From NCBI GenBank assembly GCA_017882545.1, contig JADGPG010000072.1, positions 1 to 64,000 on the forward strand: DNA of 64,000 nucleotides, read 5' to 3'. The translations under genes and the position numbers were made by a program. The first letter of the stretch is position 1; every line of letters starts with the position of its first letter. Below, piece by piece: positions 1 to 64,000 of the stretch. The notes below the pieces were generated by a model. That model worked only from the letters and a program-made list of their open reading frames with translations. It searched no databases and was not told where the DNA came from. The stretch comes from Thermoleophilia bacterium (GTDB lineage Bacteria > Actinomycetota > Thermoleophilia > Miltoncostaeales > Miltoncostaeaceae).

Positions 1-2
1 AC

Positions 3-662
3 GCGATCATCCGCCTCGCCCAGAAGAGCCGTGCCGTCGGAATTCATCTGCTGTTGGCCACCCAGCGCCCGTCAGCCGACGTCATCACCGGAATGATTAA
101 GGCCAATGTGCCCTCCCGCATCGCCTTCGCGGTGTCGTCCCAGGTGGATTCGCGGGTCATCCTGGACGCCGGTGGCGCCGAGAGCCTTCTCGGCAGTGGC
201 GACATGCTGTTCCGTCCGGTCGGAACCTCGCGCCTGCAGCGTGTGCAGGGAGCCTACGTCAGCGAAGACGAGATCCTGGCGATCACCAACCACTGGCGCG
301 CTCAGGGGAAGCCACAGCTGCGAACTGAGCTCATGGAGCGCCCGGCCGAGCCCTCCCAGGCCGAACCGGACCCCGAGGCCGACGAAATGCTGACGCGGGC
401 GATCGAGATGGTCGTCCAACAGGGCACCGCGTCGGTATCGCTGTTGCAGCGCCGGCTCGGAGTCGGCTACGCCCGTGCCGGACGCCTCGTGGACCAGATG
501 GAGCGCTTGGGCGTCGTCTCCGGCCACGAAGGATCAAAACCCCGCACGGTGTTGATCGGCGAAGCCGACCTGCCGCGCATCCTGACCCGTCGCGGAGCGG
601 TTGAGGCCGATGCCGCTCTTGACGCCGAGGAGCGCGAGGCCCAATTGGTTCTGGAGGACTAG
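3..662 (+). CDS. ftsK: DNA translocase FtsK/SpoIIIE, C-terminal part (5' truncated by window)
   Basis: Frame open from base 3: AIIRLAQKSRAVGIHLLLATQRPSADVITGMIKANVPSRIAFAVSSQVDSRVILD...; C-terminal gamma wHTH-like tail (VSLLQRRLGVGYARAGRLVDQMERLGVVS). Confidence 0.95.
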   Translation, partial: AIIRLAQKSRAVGIHLLLATQRPSADVITGMIKANVPSRIAFAVSSQVDSRVILDAGGAESLLGSGDMLFRPVGTSRLQRVQGAYVSEDEILAITNHWRAQGKPQLRTELMERPAEPSQAEPDPEADEMLTRAIEMVVQQGTASVSLLQRRLGVGYARAGRLVDQMERLGVVSGHEGSKPRTVLIGEADLPRILTRRGAVEADAALDAEEREAQLVLED

Positions 663-786
663 ATATCGGCGGGCGGTGCCATTGCCGACCGCCCGCCGTA
701 GGATCTCGCCCGGCCGCCTGCGCCGACTGGCGCGGAAAATCGGCTAGCATCACCGATCCCGGGCTCCCGTTCCCGGGATCGAGCCT

Positions 787-1554
787 ATGTTTGAGATCGG
801 AACAACACTGCTCGAGGCCCGCTCCCGGCGGAACCTCGATATCCCGGCCTGCGAGGCCGGCACAAAGATCCGGGCCAAGTACCTGCGCGCGATGGAGGAC
901 GAGCAGTTTGACGTCCTCCCATCGCCGACCTATGTACGTGGGTTCCTGCGGACGTACGGGGAGTTCCTGGGGCTCGACGGGCAATTGCTGGTCGACGAGT
1001 ACGAATCCCGCTTCGTGCGCCCGGAGGAGCGCGCCGGTGAGCCCCGCGCGCTCGGCTCGCGCGCCTCGCGCCGCGGCACCGTCGCCCCGCGGCGCCGGAG
1101 ACGGCGTCGGACCGAGGCACAGCTGCTCTGGCTGGCCATCGGTGGCGTCATGGGCATCGCCCTCCTGGTGTGGCTCGGCAACGGCGGAGGCCCGTCGACA
1201 TCCGAGCATCTGGCCAACGGCCTGCCCTCGGGTCCCGTGACGCCGACGACCCAGAATCCGACGCTGGCGACTCCCGAGCAGTCCCAGCCGATCAAAGTCA
1301 AGCTCATTGGCGCGGGCTCGTACGGGTCGTACGTCGACGTCCGCGAGGGCAGCGCGTCCGGACGCCAACTGTTCACGGGGCTCGTCGCACCCGGCGCCTC
1401 CCAGACGGTGGCCACGATGTCCTCGATCTGGCTGCTGGCGTCGAATCCCACCGGTCTGCAGGTCAACGTCGACGGTAAGCTCGAGAGCCTTCCCGCGAAT
1501 CAGACCACGTTCATGGTGACAAAGTCCGGAGTCCAGACCGCCCCCAAGACCTGA
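787..1554 (+). CDS. RodZ-like helix-turn-helix membrane protein (HTH_25 plus DUF4115-like C-terminus)
   Basis: N-terminal IGTTLLEARSRRNLDIPACEAGTKIRAKYLRAMEDEQFDVLPSPTYVRGFLRTYGEFLGLD, a single TM segment, extracytoplasmic tail. Confidence 0.85.
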   Translation: MFEIGTTLLEARSRRNLDIPACEAGTKIRAKYLRAMEDEQFDVLPSPTYVRGFLRTYGEFLGLDGQLLVDEYESRFVRPEERAGEPRALGSRASRRGTVAPRRRRRRRTEAQLLWLAIGGVMGIALLVWLGNGGGPSTSEHLANGLPSGPVTPTTQNPTLATPEQSQPIKVKLIGAGSYGSYVDVREGSASGRQLFTGLVAPGASQTVATMSSIWLLASNPTGLQVNVDGKLESLPANQTTFMVTKSGVQTAPKT

Positions 1555-1561
1555 CCGGGTA

Positions 1562-2827
1562 ATGGGGAGTCCGCGCGTCGCCATCGTCGTCACGGGCGAC
1601 GAGATCGTGCGTGGGCGGGTCTCGGATCGCAACGGCGGCATGCTGGCGCGGTGGTGCGACGCACACGGGATGGCCGTCCTCGGGATGGCGGTCGTCGGTG
1701 ATGATCCCCAGGACATCACGCGGGCCGTCCGCGCCGGGATCGGCAGCGGCGCCGACCTCGTGATCACGACCGGTGGGCTCGGAGTGACCCACGACGACCT
1801 CACCATGCGGGCGGTGGCCGAGGCGACGGGGCGGGCCCTTGCCCTGGACCCCGTGGCGCTCGACCTGGTGCGAGCGGCGGTCGCATCGTCGGCCGCCAGG
1901 GATCGCGTGGCAGCGCACATTCGCGAGGCAACCGATCGCAAGCAGGCGATGCTGCCCGTCGGCGGTGACATGCTGGCACCGGTCGGCACGGCTCCCGGCT
2001 GCGTGCTGGAGCACGAGGGTCGCCTGATCGTCGTGCTGCCGGGCCCGCCATTCGAGGCGGACCGCATGTGGGATGCGGCGACCGGACATCCGGCGATCGC
2101 CGCGCTGATCGCACGCGCCGGCGGGCCGCCGACCCTGACTCTGCGACTGCATGGGATCATCGAGCCGGAGGTCGTCGGCGCACTTGCGGACATCCCGGCC
2201 GCGACCCGCGAGGGTGCCCGACTTGGAATCTGCGCCAAGGCGGGGGAGCTCGAACTGACGCTCGCCGACCGGGTGCCCGACGGCGCGACGCTGCTCGCCG
2301 ACGCTCTCGACCGGGCGTTCCCCGGTGCCACATTCACCCGGCACGGCCGCTACGTGGAGGAGATCGTCGCGGACACGCTCCTGGCCCACGGCGCCCGGCT
2401 GGCGGTCGCGGAGTCGTGCACCGGGGGGATGCTCGGTGCACGCCTGACCGCGCTCGCAGGCGCCTCATCTTGGTTCCGGGGTGGCGTAATCGCGTACGAC
2501 AATGCCGTCAAGCGGGATGCGCTCGGCGTCCCCGAAGACATCCTCGCCGACGAGGGCGCGGTCTCGGTCGCGTGCGCGGCCGCGATGGCCGAGGGTGCGC
2601 GGACCCGCCTGGATGCCGCGTGGGGCGTATCGATCACGGGGATCGCCGGACCGGGAGGCGGCACCCCCGCCAAGCCGGTGGGTACCGTGATGATCGGCTG
2701 TGCGGGCCCAAACGGCACCGTGGTCGACACCCATCACTTTCGCGGGGACCGCTCCCTCATCCGGGAGCGGTCCACGGTGGCGGCCCTCCACCTGGTCCGC
2801 AGGTGCCTTACCGCGCACGGGGCATAA
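1562..2827 (+). CDS. cinA: CinA family nicotinamide-nucleotide amidohydrolase / competence-damage protein
   Basis: MoCF-type N-domain (VVTGDEIVRGRVSDRNGG, TTGGLGVTHDDLT) and CinA C-domain (VAESCTGGMLGARLT, SITGIAGPGGG). Confidence 0.95.
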   Translation: MGSPRVAIVVTGDEIVRGRVSDRNGGMLARWCDAHGMAVLGMAVVGDDPQDITRAVRAGIGSGADLVITTGGLGVTHDDLTMRAVAEATGRALALDPVALDLVRAAVASSAARDRVAAHIREATDRKQAMLPVGGDMLAPVGTAPGCVLEHEGRLIVVLPGPPFEADRMWDAATGHPAIAALIARAGGPPTLTLRLHGIIEPEVVGALADIPAATREGARLGICAKAGELELTLADRVPDGATLLADALDRAFPGATFTRHGRYVEEIVADTLLAHGARLAVAESCTGGMLGARLTALAGASSWFRGGVIAYDNAVKRDALGVPEDILADEGAVSVACAAAMAEGARTRLDAAWGVSITGIAGPGGGTPAKPVGTVMIGCAGPNGTVVDTHHFRGDRSLIRERSTVAALHLVRRCLTAHGA

Positions 2828-3411
2828 TCGCCGCCGACCCGGCCGCGGCGACTGAGCGCCTGTTCGTCGCGGGCGACCTTGGAGCGGCGACCCGCGCAGA
2901 CCTCGCCGATCAGGCGCGGCGCTGCGCCCGGGACACCGAGGGCCGTCCGACCCCGTCCGAGAAGCTGCACCTGACGCTCGCCTTCCTCGGCCCGGTCCCG
3001 GTCCACGCGATCCCCGCCGTCGCCGACGCCGTGGGACGCGCCTGCCGTGGCTACGGACCGATCACGACCCACCAGCTCGGGACCGCCGGCATTCCCGGAA
3101 CCGAGCGATCACGCATCGTGGCGGCGGTCCTCGCCGATCCCGACGGCCGGCTTGCCGGACTCGCAGCCGACGTGGCCCAACGGATGCGCCCGCTCCTGCC
3201 CGGATTCCGCTCTGCTGAGCCGTTCTGGCCGCATATCACCCTCGTTCGCCTGCGGCGCCCGGCGCGCGTCGGGAGCGCCGTGACCGACACCGAACAAATG
3301 TTCGCTTTCGACCGCGTGACGCTCTATGCTTCCCGAAGTGCCACAGGGGGAACCTCGCAATACGTCCCGCTCGCGCACATCGCACTAACCGCTAGAGACC
3401 GACCACACTGA
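2803..3411 (+). CDS. thpR: RNA 2',3'-cyclic phosphodiesterase (2'-5' RNA ligase family)
   Basis: HxTL motifs: [10 protein letters not shown] and WPHITLVRL; start uncertain (GTG 2803 or ATA 2824). Confidence 0.85.
3291..3304. promoter_or_regulatory. LexA/SOS box upstream of recA
   Basis: CGAACAAATGTTCG, an exact match to the Gram-positive SOS box CGAAC(RNRY)GTTCG; -10-like TATGCT at 3325-3330. Confidence 0.85.
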
Positions 3412-3422
3412 GGAGAGCCATC

Positions 3423-4517
3423 GTGGAGAAGGCCCAGGCACTGGGTGCCGCCCTCGCCCAGATCGAACGCCAATTCGGCAAGGGCTCGATCATGAGAATG
3501 GGCGATCCCGCCATGCAGATCGACGCCTCCGTGGTGCCGACCGGCGCGCTCGCGCTCGACTTGGCCCTCGGAATCGGCGGACTGCCTCGCGGTCGCATCG
3601 TGGAGATCTACGGCCCGGAGAGCTCAGGGAAAACGACCCTGCTCTACCACATCATCGCCCAGGCCCAGAAGCAGGGCGGCATGTGCGCCTTCATCGACGC
3701 CGAACACTCGATGGACCCGATGTACGCCAAGCGGATCGGCGTCAACGTCGACGAGCTGCTGGTCTCCCAGCCGGATCACGGCGAGCAGGCGCTGGAGATC
3801 GCGGACATGCTGGTCCGCTCGGGCGCCCTCGACGTCGTGGCAATCGACTCCGTCGCCGCCCTCGTACCGAAGGCCGAGATCGAGGGGGAGATGGGGGACA
3901 CCCACGTGGGCCTCCAGGCCCGCCTGATGTCGCAGGCGCTGCGGAAGCTTGCCGGGACGCTCAACCGCGCCGGCACGATCTGCGTGTTCACCAACCAATT
4001 ACGCGAGAAGATCGGCGTGATGTTCGGCTCCCCCGAGACCACTCCGGGCGGGCGCGCACTGAAGTTCTACGCGTCGGTACGCATGGACATCCGCCGCATC
4101 GAGACCCTCAAGGAGGGCACCGAGAGCGTCGGCAACCGGACCCGCGTGAAGGTCGTCAAAAACAAGGTCGCCCCGCCGTTCCAGCAGGCGGAGTTCGACA
4201 TCATGTACGGCGAGGGGATCTCCCACGAAGGCAACCTGCTCGACCTTGGTGTCGACCGCGGCATCGTCACCAAGAGCGGCGCCTACTTCTCCTACGGGGA
4301 CGAGCGGTTGGGACAAGGCAAGAATGCCGCCCGGGCGTTCCTGCGCGAGCACACCGACATCGCCGACGCGATCGAGCTGAAGATCCGCGAGGAAGCCGGG
4401 CTGGTCGTCCCGGAAGGCACCCGAGTCGATCCGGTGACCGGCGAGGTGGTCGAGATCGCCACCACCGCCGACGCGATCGAGGTCGCCACCAAGGCCAAGG
4501 CGGGCGTCACCAGCTGA
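3423..4517 (+). CDS. recA: Recombinase RecA
   Basis: [20 protein letters not shown] Walker [28 protein letters not shown]. Confidence 0.99.
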
Positions 4518-4525
4518 GCAGGACC

Positions 4526-4556
4526 TCGCAGCGGGCCCTGTCCGGGTCCGCTGCGA
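4526..4556 (+). terminator. Hairpin terminator candidate after recA
   Basis: TCGCAGCGGGCCC-TGTCC-GGGTCCGCTGCGA: 13-bp stem with one G-T pair, 9 nt after the recA stop; no strong T-run. Confidence 0.6.
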
Positions 4557-4590
4557 CATCTGCCACCCATACGCGGCTATCATCCCGCCC

Positions 4591-5913
4591 GTGAATTACC
4601 ACCTCACCTCGTTCGGCTGCCAGATGAATGACCACGACGCCGAGCGCATGCGCGGATTGCTGGAATCGCTCGGATATCGCGAGTCCCGGATCCGCGACGA
4701 CGCGGACCTGATCCTGTTCAACACCTGCACCATCCGGGGCAGCGCCGACGAGCGATTCCTGGGCAACCTCGGCGAAGCGCGGCGCATCAAGCGGGAGAAT
4801 CCCGACGTGGTCGTCGCCGTCGGCGGCTGCTGGGCCCAGTCTCAAAAGGAGCTGGTATTCACCCAGTTCCCGTTCGTGGACATCGCCTTCGGTCCCGGGG
4901 AGATCACCCGGCTGGGCGAGCTGATCGCGCGCGAGCGAATCGAGGCGGTCGGCGCGTTCAGCTTCGACGGCGCCTTCTCCGGAACCTTGCCGGCCAAACG
5001 CGAGCGCCCGCATCACGCCTGGGTCCAGATCTCGGTGGGCTGCAACTGCGTCTGCTCGTACTGCATTGTTCCGGCCGTGCGCGGGCGCGAGCGGTCGCGA
5101 CACCCCCAGGAGCTCGTTGACGAGGTCGCCGCCCTCGCCGGCGATGGGGTGCGCGAGGTGACGCTGCTCGGACAGAACGTCAACTCCTATGGTCGCGATC
5201 TGCCCAGGGGTGAGCGGATGACCTTCGCCGAGCTTCTGCGGGCGGTTGGCAGCGTTCCCGGGATCTGGAGGGTGAGATATACCAGCCCGCACCCCAAGGA
5301 CATGCGCGAGGATGTGATTGCCGCGATGGCCGAGACGCCGACCCTGTGCGAGCACGTCCATCTGCCGGCACAGAGCGGGTCGACGGCCGTGCTCAAGAGG
5401 ATGCGACGGACCTATTCCCGCGAGCGGTACATCGACCTGCTGGCGCGGATTCGCGACGGAATCGAGGATGTCTCGGTGACGACCGATCTCATCGTCGGGT
5501 TTCCGGGTGAAACCGACGAGGAGTTCGCCGACACGCTGAGCCTCGTGCGTGAGGCGCGCTACGACGGCGCGTTCACTTTCGTGTATTCAGAGCGTCCCGG
5601 TACCGAGGCGGCCGCCGCGATGCAGGACGATATTCCGCCCGCCCTCAAGTCCGAGCGGATCCAGGCGCTCGTCGACACCGTCCACGAGGTCTCCCGGGCG
5701 CGCGCGCGACGGTTTGTCGACGCCGAGCACGAGGTGCTCGTCGAAGGCCCGTCTCGCAATGACCCGGACCGCCTCCGGGGCCGCCTGCGTCAGAACATCA
5801 CCGTCAACTTCTCCGGCGACGCCGTGCCCGGATCGCTCGCGATGGTGCGGATCACCGGCGCAAGCTCGGCGACCCTGACCGGTGAGCAGGTCGGGGTGCG
5901 CGTTCCCGCCTAG
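4591..5913 (+). CDS. miaB: tRNA-2-methylthio-N6-dimethylallyladenosine synthase
   Basis: Radical SAM motif CNCVCSYCIVP, UPF0004 N-domain (SFGCQMNDHDAERM), TRAM domain. Confidence 0.97.
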   Translation: MNYHLTSFGCQMNDHDAERMRGLLESLGYRESRIRDDADLILFNTCTIRGSADERFLGNLGEARRIKRENPDVVVAVGGCWAQSQKELVFTQFPFVDIAFGPGEITRLGELIARERIEAVGAFSFDGAFSGTLPAKRERPHHAWVQISVGCNCVCSYCIVPAVRGRERSRHPQELVDEVAALAGDGVREVTLLGQNVNSYGRDLPRGERMTFAELLRAVGSVPGIWRVRYTSPHPKDMREDVIAAMAETPTLCEHVHLPAQSGSTAVLKRMRRTYSRERYIDLLARIRDGIEDVSVTTDLIVGFPGETDEEFADTLSLVREARYDGAFTFVYSERPGTEAAAAMQDDIPPALKSERIQALVDTVHEVSRARARRFVDAEHEVLVEGPSRNDPDRLRGRLRQNITVNFSGDAVPGSLAMVRITGASSATLTGEQVGVRVPA

Positions 5914-5934
5914 GCGGCCGACGCGCGAGGCGGC

Positions 5935-6867
5935 GTGACTCACCCGACCCCGGTGCTCGCGCTGTTCGGTCCGACCGCGGCCGGCAAGAGCACGCTGGCA
6001 CATGCAGCCGCCAAGCACCTCGGTGGCGAGATCGTCGTCGCCGACCCGTTTCAGCGCTACCGGGGACTGGAGATCGCCGCGGACGCGCCCTCGGCCGCCG
6101 ATCGAGCCGAGGTGCCATACCACTTCGTCGGCGACATTGCGCTGAATCAATCGTCCAGCGCCGGCGCCTTCGGAGCCGATGCGCACGTGGTGATCGACGG
6201 GATCATCGGCCGTGGTCGTCTCGCCGTCGTGACCGGCGGAACGGCGCTGTACCTGCGCGCGGCACTGACCGACCTTGGCTTCCCGCCGCCCGTCCCGGAC
6301 GAGACCCGCAGCTGGGCGGAAGCGCTGGTGACTGCCGATCCGGACGGAGCCCGCGACGAGCTGCGTCGGCGCGACCCCGACGCCGCCGGCCGAGTGGACC
6401 TGACCAATCCCCGGCGCCTCGCGCGGGCCCTCGAGCTCGCCGCGCTCCCGGAGCGCGCCGGAGGTCCGACCGGGCGCCTGTGGGACGGGTCGATGCGGCG
6501 ACCGACCTGGCTGGCCGCGATTACGCGGCCGCGAGCCGAGCTCGACCGTCTGATCGCCCTTCGCGTTCGCCGCGAACTCGACGACGGACTTGTGGCCGAG
6601 CTCACGCACGCCCTGGCGGTGCCGGGAGTCACCCGCGAGGCCCAACAGATCATCGGTGCCCGAGAGGTGTCCGCGCTCCTCGCCGGCGAGATCGCCGACA
6701 GCGATCTTCCCGATCTGCTTGCGGCCCGCACACGCCGGCTTGCGCGACGCCAGCTGTCGTGGATGCGACGATGGCCGGATGCAACCGAAATCGATGTCGG
6801 CACACGCGGCGCGGAGACGGTCCTCCCCGAGCTGCTGGGCGCCTGGCGGGCAGACGCCTCCCGGTAA
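5935..6867 (+). CDS. miaA: tRNA dimethylallyltransferase (divergent)
   Basis: P-loop GPTAAGKST, VVTGGTALYLRAAL, follows miaB; divergent DSxQ region (VADPFQRYRGLEI). Confidence 0.85.
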   Translation: MTHPTPVLALFGPTAAGKSTLAHAAAKHLGGEIVVADPFQRYRGLEIAADAPSAADRAEVPYHFVGDIALNQSSSAGAFGADAHVVIDGIIGRGRLAVVTGGTALYLRAALTDLGFPPPVPDETRSWAEALVTADPDGARDELRRRDPDAAGRVDLTNPRRLARALELAALPERAGGPTGRLWDGSMRRPTWLAAITRPRAELDRLIALRVRRELDDGLVAELTHALAVPGVTREAQQIIGAREVSALLAGEIADSDLPDLLAARTRRLARRQLSWMRRWPDATEIDVGTRGAETVLPELLGAWRADASR

Positions 6868-6887
6868 CGGTCAAGTACCCTGTGCCA

Positions 6888-7697
6888 ATGGACTTCGAGA
6901 AGTGGCAAGGAACCGGGAACCACCACATCGTGGTGGAGCGTGCGCGCCTCGACGCGCCGATGACCCCCGAACGGGCGATCGAGCTCTGCAGCACGGCATT
7001 CGGCGTCGGAGCAGACGGCGTCTTGGAGATCAGTTTCGATGACGGTACGCCGCGGATGACGGTCTGGAACGCCGACGGCACCCAGCCGGAGAACTGCGGC
7101 AACGGCATCCGGATCGTGGCGGCCTACCTCGCCCGTGACGGGCGCCTGCCAGATGACGGGGTTGTCCTGACCGGCGAATCCCGAACCGGCGTGCGCATCC
7201 TGGGCGACGGCCTCGTCGAGGTCAAGATGGGCATCGCGACACTGCCGAACGGTCCGGCCGTGACCGAGCTCCAGACCGACGCCGGCCCGGTCGAGGCTCT
7301 TGAGGTCACGGTCGGCAATCCCCACGCCGTGATCGAGACCGACGACCCGGCCGCCCACGTGCACACCCTGGGACCGATGCTCGAGACGCACCCGCATTTC
7401 CCGAACCGCACCAACGTGGAGTTCGTCCGTGGAGTCGGCCCGTCGGAGGTCACCATGCGGGTGTGGGAGCGAGGGGTGGGAGAGACCCTGAGCTGCGGCA
7501 CGGGCGCCTGCGCCACCGCCGTCGCCGCGGTCGTCCGGTCGGGAGCGGAGAGCCCGGTGACGGTGCATGTCGCCGGCGGGACGCTCACCATCGCCGTCGA
7601 CGACGACCTCGCCGTCACGATGACCGGACCGGTCGAACACGTCTACTCAGGCACCCTCAGCCCGGGTTTTACCGCCTCCCTCGGGGGCGTGTACTAA
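6888..7697 (+). CDS. dapF: Diaminopimelate epimerase
   Basis: NCGNGIRIVAAY and SCGTGACATAVAAV active-site Cys motifs; ATG at 6888. Confidence 0.95.
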   Translation: MDFEKWQGTGNHHIVVERARLDAPMTPERAIELCSTAFGVGADGVLEISFDDGTPRMTVWNADGTQPENCGNGIRIVAAYLARDGRLPDDGVVLTGESRTGVRILGDGLVEVKMGIATLPNGPAVTELQTDAGPVEALEVTVGNPHAVIETDDPAAHVHTLGPMLETHPHFPNRTNVEFVRGVGPSEVTMRVWERGVGETLSCGTGACATAVAAVVRSGAESPVTVHVAGGTLTIAVDDDLAVTMTGPVEHVYSGTLSPGFTASLGGVY

Positions 7698-7719
7698 CCC
7701 GGATCCGCTTCCGTCGGTC

Positions 7720-8376
7720 CTACGACGTCGCCAGGTAGTAGATGCTGCTGGCCACCAAATACAGGCCGAGTCCGAGAAACAGGACGACCAAGACCTGATC
7801 GGTGTGGTCTTCGACCCACGCCCGGACCGTCGTCGTGAACGCTCGCGCGGCCTCCGGGCGGAAGGTCGCGACCAGCTCCAGCGTAATGACGACCGAGCTC
7901 GCCACCAGGCAGAACAGGACGAGCGCGAGGTCGTCCTGCCATGAGTCCAGATTCGCGTTGACGATGACCGTCACCCCAGCCGCGATCATCCCCCAAGCCT
8001 GCGTGAGGGGGGCGAGCGCAAACGCGAACACCATCGACATGTTGTCAATGCCGGTCTCCCAGCGGGGCGTCTTCTTGGGCGGCTTGGGTCTGCCCATCCG
8101 CCGCCGCTGCCGGACGCCGAAAAAGATCAGCACGAGCCCGATCAACAGCTTGATCACCAGCGCGGTGACCGACGGGGCGGAGCTCGGTTTGGGCGGATTG
8201 TCCTGCGTGATCGTCAGCGTCACGGCGACCACCGCCGCGAGCGACACGAGCCATCCGAGCATGAACGCCGCGCCGTTCCGCACTCCCCGTTTGGAGGTGA
8301 GGATCAGGAGAAACGGGGTCAGCGAGACGGGGGAGAGCGCAATCCCAAGCCCGATGACGGTGAGATCGAGGATCAC
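7720..8376 (-). CDS. GAP family (Sap/LysE-like) multi-TM membrane protein
   Basis: Hydrophobic 218-aa protein, IGLGIALSPVSLTPFLLILTSKRG. Confidence 0.65.
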   Translation of the reverse strand: MILDLTVIGLGIALSPVSLTPFLLILTSKRGVRNGAAFMLGWLVSLAAVVAVTLTITQDNPPKPSSAPSVTALVIKLLIGLVLIFFGVRQRRRMGRPKPPKKTPRWETGIDNMSMVFAFALAPLTQAWGMIAAGVTVIVNANLDSWQDDLALVLFCLVASSVVITLELVATFRPEAARAFTTTVRAWVEDHTDQVLVVLFLGLGLYLVASSIYYLATS

Positions 8377-8490
8377 TCGGCGGACCGATTCTGCATACCG
8401 CCCAGCTTACCGGCCGGTCCCCACGGCACACCTGCATGTGGAGGCGGGCGGCGGCGGCCACGCAGAACCCTGGGTGCGAGGCGTCGTCGG

Positions 8491-9312
8491 TTACACCGCG
8501 ACGCCGTAGCTGCGCAGGGCGTCGTTGAGAGTCGTCTTTCGGTCCGTGGATGCCGTCCGCTGGCCAATGATCAGCGCGCAGGGGAGATGGAACGCCCCGG
8601 CGGGGAAGGTCTTTTCGCGGGTGCCCGGCACGACGACAGAGCGCGGCGGGACATACCCGCGCGTCTCCACGGCGTGATCTCCGGTGACATCGATGATCGG
8701 GGTCGAGGCGGTGATCACGACGTTCGCACCGAGGACGGCCTCGGTGCCGATGCGGACACCCTCGACGACAATCGCTCGCGATCCGAGGAACGCCCCGTCC
8801 TCGACGATGACCGGGCTCGCTTGCGGCGGCTCGAGCACACCGCCGATGCCCACACCACCCGACAGGTGGACATCGGCGCCGATCTGGGCACACGAGCCCA
8901 CCGTCGCCCACGTGTCCACCATCGTGCCCGATCCCACCCAGGCACCAATGTTGACGTAGGACGGCATCATGACCGCCCCGGGCGCGAGGTAGCTCCCGTA
9001 CCGGGCTACCGCCGGCGGGACCACACGCACGCCGTCCTCGGGGCGCACCGCCTTGAGCGGGACCTTGTCGAAGTACGTAAACGGACCAATCTCGATCGGC
9101 GCCGACACCGTGATGCGGAAGTAGACGAGGATCGCCTTCTTGACCCATTCGTTGACCCGCCATGCCCCGTCGACCAGCTCGGCGACGCGGATCTCGCCAC
9201 GGTCGAGCAACGCGATCGCTTCCTGGACCCTGTGGGCGTCGGCGGCGGCCACGTCGGCGGGCACCTCAAATAGGCGGTCGATATCGGCCGCTAGCGCGTC
9301 AAACCTCGTCAC
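8491..9312 (-). CDS. dapD: 2,3,4,5-tetrahydropyridine-2,6-dicarboxylate N-succinyltransferase
   Basis: Hexapeptide left-handed beta-helix, PSYVNIGAWVGSGTMVDTWATVGSCAQIGADVHLSGGVGIGGVLEP. Confidence 0.95.
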   Translation of the reverse strand: MTRFDALAADIDRLFEVPADVAAADAHRVQEAIALLDRGEIRVAELVDGAWRVNEWVKKAILVYFRITVSAPIEIGPFTYFDKVPLKAVRPEDGVRVVPPAVARYGSYLAPGAVMMPSYVNIGAWVGSGTMVDTWATVGSCAQIGADVHLSGGVGIGGVLEPPQASPVIVEDGAFLGSRAIVVEGVRIGTEAVLGANVVITASTPIIDVTGDHAVETRGYVPPRSVVVPGTREKTFPAGAFHLPCALIIGQRTASTDRKTTLNDALRSYGVAV

Positions 9313-10469
9313 AGAACCTCCCGGAGGATCGCCGCGGCGCGGCGACAGTCGTCAATCGTCGGAACCAGCGCAAACCTGATGTACCCCTCGCCGGACGGAC
9401 CCAAAAACGCGCCAGGCGCAACGACGATGCCGTACTCCAGAAGCCGTTCGGCCCACGACGCTGATGTCCCGCCGGCGGGGAGTCGCACCCAGAGGTACAT
9501 TCCGGCATCGCTGCCGTGGATCTCCAGGCCCCGGTCGACGATGGCCTCGGACAGGATCGACCGCTTGACCGCATAGCGCTCGCGCGCCTCCTCCACGTGC
9601 GCCTCGTCGCCCCACGCTGCGATCGCCGCGCGTTGCACGAATTCCTGGGGCGCGGTGCCCACGGTTGGGCGAAAGAGTTTGAGGGCGGCGATGAGATCCG
9701 GCGGGCCGGCGACAAAACCCGACCGGTACCCGGTCATCGACGACCGCTTGCTCAGCGTGTTGATCGCCACGACATGGGATCGGTCCGCACACTCGAGTGC
9801 CGAGACCGGTGGCCCATCACCGAATCCGAGCTCCGAGTATGCCTCGTCGGACGCGATCCAGAACCCATAGCGCGCCGCCAGTGCCGCCAGGTCGTCGTAC
9901 AGCGCGAGCGGTGCCAGCGCCCCGGTGGGGTTATTGGGGTAGTTGACCCAGACCAGCGCAACGCGCGGCCAGACATCATCCGGCACGGAGCCGAAATCCG
10001 GCAGAAACCCGCGATCGGCCGTCAGCGGAAGGCTGAGCACCTCGGCGCCGGCGAACCGTGCGCCGCGCGCGGGCACCGGATATCCCGGTTCGGTCACGAT
10101 CACCAGATCCTTGCCGCCCGGAACGTCGACCACGACCTGGGCCAGCGAGAACACCGCCTCCTTGGATCCCAGGGTCGGAACGACCTCGGAATTCGGGTCG
10201 AGCAGGATACCGAACCGCCGGAGCACCCAGTCCGCGATCGCGGCCCGCAACTCCGGCAGGCCGGCGGCCTTTGGATACTCCATCGTCTCCCGGATCCCGG
10301 CGACCAACGCCTCACGGATGATCGCGGCCGTCGGCTCGCGGGGATCGCCGACGCCGAAATCGACCAACTCGACGCCCCGCTCCACGACCCGGCGCTTGGC
10401 GTCGTCGAGGCGGGCGAACGGGTAGGCACCGACCTCGCGCACGACCGGTGAGATTGGGCCGCCGGTCAC
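9309..10469 (-). CDS. dapC: Succinyldiaminopimelate aminotransferase (class I/II)
   Basis: PLP aminotransferase fold (NYPNNPTGA, SLSKRSSMTGYRSGF); located between dapD and dapE. Confidence 0.88.
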   Translation of the reverse strand: MTGGPISPVVREVGAYPFARLDDAKRRVVERGVELVDFGVGDPREPTAAIIREALVAGIRETMEYPKAAGLPELRAAIADWVLRRFGILLDPNSEVVPTLGSKEAVFSLAQVVVDVPGGKDLVIVTEPGYPVPARGARFAGAEVLSLPLTADRGFLPDFGSVPDDVWPRVALVWVNYPNNPTGALAPLALYDDLAALAARYGFWIASDEAYSELGFGDGPPVSALECADRSHVVAINTLSKRSSMTGYRSGFVAGPPDLIAALKLFRPTVGTAPQEFVQRAAIAAWGDEAHVEEARERYAVKRSILSEAIVDRGLEIHGSDAGMYLWVRLPAGGTSASWAERLLEYGIVVAPGAFLGPSGEGYIRFALVPTIDDCRRAAAILREVL

Positions 10470-11566
10470 GCCGACGCGACCGTGCCGTCAGCGGTGATGA
10501 ACCGAACCAATGCGCGGTAGGTACGCGCCAGTTCATCGATCGCCACCCGCTCCTCACGGGTGTGTGCCATCGCGGTGGCACCGGGACCGAGATTCACTGC
10601 GTCGATCCCGACCTCGGTGAACTGCGCAACCGGCGTCCACGCCTGTTTCGGGGCCACCGTGAAGTCGCCGCTCGCGACGAGCCGCGCCAACAGCGGGGTC
10701 GGGGGTGCCACCTTGCCCGACGCAGCGACGCTGGTGATCTCGAACTCGCCAGCGTCCCCGACCAGATCCCGGATCGCGGCGATGGCTTGGTCCGGGGTAC
10801 GGTCGGGGGTGAACCGGAAGTTGACGTGACACTCGACGAGGTCGGGAATGACGTTGTCGGCGACCCCGCCCTGGATGCGGGTCACGCTCACGACCTCCGT
10901 GAACGAGAGCCCGTCGATCTCGACCACCCGCGGCGCGGCACCGACGAGACCGGCCAGACCGGCGACGGCCCGGTTGATCGCGTTGTCGCCGCTCCACGGC
11001 CGCGCCGAATGGGCGGCACGGCCGCGGAAGCGCAGCGTCCCGTTGAGATTGCCGACACACCCGGATTGAATCGTGTTGTCGGTCGGTTCGAGCACGATCG
11101 CCAGCGCCGCCGTCGCGAGGTCGGGGCAGGCGGCGAATGCACCGGGAAGCGGGCTCTCGCGCACGGGCAACTCCTCGCGCGTGAAGACCACAAGTGCCAC
11201 GTCCACGGCCCGTTCGGGCCGCTCGTCGGCGATCCAACGGGCGAGCTCGAGCATCACCGCGACGCCGCCCTTCATGTCGCTCGCCCCGAGGCCGACGACC
11301 TCGGTGTCGGTCATGTGCCCGGGGAAGTTGTCCTGTGGCGGAACCGTGTCCACATGTCCGGCAAGCACGATCAGAGGGACCCCGGGCCGGCGCGGCGTCG
11401 CCGCGATGACGGTCTCGGCGTCGTCGAACCACAGCTCGAAGCCGTCGGGGATCAGGGCACGGACCGCGTGCATGATCGTCGCCTCCGCGCGTGAGACGGA
11501 CGCAATGTTGACCAACTCGAGCGTGCGCTCGGCAAGTCGCTTCCCGATCGTCGGATCAGAGCTCAC
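10466..11566 (-). CDS. dapE: Succinyl-diaminopimelate desuccinylase
   Basis: M20 family: LAGHVDTVPPQDNFPG, LGASDMKGGVAVML; cluster with dapC/dapD. Confidence 0.92.
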   Translation of the reverse strand: MSSDPTIGKRLAERTLELVNIASVSRAEATIMHAVRALIPDGFELWFDDAETVIAATPRRPGVPLIVLAGHVDTVPPQDNFPGHMTDTEVVGLGASDMKGGVAVMLELARWIADERPERAVDVALVVFTREELPVRESPLPGAFAACPDLATAALAIVLEPTDNTIQSGCVGNLNGTLRFRGRAAHSARPWSGDNAINRAVAGLAGLVGAAPRVVEIDGLSFTEVVSVTRIQGGVADNVIPDLVECHVNFRFTPDRTPDQAIAAIRDLVGDAGEFEITSVAASGKVAPPTPLLARLVASGDFTVAPKQAWTPVAQFTEVGIDAVNLGPGATAMAHTREERVAIDELARTYRALVRFITADGTVASA

Positions 11567-11601
11567 GGCGCGACATGGTAGATGTCATGATCGGGCTGCG
11601 C

Positions 11602-12057
11602 ATGTCCGACGATCCGCCCCGCCCCGAAATGCTGCCCGTCCAACGCCTGCACCCGGACGCCGTCCTCCCCGTGCGGGCCCATGCCTGGGATGCGGGGCTC
11701 GATCTGGTGGCCGTCGACACGGTCCACCTTGAGCCCGGAGCGCGCGGGGTCGTGGCGACGGGCCTTGCGGTGGCGATCCCCCCGGGTTGGGCGGGGCTGG
11801 TCGTCCCGCGCTCCGGACTGGCGCGGCGCCACGGCATCACGCTCACCAACAGCCCCGGCCTGATCGACGCCGGCTACCGGGGCGAAGTGCAGATCCTGGT
11901 CATCAACCATGATCGGGCACCACAGACGATCTCTGCCGGCGAGCGGGTGGCGCAATTGGTGATCGTCCCGGTGGCGGTCGCCGAGCCCGTGGAGGTGGAC
12001 GAGCTGCCGGACTCGGACGGCCGCGCTGGTGGTGGCTTCGGGTCCACCGGGCGCTAG
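11602..12057 (+). CDS. dut: dUTP diphosphatase
   Basis: HAWDAGLDL, PRSGLARRHGITLTNSPGLIDAGYRGEVQ, GERVAQLVI, GGGFGSTGR motifs. Confidence 0.93.
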   Translation: MSDDPPRPEMLPVQRLHPDAVLPVRAHAWDAGLDLVAVDTVHLEPGARGVVATGLAVAIPPGWAGLVVPRSGLARRHGITLTNSPGLIDAGYRGEVQILVINHDRAPQTISAGERVAQLVIVPVAVAEPVEVDELPDSDGRAGGGFGSTGR

Positions 12058-12074
12058 GCGGGCTCGCCCCGGCA

Positions 12075-12821
12075 CTACGCCGCGCCCCGGTTGGCGACAC
12101 GGGCGATGGCCGCGTCATGGGCCTGCTGTTCGAGCGTGTCGTCGAGCGGAGCGAGCTCGACCGGAGCGTCGGTGGCATGCTCGAGCGCCCATCCGAGCAA
12201 CAGATCGGCCAGACGGGGATTCTTCGGCAACAGCGGACCGTGCAGATAGGTGCCGATGGCGCGCCCGGTCACCGCACCCTCGCTGCCGTCCTCGTCGTTG
12301 TTGCCGTGGCCGTGCACGACCCGCCCGAACGGGACACTCCCCGGACCGAGCCGCGTCCGCCCGGCATGGTTCTCGAACCCCACGACCGTGATCGGCGCCC
12401 CGGGAAGCTCGACACTGATCACCACGTCGCCGATCAGCCGCGTTGGCCCGGCGACGGTATCGGCGTCGAGCAGCCCGATCCCCGGCATCCGGGTCCCGTC
12501 GACGCCCGTGTAGCCGTGCCCCGCCAGCTGATAGCCGCCGCAGACCGCGAGCAGCACCGCCTGCCCGGCGACTGCCCGGTGCAGCACGTCGGCCTTCGCC
12601 GACGCGAGATCGTCGGCCACGATCATCTGGTCGCGATCCTGTCCGCCGCCGAGGTAGTAGAGGTCGGCATCGTGGGGGATCGCCGCGCCGATCCCCGCCT
12701 CGATCACCTCGAGCCCGTGACCGCGCCAGGCCAGCCGCTGGCGGAAGACCGCGATGTTGCCACGATCCGCGTAGATGTTGAGTTCGTCGGGGTAGAGATG
12801 GCAGATGCGGACCGTGGTCAT
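12075..12821 (-). CDS. gatD: Lipid II isoglutaminyl synthase glutaminase subunit GatD
   Basis: Class I glutaminase: YLGGGQDRDQ, AVCGGYQLAG, TYLHGPLLPKNPRLAD. Confidence 0.92.
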   Translation of the reverse strand: MTTVRICHLYPDELNIYADRGNIAVFRQRLAWRGHGLEVIEAGIGAAIPHDADLYYLGGGQDRDQMIVADDLASAKADVLHRAVAGQAVLLAVCGGYQLAGHGYTGVDGTRMPGIGLLDADTVAGPTRLIGDVVISVELPGAPITVVGFENHAGRTRLGPGSVPFGRVVHGHGNNDEDGSEGAVTGRAIGTYLHGPLLPKNPRLADLLLGWALEHATDAPVELAPLDDTLEQQAHDAAIARVANRGAA

Positions 12822-13582
12822 TCCGCAACCCCGCAGCGGTACACCTGGCGTTCGGCGCCCGCCTCGAGACGGGCACCCGCGAAGTCTCCGAAGGCCTGCA
12901 GCACCTCGAACCCCGCCCGCCCAAGGAGGTGACACAGCTCCGGCGGGGTGAAGATGTGGACCTCGTGGTGGCGAAAGAACGCGCGCATGGCTCCGTCCGG
13001 AGAGATCTCGTCGACCCGGTGGGTGAATTGCGCGGTCTGCGTCACCGGATCGACCCACTCGAACCAGAACGCATGGGCCAGCCGCGCGCCGGTGTTCGGG
13101 TCCTCAAATACGTCACCGGCGCGCACGATCCCGATCGACGACTGGACGTCGACGACGTCGGGCATGGCCACGTCGAACCAGAACTCCGCGCCGGGAGCCA
13201 GACACGCCCGGATGCGTTCCAAGCATGCGATCTGGTCGTCCGGCGCGGTGAGGACCTGCAACGTGTTCATGGGGGCAATCGCGAGTGCGACCTGCGCGTC
13301 AAGCACGAAGGTCCGCATGTCGGCCGCGACCAGGGCGATCCGATCCGCGACTCCGGCCGCGTCCGCGGCGGCGCTGAGCGCAGCAAGCATCGCCGGATCG
13401 GCATCGAGCGCCACGACCGCACAGCCTTCGCGGGCCAGGGCGATGCTGACGCGTCCGGCCGCAGCGCCCACGTCGAGCACCGGACCATCGACCTGGGCGG
13501 CGATGGCGCGCCAGAGCGGGAGGTCCTCGGTGTAATGCGCGTGTTCGAGCAAGTAGCGCGTGGCGTCGGTGCGGTCAGTCAT
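12818..13582 (-). CDS. Class I SAM-dependent methyltransferase
   Basis: VLDVGAAAGRVSIALAREGCAVVALDAD motif I/II; overlaps the murT stop by 8 nt and the gatD start by 4 nt. Confidence 0.85.
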   Translation of the reverse strand: MTDRTDATRYLLEHAHYTEDLPLWRAIAAQVDGPVLDVGAAAGRVSIALAREGCAVVALDADPAMLAALSAAADAAGVADRIALVAADMRTFVLDAQVALAIAPMNTLQVLTAPDDQIACLERIRACLAPGAEFWFDVAMPDVVDVQSSIGIVRAGDVFEDPNTGARLAHAFWFEWVDPVTQTAQFTHRVDEISPDGAMRAFFRHHEVHIFTPPELCHLLGRAGFEVLQAFGDFAGARLEAGAERQVYRCGVAE

Positions 13583-14960
13583 TGGCCCAGTATGCGTCGG
13601 CGGCCCCGCGTGTGACCAGAATGGCCCGGAGCTCGAGCATGGCGGTGTATGTCGGCAGGACGTAGAGCGGCCGCGCGGGCGGCGTGAACGAGACCGCCAG
13701 ATCCAGCGCCCGGGCGGGGTCGGGGACGATGTGGACGTGGGAGCGGTCCAGGCCCGCATAGACAAACCGCAACGCCATCTCGAAGGCCCGGTCTCCGGTC
13801 ACGACCAGGCTGCCGATCCGGTCCAACAACGGTTCGTAGTCGACGTCCCAGATCCAGCTGACGTCCCTGCCGTCGGCGGTGCGGTCATTGAGGGCGATCA
13901 GCAAATGCAGCGGGTCCGGATCGAGTGCGACCGTCTGGACCGTCACATTGGCGCCGGCCGGGTTCTTGGCGAGCAGCAGCACGACCTCGCGCCCGTCGAG
14001 GTGCAGACGTTCGGCACGCCCGAAGGCGGGCTCCGCCGCGGCCAGCGCCGGCCCGATCGTCGCGGGCGCGATATCGAGCGCCACGGCCGCGGCGGCGGCG
14101 GCGGTCGCGTTGTAGGCGTTGTGCACACCGGGAAGCGCGATGTGGGCCGCCAGCGGTCCGGTCGGCGTCAGAATCTCGAGGTCGACGGCGTGTGTGCCGT
14201 CGAGCCGCACCGAGCGCGCCGAGATGTCGAGGTCCGGACGGCGAGCGCCGCAGGCCGGGCAGTGCCACACGCCCATGTGTCCCAGCGCGACGCGCGAGTA
14301 GACGAGCGGTCCGGCACAGACCCGACACCGGATCGAGTCCGCGGCATGGGGGAGCGCGCCGATCGCGATGCCCGGGTCATCGATCCCGAAATACAGCGTG
14401 CGATGGAGGCCATCAGCCAGCGAGGCGATCGCCGGGTCGTCGGCGTTGAGGACAAGGACGGTCTGCTCCGGGAGGGTGGTGATCATGCGCGCCCAGGCAT
14501 CGGTGATCGCCTCCAGTTCCCCATATCGGTCGAGCTGGTCCCGGAACAGGTTCATCAGGACGACCACACGGGGCGCCAGCCGCGCAACCACCTCAGGCAA
14601 TGCGAACTCATCGACCTCGAACAGGCCGAACTCCGGTGTAGGTCGGACGCGCGCACCCTCGAGCAGGGCCGTGGCGACGCCGTAGACAAGATTCGCCCCG
14701 GCACGGTTCGCGACGACGGGCCAGCCCTCGGCTCCGAGACAGCCGGCGATCAGGCGGGAGGTCGTCGTCTTGCCGTTGGTGGCCGAGACCACCAGCGATC
14801 CGCGGGCCAGGTCGCCCGCGAGATCTTGGATCGCATCCGGCCGCAACCGCAGCAGCACCCGTCCCGGGGCGCTGGTGCCGCCGCCGCGCCCGAGTCGCCT
14901 GGACAGGGCGCCGACGCCGCGCGCGACCGCCCGTGATGGGCCGCGCGGGGCGATGGTCAT
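13575..14960 (-). CDS. murT: Lipid II isoglutaminyl synthase Mur-ligase-like subunit MurT
   Basis: SATNGKTTTSRLIAG P-loop, CRVCAGPLVYS...CPACG Zn ribbon, DUF1727 C-terminus. Confidence 0.93.
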   Translation of the reverse strand: MTIAPRGPSRAVARGVGALSRRLGRGGGTSAPGRVLLRLRPDAIQDLAGDLARGSLVVSATNGKTTTSRLIAGCLGAEGWPVVANRAGANLVYGVATALLEGARVRPTPEFGLFEVDEFALPEVVARLAPRVVVLMNLFRDQLDRYGELEAITDAWARMITTLPEQTVLVLNADDPAIASLADGLHRTLYFGIDDPGIAIGALPHAADSIRCRVCAGPLVYSRVALGHMGVWHCPACGARRPDLDISARSVRLDGTHAVDLEILTPTGPLAAHIALPGVHNAYNATAAAAAAVALDIAPATIGPALAAAEPAFGRAERLHLDGREVVLLLAKNPAGANVTVQTVALDPDPLHLLIALNDRTADGRDVSWIWDVDYEPLLDRIGSLVVTGDRAFEMALRFVYAGLDRSHVHIVPDPARALDLAVSFTPPARPLYVLPTYTAMLELRAILVTRGAADAYWAND

Positions 14961-14967
14961 CGCATCC

Positions 14968-15651
14968 TCACGCCGGCAGCGGGTACTCGGCGAGGGTCGT
15001 GACCGATCCGTCCGGTGCCCCGACAAACACGTGCTCGGTCCGGACGCGAAACAGTCCCGTGTCGACGACGCCGGGGACTGCGCGGACCCGGGCGTCCAGG
15101 ACTTCCCAGTCGCTCCCGGCGGGAACCGTCAGATCGACGATCGCCAGCTGATCATCCGACCGGCCGGGGCGGCGGACCGGTGCGAGATCGGGAAGCTCGA
15201 CGGCGACGTGCTGGACGGCGAACGGCACGACGGCGATCGGCAGAACGCCCCAGGCGTCGAGTGTCGTTGAGATCTTCGGCGCGTCCACCAGCACGAGGAA
15301 GCGGCCAGCCGAACCGTCGACGATCCGCTCCCGCACGAGCGCACCGCCGGCACCCTTGATCGTCAGCCCGGACGGTACGACGAGATCCGCACCGTCGAAG
15401 GCAATGTCGACCGGTTCACGCATACGGGCGAGCGGGATCGCGAGCTCGCGCGCAAGCGCCTGGCTGGCCTGGGAGGTGGGAACGCCGACGCAGGTCAGCC
15501 CGTCGGCGACGCGGCGCCCGAGGGCCCGGATCCCGGCGGCGGCGGCTCGCCCCGTCCCGAGGCCGACGCGGTCACCGTCAGCAACCAGTGCGGCGGCGGC
15601 ACGGCCCGCGGCTTCCCAGGCCCGTGTACGTCCGTCATCATGTGCACCCAT
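14968..15651 (-). CDS. rpiA: Ribose-5-phosphate isomerase A
   Basis: VGLGTGRAA, DIAFDGADLV, LTIKGAGGALVRERIV. Confidence 0.9.
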   Translation of the reverse strand: MGAHDDGRTRAWEAAGRAAAALVADGDRVGLGTGRAAAAGIRALGRRVADGLTCVGVPTSQASQALARELAIPLARMREPVDIAFDGADLVVPSGLTIKGAGGALVRERIVDGSAGRFLVLVDAPKISTTLDAWGVLPIAVVPFAVQHVAVELPDLAPVRRPGRSDDQLAIVDLTVPAGSDWEVLDARVRAVPGVVDTGLFRVRTEHVFVGAPDGSVTTLAEYPLPA

Positions 15652-15680
15652 ATCCCTAAGGCTATGCGAGTTGCCAGACG

Positions 15681-16595
15681 ATGACCGAAATCGGCCCCGG
15701 AGTACGGATGATCGACACGCGCCTCGGCGGCCGCCGCGGGTTGACGAGCGCGTACCTGATCGACGGCACTCGGCCGGCCGTGGTGGACCCCGGCCCAGAG
15801 ACGTCGGCGGCGCTGCTGATCAGTGAGCTGCATGACATCGGCATGGGCCCGGACGACCTCGCCTGGATTGTGCTGACGCACATCCACCTCGATCACTGTG
15901 GCGGGACCGGAGCCCTGGCGGCGGCGTTCCCGCGCGCGCAAGTCGTCGTGCATGAACGTGGCGCCCGGCACCTCGCTGAGCCCGCGCGCCTCGTGGCGGC
16001 CTCACATGAGGTCTACGGACGGACGGCGCCCCTGCACGGCGGGCTCACCGCGACATCCGCCGAGCGGATCGTGGTTGCCCCCGACGGGCATCGCGTCGAC
16101 GTCGGCGGCGGGACGCTCGAGATGATCGCCACCCCGGGACACGCCCGCCATCACATGTCCGTGCTGCACGAGGCCAGCGGCATGCTGATCATCGGGGATG
16201 CTGCCGGAACGCAGTTGGCGGGAGGCCGTCTGTACCCCAACGTCCCGCCTTCGGACGTCGATATCGCCGCAGGCCGGAACAGCATTCTGCGCCTCGGCGA
16301 GCGGGGGGCGACGACGATTACCCTCTCGCACTTCGGCCCGACCGCAGATCCCGAGACAACCCTCGCCGACGCCGATGATGCGCTCGAGCGGCTCGGGCAT
16401 GCGGCGCTGGAGGGGTACCGCGCCGGCGGCCGTGACGGGATTGCAGCAGCCATCGACCGCTACCTTCCGTTGGCTGCGACAGTCGGAAACCCCGAGGTCG
16501 TCGCTTTGTGGGAGTGGCTGTCCTGGGATGAGAACAACATCTTGGGGCTGGAGATCTGGGCCGAACGCCAAGACGCGGCGGGGGACGGCGCATGA
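15681..16595 (+). CDS. MBL-fold metallo-hydrolase
   Basis: LTHIHLDHCGGTGAL, TPGHARHHMSVL, ISH-like LSHFGPT. Confidence 0.9.
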   Translation: MTEIGPGVRMIDTRLGGRRGLTSAYLIDGTRPAVVDPGPETSAALLISELHDIGMGPDDLAWIVLTHIHLDHCGGTGALAAAFPRAQVVVHERGARHLAEPARLVAASHEVYGRTAPLHGGLTATSAERIVVAPDGHRVDVGGGTLEMIATPGHARHHMSVLHEASGMLIIGDAAGTQLAGGRLYPNVPPSDVDIAAGRNSILRLGERGATTITLSHFGPTADPETTLADADDALERLGHAALEGYRAGGRDGIAAAIDRYLPLAATVGNPEVVALWEWLSWDENNILGLEIWAERQDAAGDGA

Positions 16596-17266
16596 CCCAG
16601 GTCAGCGTCGAACTGGTCGTCATGACGGTCCAGGACGGCGCGCTCGATGTGCTGCTGGTGCGACGGCCCGGCAACGCCTGGGCGCTGCCGCAGGGACCGA
16701 CCCTGGGGTCGCCGTTGTCCGTCGATGCCGCCCGGGCGCTCGCCGACCAAACCGGGATCACCGACATTCGACTGGAGCAGCTCTACAGCTTCGACCGCGA
16801 CGGCGACACCCAGGTTGCCGTCAGCTACATGGCCCTGATCGCGGCCGATCGTCACCCCCTCGCACCGGGCCCGGACATCGTCGAGGTGCGCTGGTTCCCG
16901 CTCCACGACCTGCCGACACTCGCGATCGGGCACGCGGATGCCGTCGGCTACGGGCACGCGCGTCTGCGCGCCAAGACCGCCTATGCGCCGATCGCAGTGG
17001 AACTGTTGCCGGAGACATTTACGCTCGGGGAGCTGCAGGCGGTGTACGAGGTGGTGCTCGGAGAACACCTGGATACGAGGAACTTCCGCCGCGACGTACT
17101 CGGTGCCGGCATTGTCGAGGAGGCCGGCACGGCCCGTCGTCCCGGCCCCGGCCGACCTGCGCGCCTGTATCGATCGCGGGGCACCGACTTCGCCGTCGTC
17201 GCCCGTGAGCGCAGAATCGCGGGCCGGATCGGCCGCACGGATGCGCAGGAGACGTCGACAGAGTGA
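16592..17266 (+). CDS. NrtR-like transcriptional regulator: degenerate Nudix domain plus C-terminal winged helix
   Basis: Nudix fold with degraded box (GPTLGSPLSVDAARALADQTGI) and NrtR wHTH (PETFTLGELQAVYEVVLGEHLDTRNFRRDVL...GRPARLYR). Confidence 0.8.
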   Translation: MTQVSVELVVMTVQDGALDVLLVRRPGNAWALPQGPTLGSPLSVDAARALADQTGITDIRLEQLYSFDRDGDTQVAVSYMALIAADRHPLAPGPDIVEVRWFPLHDLPTLAIGHADAVGYGHARLRAKTAYAPIAVELLPETFTLGELQAVYEVVLGEHLDTRNFRRDVLGAGIVEEAGTARRPGPGRPARLYRSRGTDFAVVARERRIAGRIGRTDAQETSTE

Positions 17267-17354
17267 CGTAATGCCCACCCACGCAGGGGATACCGTCCGT
17301 ATGATGTCCGAAGCAGTCGCGATCCTATGACCAATGCTCGGCGCCAACGCTGTC

Positions 17355-17367
17355 GCGTGGTAGCGTC
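17355..17367 (+). promoter_or_regulatory. Extended -10 promoter-like element (GCGTGGTAGCGTC)
   Basis: 13-mer shared exactly with the region upstream of the Rpf-like gene (minus strand 21129-21141); SD AAAGGA then precedes ATG 17398. Confidence 0.45.
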
Positions 17368-17397
17368 CGATGCGTACCGAAGTGCGAAAGGACTGGC

Positions 17398-17658
17398 ATG
17401 GCGTCAGCGAACCACGAAGCGAACGAGCTGCTGCCGATCACGTGGCCGTTCCGCGCCGCCGGAACCGTGATGATCTTCGCGACGGTTTGGTTCTGTGCGG
17501 GGTGGGCGATCAAGGGCCAGGACAACGGCCACACGCTGGCTGGTCACATGCCCGTCTTCTGGATCTCGATCTACCTGACCATTGCCTTGGTCGTCGTCGG
17601 CGGCATCCTGAACTTCTATCGGGAGCGCAAGCGCCGCAGCCTGCTCGAGCAGCCCTAG
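17398..17658 (+). CDS. Small two-TM membrane protein, unknown function
   Basis: 86 aa, two hydrophobic segments, SD-like AAAGGA. Confidence 0.65.
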   Translation: MASANHEANELLPITWPFRAAGTVMIFATVWFCAGWAIKGQDNGHTLAGHMPVFWISIYLTIALVVVGGILNFYRERKRRSLLEQP

Positions 17659-17661
17659 CGG

Positions 17662-18069
17662 ATGCATGCTGAGGCCGGCGCGGAGCTCCTACACGCCGCG
17701 TCCCGCTTGGCCGGAATCGCCGATGCGCTAGGGGAGACGGAGTGGTCGGCTGAGCTCCGCCGGTCCGGCGTGGAGCCGATTGCCGCGACGCATCCCCCGA
17801 CCTGGGGTGAGGTTGCGCTGACTGGCCTTGAGGTCGTCGCCGGCCTCGCGCGCTCGGGCGACTGGGCTTCGGCACGGCACCAGGCCGCGTTCCTGGCCGA
17901 CTTCTTTACCCGCATGCGTAAACAGCTGCACGGCGTGGCGGGCGTGGCGTTCGAGGGACTGGCATCGGCCGCGCGCGCGCACGACCAGGAGGACCTGGAG
18001 GAGCACGCTGACCTAATTCGCGAGCTGTTTGGCGGGAACGCCGCACCCGCAGGCGCCGGCCCGACGTGA
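17662..18069 (+). CDS. Hypothetical helical protein
   Basis: 135-aa ORF; stop overlaps the start of the YqgE gene (GTGA). Confidence 0.6.
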   Translation: MHAEAGAELLHAASRLAGIADALGETEWSAELRRSGVEPIAATHPPTWGEVALTGLEVVAGLARSGDWASARHQAAFLADFFTRMRKQLHGVAGVAFEGLASAARAHDQEDLEEHADLIRELFGGNAAPAGAGPT

Positions 18070-18629
18070 CTGACGACGGACCCCGGTTCCGCGGCGGGCG
18101 GCTGCTGGTGGCGGCCCCGACCCTCATGGATCCGCACTTCAACCGCGCCGTCATCGTGATCCTCGAGCATTCGGACGACGGTGCACTCGGGCTGGTGCTC
18201 AACCAGCCCACCGACATCCAGGCCGCCGACGCGCTCCCGGACCCGCTGTGCGACCTGATCCCGGACGAGCACCTGATCCACTGCGGCGGACCCGTGCAAC
18301 CCTCGGCTGTCATCATCCTGGCCGAATTCGATGATCCGGCGCGTGCGGCCGGCATTATCGTCGGCCACATCGGCATCGTCGATCCCGATGATGCTGTCGA
18401 CGAGCTCGCACAGCGTGTGGGCGACGTGCGGATCTTTGGCGGGTACGCAGGCTGGGCCGCGGGTCAGCTCGAAGCGGAGATCTCAGACGGCGCCTGGATC
18501 GACGTCCCGGCGGTGCGGGGCGACATCTTTACCGACGCCCCGGAGACGCTCTGGAGCGCCGCCCTGGAGCGCAAGGGCGGGATGTTCCGGCTGGTGGCGC
18601 GCATGCCCGAGGACCCCACCCTCAATTAG
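18066..18629 (+). CDS. YqgE/AlgH family protein (UPF0301)
   Basis: GGRLLVAAPTLMDPHFNRAVIVILEHSDDGALGLVLNQP. Confidence 0.93.
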   Translation: MTDDGPRFRGGRLLVAAPTLMDPHFNRAVIVILEHSDDGALGLVLNQPTDIQAADALPDPLCDLIPDEHLIHCGGPVQPSAVIILAEFDDPARAAGIIVGHIGIVDPDDAVDELAQRVGDVRIFGGYAGWAAGQLEAEISDGAWIDVPAVRGDIFTDAPETLWSAALERKGGMFRLVARMPEDPTLN

Positions 18630-18637
18630 GGGTGCCA

Positions 18638-18682
18638 ATCACCTGAGGCCCCGGTCCTACAGGATCCGGAGCCTCAGGTGAT
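18638..18682. terminator. Bidirectional hairpin between convergent yqgE and rpoD
   Basis: ATCACCTGAGGC...GCCTCAGGTGAT perfect 12-bp arms, partly paired interior CCGGTCCT/AGGATCCGG. Confidence 0.75.
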
Positions 18683-18692
18683 GGTAATGGCG

Positions 18693-19775
18693 CTAGGACA
18701 GTCGCGCGGAATCGGGCAAGGAGGCCAGCTTCTGCAACGACTGGCTCTCGACCTGGCGGATCCGCTCGCGGGTCACATTGAACATTCGTCCGAGCTCGTC
18801 CAGCGTGCGGGGCTTCTCGCCGCGCAGACCGTACCGAAGTTCCAACACGCGGCGCTCGCGGTAGCTCAGCTGGTCCAAGAGCTCACGCAGTGCCTGCTCG
18901 CGCAGGGACACCTCAGCCGACAGCTCGGGTGCGACCGAGGTCTCGTCCGCGAGGAAGCGTCCCAGCTCGGACTCTTCCTCTTCACCGACGGGCTTCTCGA
19001 GCGACACGGTGGGTTGCGCCGAACGCAGGATCTCCTCGACCTCGTCCGGCGGCAAACCGGCGGCGTCCCCGATCTCGTCGACGGTGGGCTCGCGTCCGAG
19101 CTGCCCGATCAGGACGCGCTCGGCACGGCTGATCTGGTTGAGCTTCTCGACGACATGCACCGGGATGCGGATGGTGCGGCCTTTGTCGGCCAACGCACGG
19201 GTGACCGCCTGGCGGATCCACCAGGTTGCGTAGGTTGAGAACTTGAAGCCGCGGCGCCAGTCGAACTTCTCCACGGCACGCACCAAGCCGAGGGTGCCCT
19301 CCTGGATCAGATCGAGGAAGGGGAGACCGCGGCCGCGGTAGCCCTTGGCGATCGAGACGACCAGCCGCAGGTTCGCTTCGACCATCTGACGCTTGGCCTC
19401 CTGGTCGCCCGCCTCGATGCGCTTGGCAAGACGCACCTCGTCGGCGGCCGTCAGGAGCGGCACGCGGCCGATGTCCTTCAGGAACAGCTGCAGCGCGTCG
19501 GTGGTCTGCTCAACGGCGGCGGTCGGACGACGCGGTCGCTCCGACTCGTCGACGATCTCGGCCGCCCGGGTGAGTGCCTCGGACTGCTCCAGAAGCTCAA
19601 TGCCGGCTTCTTCGAGTTGCTGATAGACGAGCTCTGCGGCGTCCGCGTCGAGCCCAAGCCCATCGAGGACCTCTGCCACCTCTTCGAGGCCGAGGAATCC
19701 CAGTTCCTGCCCCCGCACGATCAGAGCTCGAAGCTCTCCGTCATTCTTAAGCACACCCAGCTGCTGCGTAGACAT
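18693..19775 (-). CDS. rpoD: Primary-type RNA polymerase sigma-70 factor (RpoD/SigA)
   Basis: Regions 1.2-4.2: [60 protein letters not shown]...[17 protein letters not shown]. Confidence 0.95.
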
Positions 19776-19975
19776 CCGCCTCCCGTTTCCGTTCTCACGA
19801 CCGTCATGCGCCTCTGGGGACGCGCCCCGCGATTTCCATGCCAACGCGCTGACATGACAATGTCTGTGTTTGTGACCGGGATCGAATGTCGGGGGCAACT
19901 CGATCGGTCCCGATGCCCGCGCTGAATTCCCGCGGCGCCAACAAGCTCGCGGTCACTGCGCACGACAGCAGGACC

Positions 19976-20004
19976 ACTATCCGCGTTTTCCCGGCAGCCG
20001 TCAA
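19976..20004 (-). promoter_or_regulatory. Sigma-70-type promoter for rpoD
   Basis: Minus strand TTGACG (20004-19999), 17-nt spacer, GATAGT (19981-19976). Confidence 0.55.
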
Positions 20005-20037
20005 GCACCCCGGCCCCGGCATGCGGGACAAACGCCC

Positions 20038-21090
20038 TCAGCGCGCCCCGCAGACCGGCCATTGGCCCGGGCCGGACCGTTCGTAGAGCATCGCCGCGCG
20101 CCTGTATTGCTCGGCGACCGAGGCCTGCGCCGGATCGCCGTGGCCACCGACCCCCGTCCACGTGGCCATGCTGAACTGGAACAGGCCGCGGTACGTGCCG
20201 CCAGGCGAGATCGCGTGCGGGTTGCCCCCGGACTCGCACATGGCGATCCGGGTCAGAATCGCGTAGAGACCGCCGCCGGAGCTGTGGCCGGGCGAGCCGC
20301 CAGAGGATCCACCGGACACGCCTGATCCACCCGCTGCGCCGCCCACCGCCTGCGTCGGGGTGGAGTGCGGGGCGGCGGCGGCGGCGGCCCGTGCACGCGC
20401 GGCCCGGAGCGCTGCCAGCTGGCTCGCCGACGCCTGGACGTGAGACAGATCCGTTGTTGCCGACGCCAGCAGGGCGCTGCGCTGCCCGGCAAGCGCGCGC
20501 AGCTGTGCGAGCTGACTTTCCACCTTTACCCGGTTGGCCTCGGCGTCCGCCGCGTCGGTCCGCAACGACGTCGACAGGCGCTGGAGCCGGGCATGGTCCG
20601 CCTGGAAGCGCCGGAGCAGATTCGAATCCTGATTGGCGATGTGCCGCAGCAAGTCGTAACTGTCAAGCGCCGATGAGATGCTCCCGGTGGAGATGAGCAC
20701 CTGGACCAGCGTGGGCGGAGGGTCGGTGTAGAGGCTGACGATCCGCAGGGCGAGCGCGGTCTCGGAGGTCTTGATCGCCGTCTTGGTTCGGGCGAGGTCG
20801 CGACGGTTGGTGATCAGGGCCTGCTTCATCGCGGCGACGCGGGCATTGGCGCTGGCGAAGTCGCCCGCGCTCTGCTGGGCCGCGGATTGCACACCCACAA
20901 GCTGTTGCTCGATCTGGCGGACCCGAAGCCGCGCCGCCGCGACGCCGGTATCGGCCGCACCGCCGGAGGAGTGCGCTCCGAACGCGGGCAGGCCGACAGA
21001 CGCGGCTGCCGCCACGCTCAACGCGGTGAGTGCGGATGCCAGGACGACGCGCTTCCCGGCTCGCGCATATGGGACGTGGTGACGTGCCAT
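20038..21090 (-). CDS. Secreted coiled-coil protein with C-terminal Rpf/transglycosylase-like domain
   Basis: N-terminal TM/signal, long coiled coil, C-terminal RIAMCESGGNPHAISPGGTYRGLFQFSMATWTGVGGHGDPAQASVAEQYRRAAMLYERSGPGQWPVC. Confidence 0.85.
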   Translation of the reverse strand: MARHHVPYARAGKRVVLASALTALSVAAAASVGLPAFGAHSSGGAADTGVAAARLRVRQIEQQLVGVQSAAQQSAGDFASANARVAAMKQALITNRRDLARTKTAIKTSETALALRIVSLYTDPPPTLVQVLISTGSISSALDSYDLLRHIANQDSNLLRRFQADHARLQRLSTSLRTDAADAEANRVKVESQLAQLRALAGQRSALLASATTDLSHVQASASQLAALRAARARAAAAAAPHSTPTQAVGGAAGGSGVSGGSSGGSPGHSSGGGLYAILTRIAMCESGGNPHAISPGGTYRGLFQFSMATWTGVGGHGDPAQASVAEQYRRAAMLYERSGPGQWPVCGAR

Positions 21091-21091
21091 A

Positions 21092-21121
21092 GCGATGTGT
21101 GCATCGCCCGTCGGGGATGCA
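21092..21121 (-). promoter_or_regulatory. Mutually exclusive hairpins immediately 5' of the Rpf-like start codon
   Basis: GCGATG(21092-97)/CATCGC(21102-07) versus TGCATC(21100-05)/GATGCA(21116-21). Confidence 0.45.
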
Positions 21122-21149
21122 GCCCGATGACGCTACCACGCCCTCGCAG

Positions 21150-21209
21150 GCCAATCTGAGGCGCGGCGGCCCGTGTCCGTACGAAAACGATCGTACGGGG
21201 AAGATTGGC
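21150..21209. repeat. Nested perfect inverted repeats upstream of the Rpf-like gene
   Basis: Outer GCCAATCT(21150-57)/AGATTGGC(21202-09); inner CCGTACGA(21177-84)/TCGTACGG(21191-98). Confidence 0.7.
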
Positions 21210-21400
21210 AACGCGTGACCGCAATGGCACATTCCCCCTGGAAATATGCCTATTATGGCGTTTCGCGCCCTGGACCGTCCGGATAGTGACAAATGTCCGA
21301 GATCGATGGACAAACTTCATGCCGGGAGGGGAGAGGGACGCGCCGCCAGAAGTATCCATTTTGCGGGAATTGCACGGCCAACGGACGGCGCCGGGAGCAG

Positions 21401-22513
21401 CTACTGCGGCTGCGACGGGTCGTGCCACGCGAATCCGGACGGCTCCGCCGCGACGGGCAGCGGCGTCCCGGGTAGGCCCGACTGCAGACGGGTCCCGTGG
21501 AACCCCCGCGGGCCGACATCGTTCGGCCCGTCGGGATGGAACAGGCTGGCCAGGTATTGGAGCTGGCCGCGGCCCGGGCCGAGCTCAAAGAACCCGCCGC
21601 CATACATCGCGATGTCGTGGTCCGCGCAATAGTCGTACATCGCGCAGAGCTCGCGCAGGCTGCCGAACCGCGCCGGCTTGATGTTGAGCACGCGCGGGAG
21701 ACGGTCCAGAGCCGCGACGTCGCCGACCGAATGGATCGGGGCATCCCAACTGACACGGTCCCAGCGGTCCGCGAGGACCGGGACCACCGTCAGATCAAGG
21801 GCCGGATCCTCGATGATCGCCTCCGGCCAGGCCTCGATGCAGCGCGCGTAGAGTCCCGCGTCGGGGGCGGTGTCGACGCTCGTCCCGTGGTAATGCGCCT
21901 TGAAGTCCAGGACGTCGACCCGGTCCGGTGCGATCGCGCGCAGTTCGGCGATCAGTCGGGCGTCCCAATCCGCGACGGGGTCCAGTTTGAAATGGAGTCC
22001 CGGATACATTCTCAGACGTTCCCGAATCGGATCGACGCTCGAGACCTGGTCAGGCCCTGCAAGACGGATCGACAGGACCCACCGCACCGGCGCGGGGCGC
22101 CGCCCGAGCGCCGCACCCAGCGACCGCCCGGCCTGCCGGAGCGCGAGATCGAGCGCGGCCGCCTCGAACGCCCAGCGCCGGAATCCGGATGCGATCGGTC
22201 CCGGGCCGTCTGGGAAGACCCCGATGGCCTCAAGGTGGCGCGAGAACCCGTCCAGGGTCCACGTCCCGGCCAGATCGAGCACGGGGCCCGCAGCCTGAAA
22301 GCGGCGATGGTCGTCGTTGTCGGTCCACACGTCTTCACCGGCGCCGGTGAATCCGGCACCGTCAAGGCGGATCAGCGTGGTCAGGCGCTCCCAGCCGCTG
22401 GAGGTGTCAAGTGCACAGCCCTCGAGCCGATAGCCCGCAACCTTGAGCGGGAGATCCGCCAGCAGCCGGTACGTCGGCGAGGGCTCACGTCGGCGGCGGG
22501 CGGCGTCCGACAT
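21401..22513 (-). CDS. Enolase superfamily-like protein
   Basis: FKLDP, VDVLDFKAHY, IIEDPAL, SWDAPIHS, LNIKPARFGSLRE in barrel order. Confidence 0.65.
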   Translation of the reverse strand: MSDAARRRREPSPTYRLLADLPLKVAGYRLEGCALDTSSGWERLTTLIRLDGAGFTGAGEDVWTDNDDHRRFQAAGPVLDLAGTWTLDGFSRHLEAIGVFPDGPGPIASGFRRWAFEAAALDLALRQAGRSLGAALGRRPAPVRWVLSIRLAGPDQVSSVDPIRERLRMYPGLHFKLDPVADWDARLIAELRAIAPDRVDVLDFKAHYHGTSVDTAPDAGLYARCIEAWPEAIIEDPALDLTVVPVLADRWDRVSWDAPIHSVGDVAALDRLPRVLNIKPARFGSLRELCAMYDYCADHDIAMYGGGFFELGPGRGQLQYLASLFHPDGPNDVGPRGFHGTRLQSGLPGTPLPVAAEPSGFAWHDPSQPQ

Positions 22514-22518
22514 GTCGA

Positions 22519-22956
22519 TCAGTGCGCGGGCCGGGACAGTTCCCGGCCGAGGCCGGCCACGGCGGCGTCTCCTGCGTGCCGCAGGGCGCGGGCCACAAAC
22601 GGCGCACCAATCTTCATCAGACCCTTCAGGTCGAGTCGCGCCGTATAGGTGATGCGAGCGCCGGCTTCGGCCGGCCTGACCACGATCTCATCATGCGAGA
22701 CGAATCGGCGTCCGTCGGCGACGAGCACGACGCGATGCGGCGGGTCGTACTCGACGATCTCGTAGCGCAAGACCTCGGTGCCGCCGCCGAGTTGCAGCGT
22801 CAGGTCGAACTTGGCGCCCAAGGCGGGCGGGCCGGCCACCGGCGACGCGGCAACCACGCCAGGATCCCAATGGACCGTGTTGTCGAACTGCGCGAGATAC
22901 GCAAAGGCGGACTCGGGTGGTGCGACGGTCGTCAGCTCGGCGGTGTAGGACGGCAC
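22519..22956 (-). CDS. SRPBCC (START/polyketide cyclase-like) family protein
   Basis: TVAPPESAFAYLAQFDNTVHWDPGVV...YEIVEYDPPHRVVLVAD...ITYTARLDLKG; GTG start. Confidence 0.8.
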   Translation of the reverse strand: MPSYTAELTTVAPPESAFAYLAQFDNTVHWDPGVVAASPVAGPPALGAKFDLTLQLGGGTEVLRYEIVEYDPPHRVVLVADGRRFVSHDEIVVRPAEAGARITYTARLDLKGLMKIGAPFVARALRHAGDAAVAGLGRELSRPAH

Positions 22957-23106
22957 ACAAGCTCCTGGTCGGCGTGTCCGACCCATCGTGGCAGACGCGC
23001 GCATGGCATCGCTCGCCACCGGCGACGTCGGTCGGGATGGGCCCCAGTGAGACCTGCCCCCTCTGCACCCACGCACGAGAAGTATTGTTCTGTGAGATAG
23101 CTACCT

Positions 23107-23131
23107 TGCCGCGGTGATCGACACCGCGGCA
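23107..23131. repeat. Perfect inverted repeat in divergent intergenic region
   Basis: TGCCGCGGTG-ATCGA-CACCGCGGCA. Confidence 0.7.
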
Positions 23132-23232
23132 CCCCATCCCCCCGCATCGGACTGCGTACGGGATCGGACAACGCCGGATGGCCGGCGTCCAGCCGGCACA
23201 CGATCGGCGCGGATCACTTCTATGATCGGCGC

Positions 23233-23991
23233 GTGACCAAGATGCCCCCGATGGAAGTTCGCCGCCGAACGACGTGGATCGCCGCTCTGGCAGTCGTCGG
23301 CGCCATGACCGGCAGTGCCGTGGCGTTCGGGCCCGGGGCGCCCAACCCGCGCGCCAATCTGCACGTCCGCCGAATGCCGTCGGCCTGCCGGACGCACCCC
23401 ACCGGAGCCGCCTGCGTAAACGCCGCTGTCTGGTATCTGGACCGGGACCGCGCCGCCCTGGGAAAGCCCCCCTATGCCCTGCCGGCGCGGTTCGTGTCCC
23501 TCGGTCCGGCCCGGCAGGCGTTCATCCTCGCCAACCTCGACCGCGTCGCCTATCGGCTTCCGCCCATCGCCGGCATGACCGTCGCCCTCGACCGCGACGC
23601 CCTCGCCGGCGCGCGCGCCAACACCGACCCGACCCCCAGCGGCAGCTTCTGGCAGGGGTTCACGGCCAACTTCGCCGCCGGCTACCCGAACATGGCCGCC
23701 GCCTACCAGGCCTGGATGTTCGATGACGGCCTCGGGTCCGGCAATGTCGACTGCTCGGTCCAACACCGCTCGGGCTGCTGGGGGCACCGGGAAGACGTGC
23801 TGTGGAACTTCGCGTCAGCGGGGTCTCCGACCCCCGGGTTGGCGATGGGTGCCGCGATGACGGGCACGCGCCAGTCGCTGCTGATCACCGCACGCTATGG
23901 AGGTCGGCTCCCCCATCTGGTCTATACGTGGGCGCAGGCCCGCGCGGCCGGGGCGGGTCGTCACGCCTACCGGGTCGCCGCACCGCGCTGA
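23233..23991 (+). CDS. Secreted hypothetical protein (CAP/SCP-like)
   Basis: Signal-like N-terminus; RQAFILANLDRVAYRLPPIAGMT... and CWGHREDVLWNF; leaderless-type -10 TATGAT 6 nt before GTG. Confidence 0.65.
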   Translation: MTKMPPMEVRRRTTWIAALAVVGAMTGSAVAFGPGAPNPRANLHVRRMPSACRTHPTGAACVNAAVWYLDRDRAALGKPPYALPARFVSLGPARQAFILANLDRVAYRLPPIAGMTVALDRDALAGARANTDPTPSGSFWQGFTANFAAGYPNMAAAYQAWMFDDGLGSGNVDCSVQHRSGCWGHREDVLWNFASAGSPTPGLAMGAAMTGTRQSLLITARYGGRLPHLVYTWAQARAAGAGRHAYRVAAPR

Positions 23992-24116
23992 CCTGATGTG
24001 GCAGGCTCCTGGCGGCCGCGGTTCTCACGCGGTCGGACCCATGGCCGCCCGGGGACTTTGCAACTTTGGCCACAAGGCCAAGGACCGGCGCGCAGGCTCG
24101 ACCTACGCTGCTGATC

Positions 24117-24215
24117 ATGTTCACGATTCCCACTGGCGCATTTACCCCGAGCATGCGGCGACTTCGTCGAACGATGGGTGAAATGCGCGCAATCAAAGCC
24201 TCATTCGGCCTCTAG
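24117..24215 (+). CDS. Candidate small protein (32 aa) MFTIPTGAFTPSMRRLRRTMGEMRAIKASFGL, or part of a small RNA
   Basis: ATG 7 nt after -10-like TACGCT (leaderless spacing); TAG followed by perfect hairpin and T6 terminator. Confidence 0.4.
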   Translation: MFTIPTGAFTPSMRRLRRTMGEMRAIKASFGL

Positions 24216-24219
24216 CTCC

Positions 24220-24255
24220 GACGCCGACACGCCGCGTCTGCGGCGTGTCGGCGTC
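24220..24255. repeat. 16-bp perfect hairpin
   Basis: GACGCCGACACGCCGC-GTCT-GCGGCGTGTCGGCGTC. Confidence 0.85.
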
Positions 24256-24299
24256 CGGGCAGCGCGACCTGCCACTCGCCGTCGGGGTCCGACGCAGCG

Positions 24300-24362
24300 G
24301 GTGATCGCGCACCTGGGCCCGACCGCGCACAGCGCGGACACAGCGCATCACCGTTTTTTCTT
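24300..24362 (+). terminator. Rho-independent terminator
   Basis: GGTGAT(C)GCGC...GCGCATCACC stem enclosing CCGCGC-ACA-GCGCGG, followed by GTTTTTTCTT. Confidence 0.7.
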
Positions 24363-24410
24363 AACGCTGCTCATATCGGGCATTCAGGGACGCGCGCAAC
24401 ACTGGTCTAC

Positions 24411-24758
24411 ATGAGAACCCCATCCAGTCGTCCCCAGCCAGAGCGTCCGTCCCACGTTGCGGGCGTTGTGCACCGCGAACGCGGCCTGCGTCACCTGCGC
24501 AAGGCGACGATCATGACGGTCGCAGCCGCGGCGCTGGTGACCGTGATCGGCACGAGCCTCGCCTCCCAACCGACGACGCACCACAGCGCGAGCGCCTCCG
24601 GCAGCGGCGGCGGTGTGGCGTCCAGCGCGGCCGCGATCGCCGCTGCCCAGCAGGCTGCCTCGAACCAGGCTTCGGCCTCGGATGGGAACGCCAGCGCGTC
24701 GGCCGCAATCCCGTCGGCGTCCCAGAGCACCCCGGTGGCGTCCTCCGGCGGGTCTTAG
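24411..24758 (+). CDS. Ser/Ala-rich single-TM protein, unknown function
   Basis: TM segment (TIMTVAAAALVTVIGTSLA) and low-complexity S/A/G-rich tail. Confidence 0.5.
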   Translation: MRTPSSRPQPERPSHVAGVVHRERGLRHLRKATIMTVAAAALVTVIGTSLASQPTTHHSASASGSGGGVASSAAAIAAAQQAASNQASASDGNASASAAIPSASQSTPVASSGGS

Positions 24759-25180
24759 GCCTCGGATTCGCCGAACGCGACCCGAGTCCCGGGGCGGCTG
24801 AGCCACCACAGCCCGATCAGCGGCAACACGAACGGGATGAAGCCGTACCCGATCCCGAACTTGGACCAGACGCTGGCATCGTGAAAGAGCCCAGTGTCGA
24901 GGACGCTCACCACGCCGACGACGACCACGCCGACGAACTCGATGCACAGCGCGACGACCGCCGTCGTCCACGAACCCGATGACGGGAACGTAAAACAGAT
25001 CGCCGCCAACAGGTAGATCACCGCCGCGACGGCACTCAGAATGTAGGCCAGCGGCGCGTGGGAGAACTTCGTCGCGATCTGGAACGCCGCCCGGGCTCCT
25101 GCCGACAGCGCGAACAACGTGTAGATCGCCGCCAGCAGGCGACCGACGCCCTGGCCTTGGCGGGGAGTTGGTGCAGTCAT
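24755..25180 (-). CDS. Integral membrane protein
   Basis: Four hydrophobic segments; MTAPTPRQGQGVGRLLAAIYTLFALSAGARAAFQI... Confidence 0.7.
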   Translation of the reverse strand: MTAPTPRQGQGVGRLLAAIYTLFALSAGARAAFQIATKFSHAPLAYILSAVAAVIYLLAAICFTFPSSGSWTTAVVALCIEFVGVVVVGVVSVLDTGLFHDASVWSKFGIGYGFIPFVLPLIGLWWLSRPGTRVAFGESEA

Positions 25181-25190
25181 GGGCCCCGGT

Positions 25191-25544
25191 CTACCAGAGC
25201 GCCAGCAGGCGCAGGACCCCAACGGCGACGGCGAACGTCACCGCGGCCATCACGGCCGCGTCCCAGTGATTGGCGTGCGGCGAGCGGGCCCGGGCGATCC
25301 CGTAGGGCACCAGGACGACGGTCGCGATGAGATATCCGAGATACTCTCCCATCGACGGCGGACGGTGGCCGGCGGCGATGACGATCAGTGCGACGACGGC
25401 CTGGATCAGCAGCTCGACCTCACCGACCACCGCGGCGGCGATGTAGGTGCGGTCCGGGGTGCGCCGGGTCACCGCCAGCGCGAGGCCCCAGACGCTCAGG
25501 GCCATCAGAAAGACGAAGATCGCCAGGGAGATGATTGCGTTCAT
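25191..25544 (-). CDS. Integral membrane protein
   Basis: 117 aa, four hydrophobic segments. Confidence 0.7.
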   Translation of the reverse strand: MNAIISLAIFVFLMALSVWGLALAVTRRTPDRTYIAAAVVGEVELLIQAVVALIVIAAGHRPPSMGEYLGYLIATVVLVPYGIARARSPHANHWDAAVMAAVTFAVAVGVLRLLALW

Positions 25545-25655
25545 TGCGCCCGGGACCTTACCCGCCCGAGTGCCGGCCGGACGGGCCCGAAGCGCTCCCG
25601 CGGCCTAGGATCCGTGCGGAGCCGGCATGCCGCCGAACACTGGGCGCCGCACACG

Positions 25656-26651
25656 ATGACTGCCTCGATCACCACAGACCCCGCTCAGGCAGCTCGCGTG
25701 CTCGCCCGAGGCGGGGTCGTCGGTCTGCCGACAGAGACCGTGTACGGCCTCGCCGCCCACGCCGAACGACCCGACGCGGTGCGCCGCATCTTCGCGATCA
25801 AGGGGCGTCCGGCCGGGCACCCCTTGATCGTCCACGGTGCCGACGCGGGCGTCCTCGACCGCTACGCGGCTGCTGTCACCGACCAAGTTCGTCGCCTCGG
25901 CGATGCGTTCTGGCCCGGCCCGCTCACGCTCGTCGTGCCGCGCAGCAGCCGCGTCCCCGACGAGGTCACCGGAGGCCGCGCCACCGTCGGACTGCGCGTT
26001 CCTGACCACCGCCTGACGCTGCGGGTGCTGGCGCTCCTCGACGCGGGCGTCGCCGCGCCGTCGGCCAACCTGTTCGGACGCACGAGTCCGACGGCCGCTG
26101 CGCACGTCCGACACGATCTCGGCGACGCGATCGACCTCATCCTCGACGGCGGCACGTGTGCGGTCGGCGTCGAGTCGACGATCCTCGACATGTCCGTCCC
26201 GGATCCGGTGATCCTGCGCACGGGGGGCGTTGAGGCCGAACAGATTGAGGCGGTCCTCGGGCGCGCGGTGGCCCGGTCCGCGGCGGGGCCCGCTCGGGCA
26301 CCGGGCATGCTCGAGGTCCACTACGCCCCGACCGCTCGGGTCGTGCTTGCGGACGGCGACCACATCTCGACCACGATCGCGATGCTCCCCCCCCGAGCGC
26401 AGCCGGTGGTCGTGATCGCTCCCCCGAACATTGCGGCAGCGGGCGCCGCCCTGGTGCTCCGGACGGCCGGACCCCGTGCGGAAGATTTCGCACACGACCT
26501 GTATCTCCTATTGCGGGAGGCCGACGGTGCGGGTGCGGCGACGATCGTGGTCGTCCCCCCCGTCGGCGGCGGCATCGCCATCGCCGTCCGTGACCGGCTC
26601 CGGCGCGCGGCGGCCGCAGGCGCCACGGACCCGCCAGAAGCGGGCGCCTAG
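25656..26651 (+). CDS. tsaC: L-threonylcarbamoyladenylate synthase (TsaC/Sua5)
   Basis: GGVVGLPTETVYGLAA, IFAIKGRPAGHPLIVH, AAPSANLFGRTSPT, C-terminal Sua5 domain. Confidence 0.95.
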   Translation: MTASITTDPAQAARVLARGGVVGLPTETVYGLAAHAERPDAVRRIFAIKGRPAGHPLIVHGADAGVLDRYAAAVTDQVRRLGDAFWPGPLTLVVPRSSRVPDEVTGGRATVGLRVPDHRLTLRVLALLDAGVAAPSANLFGRTSPTAAAHVRHDLGDAIDLILDGGTCAVGVESTILDMSVPDPVILRTGGVEAEQIEAVLGRAVARSAAGPARAPGMLEVHYAPTARVVLADGDHISTTIAMLPPRAQPVVVIAPPNIAAAGAALVLRTAGPRAEDFAHDLYLLLREADGAGAATIVVVPPVGGGIAIAVRDRLRRAAAAGATDPPEAGA

Positions 26652-27316
26652 GCCCGGTGGGCGGTCCCCCACCGTTCCCAGTGCACGAACGTATCGAGCG
26701 GGAGGCGTGCCCCCGGCCTGAACTCGTCGCCAATCGTGTACGCGACCGGAATCAACGCTGCCTGCATCACCTCGTCGTACGGAATGCCGAGAAGCTCCGC
26801 CGCCTCGCGCTCATAAAACAGGTGGATCGTCGTCCATGCCGTACCCAGGCCCCGGGCCCGGGCCGCGAGCATGAAGCTCCAGGCCGCCGGCAGCACCGAT
26901 CCGAAATGCGATGCGACGATCGCGGGCTCCCGACCGTCAACTCGGTTCCGGATCACGGGAATCACCAGAACGGGCACCCGCTCCAGATTGTCGGCCAGGT
27001 ACCGTGCCGATGCCCCGATGCGTTGCTGGCGCGCCCGCGCGCCCGGGTCCGCCGGGGGCAATCCCGGTCGCTCGACGATCCCCTCGGTGACATAGCGATC
27101 CCATCCCTTGCGGTAGATCTCGGCGAGCGCCGAGCGGGTCGCCGGGTCGGTCACGACGACAAACGACCACAGCTGCCGGTTTCCGCCGGTCGGCGCCTGC
27201 TGCGCCAAGGCGAGGCACTGCTCGACGACCGCGCGCGGGACCGGCCGCTCCAGGTCGAGTCGCTTGCGGACCGACCGCGTCGTGCTCAGCAGGGTGTCGA
27301 TCTCCTCGATGTCCAC
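26648..27316 (-). CDS. Nitroreductase family protein
   Basis: STTRSVRKRLDLERPVP, LAQQAPTGGNRQLWSFVVV, AARARGLGTAWTT; SD AGGAGG. Confidence 0.9.
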   Translation of the reverse strand: MDIEEIDTLLSTTRSVRKRLDLERPVPRAVVEQCLALAQQAPTGGNRQLWSFVVVTDPATRSALAEIYRKGWDRYVTEGIVERPGLPPADPGARARQQRIGASARYLADNLERVPVLVIPVIRNRVDGREPAIVASHFGSVLPAAWSFMLAARARGLGTAWTTIHLFYEREAAELLGIPYDEVMQAALIPVAYTIGDEFRPGARLPLDTFVHWERWGTAHRA

Positions 27317-27465
27317 GAGTTGCCGCCTCCTGGGAGTGCTGCTGTCGCCGACGCGAGACTAACGCGCACCCGGCGCCGGCGCGGCGACAACGGTGCTGCT
27401 CGGGTGGTTAATCTGGACCGGCACCCGGCACCCGCCGTGCGCCCCCCCCGACGATCGGCGCGTCC

Positions 27466-28356
27466 GTGTCCGATGGCATCCGCATCTATCTGATTGACGG
27501 CACCTGGGAGCTGTTTCGGCACCACTTCGGCATGCCGAGCGGAGTCCGATCGCGTGAGGGCGCCGCCGCGCGCGCGGTCGCACGGTCGCTGGCCGGCCTG
27601 CTCGAATCCGGCGCCACCCACATCGGCGTTGCCACGGACCATGTCGTCGAATCGTTTCGTAACGACCTGTGGGCCGGCTACAAGACCGGCGCCGGTATCG
27701 ACCCCCACCTGTCCGACCAGTTCTCCCTGCTCGAAGAGGTCGTGGCCGCCTGCGGGATCACGGTGTGGCCGATGGTCGAATTCGAGGCCGACGACGCGCT
27801 GGCAAGTGCCGCACGTGCCGCGGCGGCCGACAGCGATGTCGCGCAGGTGATCATCTGCTCGCCCGACAAGGACCTCGCGCAATGTGTTAGGGGATCACGG
27901 GTCGTCCAGTGGGACCGGCGGACCGACGAGACTCGCGATGAGGACGGCGTCCACGCCCACTTCGGGGTACGCCCGGCCCAAATTCCCGATTGGCTGGCTC
28001 TTGTCGGCGACAGCGCCGACGGATTCCCCGGGCTGAAGGGATGGGGTGCCCGTTCCGCCGCCGCACTCCTGGATGCGTACGGATCGCTGGAGGCCATTCC
28101 CGCAGACCCGACGGCGTGGTCGGTGCCCGTGCGCGGAGCAGCGCGCCTTGCTGACGTCCTTGACGCTGAGCACGAGGCGGCCCTCCTGTTCCGCCGGCTG
28201 GCGCGATTGCGTGACGACCTGGATATGCTCCCCGGCGGAGTCGCCGGCATCCAGTGGCAGGGGCCGACCGGCGGACTGGACGCGATCGCCGCGACGCTCG
28301 GTGCGCCGGAGCTCACAGAGCGGCTCATGGCGATCTCCGCCGGGCGTTCGGATTAG
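27466..28356 (+). CDS. 5'-3' exonuclease (FEN/Pol I N-domain family), stand-alone
   Basis: LIDGTWELFRHHF, FEADDALA, SPDKDLAQCV, GDSADGFPGLKGWGARSA (H2TH). Confidence 0.9.
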   Translation: MSDGIRIYLIDGTWELFRHHFGMPSGVRSREGAAARAVARSLAGLLESGATHIGVATDHVVESFRNDLWAGYKTGAGIDPHLSDQFSLLEEVVAACGITVWPMVEFEADDALASAARAAAADSDVAQVIICSPDKDLAQCVRGSRVVQWDRRTDETRDEDGVHAHFGVRPAQIPDWLALVGDSADGFPGLKGWGARSAAALLDAYGSLEAIPADPTAWSVPVRGAARLADVLDAEHEAALLFRRLARLRDDLDMLPGGVAGIQWQGPTGGLDAIAATLGAPELTERLMAISAGRSD

Positions 28357-28961
28357 CCAGTCAGCGACCGGATGTCAGACGCTAGAGCGGGAACGCTGAT
28401 CGGGATCGCGCCGGCGTAGGTCCCGACTTCCCTGCCGTTGCGATCGATCAGCACGACCAATGCAGTGTGGGTCGAGCGGATTGCACCGGTCGGCTGGGCG
28501 CGAATGCCCCACGCCTGCCACAGCGGGGCCAGCGTCGACGTCGACCCGATGAGGTAGCTCATGCGCCCGCTGAGATGGTGGACCGCCAGAAACGCGTTCA
28601 CCTCCTTGGCGGTATCCCCCACCGGGTCCACGGAGATCGCCACCGTGTCGATCTTCTGCGCGGTGCCGGGGCCGACGGTGTCGAGCGCCGACGAGATTTC
28701 ACCGGCGATCAACGGACACGACGTCGTGCACTTCGCGTAGAGGAAGGTGACGAGCGCGGGACGGCCGCCTTCGGGCACACTGACAAGGTTGCCGGCGGAA
28801 TCGCGTCCGTCGGTCGGAGGGGCCGCGACCGGCGGGTTGATCGGCACCGCGTTCAGCGGCGGTGTCCCGCCCGACCCGTTGGCGACGATCACGACGACCA
28901 CCGCGAGGGCACCAATCGCCGCCGCCACGATGGCGGCCAGGACCCAAACGCGTCGATTCAC
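28353..28961 (-). CDS. SCO1/SenC family protein
   Basis: N-terminal TM; VTFLYAKCTTSCPLIAGE (CxxxC), DPVGDTAKEV, STHTALVVLIDRNG. Confidence 0.88.
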   Translation of the reverse strand: MNRRVWVLAAIVAAAIGALAVVVVIVANGSGGTPPLNAVPINPPVAAPPTDGRDSAGNLVSVPEGGRPALVTFLYAKCTTSCPLIAGEISSALDTVGPGTAQKIDTVAISVDPVGDTAKEVNAFLAVHHLSGRMSYLIGSTSTLAPLWQAWGIRAQPTGAIRSTHTALVVLIDRNGREVGTYAGAIPISVPALASDIRSLTG

Positions 28962-29020
28962 GGGCGCATCGTACTAGAGCACCATGTCCGGCACGCCCCA
29001 CGCGGGGCCCGGGCACCCAC

Positions 29021-30565
29021 TCAGGCGCTGGGTCGCACCTTGGCGCCGTCGACGACCACGGGCTCCGCCTCGACGACCGTGACGACCTCGCCCTTGGCGA
29101 AGTCCCGTACGGGCACCGCCCCCCGCATCGCCGATACCGCCGCGCCGACCAGCGAGAAGCCGCACAAGATCCAGAGTGCCAGGTGCATTCCGTCCATGAA
29201 GGGCGCCAAGCGCGCAGGCGAGAGCCCCGTCGTAAGACCCGAGAAGATCGAGAACAACAGCAGCGTCGGCACGACGGAGGTCACGATCATCAACATCAGC
29301 GCGATCGAGATCACGGCTCCGGTGTTCTGGAGCATGACGCGAGTACCGGAGGCAATACCGCGCCGCCACGGTGGGACCGCGGCCATCATCGCGCTGGTGT
29401 TTGGCGAGTTGAACACCCCGGACCCGATTCCGGCAATCGTGAGCCAGATCGCCGACACCCAAAAGGGGCTGTCGACCTGCAGCGTCGTCATACCGGCCAG
29501 CCCCACCGCGGTCAGGAGCATGCCAACCACCGCCGGGGCGCGGGACCCGTGACGGTCCGCCCAGGCGCCGGCGATCGGCGAAGCCACGAGCATCCCGATC
29601 GCCAGCGGCGCGAGCATCAGGCCCGCGGTGATCGGATCGTGCTTCTGCGGCCCCTGAAAATAGAAGACGAACAGGAACATCAGCGCGAAGCGCGCCAACC
29701 CGTTCAAAAATGCCGCAGCCGCGGCGGCCGAATAGACCCGGATCCGGAACAGCGACAGGTCGAGCATCGGCGCCTCGACCCGCGACTCGACCCAGATAAA
29801 GATCGGCAGACAGATCACTCCGAGCGTGAGCCCGATCACGACCATCGGCGCCGTCCAGCCATCGAGGCCCGCATCGGACAGTCCGAGCACGAGCCCGGTC
29901 AGGCCGATCAGCATAAGGATGTTCCCGGCCCAGTCGAGCCGGCGCGACTCGTCGGTCCGCAAGGTCTCGTGGAGGATCAACCACGCCCACAGGGTTCCGG
30001 CGATGCCGAGCGGCACGTTGAACCAGAACACCCATTGCCAGCCGAAGGTCACCAACCACCCCCCAAGCACCGGGCCGATCACCAGCCCAACGGCCGCGAC
30101 CATGACGTTCGTGCCCATTGCCAGGCCGAGGCGCTCCCGCGGGAAGACGTCGGTCACCAGCGCACCGGCGTTGGCGAAGATCAGGGCGCCGCCGACCCCC
30201 TGGATCACCCGCCAGACGATCAGCGCGGTGCCGGACCCTGCAAACCCAGCCCCGAACGAGGCCAGGGTGAACAGACCCATCCCGAGCACGAAGAATCGCT
30301 TCCGCCCGATCTGGTCGGCCAGACGCCCCGCCGGCAGCAAGAACACGGTGCTTGCCACCATGTACGCCAGGATCACCCACACCAATGTCAACAGCGACGT
30401 GTGCAGTGCGCGCTCGAGGTTGGGTAACGCGATCAGCAGGGTGCCGCTGTTGACCGTCGCCAGGAACATGCCCAGGCTCGTGACCGACAGCACCCACCAG
30501 CAGTAGTTCTGGTGGTCGGCATGGACACCCACGCGGCGACGCGCAGCAGGGTTCGCGGAACGCAT
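29021..30565 (-). CDS. MFS transporter, DHA2-like (14 TM drug:H+ antiporter type)
   Basis: GTLLIALPNLERAL, AGRLADQIGRKRFF, IQGVGGALIFANAGALVTDVFPRERLGLAMG. Confidence 0.9.
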   Translation of the reverse strand: MRSANPAARRRVGVHADHQNYCWWVLSVTSLGMFLATVNSGTLLIALPNLERALHTSLLTLVWVILAYMVASTVFLLPAGRLADQIGRKRFFVLGMGLFTLASFGAGFAGSGTALIVWRVIQGVGGALIFANAGALVTDVFPRERLGLAMGTNVMVAAVGLVIGPVLGGWLVTFGWQWVFWFNVPLGIAGTLWAWLILHETLRTDESRRLDWAGNILMLIGLTGLVLGLSDAGLDGWTAPMVVIGLTLGVICLPIFIWVESRVEAPMLDLSLFRIRVYSAAAAAAFLNGLARFALMFLFVFYFQGPQKHDPITAGLMLAPLAIGMLVASPIAGAWADRHGSRAPAVVGMLLTAVGLAGMTTLQVDSPFWVSAIWLTIAGIGSGVFNSPNTSAMMAAVPPWRRGIASGTRVMLQNTGAVISIALMLMIVTSVVPTLLLFSIFSGLTTGLSPARLAPFMDGMHLALWILCGFSLVGAAVSAMRGAVPVRDFAKGEVVTVVEAEPVVVDGAKVRPSA

Positions 30566-30790
30566 GATCATTAGGTTACTACCGAATTCGGTTGCGGTCT
30601 CCCCGAACCCACAGATTCCGTTGCGCCGCCGTGCCGCCGGGGCATCGTGCGGCCACACGCACCGCGATCGCCCGCCCGCGTGCACCATGGAAGCCCCACC
30701 CAGCCCACGCCCCCTACAACCGGCGGGCGATACCGAGCGGCGATGGGCATGCGCGGACCACGTTCTTGCCGTTGCCCCGTCGGACCCGAA

Positions 30791-31591
30791 CTACGCCGCG
30801 GCCGTGGCCCTCCGCAGCGCGCCGACGTACGGTCTCCTGGCGACGATGACGATGCCGCTGAACCGGCCTCGCTGTTTCGCAAGAAGCTTCTTCGCGCTGG
30901 TGCCGGCGGGGTCCTCGTGCGCGCGTCGCCACACCGCGATGCCCCGTCGCGGCCCAAACCGGCGCATCACGTCGCTGCGCGCGGGGAGCTCGAGGGGAAG
31001 GTGCTCGACGGACTCGACCTCGAGACCCGCCGCTGACAGCAGCGCGCGCCACCCGGCCTCGGTCAGCGGATACAGCGCGCCGTTGGCGGGCTCCGCCAGC
31101 ACATCGCAGATGTCGGACGTCGCAGCAGCCGACAACCCCACATCACGGACGCACAACTCGTGGATGCCGATCCGGCCGTTCGGACGCAGAAGGCGCGCTG
31201 CTTCGGCCAGGACCGCAGCCTGGGATTGCGGTGGGAGGGTGAACAACAGCCCCTCGCTGACGACGACGCTCGCACTCTCGTTCGGCAGTCCGGTCGCATC
31301 CGGTGACCCTGTCTGCGCGCAGGTGACCCCACTCGGCACCATGTCCACGGCGAATTTCGCATCGCCGAGTCCGCCGCAGATCGCCGTCCACGAATAGACA
31401 TTGGTCTCGGTCGCCTCGAGACCCGCATCACCGGTGCCGGGCGCCAACTCGACGATACGGTCGCCGGACCGAATCCCGAGGGCCTCGACCAGCGCCAGCG
31501 ACCCGTCCGGGCCGCCGGGCTGCATCGCCCAGACACCGAGGTGTCGTTGCACGACGTGGCCAGGTCCCGATGCCGCGGTGATCGCGTTCAT
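30791..31591 (-). CDS. Class I SAM-dependent methyltransferase
   Basis: RIVELAPGTGDAGLEA, ARLLRPNGRIGIHELC; SD GAGGAGG before ATG 31591. Confidence 0.8.
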   Translation of the reverse strand: MNAITAASGPGHVVQRHLGVWAMQPGGPDGSLALVEALGIRSGDRIVELAPGTGDAGLEATETNVYSWTAICGGLGDAKFAVDMVPSGVTCAQTGSPDATGLPNESASVVVSEGLLFTLPPQSQAAVLAEAARLLRPNGRIGIHELCVRDVGLSAAATSDICDVLAEPANGALYPLTEAGWRALLSAAGLEVESVEHLPLELPARSDVMRRFGPRRGIAVWRRAHEDPAGTSAKKLLAKQRGRFSGIVIVARRPYVGALRRATAAA

Positions 31592-31681
31592 GCGCCTCCT
31601 CGTGTCCGGCCGCCTGCGTTCACCGGCACGATATCCGCCCCCACCAGCCGCGCAAGCGCCCATCGCCGCCCCGGCACTGGG

Positions 31682-31987
31682 TCACGACTGCGGCGGGGAC
31701 TCCGTGTCCGCCGCCTTGTCGGCCGCCTTCTTCGCCGCCGCTTGCGCGTGCAATCGGCGCGCGCGCTCTGCTCGAGTGGCCCCAACCAAGGCGAATGTGA
31801 GCATCGCGCCCCAGAAGATCCCGTAGCCGATCGCACGTCCGATCGAGATGTTTGGGACGAAAAGCCAAATGTGGAGCAAGGAAATGCCGATGATGGCTAT
31901 CGGAGCCACAACAGCCACCTGCACAAAGATGCTCAGGTCCTCCCACCACACGACTATGCGGGGACGGGATTGCGGTGCGGGATCCAC
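31682..31987 (-). CDS. Small membrane protein, unknown function
   Basis: Two TM segments; GTG 31987 preceded by TATTGT with 7-nt gap. Confidence 0.55.
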   Translation of the reverse strand: MDPAPQSRPRIVVWWEDLSIFVQVAVVAPIAIIGISLLHIWLFVPNISIGRAIGYGIFWGAMLTFALVGATRAERARRLHAQAAAKKAADKAADTESPPQS

Positions 31988-32034
31988 GCGGCACACAATA
32001 GCGAGAGCACACCGAGGAGACCGGCAGCCCCAAG

Positions 32035-33534
32035 ATGGCAATCGACCTAATTACTTTCCGCAAATGGGCGGATACGCTGGCTGACCTCGACGGCATGGCG
32101 TCCGTCCTTTCATGGGACCGTGCGGTGGCGATGCCGGCCTCGGGCTCCGTGTCGCGCAGCTACCAGCTCGAGACCCTCGCGGCTGTCGCCCACCGCGAGT
32201 TGACGCGCCCCGGGATCGCGGACATTCTCGACGCCATCGTCGACGACGATGAGATCGACCCGGCGACTCGGCGCGAGGCCGAACTACTCGGACGCGAGCG
32301 CGCCCGCGCCGAGCGCCTGCCGGAGGACCTGGTCCGGGCCATCAGCGCGGCCGAATCCGAGACGTTCGGCGCCTGGTCAGGGACCCGCGACAGGGACGGC
32401 TGGGAGGTGGTCCTCGGACCCTTGACCCGGCTCGTCGACCTCAAGAGGACCGAGGCGAGCGCCATCACCAGCGGCACCGACCTCTACGACGCAATGCTCG
32501 ACGAATATGAGCCAGGCGCCACGCGCGCACGCCTGGCCCCGGTCTTCCGCGCACTGGCCGACCGTCTGGCGCCGCTGGTGGAGGCTGGTGCCGCGCATGC
32601 GCCCGCGCCAATGTCCGACCGGTACTGGCCGCACGACCGCCAGATGCAGTTGGCCCGCGACGTGGCGCGCATGATCGGCTTCGACCTGGACGACGGGCGC
32701 ATCGGCGAATCGGCGCACCCGTTCACCGGGACGCTCGGAGACGGCGACGTTCGCTTCAGCACACGAATTGATGAACGCAATCCGATCAGCAACATTTCCA
32801 CCGTCCTACACGAGGCCGGCCACGCGCTCTACGAACAGGGGTTCACGCGCGGGTTCGCGCGCAGCGCCCTGCGCAATGCCCCGTCGCTCGGCGCCCACGA
32901 GGCCCAGGCCCGCTTCTGGGAGAACCACGTCGGCGGGTCGGTCGAGTTCTGGCGCTTGGTCGAACCGCGCATGCGGGACCTGTTTCCCGATGCGATGGAT
33001 GGACTCACCGCCGACGCGCTGCACGCCCACGCCACCGCCGTTCGCCGCTCGCTGATCCGCGTCGAAGCCGACGAGGTGACGTACAACCTGCACGTCGTCC
33101 TGCGATTCGAGCTCGAATCTGCGCTGTTCTCAGGCGATCTTGCCGTCGCAGACCTCCCGACCGCGTGGAACGCGCGCATGCAGGAGCTGCTCGGCATCGC
33201 GCCGAGGTCTGCGGCCGAGGGAGTCCTGCAGGACGTCCACTGGATGGAGGGGATGTTCGGGTACTTCCCGACGTACACCCTCGGCAACCTGTACGCCGCC
33301 CAGCTCGCCGACGCGGTCGACACGGCCGTCGGCGGGCTCGAGGCGGCAATCGGGCACGCGGCGTTCCCGGACATCGCCGACTTCCTGCGGACGCGTGTCT
33401 ACCGGTACGGAGCGCTGGTCCCGACGGCCGAACTCATGGAACGGGCGACCGGCGTCCCGTTCGGCCCGGAGGCGCTGCTCAACCGCCTTGAGCGCAGGGC
33501 GCTCGCGCCGCTGGCCACGACCACCGTTCGGTGA
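32035..33534 (+). CDS. Carboxypeptidase M32
   Basis: HExxH (LHEAGHALYEQGF), DERNPISNISTVL, HQSRFWEN-like AQARFWENHVG. Confidence 0.95.
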   Translation: MAIDLITFRKWADTLADLDGMASVLSWDRAVAMPASGSVSRSYQLETLAAVAHRELTRPGIADILDAIVDDDEIDPATRREAELLGRERARAERLPEDLVRAISAAESETFGAWSGTRDRDGWEVVLGPLTRLVDLKRTEASAITSGTDLYDAMLDEYEPGATRARLAPVFRALADRLAPLVEAGAAHAPAPMSDRYWPHDRQMQLARDVARMIGFDLDDGRIGESAHPFTGTLGDGDVRFSTRIDERNPISNISTVLHEAGHALYEQGFTRGFARSALRNAPSLGAHEAQARFWENHVGGSVEFWRLVEPRMRDLFPDAMDGLTADALHAHATAVRRSLIRVEADEVTYNLHVVLRFELESALFSGDLAVADLPTAWNARMQELLGIAPRSAAEGVLQDVHWMEGMFGYFPTYTLGNLYAAQLADAVDTAVGGLEAAIGHAAFPDIADFLRTRVYRYGALVPTAELMERATGVPFGPEALLNRLERRALAPLATTTVR

Positions 33535-34208
33535 CACCGGGTGCTGCGCCCCGGGGCTTCGGCCGGGGGATGCCGCTGCCGATATCACCCGTGATGCGAT
33601 CGTCCCTTGCACTGCTCGCGGCAGGTCTTTGCGCCCTCGGCGTCGCCGTGACGGCGGCGGCGGCGACCCCTGGATCCATCGCCCGCGGGCCGGCCGCCCC
33701 TGCCCGCGCCACGGCCACGGCCGACGCGCAGCTGATCGCCGCCCTCGGGGTTCGCATGGCCGCCGCGCGGCAGCTCGAGCACGCCACGCTCACCGCGATC
33801 GAGCAGCGGCTTCGCGCGATCTACGCGACCCCGGACGAGGATCCGGTCATGGTCCTACTGGCGGGCAACATCACCGAGGCTGTCGATCTCGCCAACCTCA
33901 ATGACGCGGTCTCCCGATCGGACCACCAGCTGCTGTTGAGCTACACCAACTCGCTTGAAAATCTCCAGACCGCGCAGGCCGAACTCGCCCAGAACATGAT
34001 CCGCGTGACCGCGGGTGCCCGGCTTGCCGCCGCGCGCGCCGCCGCCCGGACATCCGCGCGCACGGCCGCGGCGGCGGCCCCTATCCCGAGGCTGGTGGCC
34101 GGGACGGGGGTCGGCGGGCTGCCGGTGGGGATCGTCGCCCAGCACGCGCTTCCGGGATCCCTGCCGATAGATCCCCGCACCGGTCGCCCGTACGTCACCG
34201 CTCCGTGA
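33531..34208 (+). CDS. Secreted coiled-coil protein related to the N-terminal part of the Rpf-like protein (start may be 33570 or 33594)
   Basis: Signal peptide MRSSLALLAAGLCALGVAVTAAAA; RLRAIYATPDEDPVMVLLAGNITEAVDLANLNDAVSRSDHQLLLSYTNSLENLQ. Confidence 0.65.
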   Translation: MTPGAAPRGFGRGMPLPISPVMRSSLALLAAGLCALGVAVTAAAATPGSIARGPAAPARATATADAQLIAALGVRMAAARQLEHATLTAIEQRLRAIYATPDEDPVMVLLAGNITEAVDLANLNDAVSRSDHQLLLSYTNSLENLQTAQAELAQNMIRVTAGARLAAARAAARTSARTAAAAAPIPRLVAGTGVGGLPVGIVAQHALPGSLPIDPRTGRPYVTAP

Positions 34209-34215
34209 CGCATCT

Positions 34216-34232
34216 CTCAACCTTAGGTTGAG
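34216..34232. repeat. Palindrome CTCAACCTTAGGTTGAG
   Basis: Matches the 37015-37031 palindrome in both 6-bp arms and spacer length. Confidence 0.75.
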
Positions 34233-34976
34233 CTAGACATCCGTCGCATCGGCGACCGACACAGCCGCCCCGACGACGCCGGCGGCGTTTCGCAGTGCGG
34301 CGATCACTACGCGTGGGCGAACGTCCAACAAGGGCAGGAAGTCAGGCGCGTCAACGGTAATCTCGCCACCCAGCATGATCATGTCGGGCCACACCAGGGC
34401 GTCGATGCGGCGTAGGTAGGTCTCGAGGCGCGTGGCCCACTGTTCCCACGTGAGCCCCTCGTCAACCTTGGGCTTGGCCGCCGCGCGGTTCTCGGCGGGC
34501 GCACCGTCAATCTCGATGTGACCGAACTCGAGATTCGGAACGAGCACCCCGTCGACGAACAGCGCCGATCCAATGCCCGTGCCCAGGGTGATCATCAGCA
34601 CCACGCCGGTCTCGCCCACGCCGGCACCGAACCGCATTTCGGCGATGCCGGCGGCATCGGCGTCATTGAGCACCACGCACGGGCGCCGCAGGGCGTCGCG
34701 GAAGTGGTCCTGTGCCGCGGATCCGATCCACGACGACGCCAAGTGGGTCGCCTCGAGGATCCGCCCGTGGACCACGGGACCCGGGAACCCGATCCCGACG
34801 GGCAGATCGGGTGCGAGGTCCTCGGCAAGGCGAACGACGATCCCCGCCATCTCGTCAGGACCGCAATCAACCGGCGTTGGCACCCGGCGGCGGTCGCCGA
34901 TCAGCGTTCCCGCCACCGTGTCCACGAGGCCGGCTTTGACGCCGGTCCCGCCGATATCGATTCCGATCGCCTCTAT
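34233..34976 (-). CDS. ppgK: Polyphosphate glucokinase / ROK family kinase (apparent ATA start)
   Basis: (M)EAIGIDIGGTGVKAGLVDT, VGIGFPGPVV, LNDADAAGIAEM, TLGTGIGSALFVDGVLVPNLEFGHIEIDG. Confidence 0.88.
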   Translation of the reverse strand: MEAIGIDIGGTGVKAGLVDTVAGTLIGDRRRVPTPVDCGPDEMAGIVVRLAEDLAPDLPVGIGFPGPVVHGRILEATHLASSWIGSAAQDHFRDALRRPCVVLNDADAAGIAEMRFGAGVGETGVVLMITLGTGIGSALFVDGVLVPNLEFGHIEIDGAPAENRAAAKPKVDEGLTWEQWATRLETYLRRIDALVWPDMIMLGGEITVDAPDFLPLLDVRPRVVIAALRNAAGVVGAAVSVADATDV

Positions 34977-35509
34977 TTGGTGAGCTCCTCGGATGCGTAG
35001 TGAACAAGCGACATCACCTCATGCGGCGCGAGGCGCTCGCGGCCGCCGAGAAAGTCCAGTTCGACGATGAAGGCCGTCCCGACCACGACCGCGCCCTGGG
35101 CCTCCACGAGTGCGACCTTGGCGGCACCGGTCCCGCCGGTCGCCAGCAGGTCGTCGTGGATGAGCACCCGCTGGCCAGGATGGAGGGCGCCCTCCTGGAT
35201 CTCCAGCCGGTCTGTTCCGTACTCCAAGTCATAGTCATGCCCGACCGTGACGCCCGGAAGCTTGCCCGGTTTACGTGCCGCGACGAACCCGGCGCCGAGG
35301 GCACGTGCGATTCCGCCACCGAGGATGAACCCGCGCGACTCGGCTCCGAGCACGACATCGACCTCGCGTGGACGCGCCCAGTCGACGATCTGCGCGATCA
35401 CGTAGTCCAGGGCCGACGGGTCGGCGAAGATCGGCATGACGTCGTAGAAGACGATGCCCGGCTTGGGGTGATCCGGGATGCGCCCGATGATGGCGTCGAG
35501 GTCCATCAC
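34973..35509 (-). CDS. apt: Adenine phosphoribosyltransferase
   Basis: IPDHPKPGIVFYDVMPIFAD, GAESRGFILGGGIA, VLIHDDLLATGGTGAA. Confidence 0.95.
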   Translation of the reverse strand: MMDLDAIIGRIPDHPKPGIVFYDVMPIFADPSALDYVIAQIVDWARPREVDVVLGAESRGFILGGGIARALGAGFVAARKPGKLPGVTVGHDYDLEYGTDRLEIQEGALHPGQRVLIHDDLLATGGTGAAKVALVEAQGAVVVGTAFIVELDFLGGRERLAPHEVMSLVHYASEELTK

Positions 35510-36225
35510 CCGTTCGGCTGCACGCGGCCACGTAATTCGGTGACCAGCAGCAGGTGACGCATGTGGGATACGAGCCCGGCCAGGTCCTCGAGCGCGTTGA
35601 AGGCCTCGGCCCTGCGGTCCGGGTTGCGCGAGCGCAACCCCGTCGACAGCAGCTGCTCAAGCAGGCTCCCCTCCCGTTCGGCTGCGGTCCGGAAAAGCCG
35701 CAGGTGGCGGGGCTCGACGCCGTATTGCGCCAGCTCGGCGGCGGACTGGACAATCTCGAGGGCGACCTCGTCGAACCCGTCGGAGGAGTCGATAAGGCCG
35801 TAGTCGCCGAGATCGCGCACCAGCGCCGGCGAGGCGCCCGTCCGCTCGAGCAGCTCGTCGAGCGTGTAACGGCGGCTCGGGGCCGGCTCGGACAACCGGG
35901 CGCGCTTGATCTGCTTGGCCTGGGAGGTCGCGCTGAAGCTCGCTGAGGCGCTCGACTCGAGCTCCTGGCGGATTACCCGCAGAGGCAGAAACTCGTCCCG
36001 CTGCAGCCGCAACACCGTGCGGAGGCGCTCAAGATCCTCCTGGGTGAACAGCCGATAGCCACCGGCCGTGCGCTTGGGCGATACCAGCTTCTGGTCCTCG
36101 AGATACCGGATCTTCGAGATCGAGATCGTTGGGAAATCGGCCTTGAGTGCATCGCAGACCGCGCCAATCGACAGCGTCGCCTCGTCGTGCACGCGCTCGG
36201 TCGTCCGCTCGGGCGCTGTGGTCAT
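35506..36225 (-). CDS. MerR family transcriptional regulator
   Basis: LSIGAVCDALKADFPTISISKIRYLEDQKLVSPKRTAGGYRLFTQEDLERLRTVLRL. Confidence 0.92.
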   Translation of the reverse strand: MTTAPERTTERVHDEATLSIGAVCDALKADFPTISISKIRYLEDQKLVSPKRTAGGYRLFTQEDLERLRTVLRLQRDEFLPLRVIRQELESSASASFSATSQAKQIKRARLSEPAPSRRYTLDELLERTGASPALVRDLGDYGLIDSSDGFDEVALEIVQSAAELAQYGVEPRHLRLFRTAAEREGSLLEQLLSTGLRSRNPDRRAEAFNALEDLAGLVSHMRHLLLVTELRGRVQPNG

Positions 36226-36677
36226 GGGTTCAGAAGCACTAGTCGAAACTTGCCGACCTGAACCTCGTCCCCGTTTTGCAGGCGTTCCTCGTCGTGGATC
36301 CGCCGCCGGTTGACATACGTGCCGTTTAGGCTGCCCAGATCGCGGAGCACGAGGCCTTCGACCCGGTGCTCAATCTGGGAGTGGTGACGGCTAACGGTGA
36401 TGTCATCGAGGAAGATATCCGCCTCGGGCGAGCGCCCGATGGTGACGATCCCGGTCCGTGGAATTGGAAAGACGATCCCGGTCGGACCGCCGGCACGGAC
36501 GGCGAGGACGGGGCCCTCGAGGTTGTCGGCATCCTCGATACCGAACACCGGTCCATCGACGACGTTGAACGGCCCCGTGCTCTCCAGGGTCACGCCGTCG
36601 GGGTGCAGCGGCGCGCCACAGTTGCTGCAGAAACGATGCGAGGCGCTCTGCTGCTGATCACATTCGGGACAGCGCAC
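36222..36677 (-). CDS. Zinc-ribbon plus FHA domain protein (GarA-like)
   Basis: CPECDQQQSASHRFCSNCG; IGRSPEADIFLDDITVSRHHSQIEH...DLGSLNGTYVNRRRI. Confidence 0.92.
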   Translation of the reverse strand: MRCPECDQQQSASHRFCSNCGAPLHPDGVTLESTGPFNVVDGPVFGIEDADNLEGPVLAVRAGGPTGIVFPIPRTGIVTIGRSPEADIFLDDITVSRHHSQIEHRVEGLVLRDLGSLNGTYVNRRRIHDEERLQNGDEVQVGKFRLVLLNP

Positions 36678-36682
36678 GACTG

Positions 36683-36958
36683 CTACTCCGTTCCGCCGGG
36701 GTCCTCTTGGAGCCGGTCCACATCCGGAATGCGACCGGCGAGAATCCGGGCGAGAGCATCCACGTCCACCACAGACAGCGCCCCCTCATCCTTTGTGGTG
36801 AGCCGGCGGACGAGCTCCTGGCGGAGCATGTCGATCCTCCCGTGCAGCACCCGGCGCTGCATCGAGACCTCACGCTCAGCTTGAGTCAGATCCTTGATGA
36901 GCTGTTTGAGCTCGATATCGGGGAGTAACGCAAGGTCGGGAAGCGGGTCGAGCTCCAT
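36683..36958 (-). CDS. RsiG-like (c-di-GMP-type) anti-sigma family protein
   Basis: E(REV)S(MQ)R(RVL)H(GRI)D helix (AEREVSMQRRVLHGRIDMLRQEL) matching the RsiG signature E(x)3S(x)2R(x)3Q(x)3D with Q->H; SD AAGGAG. Confidence 0.7.
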   Translation of the reverse strand: MELDPLPDLALLPDIELKQLIKDLTQAEREVSMQRRVLHGRIDMLRQELVRRLTTKDEGALSVVDVDALARILAGRIPDVDRLQEDPGGTE

Positions 36959-36989
36959 CTGAGTGGCTCCTTCGCGGTGGCAGATCGAC

Positions 36990-37031
36990 AGCATAGCGCC
37001 ACAAGGGGCGAACCCTCAACTTCGGGTTGAG
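36990..37031 (-). promoter_or_regulatory. Promoter of the rsiG-like/FHA/merR/apt/ppgK operon with palindromic operator
   Basis: TTGAGG (37019-37014), 18-nt spacer, TATGCT (36995-36990); palindrome CTCAAC-TTCGG-GTTGAG 37015-37031 overlaps the -35. Confidence 0.6.
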
Positions 37032-37585
37032 ATACCTCTCCCCCGCAATGTACCGACCGCCACCCAGACGTAGTGCCCAAAACTGGCCACCGACAGGACA
37101 ACCGCGATCCAGAAGAGGATGTCAATCCACGTGGCCGTGCTTAACAGCGCCAGTCCTACGGCCGTCATGGCCAGAAACGACGAGGTCTTGCCGAACATAT
37201 CCACGCGAAGGTCGATGCCGGAGTTGCGCATGACGATGACCCCGATGATCAGCGCGGCATCCCGTACCAGGATGATCAACGGGCCCAGCGGGCCGAACCG
37301 GCCGATCGCGATCAGGCCGATGAGCCCGACGGCGACCAGCATGCGATCCGCGAACGGGTCGGCGATACGACCGAAGTCCGATTCGGCATGCAGCGCACGG
37401 GCCAATTTCCCGTCGATGAAATCGGTGATGGCGACCGCTGCGAACGTCCATGCGGCCATCGCGCTGGTTGGGCCACCGTCAGCGGCCAGCATCCAGACGA
37501 TCACTGGCAGCGCGAGCAGCCGCGCCACCGTCAGCGCGTTCGGTACCCAGGTCAGCCGGCTGGCTGTGTGTGGACTGACGCGCAT
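37016..37585 (-). CDS. pgsA: CDP-diacylglycerol--glycerol-3-phosphate 3-phosphatidyltransferase
   Basis: CDP-alcohol phosphotransferase motif TDFIDGKLARALHAESDFGRIADPFADR (DG..AR...G..D...D). Confidence 0.88.
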   Translation of the reverse strand: MRVSPHTASRLTWVPNALTVARLLALPVIVWMLAADGGPTSAMAAWTFAAVAITDFIDGKLARALHAESDFGRIADPFADRMLVAVGLIGLIAIGRFGPLGPLIILVRDAALIIGVIVMRNSGIDLRVDMFGKTSSFLAMTAVGLALLSTATWIDILFWIAVVLSVASFGHYVWVAVGTLRGRGISTRS

Positions 37586-37594
37586 GAGAAAGAG

Positions 37595-37671
<77 letters not shown>

Positions 37672-37751
37672 TGACACGGGGCAAGGCTACCACAGCCTAT
37701 TTGCCCTCCCCCGGCGCCGCGGCCCCCGCGCGGGCGACCGGGAGGCCGCCG

Positions 37752-39446
37752 TCACCGCTGGCGCGACCAGAGACTCAGGATCGCCTCGGCGGCCCCGTGC
37801 AGGGGAACGTCGCACCGCTCGCGCCCGCGGCGGACCTGCACCTCAAGCGGCCCGTCGGGCAGCGTGCGCTTGCCGATGGTCACACGAATCGGGCAGCCCA
37901 GCAACTCGGCCTCGACGAACTTCTCGCCCGGCTTGGTCGCCTCACGGTCGTCGAGCAGGACCTCGAGCCCCAGGTCGGTCAGCTGCCCGAACAGGGCGGC
38001 GGCAAAGTCTGCCTGCGGGGTCGCCGCATCGCCGACAAGAACGATATGGACGTCGAACGGCGCGAGCGCCTTCGGCCAGACGATGCCGGCCTCGTCGTGG
38101 GACTGCTCAATGGCGGCCGCCAGCACACGGGCGGGGCCGATCCCGTACGAGCCCATGACGATCGGCCGCTCTTGGCTGTCCGCGTTGAGATAGGTCGCAC
38201 CGAGCGGTTCGGAGTACTTAGTGCCCAGCTTGAAAATGTTGCCGATCTCGATGACCGGCTCCAATACCAGCGGCTCGCCCGAGACCGGGCAGCCTTCGCC
38301 GGCCAGCACGGTCCGGATGTCGGCCTGCTCCGCGGCGAAGTCGCGCCCGAGCACGACCCCGCGCAGATGTTCTCCGTCGCGGTTGGCTCCGGTGACGTAG
38401 TGGCCCGTTGCGATCGTCGGATCGGCAACGATCCGCACTCCCTCGAGACCGACGGGCCCGATCGACCCCGGCCCGGCGCCAAACCACTCCCGGATCTCAT
38501 CCGGCTGTGCCGGCCGGTGCCGGCCAACGACGTGGCTGAGCTTCTTTTCGTGCAGCGCGTGCTCGCCGCGCACCAGCGCAAGCACCGGCCCGGTGTCCGT
38601 CACGACCACGACGCTTTTGCACATCCGCCCAGTCGGCAGCCCGGTCGCCGCCGAGAGCTCCTCGATCGTTCCGATCCCCGGCGTCGGAAACGGCTCATAG
38701 GCGGCCGGAGTCTCGCCGAAGTCGGGGTCGATCGCGACCGACACCGCGAGCTCGACGTTGGCCGCGTACGCGCCCGACGGGGCCCGGGCGATCGTGTCCT
38801 CGCCGGCCGGGCTCGGCGCCATGAACTCGTGCGCGCCCATTCCCCCCATCATCCCGACATCCGATTCGACCATGTACCAATCGAGTCCGGCGCGGTCGAA
38901 CATGCGAGCGTAAGCCTCGGCATGCGCCTCGTACGACCTTGCCAGGCCCGCCTCGTCAACATCGAGCGAATACGAGTCTTTCATGGTGAATTCGCGCACC
39001 CGCAGAATGCCGCTCTTGGGGCGCGGCTCGTCACGAAGCTTGGTCTGAAACTGGTACCAGCTCTGCGGGAGGTCGCGGTATGAACGGATTTCCCGCGCCG
39101 CATGCCAGGTGATGATTTCCTCATGGGTCATCCCGAGCACCATCGCCCGCCCACTCCGGTCTTGGAGGCGAAACTGCTCGTCCAACCCGTATCGCCCCGT
39201 GGCCTCCCAGATCTCCGCCGGTTGCATCACCGGCAGCTGGAACTCCTGAGCCCCGATCCGGTCCATCTCCTCACGGATGACGGTGGTGATCCGCCCCAAC
39301 GACCGCAGACCGAACGGCAGGAAGCTGTAAAGCCCGGACGCCAGCTGACGCACAAGTCCGGCGCGAACCATCAGCTTGTGGCTGATCGCCTCGGCGTCGG
39401 CCGGCGCATCGCGCAGGGTGGGCCAAAACCGTCCGGACAAACGCAT
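37752..39446 (-). CDS. proS: Prolyl-tRNA synthetase (bacterial type)
   Basis: GLYSFLPFGLRSL, LGMTHEEIITWHAAREIRSYRDLPQSWYQFQTKLRDEPRPKSGILRVREFTMKDSYS. Confidence 0.96.
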   Translation of the reverse strand: MRLSGRFWPTLRDAPADAEAISHKLMVRAGLVRQLASGLYSFLPFGLRSLGRITTVIREEMDRIGAQEFQLPVMQPAEIWEATGRYGLDEQFRLQDRSGRAMVLGMTHEEIITWHAAREIRSYRDLPQSWYQFQTKLRDEPRPKSGILRVREFTMKDSYSLDVDEAGLARSYEAHAEAYARMFDRAGLDWYMVESDVGMMGGMGAHEFMAPSPAGEDTIARAPSGAYAANVELAVSVAIDPDFGETPAAYEPFPTPGIGTIEELSAATGLPTGRMCKSVVVVTDTGPVLALVRGEHALHEKKLSHVVGRHRPAQPDEIREWFGAGPGSIGPVGLEGVRIVADPTIATGHYVTGANRDGEHLRGVVLGRDFAAEQADIRTVLAGEGCPVSGEPLVLEPVIEIGNIFKLGTKYSEPLGATYLNADSQERPIVMGSYGIGPARVLAAAIEQSHDEAGIVWPKALAPFDVHIVLVGDAATPQADFAAALFGQLTDLGLEVLLDDREATKPGEKFVEAELLGCPIRVTIGKRTLPDGPLEVQVRRGRERCDVPLHGAAEAILSLWSRQR

Positions 39447-39542
39447 GGACCCGCCGCGCGGGGCGGCGGGCATACGCCAAATGTGTGGAGAGTCGTCGCT
39501 CATGACGTCGCACCCTATCGTGCCGGGGCGGCGCCTTTGGGC

Positions 39543-40787
39543 CTAGTCCGCTGTGGCGGCGGCGCCGACGCGCGGATAGTGCGATTCGACATATTCCTCG
39601 ACCATGGCGATGAATTCGTCCGCCAGATGGTCACCCTCAAGCGTGGCGACCTTCTCCCCGTCCACGTACACCGGAGCACGTGGGGATTCGCCAGTTCCCG
39701 GCAGGCTGATGCCGATGCCGGCGGCGCGGCTCTCCCCGGGTCCGTTGACGATGCAGCCCATCACGGCAACCGTAAGATCGGCAACGCCCGGACGTTCGAC
39801 CTTCCAGGCCTCCATCCGGCCGGACAGGTGGCCCTCGATACGCTGAGCCAGCTCCTGGAACACGGTGCTGGTGGTGCGCCCGCAGCCCGGGCAGGCCGTC
39901 ACCTGCGGTCGGAACTGGCGCAGGCCCAGCGACTGCAGCAGCTCGCAGCAGACGCGGACCTCGAGCGAACGGTCCGCGCCCGGCTCCGGGGTAAGGCTCG
40001 CGCGGATCGTGTCACCAATTCCCTGCTGGAGGAGGATCGCCAGGGCGGCTGAGCTGGCGACGATCCCCTTACTGGACATGCCGGCCTCGGTCAGGCCCAA
40101 ATGCAGAGGGTAGTCGCAGCGTGCCGCGAGTTCTTCGTAGACGGCGACCATCTCCTGGAGACGGCTCGCCTTACACGACAGGACGATCTTGTCGTGGGCC
40201 AGGCCAAGCTCCTCGGCGGCCTCGGCCGACGACACGGCGCTGGCGATCATCGCTTCGCGGACGACCACGTCCGCCGCCTGCGGTTCGGGGCGGCGCGCAT
40301 TGAGGTCCATCAGTTCGTCGAGCAACTCCGGATCCAACGAACCGAAGTTGACACCGATCCGCACGGGGCGGTCGAAGTCGATCGCGACACCCACAATCTC
40401 GGAGAAGTGCGCGTCATGGCGCGCACCGCGCCCGACGTTACCGGGGTTGATCCGGTACTTGGCAAGCGCGTCCGCGCAATCCGGAAATTCGCGCAGCAGC
40501 GTGTGGCCGTTGTAGTGGAAGTCGCCGACCAGCGGGACGTCGACCCCATGGACCTCCTCCAGGCGGGAGCGGATCTCGGCCACCCGCGCGGCGCTCGCGC
40601 GGTTGTTGACCGTGATGCGCACGATCTCAGAACCCGCACGGGCGAGCGCCGCGACCTGCTCTGCCGTCGCGCTCGCGTCGGCCGTGTCGGTATTGGTCAT
40701 CGACTGGACCACGACCGGTGCACCGCCGCCGATGGTCACCGACCCGACGCGGCATGCCGCGCTCACCCGTCGCGTGGACTCATTCAT
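39543..40787 (-). CDS. ispG: 4-hydroxy-3-methylbut-2-en-1-yl diphosphate synthase
   Basis: [50 protein letters not shown]. Confidence 0.97.
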
Positions 40788-40799
40788 TGCTGGCCAAGC

Positions 40800-41882
40800 C
40801 TACTTGCCGAGCACGGTGCCGTTGGCGATGTTGATGACGTCCTTCTGGGCGACGACGACGAACAGGAGGAGCATCAGCGCGATGCCCACAACCGCCGCGC
40901 GTTCAAAGGCGGCCGACGACAAGGCCCTGCCCCGGATCCGCTCGATGACCGCAAACAAGATGTGCCCGCCGTCAAGCGGCGGGATCGGGATCAGATTGAA
41001 GATCGCTAGCGCGAGGCTCAACACGCCGGTGAACGCCAGGACCGTCGCAGCGCCGCGTGACGCCACCTCGGTGTAGACCGCTCCGACGCCGATCACGCTC
41101 TGAACCTGGGTGGGCGTCTGAAACAGACGAACGCCGGTCTCGCGGACGACGAACCATGTGTAGTCGATGCCCTTCCAGACGCCAACCGCGGGGCCGGCCT
41201 GGGCGGTCCCGTAGCCGAACCCGACCCCGAGATGGCCGATACAGCCCTTTTGAGTCGCCGGGCTGCAAGGTGCGCCGGTCGGCGTGACCGACCTGAGCCG
41301 CACCGTGCGAGTGACGTCGGTCCCGTCGTGGGCGTACGTGAGGTGTACCAACGCGCCGGGGTGCGCGGTGAGGATCGTGCGGAAGACTGCCGGGTCGACG
41401 GCCGTCTGGCCGTTGATCGCGACGACCGTATCGCCGGGGCGCATCCCGGCGTTCGCGGCCGGCGACTGCACCTCGACCTGGGCGAGCCGGGCGACCGGCG
41501 CTCCGCCGTTCGGAATCCCGATCCAGTACATCGCGGTGAACGCGACAACCGCGACCAGGACGTTCACGAGCGGACCCGCGGCGATCGTCGCGATCTTGCG
41601 CCACATCGTGGCTGAATAGTACGCACGGGGAACGAGATCCTCGGGGATCTCCTCGTCCCGAGACATCCCGCTGATCTTCACGTAGCCGCCGATCGGCAAC
41701 CATCCGATCGCGTACTGGGTCTCCCCCCGCGTCACGCTGGCGATCGGCCGTCCCATGAAGACCGAGAACCGCTCGACCCGCATCCCGCACCACTTGGCGA
41801 CCACCATGTGGCCCGCCTCGTGGACGAGTACCAGGAAGATCAGAATCCCAACGAATTCGAGGAGATAGCCCCAGGTACTCAC
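40800..41882 (-). CDS. rseP: RIP metalloprotease RseP / site-2 protease with PDZ domain
   Basis: VHEAGHMVVAKW, PDZ-like AGMRPGDTVVAINGQ, NLIPIPPLDGGHILFAVIE. Confidence 0.92.
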   Translation of the reverse strand: MSTWGYLLEFVGILIFLVLVHEAGHMVVAKWCGMRVERFSVFMGRPIASVTRGETQYAIGWLPIGGYVKISGMSRDEEIPEDLVPRAYYSATMWRKIATIAAGPLVNVLVAVVAFTAMYWIGIPNGGAPVARLAQVEVQSPAANAGMRPGDTVVAINGQTAVDPAVFRTILTAHPGALVHLTYAHDGTDVTRTVRLRSVTPTGAPCSPATQKGCIGHLGVGFGYGTAQAGPAVGVWKGIDYTWFVVRETGVRLFQTPTQVQSVIGVGAVYTEVASRGAATVLAFTGVLSLALAIFNLIPIPPLDGGHILFAVIERIRGRALSSAAFERAAVVGIALMLLLFVVVAQKDVINIANGTVLGK

Positions 41883-42988
41883 GCGCCCACCCCCGCCAGG
41901 GCTATCGTGACCTCGTCGCGGGCCAGACGGTCCGCCTCGAGCACCGCAGCGAGCTCATCGCCCCGGCCACCGGACACCCGCTCAAGCGCCGCCTCGACGA
42001 GGGCGGCGATATCGAGGAAACCGATGCGCCCACCCAGGAACGCCGCAACCGCGACCTCGTTGGCCGCGTTCAGCACGGCGGGCGCGGTGCCGCCGGTGCG
42101 TCCGGCCTCCCACGCGAGGGCAAGGCAGCGGAACGTGTCGAGATCCGGCTCCATGAATTCGAGAGTACGCCCTACAAGCGGCATTTCCCCCCGGGCCGGT
42201 GGAGCGTCGGGCCAGCGCAGGCCGAATCCAATCGGCACCCGCATATCGGCTGGCCCGAGGTGGGCCAGGACCGATCCGTCGTCGAGACGGATCATCGCAT
42301 GCACGACCGACTGCGGATGTACCACGACCTCGATGCGGTCGTATCCGACACCAAAAAGGTGGTGGGCCTCGATAACCTCGAGCCCCTTGTTCATGAGCGT
42401 CGCCGAGTCGATCGTAATCTTGGCGCCCATCGTCCAGGTGGGATGGGCGAGCGCGTCTGCCGCGACGACGCCCGCCAGATCGGCGGCTTTCCGGCCACGG
42501 AAGGGGCCGCCCGAGGCGGTCAGGGTGACCGTGCGCAGCCGCTCCGCCGGCACAGTGGCAATCAGCTGAAAGGCGGCCGAGTGTTCGGAGTCGACCGGAA
42601 TGAGGTCGGCGCCGGTCCGCGCCCGGACGGCGGCCACGATCTCGCCCCCGGCGACGAGGGTCTCTTTATTGGCCAGCGCGACCGGCAGTCCCCGCTCCAA
42701 TGCCGCAAGCGTGGGCTGGAGACCGGCGGCGCCGACTAGCGCGTTGAGGACGAGGTCCGGCTGGGCGGCGTCGATCAGATCGCCGAGATCGTCACTCGCC
42801 GCAACCGTCCCGCCCCCCGCCGCGCAGGCCGTGTGCGTGACGCCGTGGGCCGCGGCCTGCTCGCGCATCTGGTCGACCCGCGTGCCGCACGCCAGCCCGC
42901 AGGCCGCCAGATCGGGGCACGCGTCGATGACCTCCAGGGCCTGAACACCGATCGAGCCGGTGGATCCTAAAACGAGAATGCGCCGCAC
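41879..42988 (-). CDS. dxr: 1-deoxy-D-xylulose 5-phosphate reductoisomerase
   Basis: ILVLGSTGSIGVQALEVI, ALANKETLVAGGEIV, PVDSEHSAAFQLI, MNKGLEVIEAHHLFG. Confidence 0.96.
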   Translation of the reverse strand: MRRILVLGSTGSIGVQALEVIDACPDLAACGLACGTRVDQMREQAAAHGVTHTACAAGGGTVAASDDLGDLIDAAQPDLVLNALVGAAGLQPTLAALERGLPVALANKETLVAGGEIVAAVRARTGADLIPVDSEHSAAFQLIATVPAERLRTVTLTASGGPFRGRKAADLAGVVAADALAHPTWTMGAKITIDSATLMNKGLEVIEAHHLFGVGYDRIEVVVHPQSVVHAMIRLDDGSVLAHLGPADMRVPIGFGLRWPDAPPARGEMPLVGRTLEFMEPDLDTFRCLALAWEAGRTGGTAPAVLNAANEVAVAAFLGGRIGFLDIAALVEAALERVSGGRGDELAAVLEADRLARDEVTIALAGVGA

Positions 42989-43050
42989 GAGGTCCCAGTC
43001 TAGCGGGGGTTTCGCGCGCCCCGACTCCCTCCGGTCACCGCGGGACCCGC

Positions 43051-44079
43051 TCAGCCGACGAGCGCCTGGGCCGTCTCGCAAAAGGCCGCCACGAGCGCGA
43101 CCGATGCGTCCAGATCGTCGGGATGCAGCGTCTCGACCGACTGATGGACGTAGCGCGTCGGGATCGAGACACACCCGGCGATCGCACCGTCGCCCGACAG
43201 CTGCAGTTCCCGGGTGTCGGTGCCCCCCCGCGGCATGATCTCCAGCTGATGGCGAATTCCGCGCGCCGCAGCCACCTCCAGCAGATGCTCGACGACCGCC
43301 GTGGGCACGATGACGCTCGTGTCATACACCTTGATCGCCGCCCCTCCCCCGACCACCGACACCTGCTGGTGCGGCTGCGTGCCGGGTCCGTCGTTGGCGA
43401 GCGTGATGTCCATCGCAAGCGCGACATCCGGGCGGATCCGGGCGGCCGCTACGCGGGCACCGCGAAGGCCCACCTCCTCTTGGACGGCGGCGACGGCGAA
43501 TATCTCGCAGTCGTGCGCCTCGAGGGCGCGCATCGCCTCGATCATCACGTACAGGCCGGCGCGGTTGTCAAGACTCTTGCTGGTGACCAGGTCGCCCAGG
43601 CGCGAGAGCTCCCGCTCGCGGGTCACGACGTCCCCGGGGCGGACGAGCTCGCGGACGCGCTCGGCCGGCAGGCCGACGTCCACGTAGAAGTCCTCGAGCT
43701 TCGGTGCGCGCTTGCGGTCCTCGTCGCTCATCAAGTGCACGGCGGTCGTACCCATCACCCCGAGCAGGTCGTCCCGACCGTGGACGATCACCCGCTGAGC
43801 GGTAAGCGTCTTCGCGTCGAACCCCCCGAGGGGCAGCACCCGTAAAAAGCCGGAGTCTTCGATGTGCTGGACCATGAACGCGATCTCATCCATGTGGGCG
43901 CACAGCATCAAGCGCGGGCCTGGTCCGGCCTTCCGGGCGACGAAGTTGCCGAGGGGATCGGTCGAGGTCTCGTCGGCGAGGGGTGCGAGCTCGCGCGCGA
44001 CGACGCGCCGGATCGCCTCCTCGTGCCCCGGGGCACCTGGGGTCCTGCAGAGCTCGGCAAGCAGGTCGAAGTTCACCAT
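43051..44079 (-). CDS. M42 family metallopeptidase
   Basis: MLCAHMDEIAFMV, SLDNRAGLYVMIEAM, AAVQEEVGLRGARVAA, PRGGTDTRELQLS. Confidence 0.92.
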   Translation of the reverse strand: MVNFDLLAELCRTPGAPGHEEAIRRVVARELAPLADETSTDPLGNFVARKAGPGPRLMLCAHMDEIAFMVQHIEDSGFLRVLPLGGFDAKTLTAQRVIVHGRDDLLGVMGTTAVHLMSDEDRKRAPKLEDFYVDVGLPAERVRELVRPGDVVTRERELSRLGDLVTSKSLDNRAGLYVMIEAMRALEAHDCEIFAVAAVQEEVGLRGARVAAARIRPDVALAMDITLANDGPGTQPHQQVSVVGGGAAIKVYDTSVIVPTAVVEHLLEVAAARGIRHQLEIMPRGGTDTRELQLSGDGAIAGCVSIPTRYVHQSVETLHPDDLDASVALVAAFCETAQALVG

Positions 44080-44108
44080 CGCCACGCTACAGGGCGCGGG
44101 ATGTCGGC

Positions 44109-44130
44109 GATCATTTGTATGCTTATGATC
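44109..44130. promoter_or_regulatory. Inverted repeat, possible MarR operator
   Basis: GATCAT-N10-ATGATC in the 77-bp divergent region. Confidence 0.45.
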
Positions 44131-44156
44131 ATGTGGTGGCGACCTGGGATTCGGGG

Positions 44157-44624
44157 ATGACCAACACCCCGTCGTCCGTCGGTCCGATGACCGTCGAAGC
44201 GCTGTTGAGCTGGCGCCTGGTCGTCGCCGGGCGTCTCGTGCGCACGATGGCCGACGCGCGCCTGAGCGGCCAGGCGGGCGGGGCACCGGCATTGGGAGCG
44301 TTGCTGCGCCTGGCCGACGAAGACGGAATCAGCCAAGCCGAGCTCGCCCGCCGCCAGCGCGTCGAGGCACCGAGCATGTGCCGGATGGTCGACCGGCTCG
44401 AACGGGACGGTCTTGTCCGGCGCGATCGCGACGATCTCGATCGCCGGGTCATCCGCGTGCGAATCACGGCCGAGGGCCGTGACGCGGCCGCAGCGGGCCG
44501 CGAATCGGTCGCGGAAATCGAGGCGCGCGCCTTCGAAGCCCTGACCGTCGACGAGCGCCAGACGCTTGCCGACCTGCTCGGGCGCCTGCTGGACGGACTC
44601 CCGGAGATTGGAGACACGCCATAG
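44157..44624 (+). CDS. MarR family transcriptional regulator
   Basis: ISQAELARRQRVEAPSMCRMVDRLERDGLVRRDRDDLDRRVIRVRIT. Confidence 0.9.
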   Translation: MTNTPSSVGPMTVEALLSWRLVVAGRLVRTMADARLSGQAGGAPALGALLRLADEDGISQAELARRQRVEAPSMCRMVDRLERDGLVRRDRDDLDRRVIRVRITAEGRDAAAAGRESVAEIEARAFEALTVDERQTLADLLGRLLDGLPEIGDTP

Positions 44625-44650
44625 TCGCCCGCGGCAACCTCAAACTCACG

Positions 44651-46087
44651 ATGGCGGGCCTGATCGTCAGTTCGCTCGCGTTCGCCCTGATGCAGACCCT
44701 GGTGATCCCGGCGCTGCCGGTACTCCAGGCCGACCTGCACACCTCCGCCCAATGGATCACCTGGACCGTCTCCATCTACCTGCTGACGGGATCTGTGGCG
44801 ACGCCGATCATCGGCCGTCTCGGAGACCAGTACGGCAAGGTGCGGATGATGCTCGTCGCCCTGACGTCGTTCTTCGTCGGGTCGATCGGGTGCCTGTTGT
44901 CGTGGAATGTGGCGTCACTGATCGCCTTTCGCGGGATGCAAGGCGTCGGCGCTGCCGTGTTCCCGCTCGCCTACGCGATCATCCGCGATGAGTTCCCTGA
45001 GGAAAAGTGGAGCGTGACGATGGGCACGGTCTCATCGACCCTCGGCGTCGGCGGCGGGCTTGGCATCGTGCTGTCTGGCCTGATCGTCGACAACATGAAC
45101 TGGCGCTGGCTGTTCGTGGTGTCCGCGCTGATCGGCCTCGTCGCGCTGGTGTTGGTCTGGCGCTTCATTCCGGAGTCCCCGGTCCGCGCCCCGGCCAAGC
45201 CCGACATCCTCGGCGCGCTGCTGTTGTCGGCGGGCCTGGTCGCGTTGCTCGTCGCGCTGACCGAAGGGCAGCCGCAGGGGTGGCAGTCGACGTTCGTCCT
45301 GGGAATGTTCGCCGCCGCTGTGGTGTGTCTTGTCGTTTGGGGTGTCGTCGAAGCGCGCGTGGCCCAACCAATGGTCGACATGCGCATGCTGGTCCGCCGC
45401 CCGGTGCTGTTTACGAACCTGACCGCCCTACTGTCGGGCCTTTCGCTGTACGCAACGTGGGTGCTCCTGCCGACGTTCTTCCAGCTTCCCGCGAGTCTTC
45501 CGGCCGCGTACCAGCCATTGGCCGACTACGGCTTCGGGTTGAGCGTGCTGGCGGCGGGCCTCTGGATCCTTCCCTGCAGTTGCGCGATCGTCGTTGCCGG
45601 GCCGATCGGCGGCATCATGGGACGCCGCTTCGGCCCGCGAATCCCGCTCGCGCTGGGGATGTTCCTGTTCGCGATCGGAGCAGCCTCAATTGCGCTCTTC
45701 CACAGCACGGTCGTGGAGGTCTCCATGGCCTTTATGGTCTGCGGCGTCGGTATCGGCTTCGCCTTCGCTGCGATGCCGCGCCTGATCGTCGGCGCGGTCG
45801 CACCGTCCGAGACCGGCGTGGCGACCGGAATGAACAACGTCGTCCGGACCATTGGCGGGGTCATCGGCGCCCAAGTCGCCGCCGCATTGTTGGCCGCCAA
45901 CACGTGGCCCGGTGAGTCGGTCCCGACGATCAACGGCTTCGTTCTCTCGTTCTGGCTGAGTGCATTCTGCGCCTTGATCGGCGTCGCCACCGCGCTGTTG
46001 GTGACCGGTGGCGGGCGGTGGCGCGTGGTCCGTGCGCACGTCGAACCGGCGACGGCGGAGCGGACCCCGGCAACGGAACTCGCCTGA
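44651..46087 (+). CDS. MFS transporter (DHA2-like)
   Basis: IIGRLGDQYGKVRMM, FRGMQGVGAAVFPLAYAIIRDEFPEEKWSVTMG. Confidence 0.9.
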   Translation: MAGLIVSSLAFALMQTLVIPALPVLQADLHTSAQWITWTVSIYLLTGSVATPIIGRLGDQYGKVRMMLVALTSFFVGSIGCLLSWNVASLIAFRGMQGVGAAVFPLAYAIIRDEFPEEKWSVTMGTVSSTLGVGGGLGIVLSGLIVDNMNWRWLFVVSALIGLVALVLVWRFIPESPVRAPAKPDILGALLLSAGLVALLVALTEGQPQGWQSTFVLGMFAAAVVCLVVWGVVEARVAQPMVDMRMLVRRPVLFTNLTALLSGLSLYATWVLLPTFFQLPASLPAAYQPLADYGFGLSVLAAGLWILPCSCAIVVAGPIGGIMGRRFGPRIPLALGMFLFAIGAASIALFHSTVVEVSMAFMVCGVGIGFAFAAMPRLIVGAVAPSETGVATGMNNVVRTIGGVIGAQVAAALLAANTWPGESVPTINGFVLSFWLSAFCALIGVATALLVTGGGRWRVVRAHVEPATAERTPATELA

Positions 46088-47116
46088 TCACATCAGCCAG
46101 ACCGTCACGAAGTAGGCGGCGACGGTCGCAAACATCAGCGCGTCAAAGCGGTCGAGGACGCCCCCGTGGGCCATCAGCAGGCGGCCCGAATCCTTGACCC
46201 CGATGTCCCGCTTGAGCATCGACTCGAACAGATCGCCAACGAAGCCCGCCGCGCAAATCGCCAGGCCGATGATCACCGAGTCCCACCCGGACAGCCAGTC
46301 CATGTAGAGCCCGGCGACCCAGACGGCGGCGGTCCCGACGACGACCCCGGTGATCAGACCCTCGAGCGTCTTCCCCGGCGAGATGAGTGGCGCAAGGCGG
46401 CGACGCCCCCACAGCTTTCCGCCGACGAACGACGCGCTGTCGAACGCCCACACCCCGACCAGCACATTCGCGACGGCGGCGCCGCCGTGCGGGAGCTGCC
46501 GGGTCGCCACCAGCAGCCCGAACGGAAGCGCGACATACGCCAGCCCGAACGCCGTGACGGCCATGCGGGCGGTGATCTCGTCCCTGCGCGCCACCAGCAG
46601 GCCGGCCAGGGCCACACATCCCATGCCGATCGACAGACCGAGCATCACGCCGCGGTCGGACGAGCTCAGGGCCCATGGGAGGGCGACCGCCGCGATCACG
46701 CCAAGATACCCCGCCCATCGCAGCGGCCGCCACGCTGCCGTCAGCGAATAGAACTCGTAGAGGGCCAGGATCGCGATGAGGCCGGCAACCAGGGCAAACA
46801 GTCCGCCGCCGACGACAACCACCGCGATCGCCACAACGATCCCCGGTATTGCGACAGCCAGACGGGACCCCAAACCGCCACCGCGCCGCAATCGATCCCG
46901 TACCGAGGGCCCGCGCGGGACCGGTTCGGCGGGCCAATCCTCACCGTCGTCAAACCAGTCCTCATCGTCGCCCGGGGCGGGCACGGAATGGCTCGAGCCC
47001 GGTGCGGCACTGTCGTCGCCGCGCAGCGTCACAAACTCGTCGTGGGCCTCGACGTCCGGGATGTGGACATCATCGTCCCGCCGCCTCCGGCGGAATCGGT
47101 CGAAACGGGAGCTCAC
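46088..47116 (-). CDS. cdsA: Phosphatidate cytidylyltransferase with N-terminal acidic/disordered extension
   Basis: C-terminal AGFVGDLFESMLKRDIGVKDSGRLLMAHGGVLDRFDALMF signature. Confidence 0.93.
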   Translation of the reverse strand: MSSRFDRFRRRRRDDDVHIPDVEAHDEFVTLRGDDSAAPGSSHSVPAPGDDEDWFDDGEDWPAEPVPRGPSVRDRLRRGGGLGSRLAVAIPGIVVAIAVVVVGGGLFALVAGLIAILALYEFYSLTAAWRPLRWAGYLGVIAAVALPWALSSSDRGVMLGLSIGMGCVALAGLLVARRDEITARMAVTAFGLAYVALPFGLLVATRQLPHGGAAVANVLVGVWAFDSASFVGGKLWGRRRLAPLISPGKTLEGLITGVVVGTAAVWVAGLYMDWLSGWDSVIIGLAICAAGFVGDLFESMLKRDIGVKDSGRLLMAHGGVLDRFDALMFATVAAYFVTVWLM

Positions 47117-47877
47117 CGGCCGCCGAACCTGCGCTCACGAGACGCGTAGTCGGCGATCGCGGCCTCGAGGTCATCGGCGCCGAAGTCGGGCCACATCGCC
47201 GGGGAGAAGTACAACTCCGAGTACGCGGACTGCCACAGCAAGAAGTTGGACAGCCGCTGCTCGCCGCTGGTACGGATGACAAGTTCCGGATCGCGGAGGT
47301 CGCCGTCGTAGAGTGCCGCGCGGAATTCGTCCTCGGTTGGCTCGGCCACACCACGCGCGGCGAGCGCGGCGGCTGCATCCAGGATCTCCTGACGCCCGCC
47401 GTAGTTCATGGCGATGAACAGCCGTAGGCGCGAGTTGCCGGCGGTCAGACCCTCGGCCTCGTCGATGCGGGCCCGCAGGCCCGCATCGAGATCCGTCCGA
47501 CGACCGATGAACCGGATCCGCACGCCCTCGGCATGCAACTCGGGGACCTCGCGGTCGATCATCTCGGAAAACAGGACCATAAGGTCGTCGACCTCATCCT
47601 GCGGACGCCGCCAATTCTCCGTCGAGAACGAGAACACGGTCAGGTCGCGAACCCCAAGGTCGCCGGCACGACGCACGACATCCTTGAGCGCCCGAGCCCC
47701 TGCGCGGTGCCCGGCGCCGGTCGGCAGGCCGTGGGCCCGGGCCCAGCGTCCATTACCGTCCATGATGATCGCGATCGACTCCGGAACGCGCGCGAGCGGG
47801 ACGCGCGGCTGGGAACGGGCGGCCCTGCCCAGCCCGAGTACCGAGCGGGCGGCCGACAGGCGCGACGCGATGGTCAT
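47113..47877 (-). CDS. uppS: Isoprenyl transferase (undecaprenyl diphosphate synthase)
   Basis: IAIIMDGNGRWARAHGLPTGAGHRAGARAL, FSTENWRRPQDEV, IRTSGEQRLSNFLLWQSAYSELYF. Confidence 0.96.
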   Translation of the reverse strand: MTIASRLSAARSVLGLGRAARSQPRVPLARVPESIAIIMDGNGRWARAHGLPTGAGHRAGARALKDVVRRAGDLGVRDLTVFSFSTENWRRPQDEVDDLMVLFSEMIDREVPELHAEGVRIRFIGRRTDLDAGLRARIDEAEGLTAGNSRLRLFIAMNYGGRQEILDAAAALAARGVAEPTEDEFRAALYDGDLRDPELVIRTSGEQRLSNFLLWQSAYSELYFSPAMWPDFGADDLEAAIADYASRERRFGGR

Positions 47878-47911
47878 TTCAGTCGGTGCCGGGGTCCGTG
47901 ACGGCGGGCCG

Positions 47912-48469
47912 TCAGACCTCGAGGATCTCGGCTTCTTTGCGGTGAAGCTGCTCGTCGATGATCTTGATCTCCGCGTCGGTCAGCTTCTGGACGTCATCGT
48001 GCAGCCGGCCGACCTCGTTCTTGGAGATCTCACCCTCCTTCTCCGCACGCTTGACCTCGTTGAGGACGTCGCGACGCACGTTGCGAACCGCCACCCGGGC
48101 CTCCTCGGCCATCTTGCCCACGAGCTTCACGAACTCCTTGCGCCGCTCTTCGGACAGTTGCGGGATCCCGATCCGGATGATCTGGCCGTCGTTGTTCGGG
48201 GTCAGACCCAGGTCGCTCTCTTGGATCGCCTTCTCGATACTCTGGAACAGGCCGCGATCGTACGGATGGATAGTGAGCAACCGGGCCTCGGGGGCCGAGA
48301 TCGTCGCCAGCTGGTTCAGCGGGGTCTTGGCACCGTACGCATCCACCTGGACGCGGTCCAGCAGGGCGGTGCTCGCGCGCCCGGTGCGGACCGAATTGAG
48401 TTCATGCGCGAACGCACGGGATGCACCTTCCATCCGCCGCTTGGCGTCGCCGAGTCGCTGTGTCGTCAC
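47912..48469 (-). CDS. frr: Ribosome recycling factor
   Basis: FAHELNSVRTGRASTALLDRVQVDAYGAKTPLNQLATI, IGIPQLSEERRKEFVKLV. Confidence 0.97.
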   Translation of the reverse strand: MTTQRLGDAKRRMEGASRAFAHELNSVRTGRASTALLDRVQVDAYGAKTPLNQLATISAPEARLLTIHPYDRGLFQSIEKAIQESDLGLTPNNDGQIIRIGIPQLSEERRKEFVKLVGKMAEEARVAVRNVRRDVLNEVKRAEKEGEISKNEVGRLHDDVQKLTDAEIKIIDEQLHRKEAEILEV

Positions 48470-48479
48470 GATCTGCTCC

Positions 48480-49247
48480 TTACTCCGTGATCACGCGGGT
48501 GCCGATGTGTTCGCCGGCGAGGATTCGCCCGATGTTGGACTCGTCGGCCATGTTGAACACGAGGATCGGCAGGCGGTTGTCCATGCACAGCGTCAGGGCC
48601 GTCGTGTCCATGACACGCAGTCCACGCTCGATCGCTTCCATGTGGGTGATCTGCGGGAGCAGCGTTGCGTCCGACACCTCGCGCGGGTCTGCGTCGAGGA
48701 CCCCGTCGACATTGTTCTTGGCCATGAGGATGCATTCCGCGCCGATTTCCAGGGCCCGGAGTGCGGCGGTGGTGTCGGTGGTAAAGAACGGATTGCCGGT
48801 ACCCCCGGCAAAGATCACCACACGCTGCTTTTCCAGGTGTCGCATCGCCCGACGCCGGATGTACGGCTCGGCGACCTCCTGCATTGCGATCGCCGACTGA
48901 ACACGAGTCGTGAGCCCAAGCTTCTCGAGGGCATCCTGGATGGCCAGTGCATTGAGGACGGTGGCGATCATGCCCATGTAGTCGGCGGTTGAACGGTCCA
49001 TCCCTGCCGCGGTACCGCTGACACCCCGGAAGATATTGCCTGCACCGACGACGATCGCCACCTCGACGCCCAGCCCGGCCGCCAGCCGGACCTGCCGTGC
49101 GACGGCGGTCACGCGATCGGGGTCGATCCCGTACTCCCCGGAGCCCATCAGGGCCTCGCCCGACAGTTTCAGGACGACGCGCCTGTAGACCGACGCCGGC
49201 GCACCGGCCCCGGTCGACGCGCCGGACTGTTGCGGGCTACTGCCCAC
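48480..49247 (-). CDS. pyrH: UMP kinase
   Basis: [43 protein letters not shown] start. Confidence 0.96.
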
Positions 49248-49845
49248 CGAGCTCGAATCTGACAAACCGGCGGATGGTGATGTTCTCCCCCACCTCCGCT
49301 GAGAGGCGTGCCCGGAGCTCCTCGACCGTCGGCGGCTTCTTCTCGCCGGTGTCGCGGACGAACTCCTGGTCCAGCAGGCAGATCTCCTTGAGACGCTTCG
49401 CCATCCGGCCCTCGACGGCCCGCTCCCGCGCCTGCTCGGGAATGTCCTTGGACTGCTCGGTGGCGATGTCACGCTCGGTCGCGACCCACTCCGCCGGAAC
49501 GTCGTCCGCGTGGACGAAGAGCGGGTTCATCGCCGCAATCTGAATCGCCACGTCGTGCACAAAGTTCTTGAACGGCTCGCTGCGGGCGACGAAGTCGGTC
49601 TCGCAGTTGACCTCGACGAGGACGCCCACACGGCCTCCCTGGTGGATATAGCTGTCGCAGACGCCCTCGTTTGCGGTCCGGCCGGCGCGCTTCTCGGCCG
49701 CGGCGACACCCCTCTTGCGCAGCAACGTGACCGCGGCCTCCGCGTCACCGCCAGTCTCCTCAAGCGCTTTCTTGCAGTCCATCATTCCCGCGCCGGTCTT
49801 CTCGCGCAGATCCTTTACCTGCTTCGCCGAAATGGCGGTGCTCAC
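49237..49845 (-). CDS. tsf: Elongation factor Ts
   Basis: [48 protein letters not shown]. Confidence 0.97.
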
Positions 49846-49888
49846 TCGATGTACTCCTTGCTTCGAACGGGACGGGACTGGACGGCGC

Positions 49889-50779
49889 CTACTCGGCGGC
49901 CGGTGCGTCCTCGACGATCTCGGTCACGGCCACAACCGCTTCTGTGCCGTCGGTTTTGGCGACCTCGACGATCTCGGTCACGGCGACGACCTCTTCCGTG
50001 CCCTCGGCGGTGGCGATCTCCGCGACCTCGACGACCTCGACGACCTCCGGCTCACCGACGGCAGCACCCGTGAGTCCCTTACCCTCAAGGATTGCGTCGG
50101 CGAGCGCGCCCAGCACCAGCGTGCACGAGCGGATCGCATCGTCATTGCCCGGGATCACGTACGTGGCCTCGTCCGGGTCGCAATTGGTGTCGACCAGGCC
50201 GATGATCGGAATCCCGAGACGGTTGGCCTCGCGGACCGCGATCATCTCCTTCTTGAGATCGACTACCACGATCGCGTCGGGAAGTCGCTGCATCTCGGCG
50301 ACGCCCCCAAGATTCGTCTCAAGCTTCTCGAGCTCTGCCGTCTTGGTCAGCCGCTCGCGTGTCGGCAGCAGGGCGAGTTGCCCTTCGCGCTGCTGCACCC
50401 GCAGCTGGTGGAGCTGCTTGACGCGCGAGGCCATCGTGCCCCAGTTCGTCAAGAGGCCACCGAGCCACCGGTGCGACACGTACGGCATGCCGCAGCGCAG
50501 CGCCTGCGAACGCACCGCGTCCTGGGTCTGCTTCTTGGTTCCGACGAACATGACCGTGCCGCCGCGCTCGGAGATGGCCCGGCACACGTCCTGGGCCCGC
50601 TCGAGCAGGACGATCGTCTGCTGCAAGTCGATGATGTAGATGCCGCCACGCTCACCGAAAATGTAGCGCTTCATCTTCGGGTTCCAACGGCGGGTCTGGT
50701 GGCCGAAATGCACGCCAGACTCCAGCAATTGCTTCATCGTGACCTTGGACACGAAAGCTCCTCGCGTGATGGTTGACAT
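49889..50779 (-). CDS. rpsB: 30S ribosomal protein S2 with repetitive acidic C-terminal tail
   Basis: [52 protein letters not shown]. Confidence 0.97.
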
Positions 50780-50926
50780 GTGGTTCCGCCGTGTTCCCGA
50801 TGGACCCTGCACACCGAACGGGTGCGGGCACCGCCACCGGAATGACCCACGACGGGTCGATTGGACAGTGCGACCTTCAGCGCGGGATATTAGCGCGCCG
50901 TCGTCGCCGTCGTGGCGGCGCTTCCG

Positions 50927-51886
50927 CTATGGATCGACCCGCGACCGCTCGCGCGCGACGCTCAGGTGAAGGTCGTGCGGCAGCGGGCTCTCGAGCTCGA
51001 TACGCGGGAAGCCGTCAACCGGATGGTCGAAAGCCAGTCGGTACGCGTGCAGGAACTGGCGGTCGAGTCCGCGCCTGTCGGCCCGCCGGCCGTAGACGGG
51101 ATCACCCACGACCGGAAACCCCGCCGACTCGAGATGCACGCGGATTTGGTGGGTGCGCCCGGTCTCCAGGCGTGCCTCACACAGCGCCACGCCCTCGAGT
51201 TGCTCGAGCACGCGCAGGTGCGTCACCGCATCGCGCCCCATCCCCTCGGGGACGACCGCCATTCGGAGTCGGTCCCGGGGATGGCGCGCGATCGGCCGGT
51301 CGACGCTGAACGCCGGGGGTGGCGTGCCGTAGACGAGGACCAGGTACCGCCGCTCAATCCGGCGATTGCGAAGCATCCGCTGCAGCCGACGATGGACCCG
51401 CTCTGAGCGCGCGACAACCATCAGACCGCTCGTGTCGCGATCCAGGCGATGGACGATGCCCGGCCGCGTTGGATCGTCGCCACCGGCGGCGGCGTGACCA
51501 AGCAGACCGTGCACGAGCGTGCCCGTGGCGTGCCCGCGCGCCGGGTGCACCACTAGGCCGGACGGCTTGTCGACCACGATCAGGTGCTCGTCTTCATACG
51601 CGATCCCGAACGCGACCCCCGGGTCCGGTGCCAGCTCGCTGACGGGCTCCGCCCGGGGCCGCACGACAACCCGGGACCCGGCCGCAAGGGTGTCGCGCTT
51701 GCGCGGCACACGACCATCGACGGTCACGCGGCCTTCGCCGATCAGGCGCTGGGCCTCCGCACGGCTGCCGATCCCCGGCAGCCCCGCGACGAACACGTCG
51801 ACCCGGGCGCCAGCGCTGGCTCCGGCAACACCTGCCGCGATCGGCGAGGGGTCCGCGCTCAGGACGATCGCCCCGCTATCGGACAT
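50927..51886 (-). CDS. Pseudouridine synthase RluA/RluD family
   Basis: S4 domain plus GIVHRLDRDTSGLMVVARS, LETGRTHQIRVHL. Confidence 0.94.
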   Translation of the reverse strand: MSDSGAIVLSADPSPIAAGVAGASAGARVDVFVAGLPGIGSRAEAQRLIGEGRVTVDGRVPRKRDTLAAGSRVVVRPRAEPVSELAPDPGVAFGIAYEDEHLIVVDKPSGLVVHPARGHATGTLVHGLLGHAAAGGDDPTRPGIVHRLDRDTSGLMVVARSERVHRRLQRMLRNRRIERRYLVLVYGTPPPAFSVDRPIARHPRDRLRMAVVPEGMGRDAVTHLRVLEQLEGVALCEARLETGRTHQIRVHLESAGFPVVGDPVYGRRADRRGLDRQFLHAYRLAFDHPVDGFPRIELESPLPHDLHLSVARERSRVDP

Positions 51887-51906
51887 GTGTGTGCCACCCT
51901 CACCGC

Positions 51907-52407
51907 TCAGGTTCCGACGGCGTCGTGGTCCTCGTCGTCCCCCTGCAGCAGACCCCATACGATCAGGACCGCGCCGACGGTGATGCACGCGTCGGCCAGG
52001 TTGAACGTCGGCCAGAATGAGAAGTCGATGTAGTCGGTCACGCCGCCGTGGACGAGCCGGTCCGCCAGGTTGCCCAGGCTCCCGCCGACCAGCAGCCCGG
52101 CCCCGGTCGCCGCGATCAGGTTGCGATGCACCAGACGGGCCAGGAACACGGCGATCGCGCACAGCGCCAGAACCGTGATGATCGCCACGTAGGCCTGCCG
52201 TCCGGGGAACATCCCAAACGCGATGCCGTGGTTGGTGACGCGCAGGATCGACAGGAATCCGGTGATCGTCCACCCTTCCCCGACCTCGAGCTGCCCGCGG
52301 ATGATTGCCTTCACGATCTGGTCGAAGATCAGCACGACGACCGCCACGATCCCCAGGCGGGTCCACCGCTCTCGGGCTTCGCGGCGCAGGCGGCGTTCGG
52401 TGGCCAT
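51907..52407 (-). CDS. lspA: Signal peptidase II
   Basis: FDQIVKAIIR, RVTNHGIAFGMF, GGSLGNLADRLVHGGVTDYIDF, FNLADACITVG. Confidence 0.95.
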   Translation of the reverse strand: MATERRLRREARERWTRLGIVAVVVLIFDQIVKAIIRGQLEVGEGWTITGFLSILRVTNHGIAFGMFPGRQAYVAIITVLALCAIAVFLARLVHRNLIAATGAGLLVGGSLGNLADRLVHGGVTDYIDFSFWPTFNLADACITVGAVLIVWGLLQGDDEDHDAVGT

Positions 52408-52445
52408 CCGCACGTCATCCGCGCTGAGCGCACCGCGGACCTCGC

Positions 52446-52742
52446 TCACGACTTCCCCGTCAGCGGCCCGAGCCGGGCGACAAGGGCCGCGGCCACCGTG
52501 TCTGGTGCGCCATCGATTTCGACCAGCTTGCGCGCCCCGGACGATCCGCGGCCGACCCGGACCGCATTCGCCCGCACCCCCGCGGCGTCGGCGAGATACG
52601 CGCACAGCGCGGCGTTGGATTGGCCCTTGTGGGGCGCGGCGGCAATCTGGATACGCACCGCACCATCCTGGAGTCCCACAACCTGGGTCCGACGGGCACG
52701 GGGCACGGCTTTCACACTGACCACGACCCCATCATCCCGCAT
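52446..52742 (-). CDS. DUF167/YggU family protein
   Basis: VSVKAVPRARRTQVVG...APHKGQSNAALCAYLADAAGV...GSSGARKLVEI. Confidence 0.88.
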   Translation of the reverse strand: MRDDGVVVSVKAVPRARRTQVVGLQDGAVRIQIAAAPHKGQSNAALCAYLADAAGVRANAVRVGRGSSGARKLVEIDGAPDTVAAALVARLGPLTGKS

Positions 52743-52770
52743 CCGCAGCCAGGCGGGCAGTCCCGTCGGC

Positions 52771-53043
52771 TCAGAAGCCATTGAGGATGCTGATGACCAA
52801 CCCCTGCAGGATCGCCAAGACGATGAACGCCACAATTGGAGAGAGGTCAAACATCCCCAGCGGCGGGATGAAGCGCCGGAAGATGCGCAGGTACCACTCG
52901 GTCGAGTCGATGATGAAGCCGTGGATGGCCTGCGTGCTGCGACGCATCGGCACGATCGTGATGAACGACAGCAGTATCCGCAGGAGGACGACGATCGTGA
53001 ACACGATAAACAGCGCGTTCACGTAGGTGATCAGGGTACTCAC
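52771..53043 (-). CDS. YggT family membrane protein
   Basis: VLLRILLSFI...STEWYLRIFRRFIPPLGMFDLSPIVAFIVLAIL. Confidence 0.9.
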   Translation of the reverse strand: MSTLITYVNALFIVFTIVVLLRILLSFITIVPMRRSTQAIHGFIIDSTEWYLRIFRRFIPPLGMFDLSPIVAFIVLAILQGLVISILNGF

Positions 53044-53053
53044 CTCACCGCCC

Positions 53054-53872
53054 CTACAGCTCCGCGGCGCGGCGCGCGGCGGCCACGATCGCGTCGGCGA
53101 CGTGTGCCCTGACACTGCCGCGCTCGAGCACCATTAACCCCGCAATCGTAGTCCCGGCCGGCGAACTGACCTGCTGGCGCAGCTGGGCCGGGTCGGCATC
53201 GTCGTCGGCCAAGAGCGCGGCCGTCCCTGCCAGCACCGCCCGGGCCATCGCCCGCGACTGCTCACGCGTCAGGCCGCTCGCGACGCCGCCGTCCTCGAAC
53301 GCCTCGATGATGAGCGCCAGCAGCCCGGGTCCGCTGCCGGCGAGTGCCGTCGCAGCAGGAAACAACGACTCCGGAAGTGCGACCACCTCGCCAAGCGGAT
53401 CGAGCCTCGCGACGAGACGGTCACGCAGGATCGGATCCAGACCTTCCACCGCGACGGCGACCAGGCCCGCCCCGAAGCGCACCGCCAGATTGGGCATCGT
53501 CCGGACGATCCGCACCTGGGGCGCCGCGGCGGCCAGGCGCGCCGTGTCCCAGCCGGCGACGACCGACAGCACCGTCGTATCGGGGCCGGCGGACGGGGCG
53601 AGCAGGGCCAGTGCGTCGCCGGCGTCCTTCGGCTTGACGGCGAGCACGACGAGGGCACAGGCCGCCGCCTCGGCGGCGGAGCCGACCCGGCCACCGGATT
53701 CGGCCGCGCCGGCGGCGGCCGCGGCCGGCACGGCGTCGGCGACGACAACATCGATCCCGTCAGCGTGGGCCCCGAGCAGCAGGCCGGCCAGCATGGCGCG
53801 TCCCATCGCGCCGGAACCGATCAGCCCGATCGATTGCGGCCAGGCCGCGCTGGGCTCCGGATTCCGGCTCAA
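53054..53872 (-). CDS. proC: Pyrroline-5-carboxylate reductase
   Basis: IGLIGSGAMGRAMLAGLL, LAVKPKDAGDAL, SSPAGTTIAGLMVLERGSVR; TTG start. Confidence 0.95.
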   Translation of the reverse strand: MSRNPEPSAAWPQSIGLIGSGAMGRAMLAGLLLGAHADGIDVVVADAVPAAAAAGAAESGGRVGSAAEAAACALVVLAVKPKDAGDALALLAPSAGPDTTVLSVVAGWDTARLAAAAPQVRIVRTMPNLAVRFGAGLVAVAVEGLDPILRDRLVARLDPLGEVVALPESLFPAATALAGSGPGLLALIIEAFEDGGVASGLTREQSRAMARAVLAGTAALLADDDADPAQLRQQVSSPAGTTIAGLMVLERGSVRAHVADAIVAAARRAAEL

Positions 53873-54450
53873 TACTGGTTGAAGAAGCCCTTCTCGAGGA
53901 GGCGGGCGCGCTCCTCGGCGGAGACTTCGACGTTGCGAGGCGTGAGCATGAACACCTTGTCGGCGACCCGTTGCATGCCGCCGTCCAAGGCGTAGGTGAG
54001 CCCGCTTGCGAAGTCGATCAGGCGCTTGGACAGGTCGGTCTCGGCGGACTGCAGGTTGAGGATCACCGGTACCGACGCCTTGAACTTGTCCGCGATCTGC
54101 TGGGCATCGTTGAAGTTCTTGGGCAAGATCAGGTGGACCTCGGACCGCGGCGGGTTCGGGCGCGAATCAACGGCGCGCATGACGGTCGGGCGCTGGGCCG
54201 ACCGTGACGAGCCGGAGTCAGAGTAGATGTCGTCGAAGTCATCGCGGCGACGGGGGCCGAGCCGACGGACGTTCGGGCGCTCGCGGTAGCTGCGCTCCAT
54301 GTCGTCCTCGGCTGCCGGGCGGGATCCCGAGGAGGGCGTGCTTCGGTAGTTGCCGACGTCGTCGTACTCGTCGTCATGGTAGTCGTCGTCGTGTCCGTCG
54401 GCCATGCCGAAGTACACGAGAGTCTTGTGCCACATATCGCCGATAGCCAC
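53869..54450 (-). CDS. sepF: Cell division protein SepF
   Basis: MWHKTLVYFGMADGHDDDYHDDEYDD, VHLILPKNFNDAQQIADKFKASVPVILNLQ, LIDFASGLTYALDGGMQRVADKVFMLTP; GTG start 54450. Confidence 0.94.
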   Translation of the reverse strand: MAIGDMWHKTLVYFGMADGHDDDYHDDEYDDVGNYRSTPSSGSRPAAEDDMERSYRERPNVRRLGPRRRDDFDDIYSDSGSSRSAQRPTVMRAVDSRPNPPRSEVHLILPKNFNDAQQIADKFKASVPVILNLQSAETDLSKRLIDFASGLTYALDGGMQRVADKVFMLTPRNVEVSAEERARLLEKGFFNQY

Positions 54451-54452
54451 GG

Positions 54453-55163
54453 TTAGGCCCTTCCCCGCTCGATTAGGCCGCGTCCAAGGCGCACGATCGT
54501 CGCACCTTCCTGCGCGGCTACCACGTAGTCCTGACTCGTTCCCATCGAAAGATCGCTGAAATCGTGCCGCCCCTGCCATTCAACCGCAAGCGCATCCCGC
54601 AGGTCGCGAACCAGGGCGAAGGCGGCGCGACTATCCTCGGCACGGCTCGTCGGCGACGGCATCGCCATCAGCCCACCGATCACCAAACTCTCCAATGACG
54701 ATGCGTCGGCAACGAACTGTCGCACCTGCGACGGACGGATGCCTGCCTTGCTGGGTTCTTCATCGGCGTTAATTTCGACAAGCACCCGGGTCGGACCTTC
54801 CGCACGTAGCGCGATTTCCCGCGCGAGTTCCAGCGAGTCCACACTGTGGATCAGGCGGACACGTCGCAACACCTCGCGCACCTTGCGGCGCTGAAGGTGT
54901 CCGATGAAGTCGAATGTCGCCCGGTCGCCGACGAGATCCTGCTTGGCCTGAAGCTGCTGAAGGCGGTTCTCGCCGATGAGATCGACCCCCGCGGCGATCA
55001 GCGCGGGGGTGTCGTCGGGGTCGATGTACTTGCCCGCCACCAGCAGTTGTACGGCATCCGGCCCGCGGCCGGAGCCGCGCGCAGCATCCGCGAGCTCCTC
55101 CCGGACGGCGGCCACGACAGCGCCCAGGCGCACCGCATCAATCGTGTTCCCCGGGTCGGCCAT
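54453..55163 (-). CDS. YggS family pyridoxal phosphate homeostasis protein
   Basis: LLVAGKYIDPDDTPALIAAGVDLIGENRLQQLQAK, FIGHLQRRKVREVL, SMGTSQDYVVAAQEGATIVRLGRGL; catalytic-type Lys in VAGKY. Confidence 0.92.
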   Translation of the reverse strand: MADPGNTIDAVRLGAVVAAVREELADAARGSGRGPDAVQLLVAGKYIDPDDTPALIAAGVDLIGENRLQQLQAKQDLVGDRATFDFIGHLQRRKVREVLRRVRLIHSVDSLELAREIALRAEGPTRVLVEINADEEPSKAGIRPSQVRQFVADASSLESLVIGGLMAMPSPTSRAEDSRAAFALVRDLRDALAVEWQGRHDFSDLSMGTSQDYVVAAQEGATIVRLGRGLIERGRA

Positions 55164-55187
55164 GCGCAGATCGTGCCAGATCGGGTC

Positions 55188-55961
55188 CTAGCCGGGGTCC
55201 GGCGGCGGCTCGGCCCAGATGAGCCCGGCCTGACGCCCGGTCGGCGTGCCGTCGCGCCGGAAGCTGAACCACAGTTGGCGATCGCAGCACGTGCAGGTCT
55301 CGAGCGTCCAAACGGCCGACGGCGCCACACCTCCCCGGATGAGGGACGCGCGCGCAGCCGCGGCGAGATCGACTGCCGCCCCGGTGACGACCCCGCCACC
55401 GAAACATCGGGCGAAGTCATCCCGCACGTCGCCACTGACCGGGTAGCAGCAGGGTCCGATGCCGGGACCGATTGCCGCCCCGATCGACGCCGCCGGGCCG
55501 AGCAAGGCGAGCGCGCCGTCGATGATCCCGCCCACAAGGCCGCGCCACCCGGCGTGAACGGCGGCGACGGCCGGTCGGTCGCGGCGCCACAGCAGGATCG
55601 GAAGGCAATCGGCCCCGAAGACGGCGAGTGGAACCCCGGGCTCGTCCGTGCACAGCCCGTCGCCGGCGGGCCACGCCGTGGCCGCGTCGAGGAACCGACC
55701 GTTGGCATCGGCGGCGCCGACTCGGCGGATGTCGATCCCGTGAACCTGGGTCCCGGCAACCGTGCGCCCCGCGTCGACCCGCGCCGCCGCACACACCCGC
55801 GCGCGATTGGCCACCACGTGGGCGGGATCGTCGTCGACGGTACCGCCCACGTTGAGCGACGCATACGGACCGCGGCTGACTCCGCCGCCCCGGCTAGTGA
55901 ACACCGCCCCGCAAGGACCGTCGACCGTCGGCACGATCAGCACGGGGTCGTGATCGGTCAC
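55188..55961 (-). CDS. Multicopper-oxidase-like laccase-domain protein (PgeF/YlmD family)
   Basis: TSRGGGVSRGPYASLNVG, AVFGADCLPILL, AAVHAGWRGLVGGII, GIGPCCYPV. Confidence 0.93.
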   Translation of the reverse strand: MTDHDPVLIVPTVDGPCGAVFTSRGGGVSRGPYASLNVGGTVDDDPAHVVANRARVCAAARVDAGRTVAGTQVHGIDIRRVGAADANGRFLDAATAWPAGDGLCTDEPGVPLAVFGADCLPILLWRRDRPAVAAVHAGWRGLVGGIIDGALALLGPAASIGAAIGPGIGPCCYPVSGDVRDDFARCFGGGVVTGAAVDLAAAARASLIRGGVAPSAVWTLETCTCCDRQLWFSFRRDGTPTGRQAGLIWAEPPPDPG

Positions 55962-57166
55962 CGGTCACCGCCGCGCGCGGCCGCGACCGCGAACGCCAGC
56001 TGGTCGTCGGCGTCCTCGACCCTGCCGTCGAGCACCGCGGCCCGCAGCTCGGCCAGCGCTCGCCCAACGGAAGGACCGGGTGTGATCCCGGCGGCGATCA
56101 GATCGGCCCCGCGGACCGCGGTCTGCACCCCGCGCCAGCGTGCCCACCACATCCCGACCTGGGACGCCCCGAGGGCGAGCGCCCCGATCTGCGTCGCAAT
56201 CGGCGCATGCGCCAAGAGCGCGTCGACCTGCGACGGCAGGCTGGCGCCTGCGAGCTGGTGTCGCACACGAGCGCCGTCGGCCACCTCCGCCGCCGCTCCG
56301 CGCGCCCACCCAGGCAGAGCGACGGTATCGCGCATCGACGCCTCGAGCGCGACGCCGGCCCGCAGTGCCCAGCGTGGCGGCACCGGAGCGTGCGGATCGC
56401 GGTCGGCCAGTTCATCGCGCGCGGTGTCGAGCAGCACGATCTGCGCCGGGGCATCCGGCGTGATTCCGGGCACCCCGAAGCCGAACAGCAGGGCGAGCGC
56501 CGGTCCGGGGTCCATCTCATCGAGCACGCGCCGCAGCTCATCGGCCGCCCGGGCGGATGTCCAGTCCAGGGCGACGACCGCTGCACGGAGCTCGGAGTCC
56601 GTGGCGGGGTCCACGGAGAACCCCAGCCGCCCCGCATAGCGCGCGGCGCGGACGATCCGACTCGGATCCTCAATGAACGAGCCCGGCCTGAGGCTCCGCA
56701 CGGTTCCTGCTGAGAGGTCCGCCATGCCGTTGTGCGGATCGACGATCTCCCCGACGCCGGGCCCCGCGATCCGGACCGCGATCGCGTTGATCGTAAAGTC
56801 GCGGCGCGCGAGGTCGTCGGCGAGCGTGCCCGGGCTGACGTCCGGGAGCGCCCCGGGGCGTGCGTAGCGCTCCTTGCGAGCCGAGATGATGTCGACGTGC
56901 CCGAGCCCATGAGGCAGTTCGACCACGGCCGTCCCGAACCGTTCATAGACGGTCACGGCCGTCCCGAGCCCGCGTCCGACGCGCCGCGCGAGCGCGATGG
57001 CATCGCCTTCGACCACCAGGTCGACGTCATGGAGGTGGGTGGCTCCCAGCAGCGCGTCGCGCACCAAGCCGCCCACGACGCTGACGCGGCCATCGAGGTG
57101 CGCGCCGAGCCGAGCGAGCACCGGATGCGCCCGAAGTCGGCGTGCAAGGTGAGTACGATCCATCAT
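55958..57166 (-). CDS. CCA tRNA nucleotidyltransferase / poly(A) polymerase family
   Basis: VSVVGGLVRDALLGATHLHDVDLVVEGDA, RRDFTINAIAVRI, DPHNGMADL, EDPSRIVRAARYAGRLGFSVD. Confidence 0.92.
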   Translation of the reverse strand: MMDRTHLARRLRAHPVLARLGAHLDGRVSVVGGLVRDALLGATHLHDVDLVVEGDAIALARRVGRGLGTAVTVYERFGTAVVELPHGLGHVDIISARKERYARPGALPDVSPGTLADDLARRDFTINAIAVRIAGPGVGEIVDPHNGMADLSAGTVRSLRPGSFIEDPSRIVRAARYAGRLGFSVDPATDSELRAAVVALDWTSARAADELRRVLDEMDPGPALALLFGFGVPGITPDAPAQIVLLDTARDELADRDPHAPVPPRWALRAGVALEASMRDTVALPGWARGAAAEVADGARVRHQLAGASLPSQVDALLAHAPIATQIGALALGASQVGMWWARWRGVQTAVRGADLIAAGITPGPSVGRALAELRAAVLDGRVEDADDQLAFAVAAARGGDR

Positions 57167-57421
57167 GTGAGCTGGGATCCGCTGTCAGAGAAACTGGTCG
57201 AGAACTCACCCCTTCGGACCCCGGAGCTCGTCACCGCATTCTCGCGGTACGAACACCTGACGATCACCGAACTCGACGGTGCCTGGGACGAGATCAACGT
57301 CGCGTTCCGCGCCTGGGTGGACGAGCCCGACAACCGGGGACGGCCGATCCAGGAGGCCCCGCAGTACTGGGATCGCATCGCGATCGATTCCCTCCGCGAG
57401 CGCCGAACCTGGTGGGAGTAG
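57167..57421 (+). CDS. Hypothetical small protein
   Basis: 84 codons; TACGAT at 57154-57159 with 7-nt gap to GTG 57167. Confidence 0.45.
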   Translation: MSWDPLSEKLVENSPLRTPELVTAFSRYEHLTITELDGAWDEINVAFRAWVDEPDNRGRPIQEAPQYWDRIAIDSLRERRTWWE

Positions 57422-57437
57422 CCTACCGCGGCGCCGG

Positions 57438-57839
57438 TCAACCGCCGATCCGGGCGATGACCTCGATCTCGACGCGTGCACCGAGCGGCAACGCCGCGAC
57501 CCCGACCGTCGACCGGGCGGGCGCATGGTCGCCGAAGGCTTCGGCGTAGACCGCGTTCATCGGCGCGAAGTCGGTCGCCAAGTCGACCAGGAACACCGTC
57601 GCCTTGACGACGTCGGCAAGGGTGCCACCCGCCGCCGCGAGCACGGCGGCGGTGTTCGCCAAGACCTGCGTCGTCTGGGTAATGATGTCGTCGGCCACGA
57701 GCGCACCCGTCACCGCGTCGACCGGCACCTGGCCCGAGACGAACACAAAGCCGCCGCCGGCGATCGCCTGGCTGTAGGGCGCTCCCGCGACCGGGGCCGG
57801 TGCGGCCTCGGTGCGGATCGTCCGAAGCGTGTCACTCAC
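57438..57839 (-). CDS. RidA family reactive intermediate/imine deaminase
   Basis: [27 protein letters not shown]...[29 protein letters not shown]...[32 protein letters not shown]. Confidence 0.94.
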
Positions 57840-58591
57840 TGTCGCACCTCCACTCCCGCGTCTGCCATTGCCTGCTTGACCTGGGCGATCGAGTAGACCC
57901 CGTCATGAAAGACCGAGGCCGCTAGCACCGCGTCCGCGTGTCCGGCGGTGACCGCTTCGGCGAAATGCGCGAGGGTTCCGGCACCGCCGGACGCGATCAC
58001 CGGGATCGGTACGGCCGCGCTCACGCGTGCCAGCAACTCCGTGTCGAATCCGTCCTTGGTACCGTCCCGATCCATGCTGGTGAGCAGGATCTCCCCCGCC
58101 CCGCGCGCGGCCGCCTCGGTAGCCCAGGCGACCGCCTCGATGCCCGTCGGCTGCCGACCGCCGTTGAGGTAGACCTCCCACCCGGAGCCGTCTTCGCGCC
58201 GACGGGCGTCGATCGCCACGACGATGCATTGGCTCCCGAAACGGGCGGCGCCATCGGTAATCAGCGCGGGGTTGCGGACGGCCGCGGAGTTGATCGACAC
58301 CTTGTCGGCACCGGCGGAAAGAACGGCATACATGTCGTCTTCGGACCGGAGCCCGCCGCCGATCGTAAACGGGATGAAGACCTCGGCGGCCGTGCGCGCG
58401 GCCAGCTCGACGATCGTCCCCCGCTGTTCATGGCTGGCGGTGATGTCGAGAAAGACCAGCTCGTCGGCTCCTTCGGCGTCATAGCGTGCTGCCAGCTCCA
58501 CAGGATCACCGGCATCCCGCAGTCCCACGAAGTTCACGCCCTTGACGACGCGCCCCGCGTGCACGTCAAGGCAAGGGATCAGGCGTATCAC
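57836..58591 (-). CDS. hisF: Imidazole glycerol phosphate synthase subunit HisF
   Basis: [51 protein letters not shown]. Confidence 0.98.
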
Positions 58592-59340
58592 GCCTGATCC
58601 CGCGTGCCGGTCGCGCCGCTGAGGACAGCGAATGCCTCACCCACGGTGAACCGCTGTTCGTACAGCGCCCGGCCGACCACGACGCCCGTTAGGTTGTCCA
58701 GGCCGAGCTGGGCGAGTTGGCGCAGGTCATCGATCGAGCTGACCCCGCCGGACGCCAGGATTCCGAGGGGCGGCGCGGCGGCAGCGAGGCGGCGCAGGGC
58801 CTGCAGGTTGGGGCCCTCGAGCATGCCGTCGCGGGAGATGTCGGTGTACAGCAGGTGTCGCACGCCGGTCGATACGAGGTTACTCGCCACGCTGATGGCG
58901 TCCTGATCGCTCGTAACCGTCCAGCCGTGGGTTGCGACCTTGCCGTCGCGGGCGTCCAGCGCGACCACGAGCCGGTCGCCGAGCCGGTCGATGGCCCACC
59001 GCAACAGGTCCGCGTCCTGCAGCACCGCGGTCCCGACCACAACCCGGTCGACGCCGGTGGCGATGGCCGTCTCGATCGCGGCACGCGAGCGCATCCCACC
59101 CCCGTAGTGGACCGTGCCGCCGAAGGCCGCCGTGATGCTCGCAACGACCGGGGCGTGCAACGGCTTGCCTTCAAGTGCCCCGTCGAGATCAACGACGTGC
59201 AGGTGGGTCGCGCCCTGCTCGGCGAACGCCCGTGCCTGGGCGACCGGATCGTCGTTGAACACCGTCACATGATCGAAGTCGCCCTGGGTCAACCGCACCG
59301 CGCGGCCGTCGCGAAGGTCGATGGCGGGAAACAGAATCAT
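58588..59340 (-). CDS. hisA: HisA ProFAR isomerase
   Basis: [47 protein letters not shown]. Confidence 0.97.
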
Positions 59341-59990
59341 CGTCGTGTGATCTCCGCGCGCCGGGGAACCGACGCGAGCCAGCGTCGCAGAAGCGCCAGG
59401 CCCGCACGACTCGATTTTTCGGGATGGAACTGGACTCCAGCGACGTGGCCGGATTGGGCCGCGGCGACGAACTCCCCGCCGTACCGCACCGTTCCGAGGA
59501 CATGATCCGGGTCGGTCGGCACGACGGAGTAGGTGTGCACAAAGTAGTAGGTCGAGGCGCTTGCCTCCGGCTCCGGTGGCACGAGAACGCTGTCGGCCCG
59601 CCAGGCGACCCGGTTCCATCCGATCTGCGGTAGCTTGCGGTCGGTCACGAGCCGACGGACCTCCCCGGGAATCAGGCCGAGCCCGGTGACGCCGGGGCTC
59701 TCCTCGCTGGAATCGAAAAGCAGCTGCAGCCCCAGACAGATTCCCAGGAGCGGGACACCTTCGGCGGCGGCGGCGCGAGCGACCCCGTCGAGCCCCTGAC
59801 TGCGGATCCGTTCCATCGCCGGCCCGAAGTGGCCGACCCCGGGCACCACGATCCCGTCCGCCCCGTGGGCCTGCTCCGGCGACTGGGCGACGCGTACGTC
59901 GGCGCCCAACAATTCGAGCGCTTTCGTGGCACTGCGAAGGTTGCTCATGTGGTAGTTCAGGACCGCGATGCGCGGGCCGGGTTGGCTCAC
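59337..59990 (-). CDS. hisH: Imidazole glycerol phosphate synthase subunit HisH
   Basis: VPGVGHFGPAM, LLGICLGLQLLFDSSEE, VAGVQFHPEKSS. Confidence 0.97.
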   Translation of the reverse strand: MSQPGPRIAVLNYHMSNLRSATKALELLGADVRVAQSPEQAHGADGIVVPGVGHFGPAMERIRSQGLDGVARAAAAEGVPLLGICLGLQLLFDSSEESPGVTGLGLIPGEVRRLVTDRKLPQIGWNRVAWRADSVLVPPEPEASASTYYFVHTYSVVPTDPDHVLGTVRYGGEFVAAAQSGHVAGVQFHPEKSSRAGLALLRRWLASVPRRAEITRR

Positions 59991-60574
59991 AAGGACCCCT
60001 TGGTCGAAGGAACCCCCGCGACCCGGTCGTTCGGGGTGATCGCCGCCCGCAGGGCGCGCGCTACCGCCTTGAATCCGCACTCGATGACGTGGTGCGGGTT
60101 CGACCCTGCCAGCATCCGCAGGTGCACCGTCAGCCGGGCGTTGTTGACCAACCCGCGCAGGAATTCTTCAAGCAGGTCGGTCTCGAAGCCGCCGATGTTC
60201 GCGTAGGGCAACGGCACCTCACACGCCAGGAAGGGCCGACCGGACACGTCGATCGCCGCCTGGGCGAGGCACTCGTCCATCGGCACCAGGGACCATCCGT
60301 ACCGCTCGATGCCGGCCCGATCGCCGAGCGCCTCGGCAAGGGCGAGTCCCAGAGTGATACCGACGTCCTCGACCGTGTGGTGGCTGCCGGTCTCAAGGTC
60401 CCCGCTGGCCGTGATGTCCAGGTCGATGAGCGCGTGGTGGGCCAAGAGCGTCAGCATGTGATCGAAGAACCCGACGCCAGTCGCCACGTTCGCCGCTCCC
60501 GTGCCGTCCAGATCCACCCGCACGCGGACGTCGGTCTCGCCCGTGGCCCGCTGTGCCTCACCGATCCGACTCAC
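59987..60574 (-). CDS. hisB: Imidazoleglycerol-phosphate dehydratase
   Basis: TGVGFFDHMLTLLAHHALIDL, GSHHTVEDVGITLG, NPHHVIECGFKAVARAL. Confidence 0.98.
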   Translation of the reverse strand: MSRIGEAQRATGETDVRVRVDLDGTGAANVATGVGFFDHMLTLLAHHALIDLDITASGDLETGSHHTVEDVGITLGLALAEALGDRAGIERYGWSLVPMDECLAQAAIDVSGRPFLACEVPLPYANIGGFETDLLEEFLRGLVNNARLTVHLRMLAGSNPHHVIECGFKAVARALRAAITPNDRVAGVPSTKGSL

Positions 60575-61854
60575 CGTGTCTCCCCGATCTTGCGAATTCG
60601 TGCCGCCGCCGACCGCGCATGCAACGTAAACCCCTCGGCCTCGGCCAGCCGCTCCAGGTGCGGTGTGAGCGCCGCGGCTGCGGCATCACTCATGTCGACG
60701 ATCGACATTCGCCGCAGGTAGGTTGACGGGCCGAGCGCCGACGCGAATCGCGCCGCGCCCCCGGTTGGCAGCACATGATTTGACCCGGCGACGTAGTCAC
60801 CGTACGCAGTTGCACAGTTCGGCCCGATGAACACCGCCCCTGCCTGACGAATGCGGTCCGCCCTCACGTCGGCATCGGCGGTACAGATCTCAAGATGTTC
60901 CGGCGCAAACGCCTCGGCGAGTGCCACGGCGACGTCGAGATCGGGCGTGTCGACGAGCGTGACGGCGCCGATCGGGGGGGCTTCGGCCGCAAGCGCGGCG
61001 GCCACAGCGTCGATGAAGTCCGCGTCGTCGCTGGCGAGGGCGGCGACGGAGTCGACGCCGTGCTCGGCCTGGGCCAGCAGATCGAGTGCGATCGCGAGCG
61101 GGTCAGCGGTCGTGTCGGCGACGATCATGACCTCACTCGGCCCCGCAAAGCCGTCGATGCCGACGACGCCGCTGACCTGGCGCTTGGCCTCCTGCACCCA
61201 CGAGCTGCCCGGGCCGGTAATGACCGAGACCGGTGCGATCGCATCCGTACCGTAGGCCAGAGCGGCGATCGCGGCCGCACCACCGACCGCGTACACCTCG
61301 TTGATCCCGAGCAGCGCGGCGGTGCCGACAATCACGGAGGCCGGACGCCCGTCAGGTCCGGGCGGACTCGCCACGGCAATGCGCTCCACGCCGGCAACCT
61401 GGGCCGGAACGACCGCCATCACCAGACTCGACGGATACGCCGCGCGGCCGCCCGGGACGTAGCACCCGGCCGCAGCGACCGGGACCGACCGCATCCGGAT
61501 CCGCTGTCCGGGCGCGAGGGCGACGGTCCTGTCGTCGGGCCGGACCGCGGCCGCGAACGCGCGCACCTGCGCCGCGGCGGCCTCTATCGCCGCGACCAGA
61601 TCGTCCGGCAGCTGGGCACGGGCCGCCGAGAGCTCGGCATCCGTCACGCGGATCTGCGAGGCGGCGAATCCCGGGGCGCCGAACTGGCGGGCATGGTCGA
61701 CGAGGGCCCCGTCCCCCCGCAGGCGCACATCCTCAATGGTCCCGGCGACGATGCGCGACAACTCCGGGTCGGCGGCGGTGTGCGGCGGTCGCAACACTGC
61801 GGCGCAACCGGCAACTCCGTCGGCCGAGCAGGCGATCCGGACCGGGGCGCTCAT
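60571..61854 (-). CDS. hisD: Histidinol dehydrogenase
   Basis: GCYVPGGRAAYPSSLVMAVVPAQVAGV, GIDGFAGPSEVMIVAD, QAEHGVDS, GSNHVLPTGGAARF. Confidence 0.98.
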   Translation of the reverse strand: MSAPVRIACSADGVAGCAAVLRPPHTAADPELSRIVAGTIEDVRLRGDGALVDHARQFGAPGFAASQIRVTDAELSAARAQLPDDLVAAIEAAAAQVRAFAAAVRPDDRTVALAPGQRIRMRSVPVAAAGCYVPGGRAAYPSSLVMAVVPAQVAGVERIAVASPPGPDGRPASVIVGTAALLGINEVYAVGGAAAIAALAYGTDAIAPVSVITGPGSSWVQEAKRQVSGVVGIDGFAGPSEVMIVADTTADPLAIALDLLAQAEHGVDSVAALASDDADFIDAVAAALAAEAPPIGAVTLVDTPDLDVAVALAEAFAPEHLEICTADADVRADRIRQAGAVFIGPNCATAYGDYVAGSNHVLPTGGAARFASALGPSTYLRRMSIVDMSDAAAAALTPHLERLAEAEGFTLHARSAAARIRKIGETR

Positions 61855-62492
61855 GCGCCCTCCGTATCGACCGCCTGAGCAAGACGCGCGGTCAATGCGT
61901 CGATGTCCTCGGCACGCAGCTTGTGGCTGACCCGGTTTGCGATCAGCCGGGCTGAGGACCCAAACAGCTCCTCACGCTCGACCAGGCCGTTCTCACGCAA
62001 CGTGCGCCCAGTGGCGACCAGGTCCACGATCCCGTCGGACAGGCCGACGATCGGGCCCAGCTCGACGGACCCGTTGACTTTGACCAGTTCGACCTGGCGA
62101 CCGGTGGCGGTGAAGTACGCCTCGGCAACCCGTGGGTATTTGGTCGCGACGCGCAGGACGCCGAGCCGGGCGATGATCTGCCCCGTGCGGTCCTCGCCCG
62201 CCGCGGTCGCGTAGACCATCCGACACTCGCCGAACCCGAGGTCCAGAAGCTCGTAGACATCCGGTCGCCGCTCGTTGATCACGTCACGGCCGACGATGCC
62301 GATGTCCGCGGCACCAGCCTCGACGTACGTCGGGACGTCGCTCGGCCGGGTCGTGATGAACACCGTCCCGTCAGGCGCCTCGAACACGAGCTTGCGCCCG
62401 CCGTCCCGCAGGGGGGTGACGTCAACACGGGCGGCCTCCAGCACGGCGATCGCGTCGTCGTAGAGCGCACCCAGTGGCATGCAGATTCTCAG
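61851..62492 (-). CDS. hisG: ATP phosphoribosyltransferase, short form (apparent CTG start at 62492)
   Basis: (M)[72 protein letters not shown]. Confidence 0.95.
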   Translation of the reverse strand: MRICMPLGALYDDAIAVLEAARVDVTPLRDGGRKLVFEAPDGTVFITTRPSDVPTYVEAGAADIGIVGRDVINERRPDVYELLDLGFGECRMVYATAAGEDRTGQIIARLGVLRVATKYPRVAEAYFTATGRQVELVKVNGSVELGPIVGLSDGIVDLVATGRTLRENGLVEREELFGSSARLIANRVSHKLRAEDIDALTARLAQAVDTEGA

Positions 62493-63739
62493 CGGAGCGA
62501 TGACAGGTCCTCCAGCGGGCGGGCACTGCGTGCCGACGTGCCGGCAGCGCGGTCGTCGATCCGAAACACGTCGCGGTCCCGAACCAGGACGAACCGCCAC
62601 CCCTCGGCATCTGCAAGCGCATCCGCCCGAGTGTCGGTCGACGTGAGGGCGATGACCGGGATGCCGCCGCTCCGGAGTTCCGACGCCAGCTCAAGCTCAT
62701 CGTCGAGCCCACCGACCAGCACCACCCCGAAGACCGGCCGCGGCGCGCCGTTGACCCCGGCCAGCGCGCGGTGGAGCAGTTCTAGCTCGATCGTGAATCC
62801 GACCGCCGGACGGGGCGTTCCGAACCGTGCCGCCAGGCCGTCGTAGCGACCGCCCTGGGCTACCGGTAGGGCCGCGCCCGCCGCGTAGGCCTCGATCACG
62901 AGGCCGGAATAATATTGCCAGTCGCGCAGGATCCCGAGGTCCACGAGAACGTCGTCACGCAGCCCCTCGCGATCGAGCAACGTCAACAGCCGGGTCATCC
63001 GCGCGCATTCGGGCGCCGCGTCGGGCACCACCGCGGCAACCCGGGTGAACACATCGGCGTGCCCGCGCATCGCCGGAAGCCCTGCCAACAGTTCCCGCTC
63101 GGCGTCGCCCAGCGGCAGCAGCGACGCCTCGCGTCGCCACGCGACCAGATCACGCTCTTCCGCAGCGCGGGCCAGGCGCGCACGCACGTCGGCGGGGACG
63201 GCCAGCGCGCCCAACACGGCCTCGGTCACCGAGACGTCACCGACCCCGATACGGATCTGCTCGAGGCCGGCCGCTCCCAGCGCCTCGCGAAGCAGCAGCA
63301 CCGATTCGGCGTCGGCTTCGGGTCCGTCGGCCCCGACGAGCTCGGCACCGGCCTGGCGATGTTCGGAGGCCACGGGCCGTCCCGGCTGCGGCACGCGGAA
63401 GCTTGGGCCGGTGTAGGAGACGCGGATCGGGCCCGGGTGGTCGGCCAGACGGGTCGCGATCAGCCGCGCGACCGGAATCGTGAGGTCGGGTCGAAGAACG
63501 AGGACGCGCCCGGCCTGATCGAACAGCCGAAAGGCGCGCTCGAGCCCGCCGCTGTTGGCACGCTCAAGCTGCTCGGCGAACTCGACCACGGGCGTGCGGA
63601 CCTCGCGGTAGCCGTACCGGGCGAAAGTCGCGCGCAGCGCGTTCTCGACCGCGCGCAGCTCAGCGGCCTCGACTGGGAGCACGTCCCGTGCACCGCTCGG
63701 CAACGCACCGGCCGGCGGGGATACGTCAGTCGGCGACAC
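62489..63739 (-). CDS. hisZ: ATP phosphoribosyltransferase regulatory subunit HisZ
   Basis: Class II HisRS-like: [58 protein letters not shown]; paired with short HisG. Confidence 0.93.
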
Positions 63740-64000
63740 GCTCGATCCGCGCGCCGAGGGCCCGCAAGCGCTCGTCGATCCGCTCATACCCGCGGTCGAT
63801 CTGCCGAACGTTGCCGATCGTTGTCACGCCGCCAGCCACCAGCCCCGCGATGAGCATGGCCATGCCGGCGCGAATATCCGGGCTCTCGACCCGCTCGCCG
63901 AACAGTTTGGACGGGCCGCTGATGACGGCGCGATGCGGGTCGCAGAGCACGATCCGGGCCCCCATGGCGACCAGCTTGTCGACGAAGAACAAGCGATTCT
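63726..64000 (-). CDS. murA: UDP-N-acetylglucosamine 1-carboxyvinyltransferase, C-terminal part (5' truncated by window)
   Basis: [83 protein letters not shown]. Confidence 0.94.

Follow-up and report, generated by a model that had tools for sequence, protein, structure and literature searches.

A genuine, genus-restricted micro-gene of 32 codons is encoded on the plus strand at 24117–24215 of a 64-kb stretch of Thermoleophilia DNA (the window, i.e. the whole stretch analysed), where it is missed by ordinary gene finding. The promoter in front of it is predicted from its geometry to be leaderless and of the class II activator type, and it is very probable that this architecture of gene and promoter is real. 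The palindromic operator of the promoter is in all likelihood common to the micro-gene and the gene for glutamine synthetase III (GSIII), and the micro-gene probably belongs to a nitrogen regulon. This reading is built on conservation, a coding signal, the geometry of the promoter and the shared operator.

The micro-ORF begins with an ATG at 24117, ends with a TAG stop codon at 24213–24215 and encodes the peptide MFTIPTGAFTPSMRRLRRTMGEMRAIKASFGL in the window's genome (G000). A DNA search of 41 genomes gave matches in G003 (query bases 54–227) and G001 (query bases 117–208), and the G001 match corresponds to the ORF almost exactly. Of the other three genomes in the genus, two have a syntenic orthologue (88% and 77% identical); the peptides are MFTIPSGAFTPSIVRLRRTMGELRAIKASFGL in G003 and MFTIPSGTFSPSMFRLRRIMSEMRAIKTSFETPLA in G001. 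The conserved gene order comprises an SRPBCC protein, the micro-ORF, a 115-aa low-complexity gene, two membrane genes, Sua5 and an exonuclease. In the three orthologues on which comparisons of the micro-gene rest (G000, G003 and G001), variable columns are distributed 7/2/15 over the codon positions (Fisher p = 0.0008) and NG86 dN/dS is ~0.16–0.21; the start codon is kept and the stop codon nearly so. The initial annotation had described an ORF for a 32-aa micro-protein at this place, to be given up if neither peptide nor hairpins were conserved in relatives. The peptide and its frame are conserved, the dN/dS and codon bias agree with a coding gene, and the elements listed in that annotation are all found at the positions it gave.

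Searches beyond these orthologues were largely negative. G002 yielded no copy of the peptide, and its assembly is also without the neighbouring membrane gene. No micro-ORF was found at the corresponding position of other genera. A search of IMG/VR gave no match, and no Pfam family was matched by the peptide, a 32-aa query having low power. Matches within the order (best E 0.017) and the class (best E 7e-4) were weak and incomplete, most of them lying within longer frames, and they were not accepted as relatives.

The operator palindrome TTTGGCC-ACAA-GGCCAA (24065–24081, plus strand; inverted repeat TTGGCC-ACAA-GGCCAA at 24066–24081) is the proposed activator site. Its centre is ~43–44 nt upstream of the ATG, i.e. 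at about -43 if the transcription start is the A of the ATG. The form TTTGGCC-N4-GGCCAA is kept in all three orthologous loci, one base being different in G001 (TTCGGCC). In each copy a TAN3T -10 box follows 22–23 nt past the palindrome (TACGCT at 24104–24109 of the window's plus strand, TACCGT in G003 and TAATCT in G001), and the ATG is ~7 nt further on. GGCC and ATGTTCA are exactly 56 nt apart in 3/3 copies, with the intervening bases diverged. A two-fold symmetric site near -41.5 with ~22 nt to the -10 box is the layout of a class II promoter, and a -10 box ~7 nt before the ATG of a conserved coding frame is that of a leaderless gene; both are found here. The leaderless-type -10 box of the initial annotation is upheld by the conservation of the box, the ATG and their spacing, and its suggestion of an activator-dependent promoter without a -35 element gains support in so far as it was built on the inverted repeat, the palindrome and its spacing being kept in three copies. 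The ACTTTG direct repeats (24055–24060 and 24063–24068) that were also counted as part of the promoter do not share this support; the first of them is not conserved in the relatives.

Canonical NtcA promoters have a site centred at ~-41.5 plus a TAN3T box, and in a described case 22 nt separate the site from the box (PMC3898017). Like the class II promoters of NtcA, the CRP-family protein of nitrogen control in cyanobacteria, the promoter described here has a palindrome near -42 and no -35 element, ~22 nt to a TAN3T -10 box and a site shared with glutamine synthetase (PMC3898017). The site itself is different: it reads TTTGGCC-N4-GGCCAA and not the GTA-N8-TAC of the NtcA regulon. The micro-gene also resembles the leaderless genes of mycobacteria and other actinobacteria, in which a TANNNT -10 box is combined with an ATG that is translated with no Shine-Dalgarno leader before it (PMC8485053), although here an activator-type site takes the place of the -35 element and the start is predicted from sequence.

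The only other exact palindrome in the window's genome is upstream of GSIII, identified by Pfam (GSIII_N, 4e-74). Exact palindromes in G001 and G002 occupy the same position before GSIII, making three genomes in all. GSIII was not found in G003 (assembly 81% complete), and a palindrome at GSIII was not seen among the other genera parsed. Within the family the exact palindrome gave 18 strand-hits vs 1 for the reversed control, the sites including one upstream of amtB in G015; the amtB genes of G000 and G001 have no box close upstream. In four genomes of another genus the exact palindrome precedes a CP_ATPgrasp_2 gene, and a CP-ATP-grasp type 2 gene, PP_2688, is listed as one of the nitrogen-sensitive genes of P. 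putida (PMC8050072). A class-wide scan of 399 genomes for the composite of palindrome, 20–24 nt and TAN3T gave 12 hits vs 1 in the reversed control, all with gaps of 22–24. A TAN3T box was found at gap 22/23 in 8/19 oriented sites vs 0.04 expected, a count in which orthologues are not independent. Composite targets outside the family include an acetamidase/formamidase (FmdA_AmdA), a DmmA-like reductase, a Peptidase_S51 protein, a P450 and an MFS transporter, and in several of them the start codon comes directly after the -10 box. Other promoters show longer spacing. The -10 box of one ADH promoter is at gap 34, ~one helical turn beyond 22, and that of GSIII is at gap 54–55, ~three helical turns beyond 22 and further off than in the NtcA class II case. 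The locus had been called an orphan in the initial annotation; this needs qualification, as its promoter belongs to a set that includes GSIII.

Because the box precedes GSIII, amtB, CP-ATP-grasp and amidase genes, nitrogen appears to be the signal of the regulon, which we regard as somewhat favoured. Two further features were observed at sites of this set. In G041 (L152, ~1500–1740), a small protein containing Cys, MNQSNPDGHDGVWVPCGTCWGQRKLY..., has a leaderless-looking start directly after this palindrome. Immediately before GSIII, the leader AGCCATTTCGCCAGGAGGGAC (L030, L079 and L081, near 1700–1765) is identical in three diverged genomes and could be a translational control element; it has no Rfam match.

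A CRP/FNR-type regulator is a candidate for the activator at the palindrome. The TTGGC-N6-GCCAA core has the 5-6-5 spacing of CRP sites. A CRP-type protein with the helix LVGASREAVTT (LIGASREAVTT in genus g9) is conserved in 10/10 genomes checked (L173 on G000:C68, with orthologues L171, L172, L174, L175, L178, L179, L180, L185 and L186), and the near-invariant helix of this regulator reads LTHAQWASL[VI]GASREAVTT. In genus g9 the CRP-type helix is present and the exact box is absent, which counts against the assignment. The box is also absent upstream of the CRP-type gene itself.

Downstream of the micro-ORF there is a perfect 16-bp hairpin with a 4-nt loop (24220–24255, plus strand), starting 4 nt past the stop codon. 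As the initial annotation had pointed out, the stem is present and perfect; among the perfect hairpins of the 64 kb it is the longest, it is unique in the window, and no 16-bp stem occurred in 20 Markov-shuffled windows. The region folds at z = -3.9. The stem is without a U tract, and its sequence is not conserved, G003 having a different hairpin at that place and G001 none that is clear. The hairpin is a plausible terminator of the micro-gene, one of a U-less kind. A second, bulged stem (GGTGAT...ATCACC followed by T6; 24300–24359, plus strand) is a weak terminator candidate that lies immediately before the sequence upstream of the next gene. The T6 at 24354–24359 is the only such run on the plus strand of the window, which has no A6 run, so that the rarity ascribed to T6 runs holds. 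The stem does not stand out as a significant element: its folding does not surpass that of shuffles (z = -0.63), and it is absent in G003 and G001.

Several observations concern the surrounding DNA. At 24360–24410, upstream of the 115-aa gene at 24411, CTTAA[CT]GCT and the bases following it are conserved in G003 and G001, and this region looks like the promoter of that gene, the product of which is secreted or of low complexity, or like a regulator site. The SRPBCC gene is preceded by ACGAGAAGTATTGTTCTGTGA (23075–23095), in which all but one base is kept in G001 amid diverged flanking intergenic DNA; it contains an inverted repeat, AGAA-N6-TTCT, and is a candidate regulatory element. In G000 the micro-gene and the SRPBCC gene have between them a 252-aa protein (23233–23991) that looks secreted and matches no Pfam family; it was not seen at that place in G003 or G001.

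The conserved sequence could also act as RNA. A possible hairpin within the ORF (24136–24190, plus strand) has an outer stem GCGCATTTACCC / GGGTGAAATGCGC and an inner stem CGAC / GTCG. RNAalifold gave -19.6 for the ORF vs ~-11.5 for a synonymous null that keeps the proteins, the identity pattern and GC (p = 0.005–0.007, three sequences), in a structure test that was chosen after the fold had been seen. G000 and G003 differ at fewer synonymous sites than expected: 19/26 codons are the same vs 11.2 expected from neighbouring genes, and in codons 21–31 10/10 comparable synonymous positions are identical (P ~1.6e-5 from neighbouring genes). These results are what would be seen if the transcript were a dual-function or mainly regulatory RNA, acting, alone or alongside the peptide, through the ORF hairpin and the strongly conserved 3' third. 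Such an RNA would be comparable to the nitrogen-regulated sRNAs of the cyanobacterial NsiR4 type, as a short transcript under a would-be nitrogen-type promoter with a possible conserved hairpin. However, the conserved part here, unlike that of NsiR4-type sRNAs, is covered by a conserved ORF with its codon-position bias and frame kept, covarying pair counts in the hairpin do not clearly exceed shuffles (three sequences), and an Rfam search of the locus gave no match at gathering score. Pairing with the GSIII leader is likewise unconvincing: the energies computed for the whole duplex were uninformative, and a 9-nt match between GGUGAAAUG and CAUUUCGCC, noticed by eye, is interrupted in G003 and is therefore treated as chance. 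A role chiefly or additionally as RNA is rather unlikely. The sRNA alternative of the initial annotation gains modest support from the hairpin inside the ORF and none from the hairpins which that annotation listed.

Other readings keep parts of the evidence and interpret them differently. The micro-gene and its promoter could be real but serve a general or different regulon (e.g. energy or redox), the peptide being unrelated to nitrogen. CRP-family regulators often have mixed regulons, and targets such as the P450, MFS, ADH and glyoxalase-like genes would suit such a regulon, the P450, MFS and glyoxalase-like targets in the class being no obvious nitrogen genes; the over-representation of GSIII, amtB, CP-ATP-grasp and amidase in a dozen targets nevertheless makes this rather improbable. 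If the 16-bp hairpin were a switch, with the micro-ORF serving the gene at 24411 as a leader peptide or attenuator, the start of the hairpin so close to the stop codon would fit, but there is no run of regulatory codons, the hairpin sequence is not conserved and the 24411 gene has its own conserved upstream element, which leaves this reading very little weight. A frame can be read on the minus strand as well, with a TTG start and ~28–30 aa in G001 and G003. It is open in 3/3 genomes and has its wobble positions in common with the plus frame, so that the strand cannot be told from periodicity on its own. The plus strand is favoured because the start is kept, the stop is nearly kept, the substitutions are more conservative and the conserved promoter and ATG are read on it. 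The ends of the minus frame vary widely (103 aa in G000 vs short in G001 and G003), and that it is the conserved gene is extremely unlikely.

The peptide has a net charge of ~+5 and is predicted to form one helix (residues 11–29; mean pLDDT 79, pTM 0.39). Its hydrophobic moment is not clearly above that of shuffles. Small proteins that control glutamine synthetase are known, e.g. the 23-aa sP26 of Methanosarcina mazei and IF7/IF17 of cyanobacteria (PMC7760959). Like these (PMC7760959), the micro-gene is a small-protein gene, one probably tied to nitrogen control, here through an operator in common with a glutamine synthetase gene. The size of the peptide fits an sP26-like glutamine synthetase modulator (~20–35 aa), a complex with the enzyme being hypothetical. 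The setting differs in that the glutamine synthetase is of type III, the peptide, unlike IF7/IF17, has no family match in what is a low-power query, and gifA/gifB are repressed by NtcA whereas the promoter here looks activated. That the peptide acts on nitrogen assimilation is a tentative suggestion.

In the preferred model of an activator-driven leaderless micro-gene, an activator dimer would bind TTTGGCC-N4-GGCCAA at ~-43, the class II position, and, replacing a -35 element, would bring RNA polymerase to the TAN3T -10 box. Transcription would begin at or beside the A of the ATG to give a leaderless mRNA, and would probably stop at the 16-bp hairpin. Translation of the mRNA would yield the 32-aa cationic peptide, with a predicted flexible N-terminus and one helix. 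The micro-gene would most likely be switched by nitrogen status along with GSIII, because the same box precedes GSIII, amtB, CP-ATP-grasp and nitrogen-scavenging genes, and the peptide would most likely adjust nitrogen assimilation via a protein partner, e.g. glutamine synthetase or the ammonium-uptake machinery. We judge this model as a whole to be reasonably probable. A more specific version, in which Thermoleophilia have their own nitrogen control and a non-NtcA CRP-type activator at the palindrome drives, within this genus, a 32-aa micro-protein that tunes GSIII (possibly also an sRNA), is possible but on balance doubtful.

The Thermoleophilia are a large class with mostly uncultured members, and to our knowledge their nitrogen control is uncharacterised. 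The sharply defined operator with its fixed spacing to the -10 box provides a testable regulon, and promoter grammar of this kind can reveal micro-genes that are invisible to gene callers. The micro-gene may be a case of nitrogen assimilation controlled by a small protein beyond cyanobacteria and methanogens, and is probably a previously unknown part of nitrogen handling in these bacteria.
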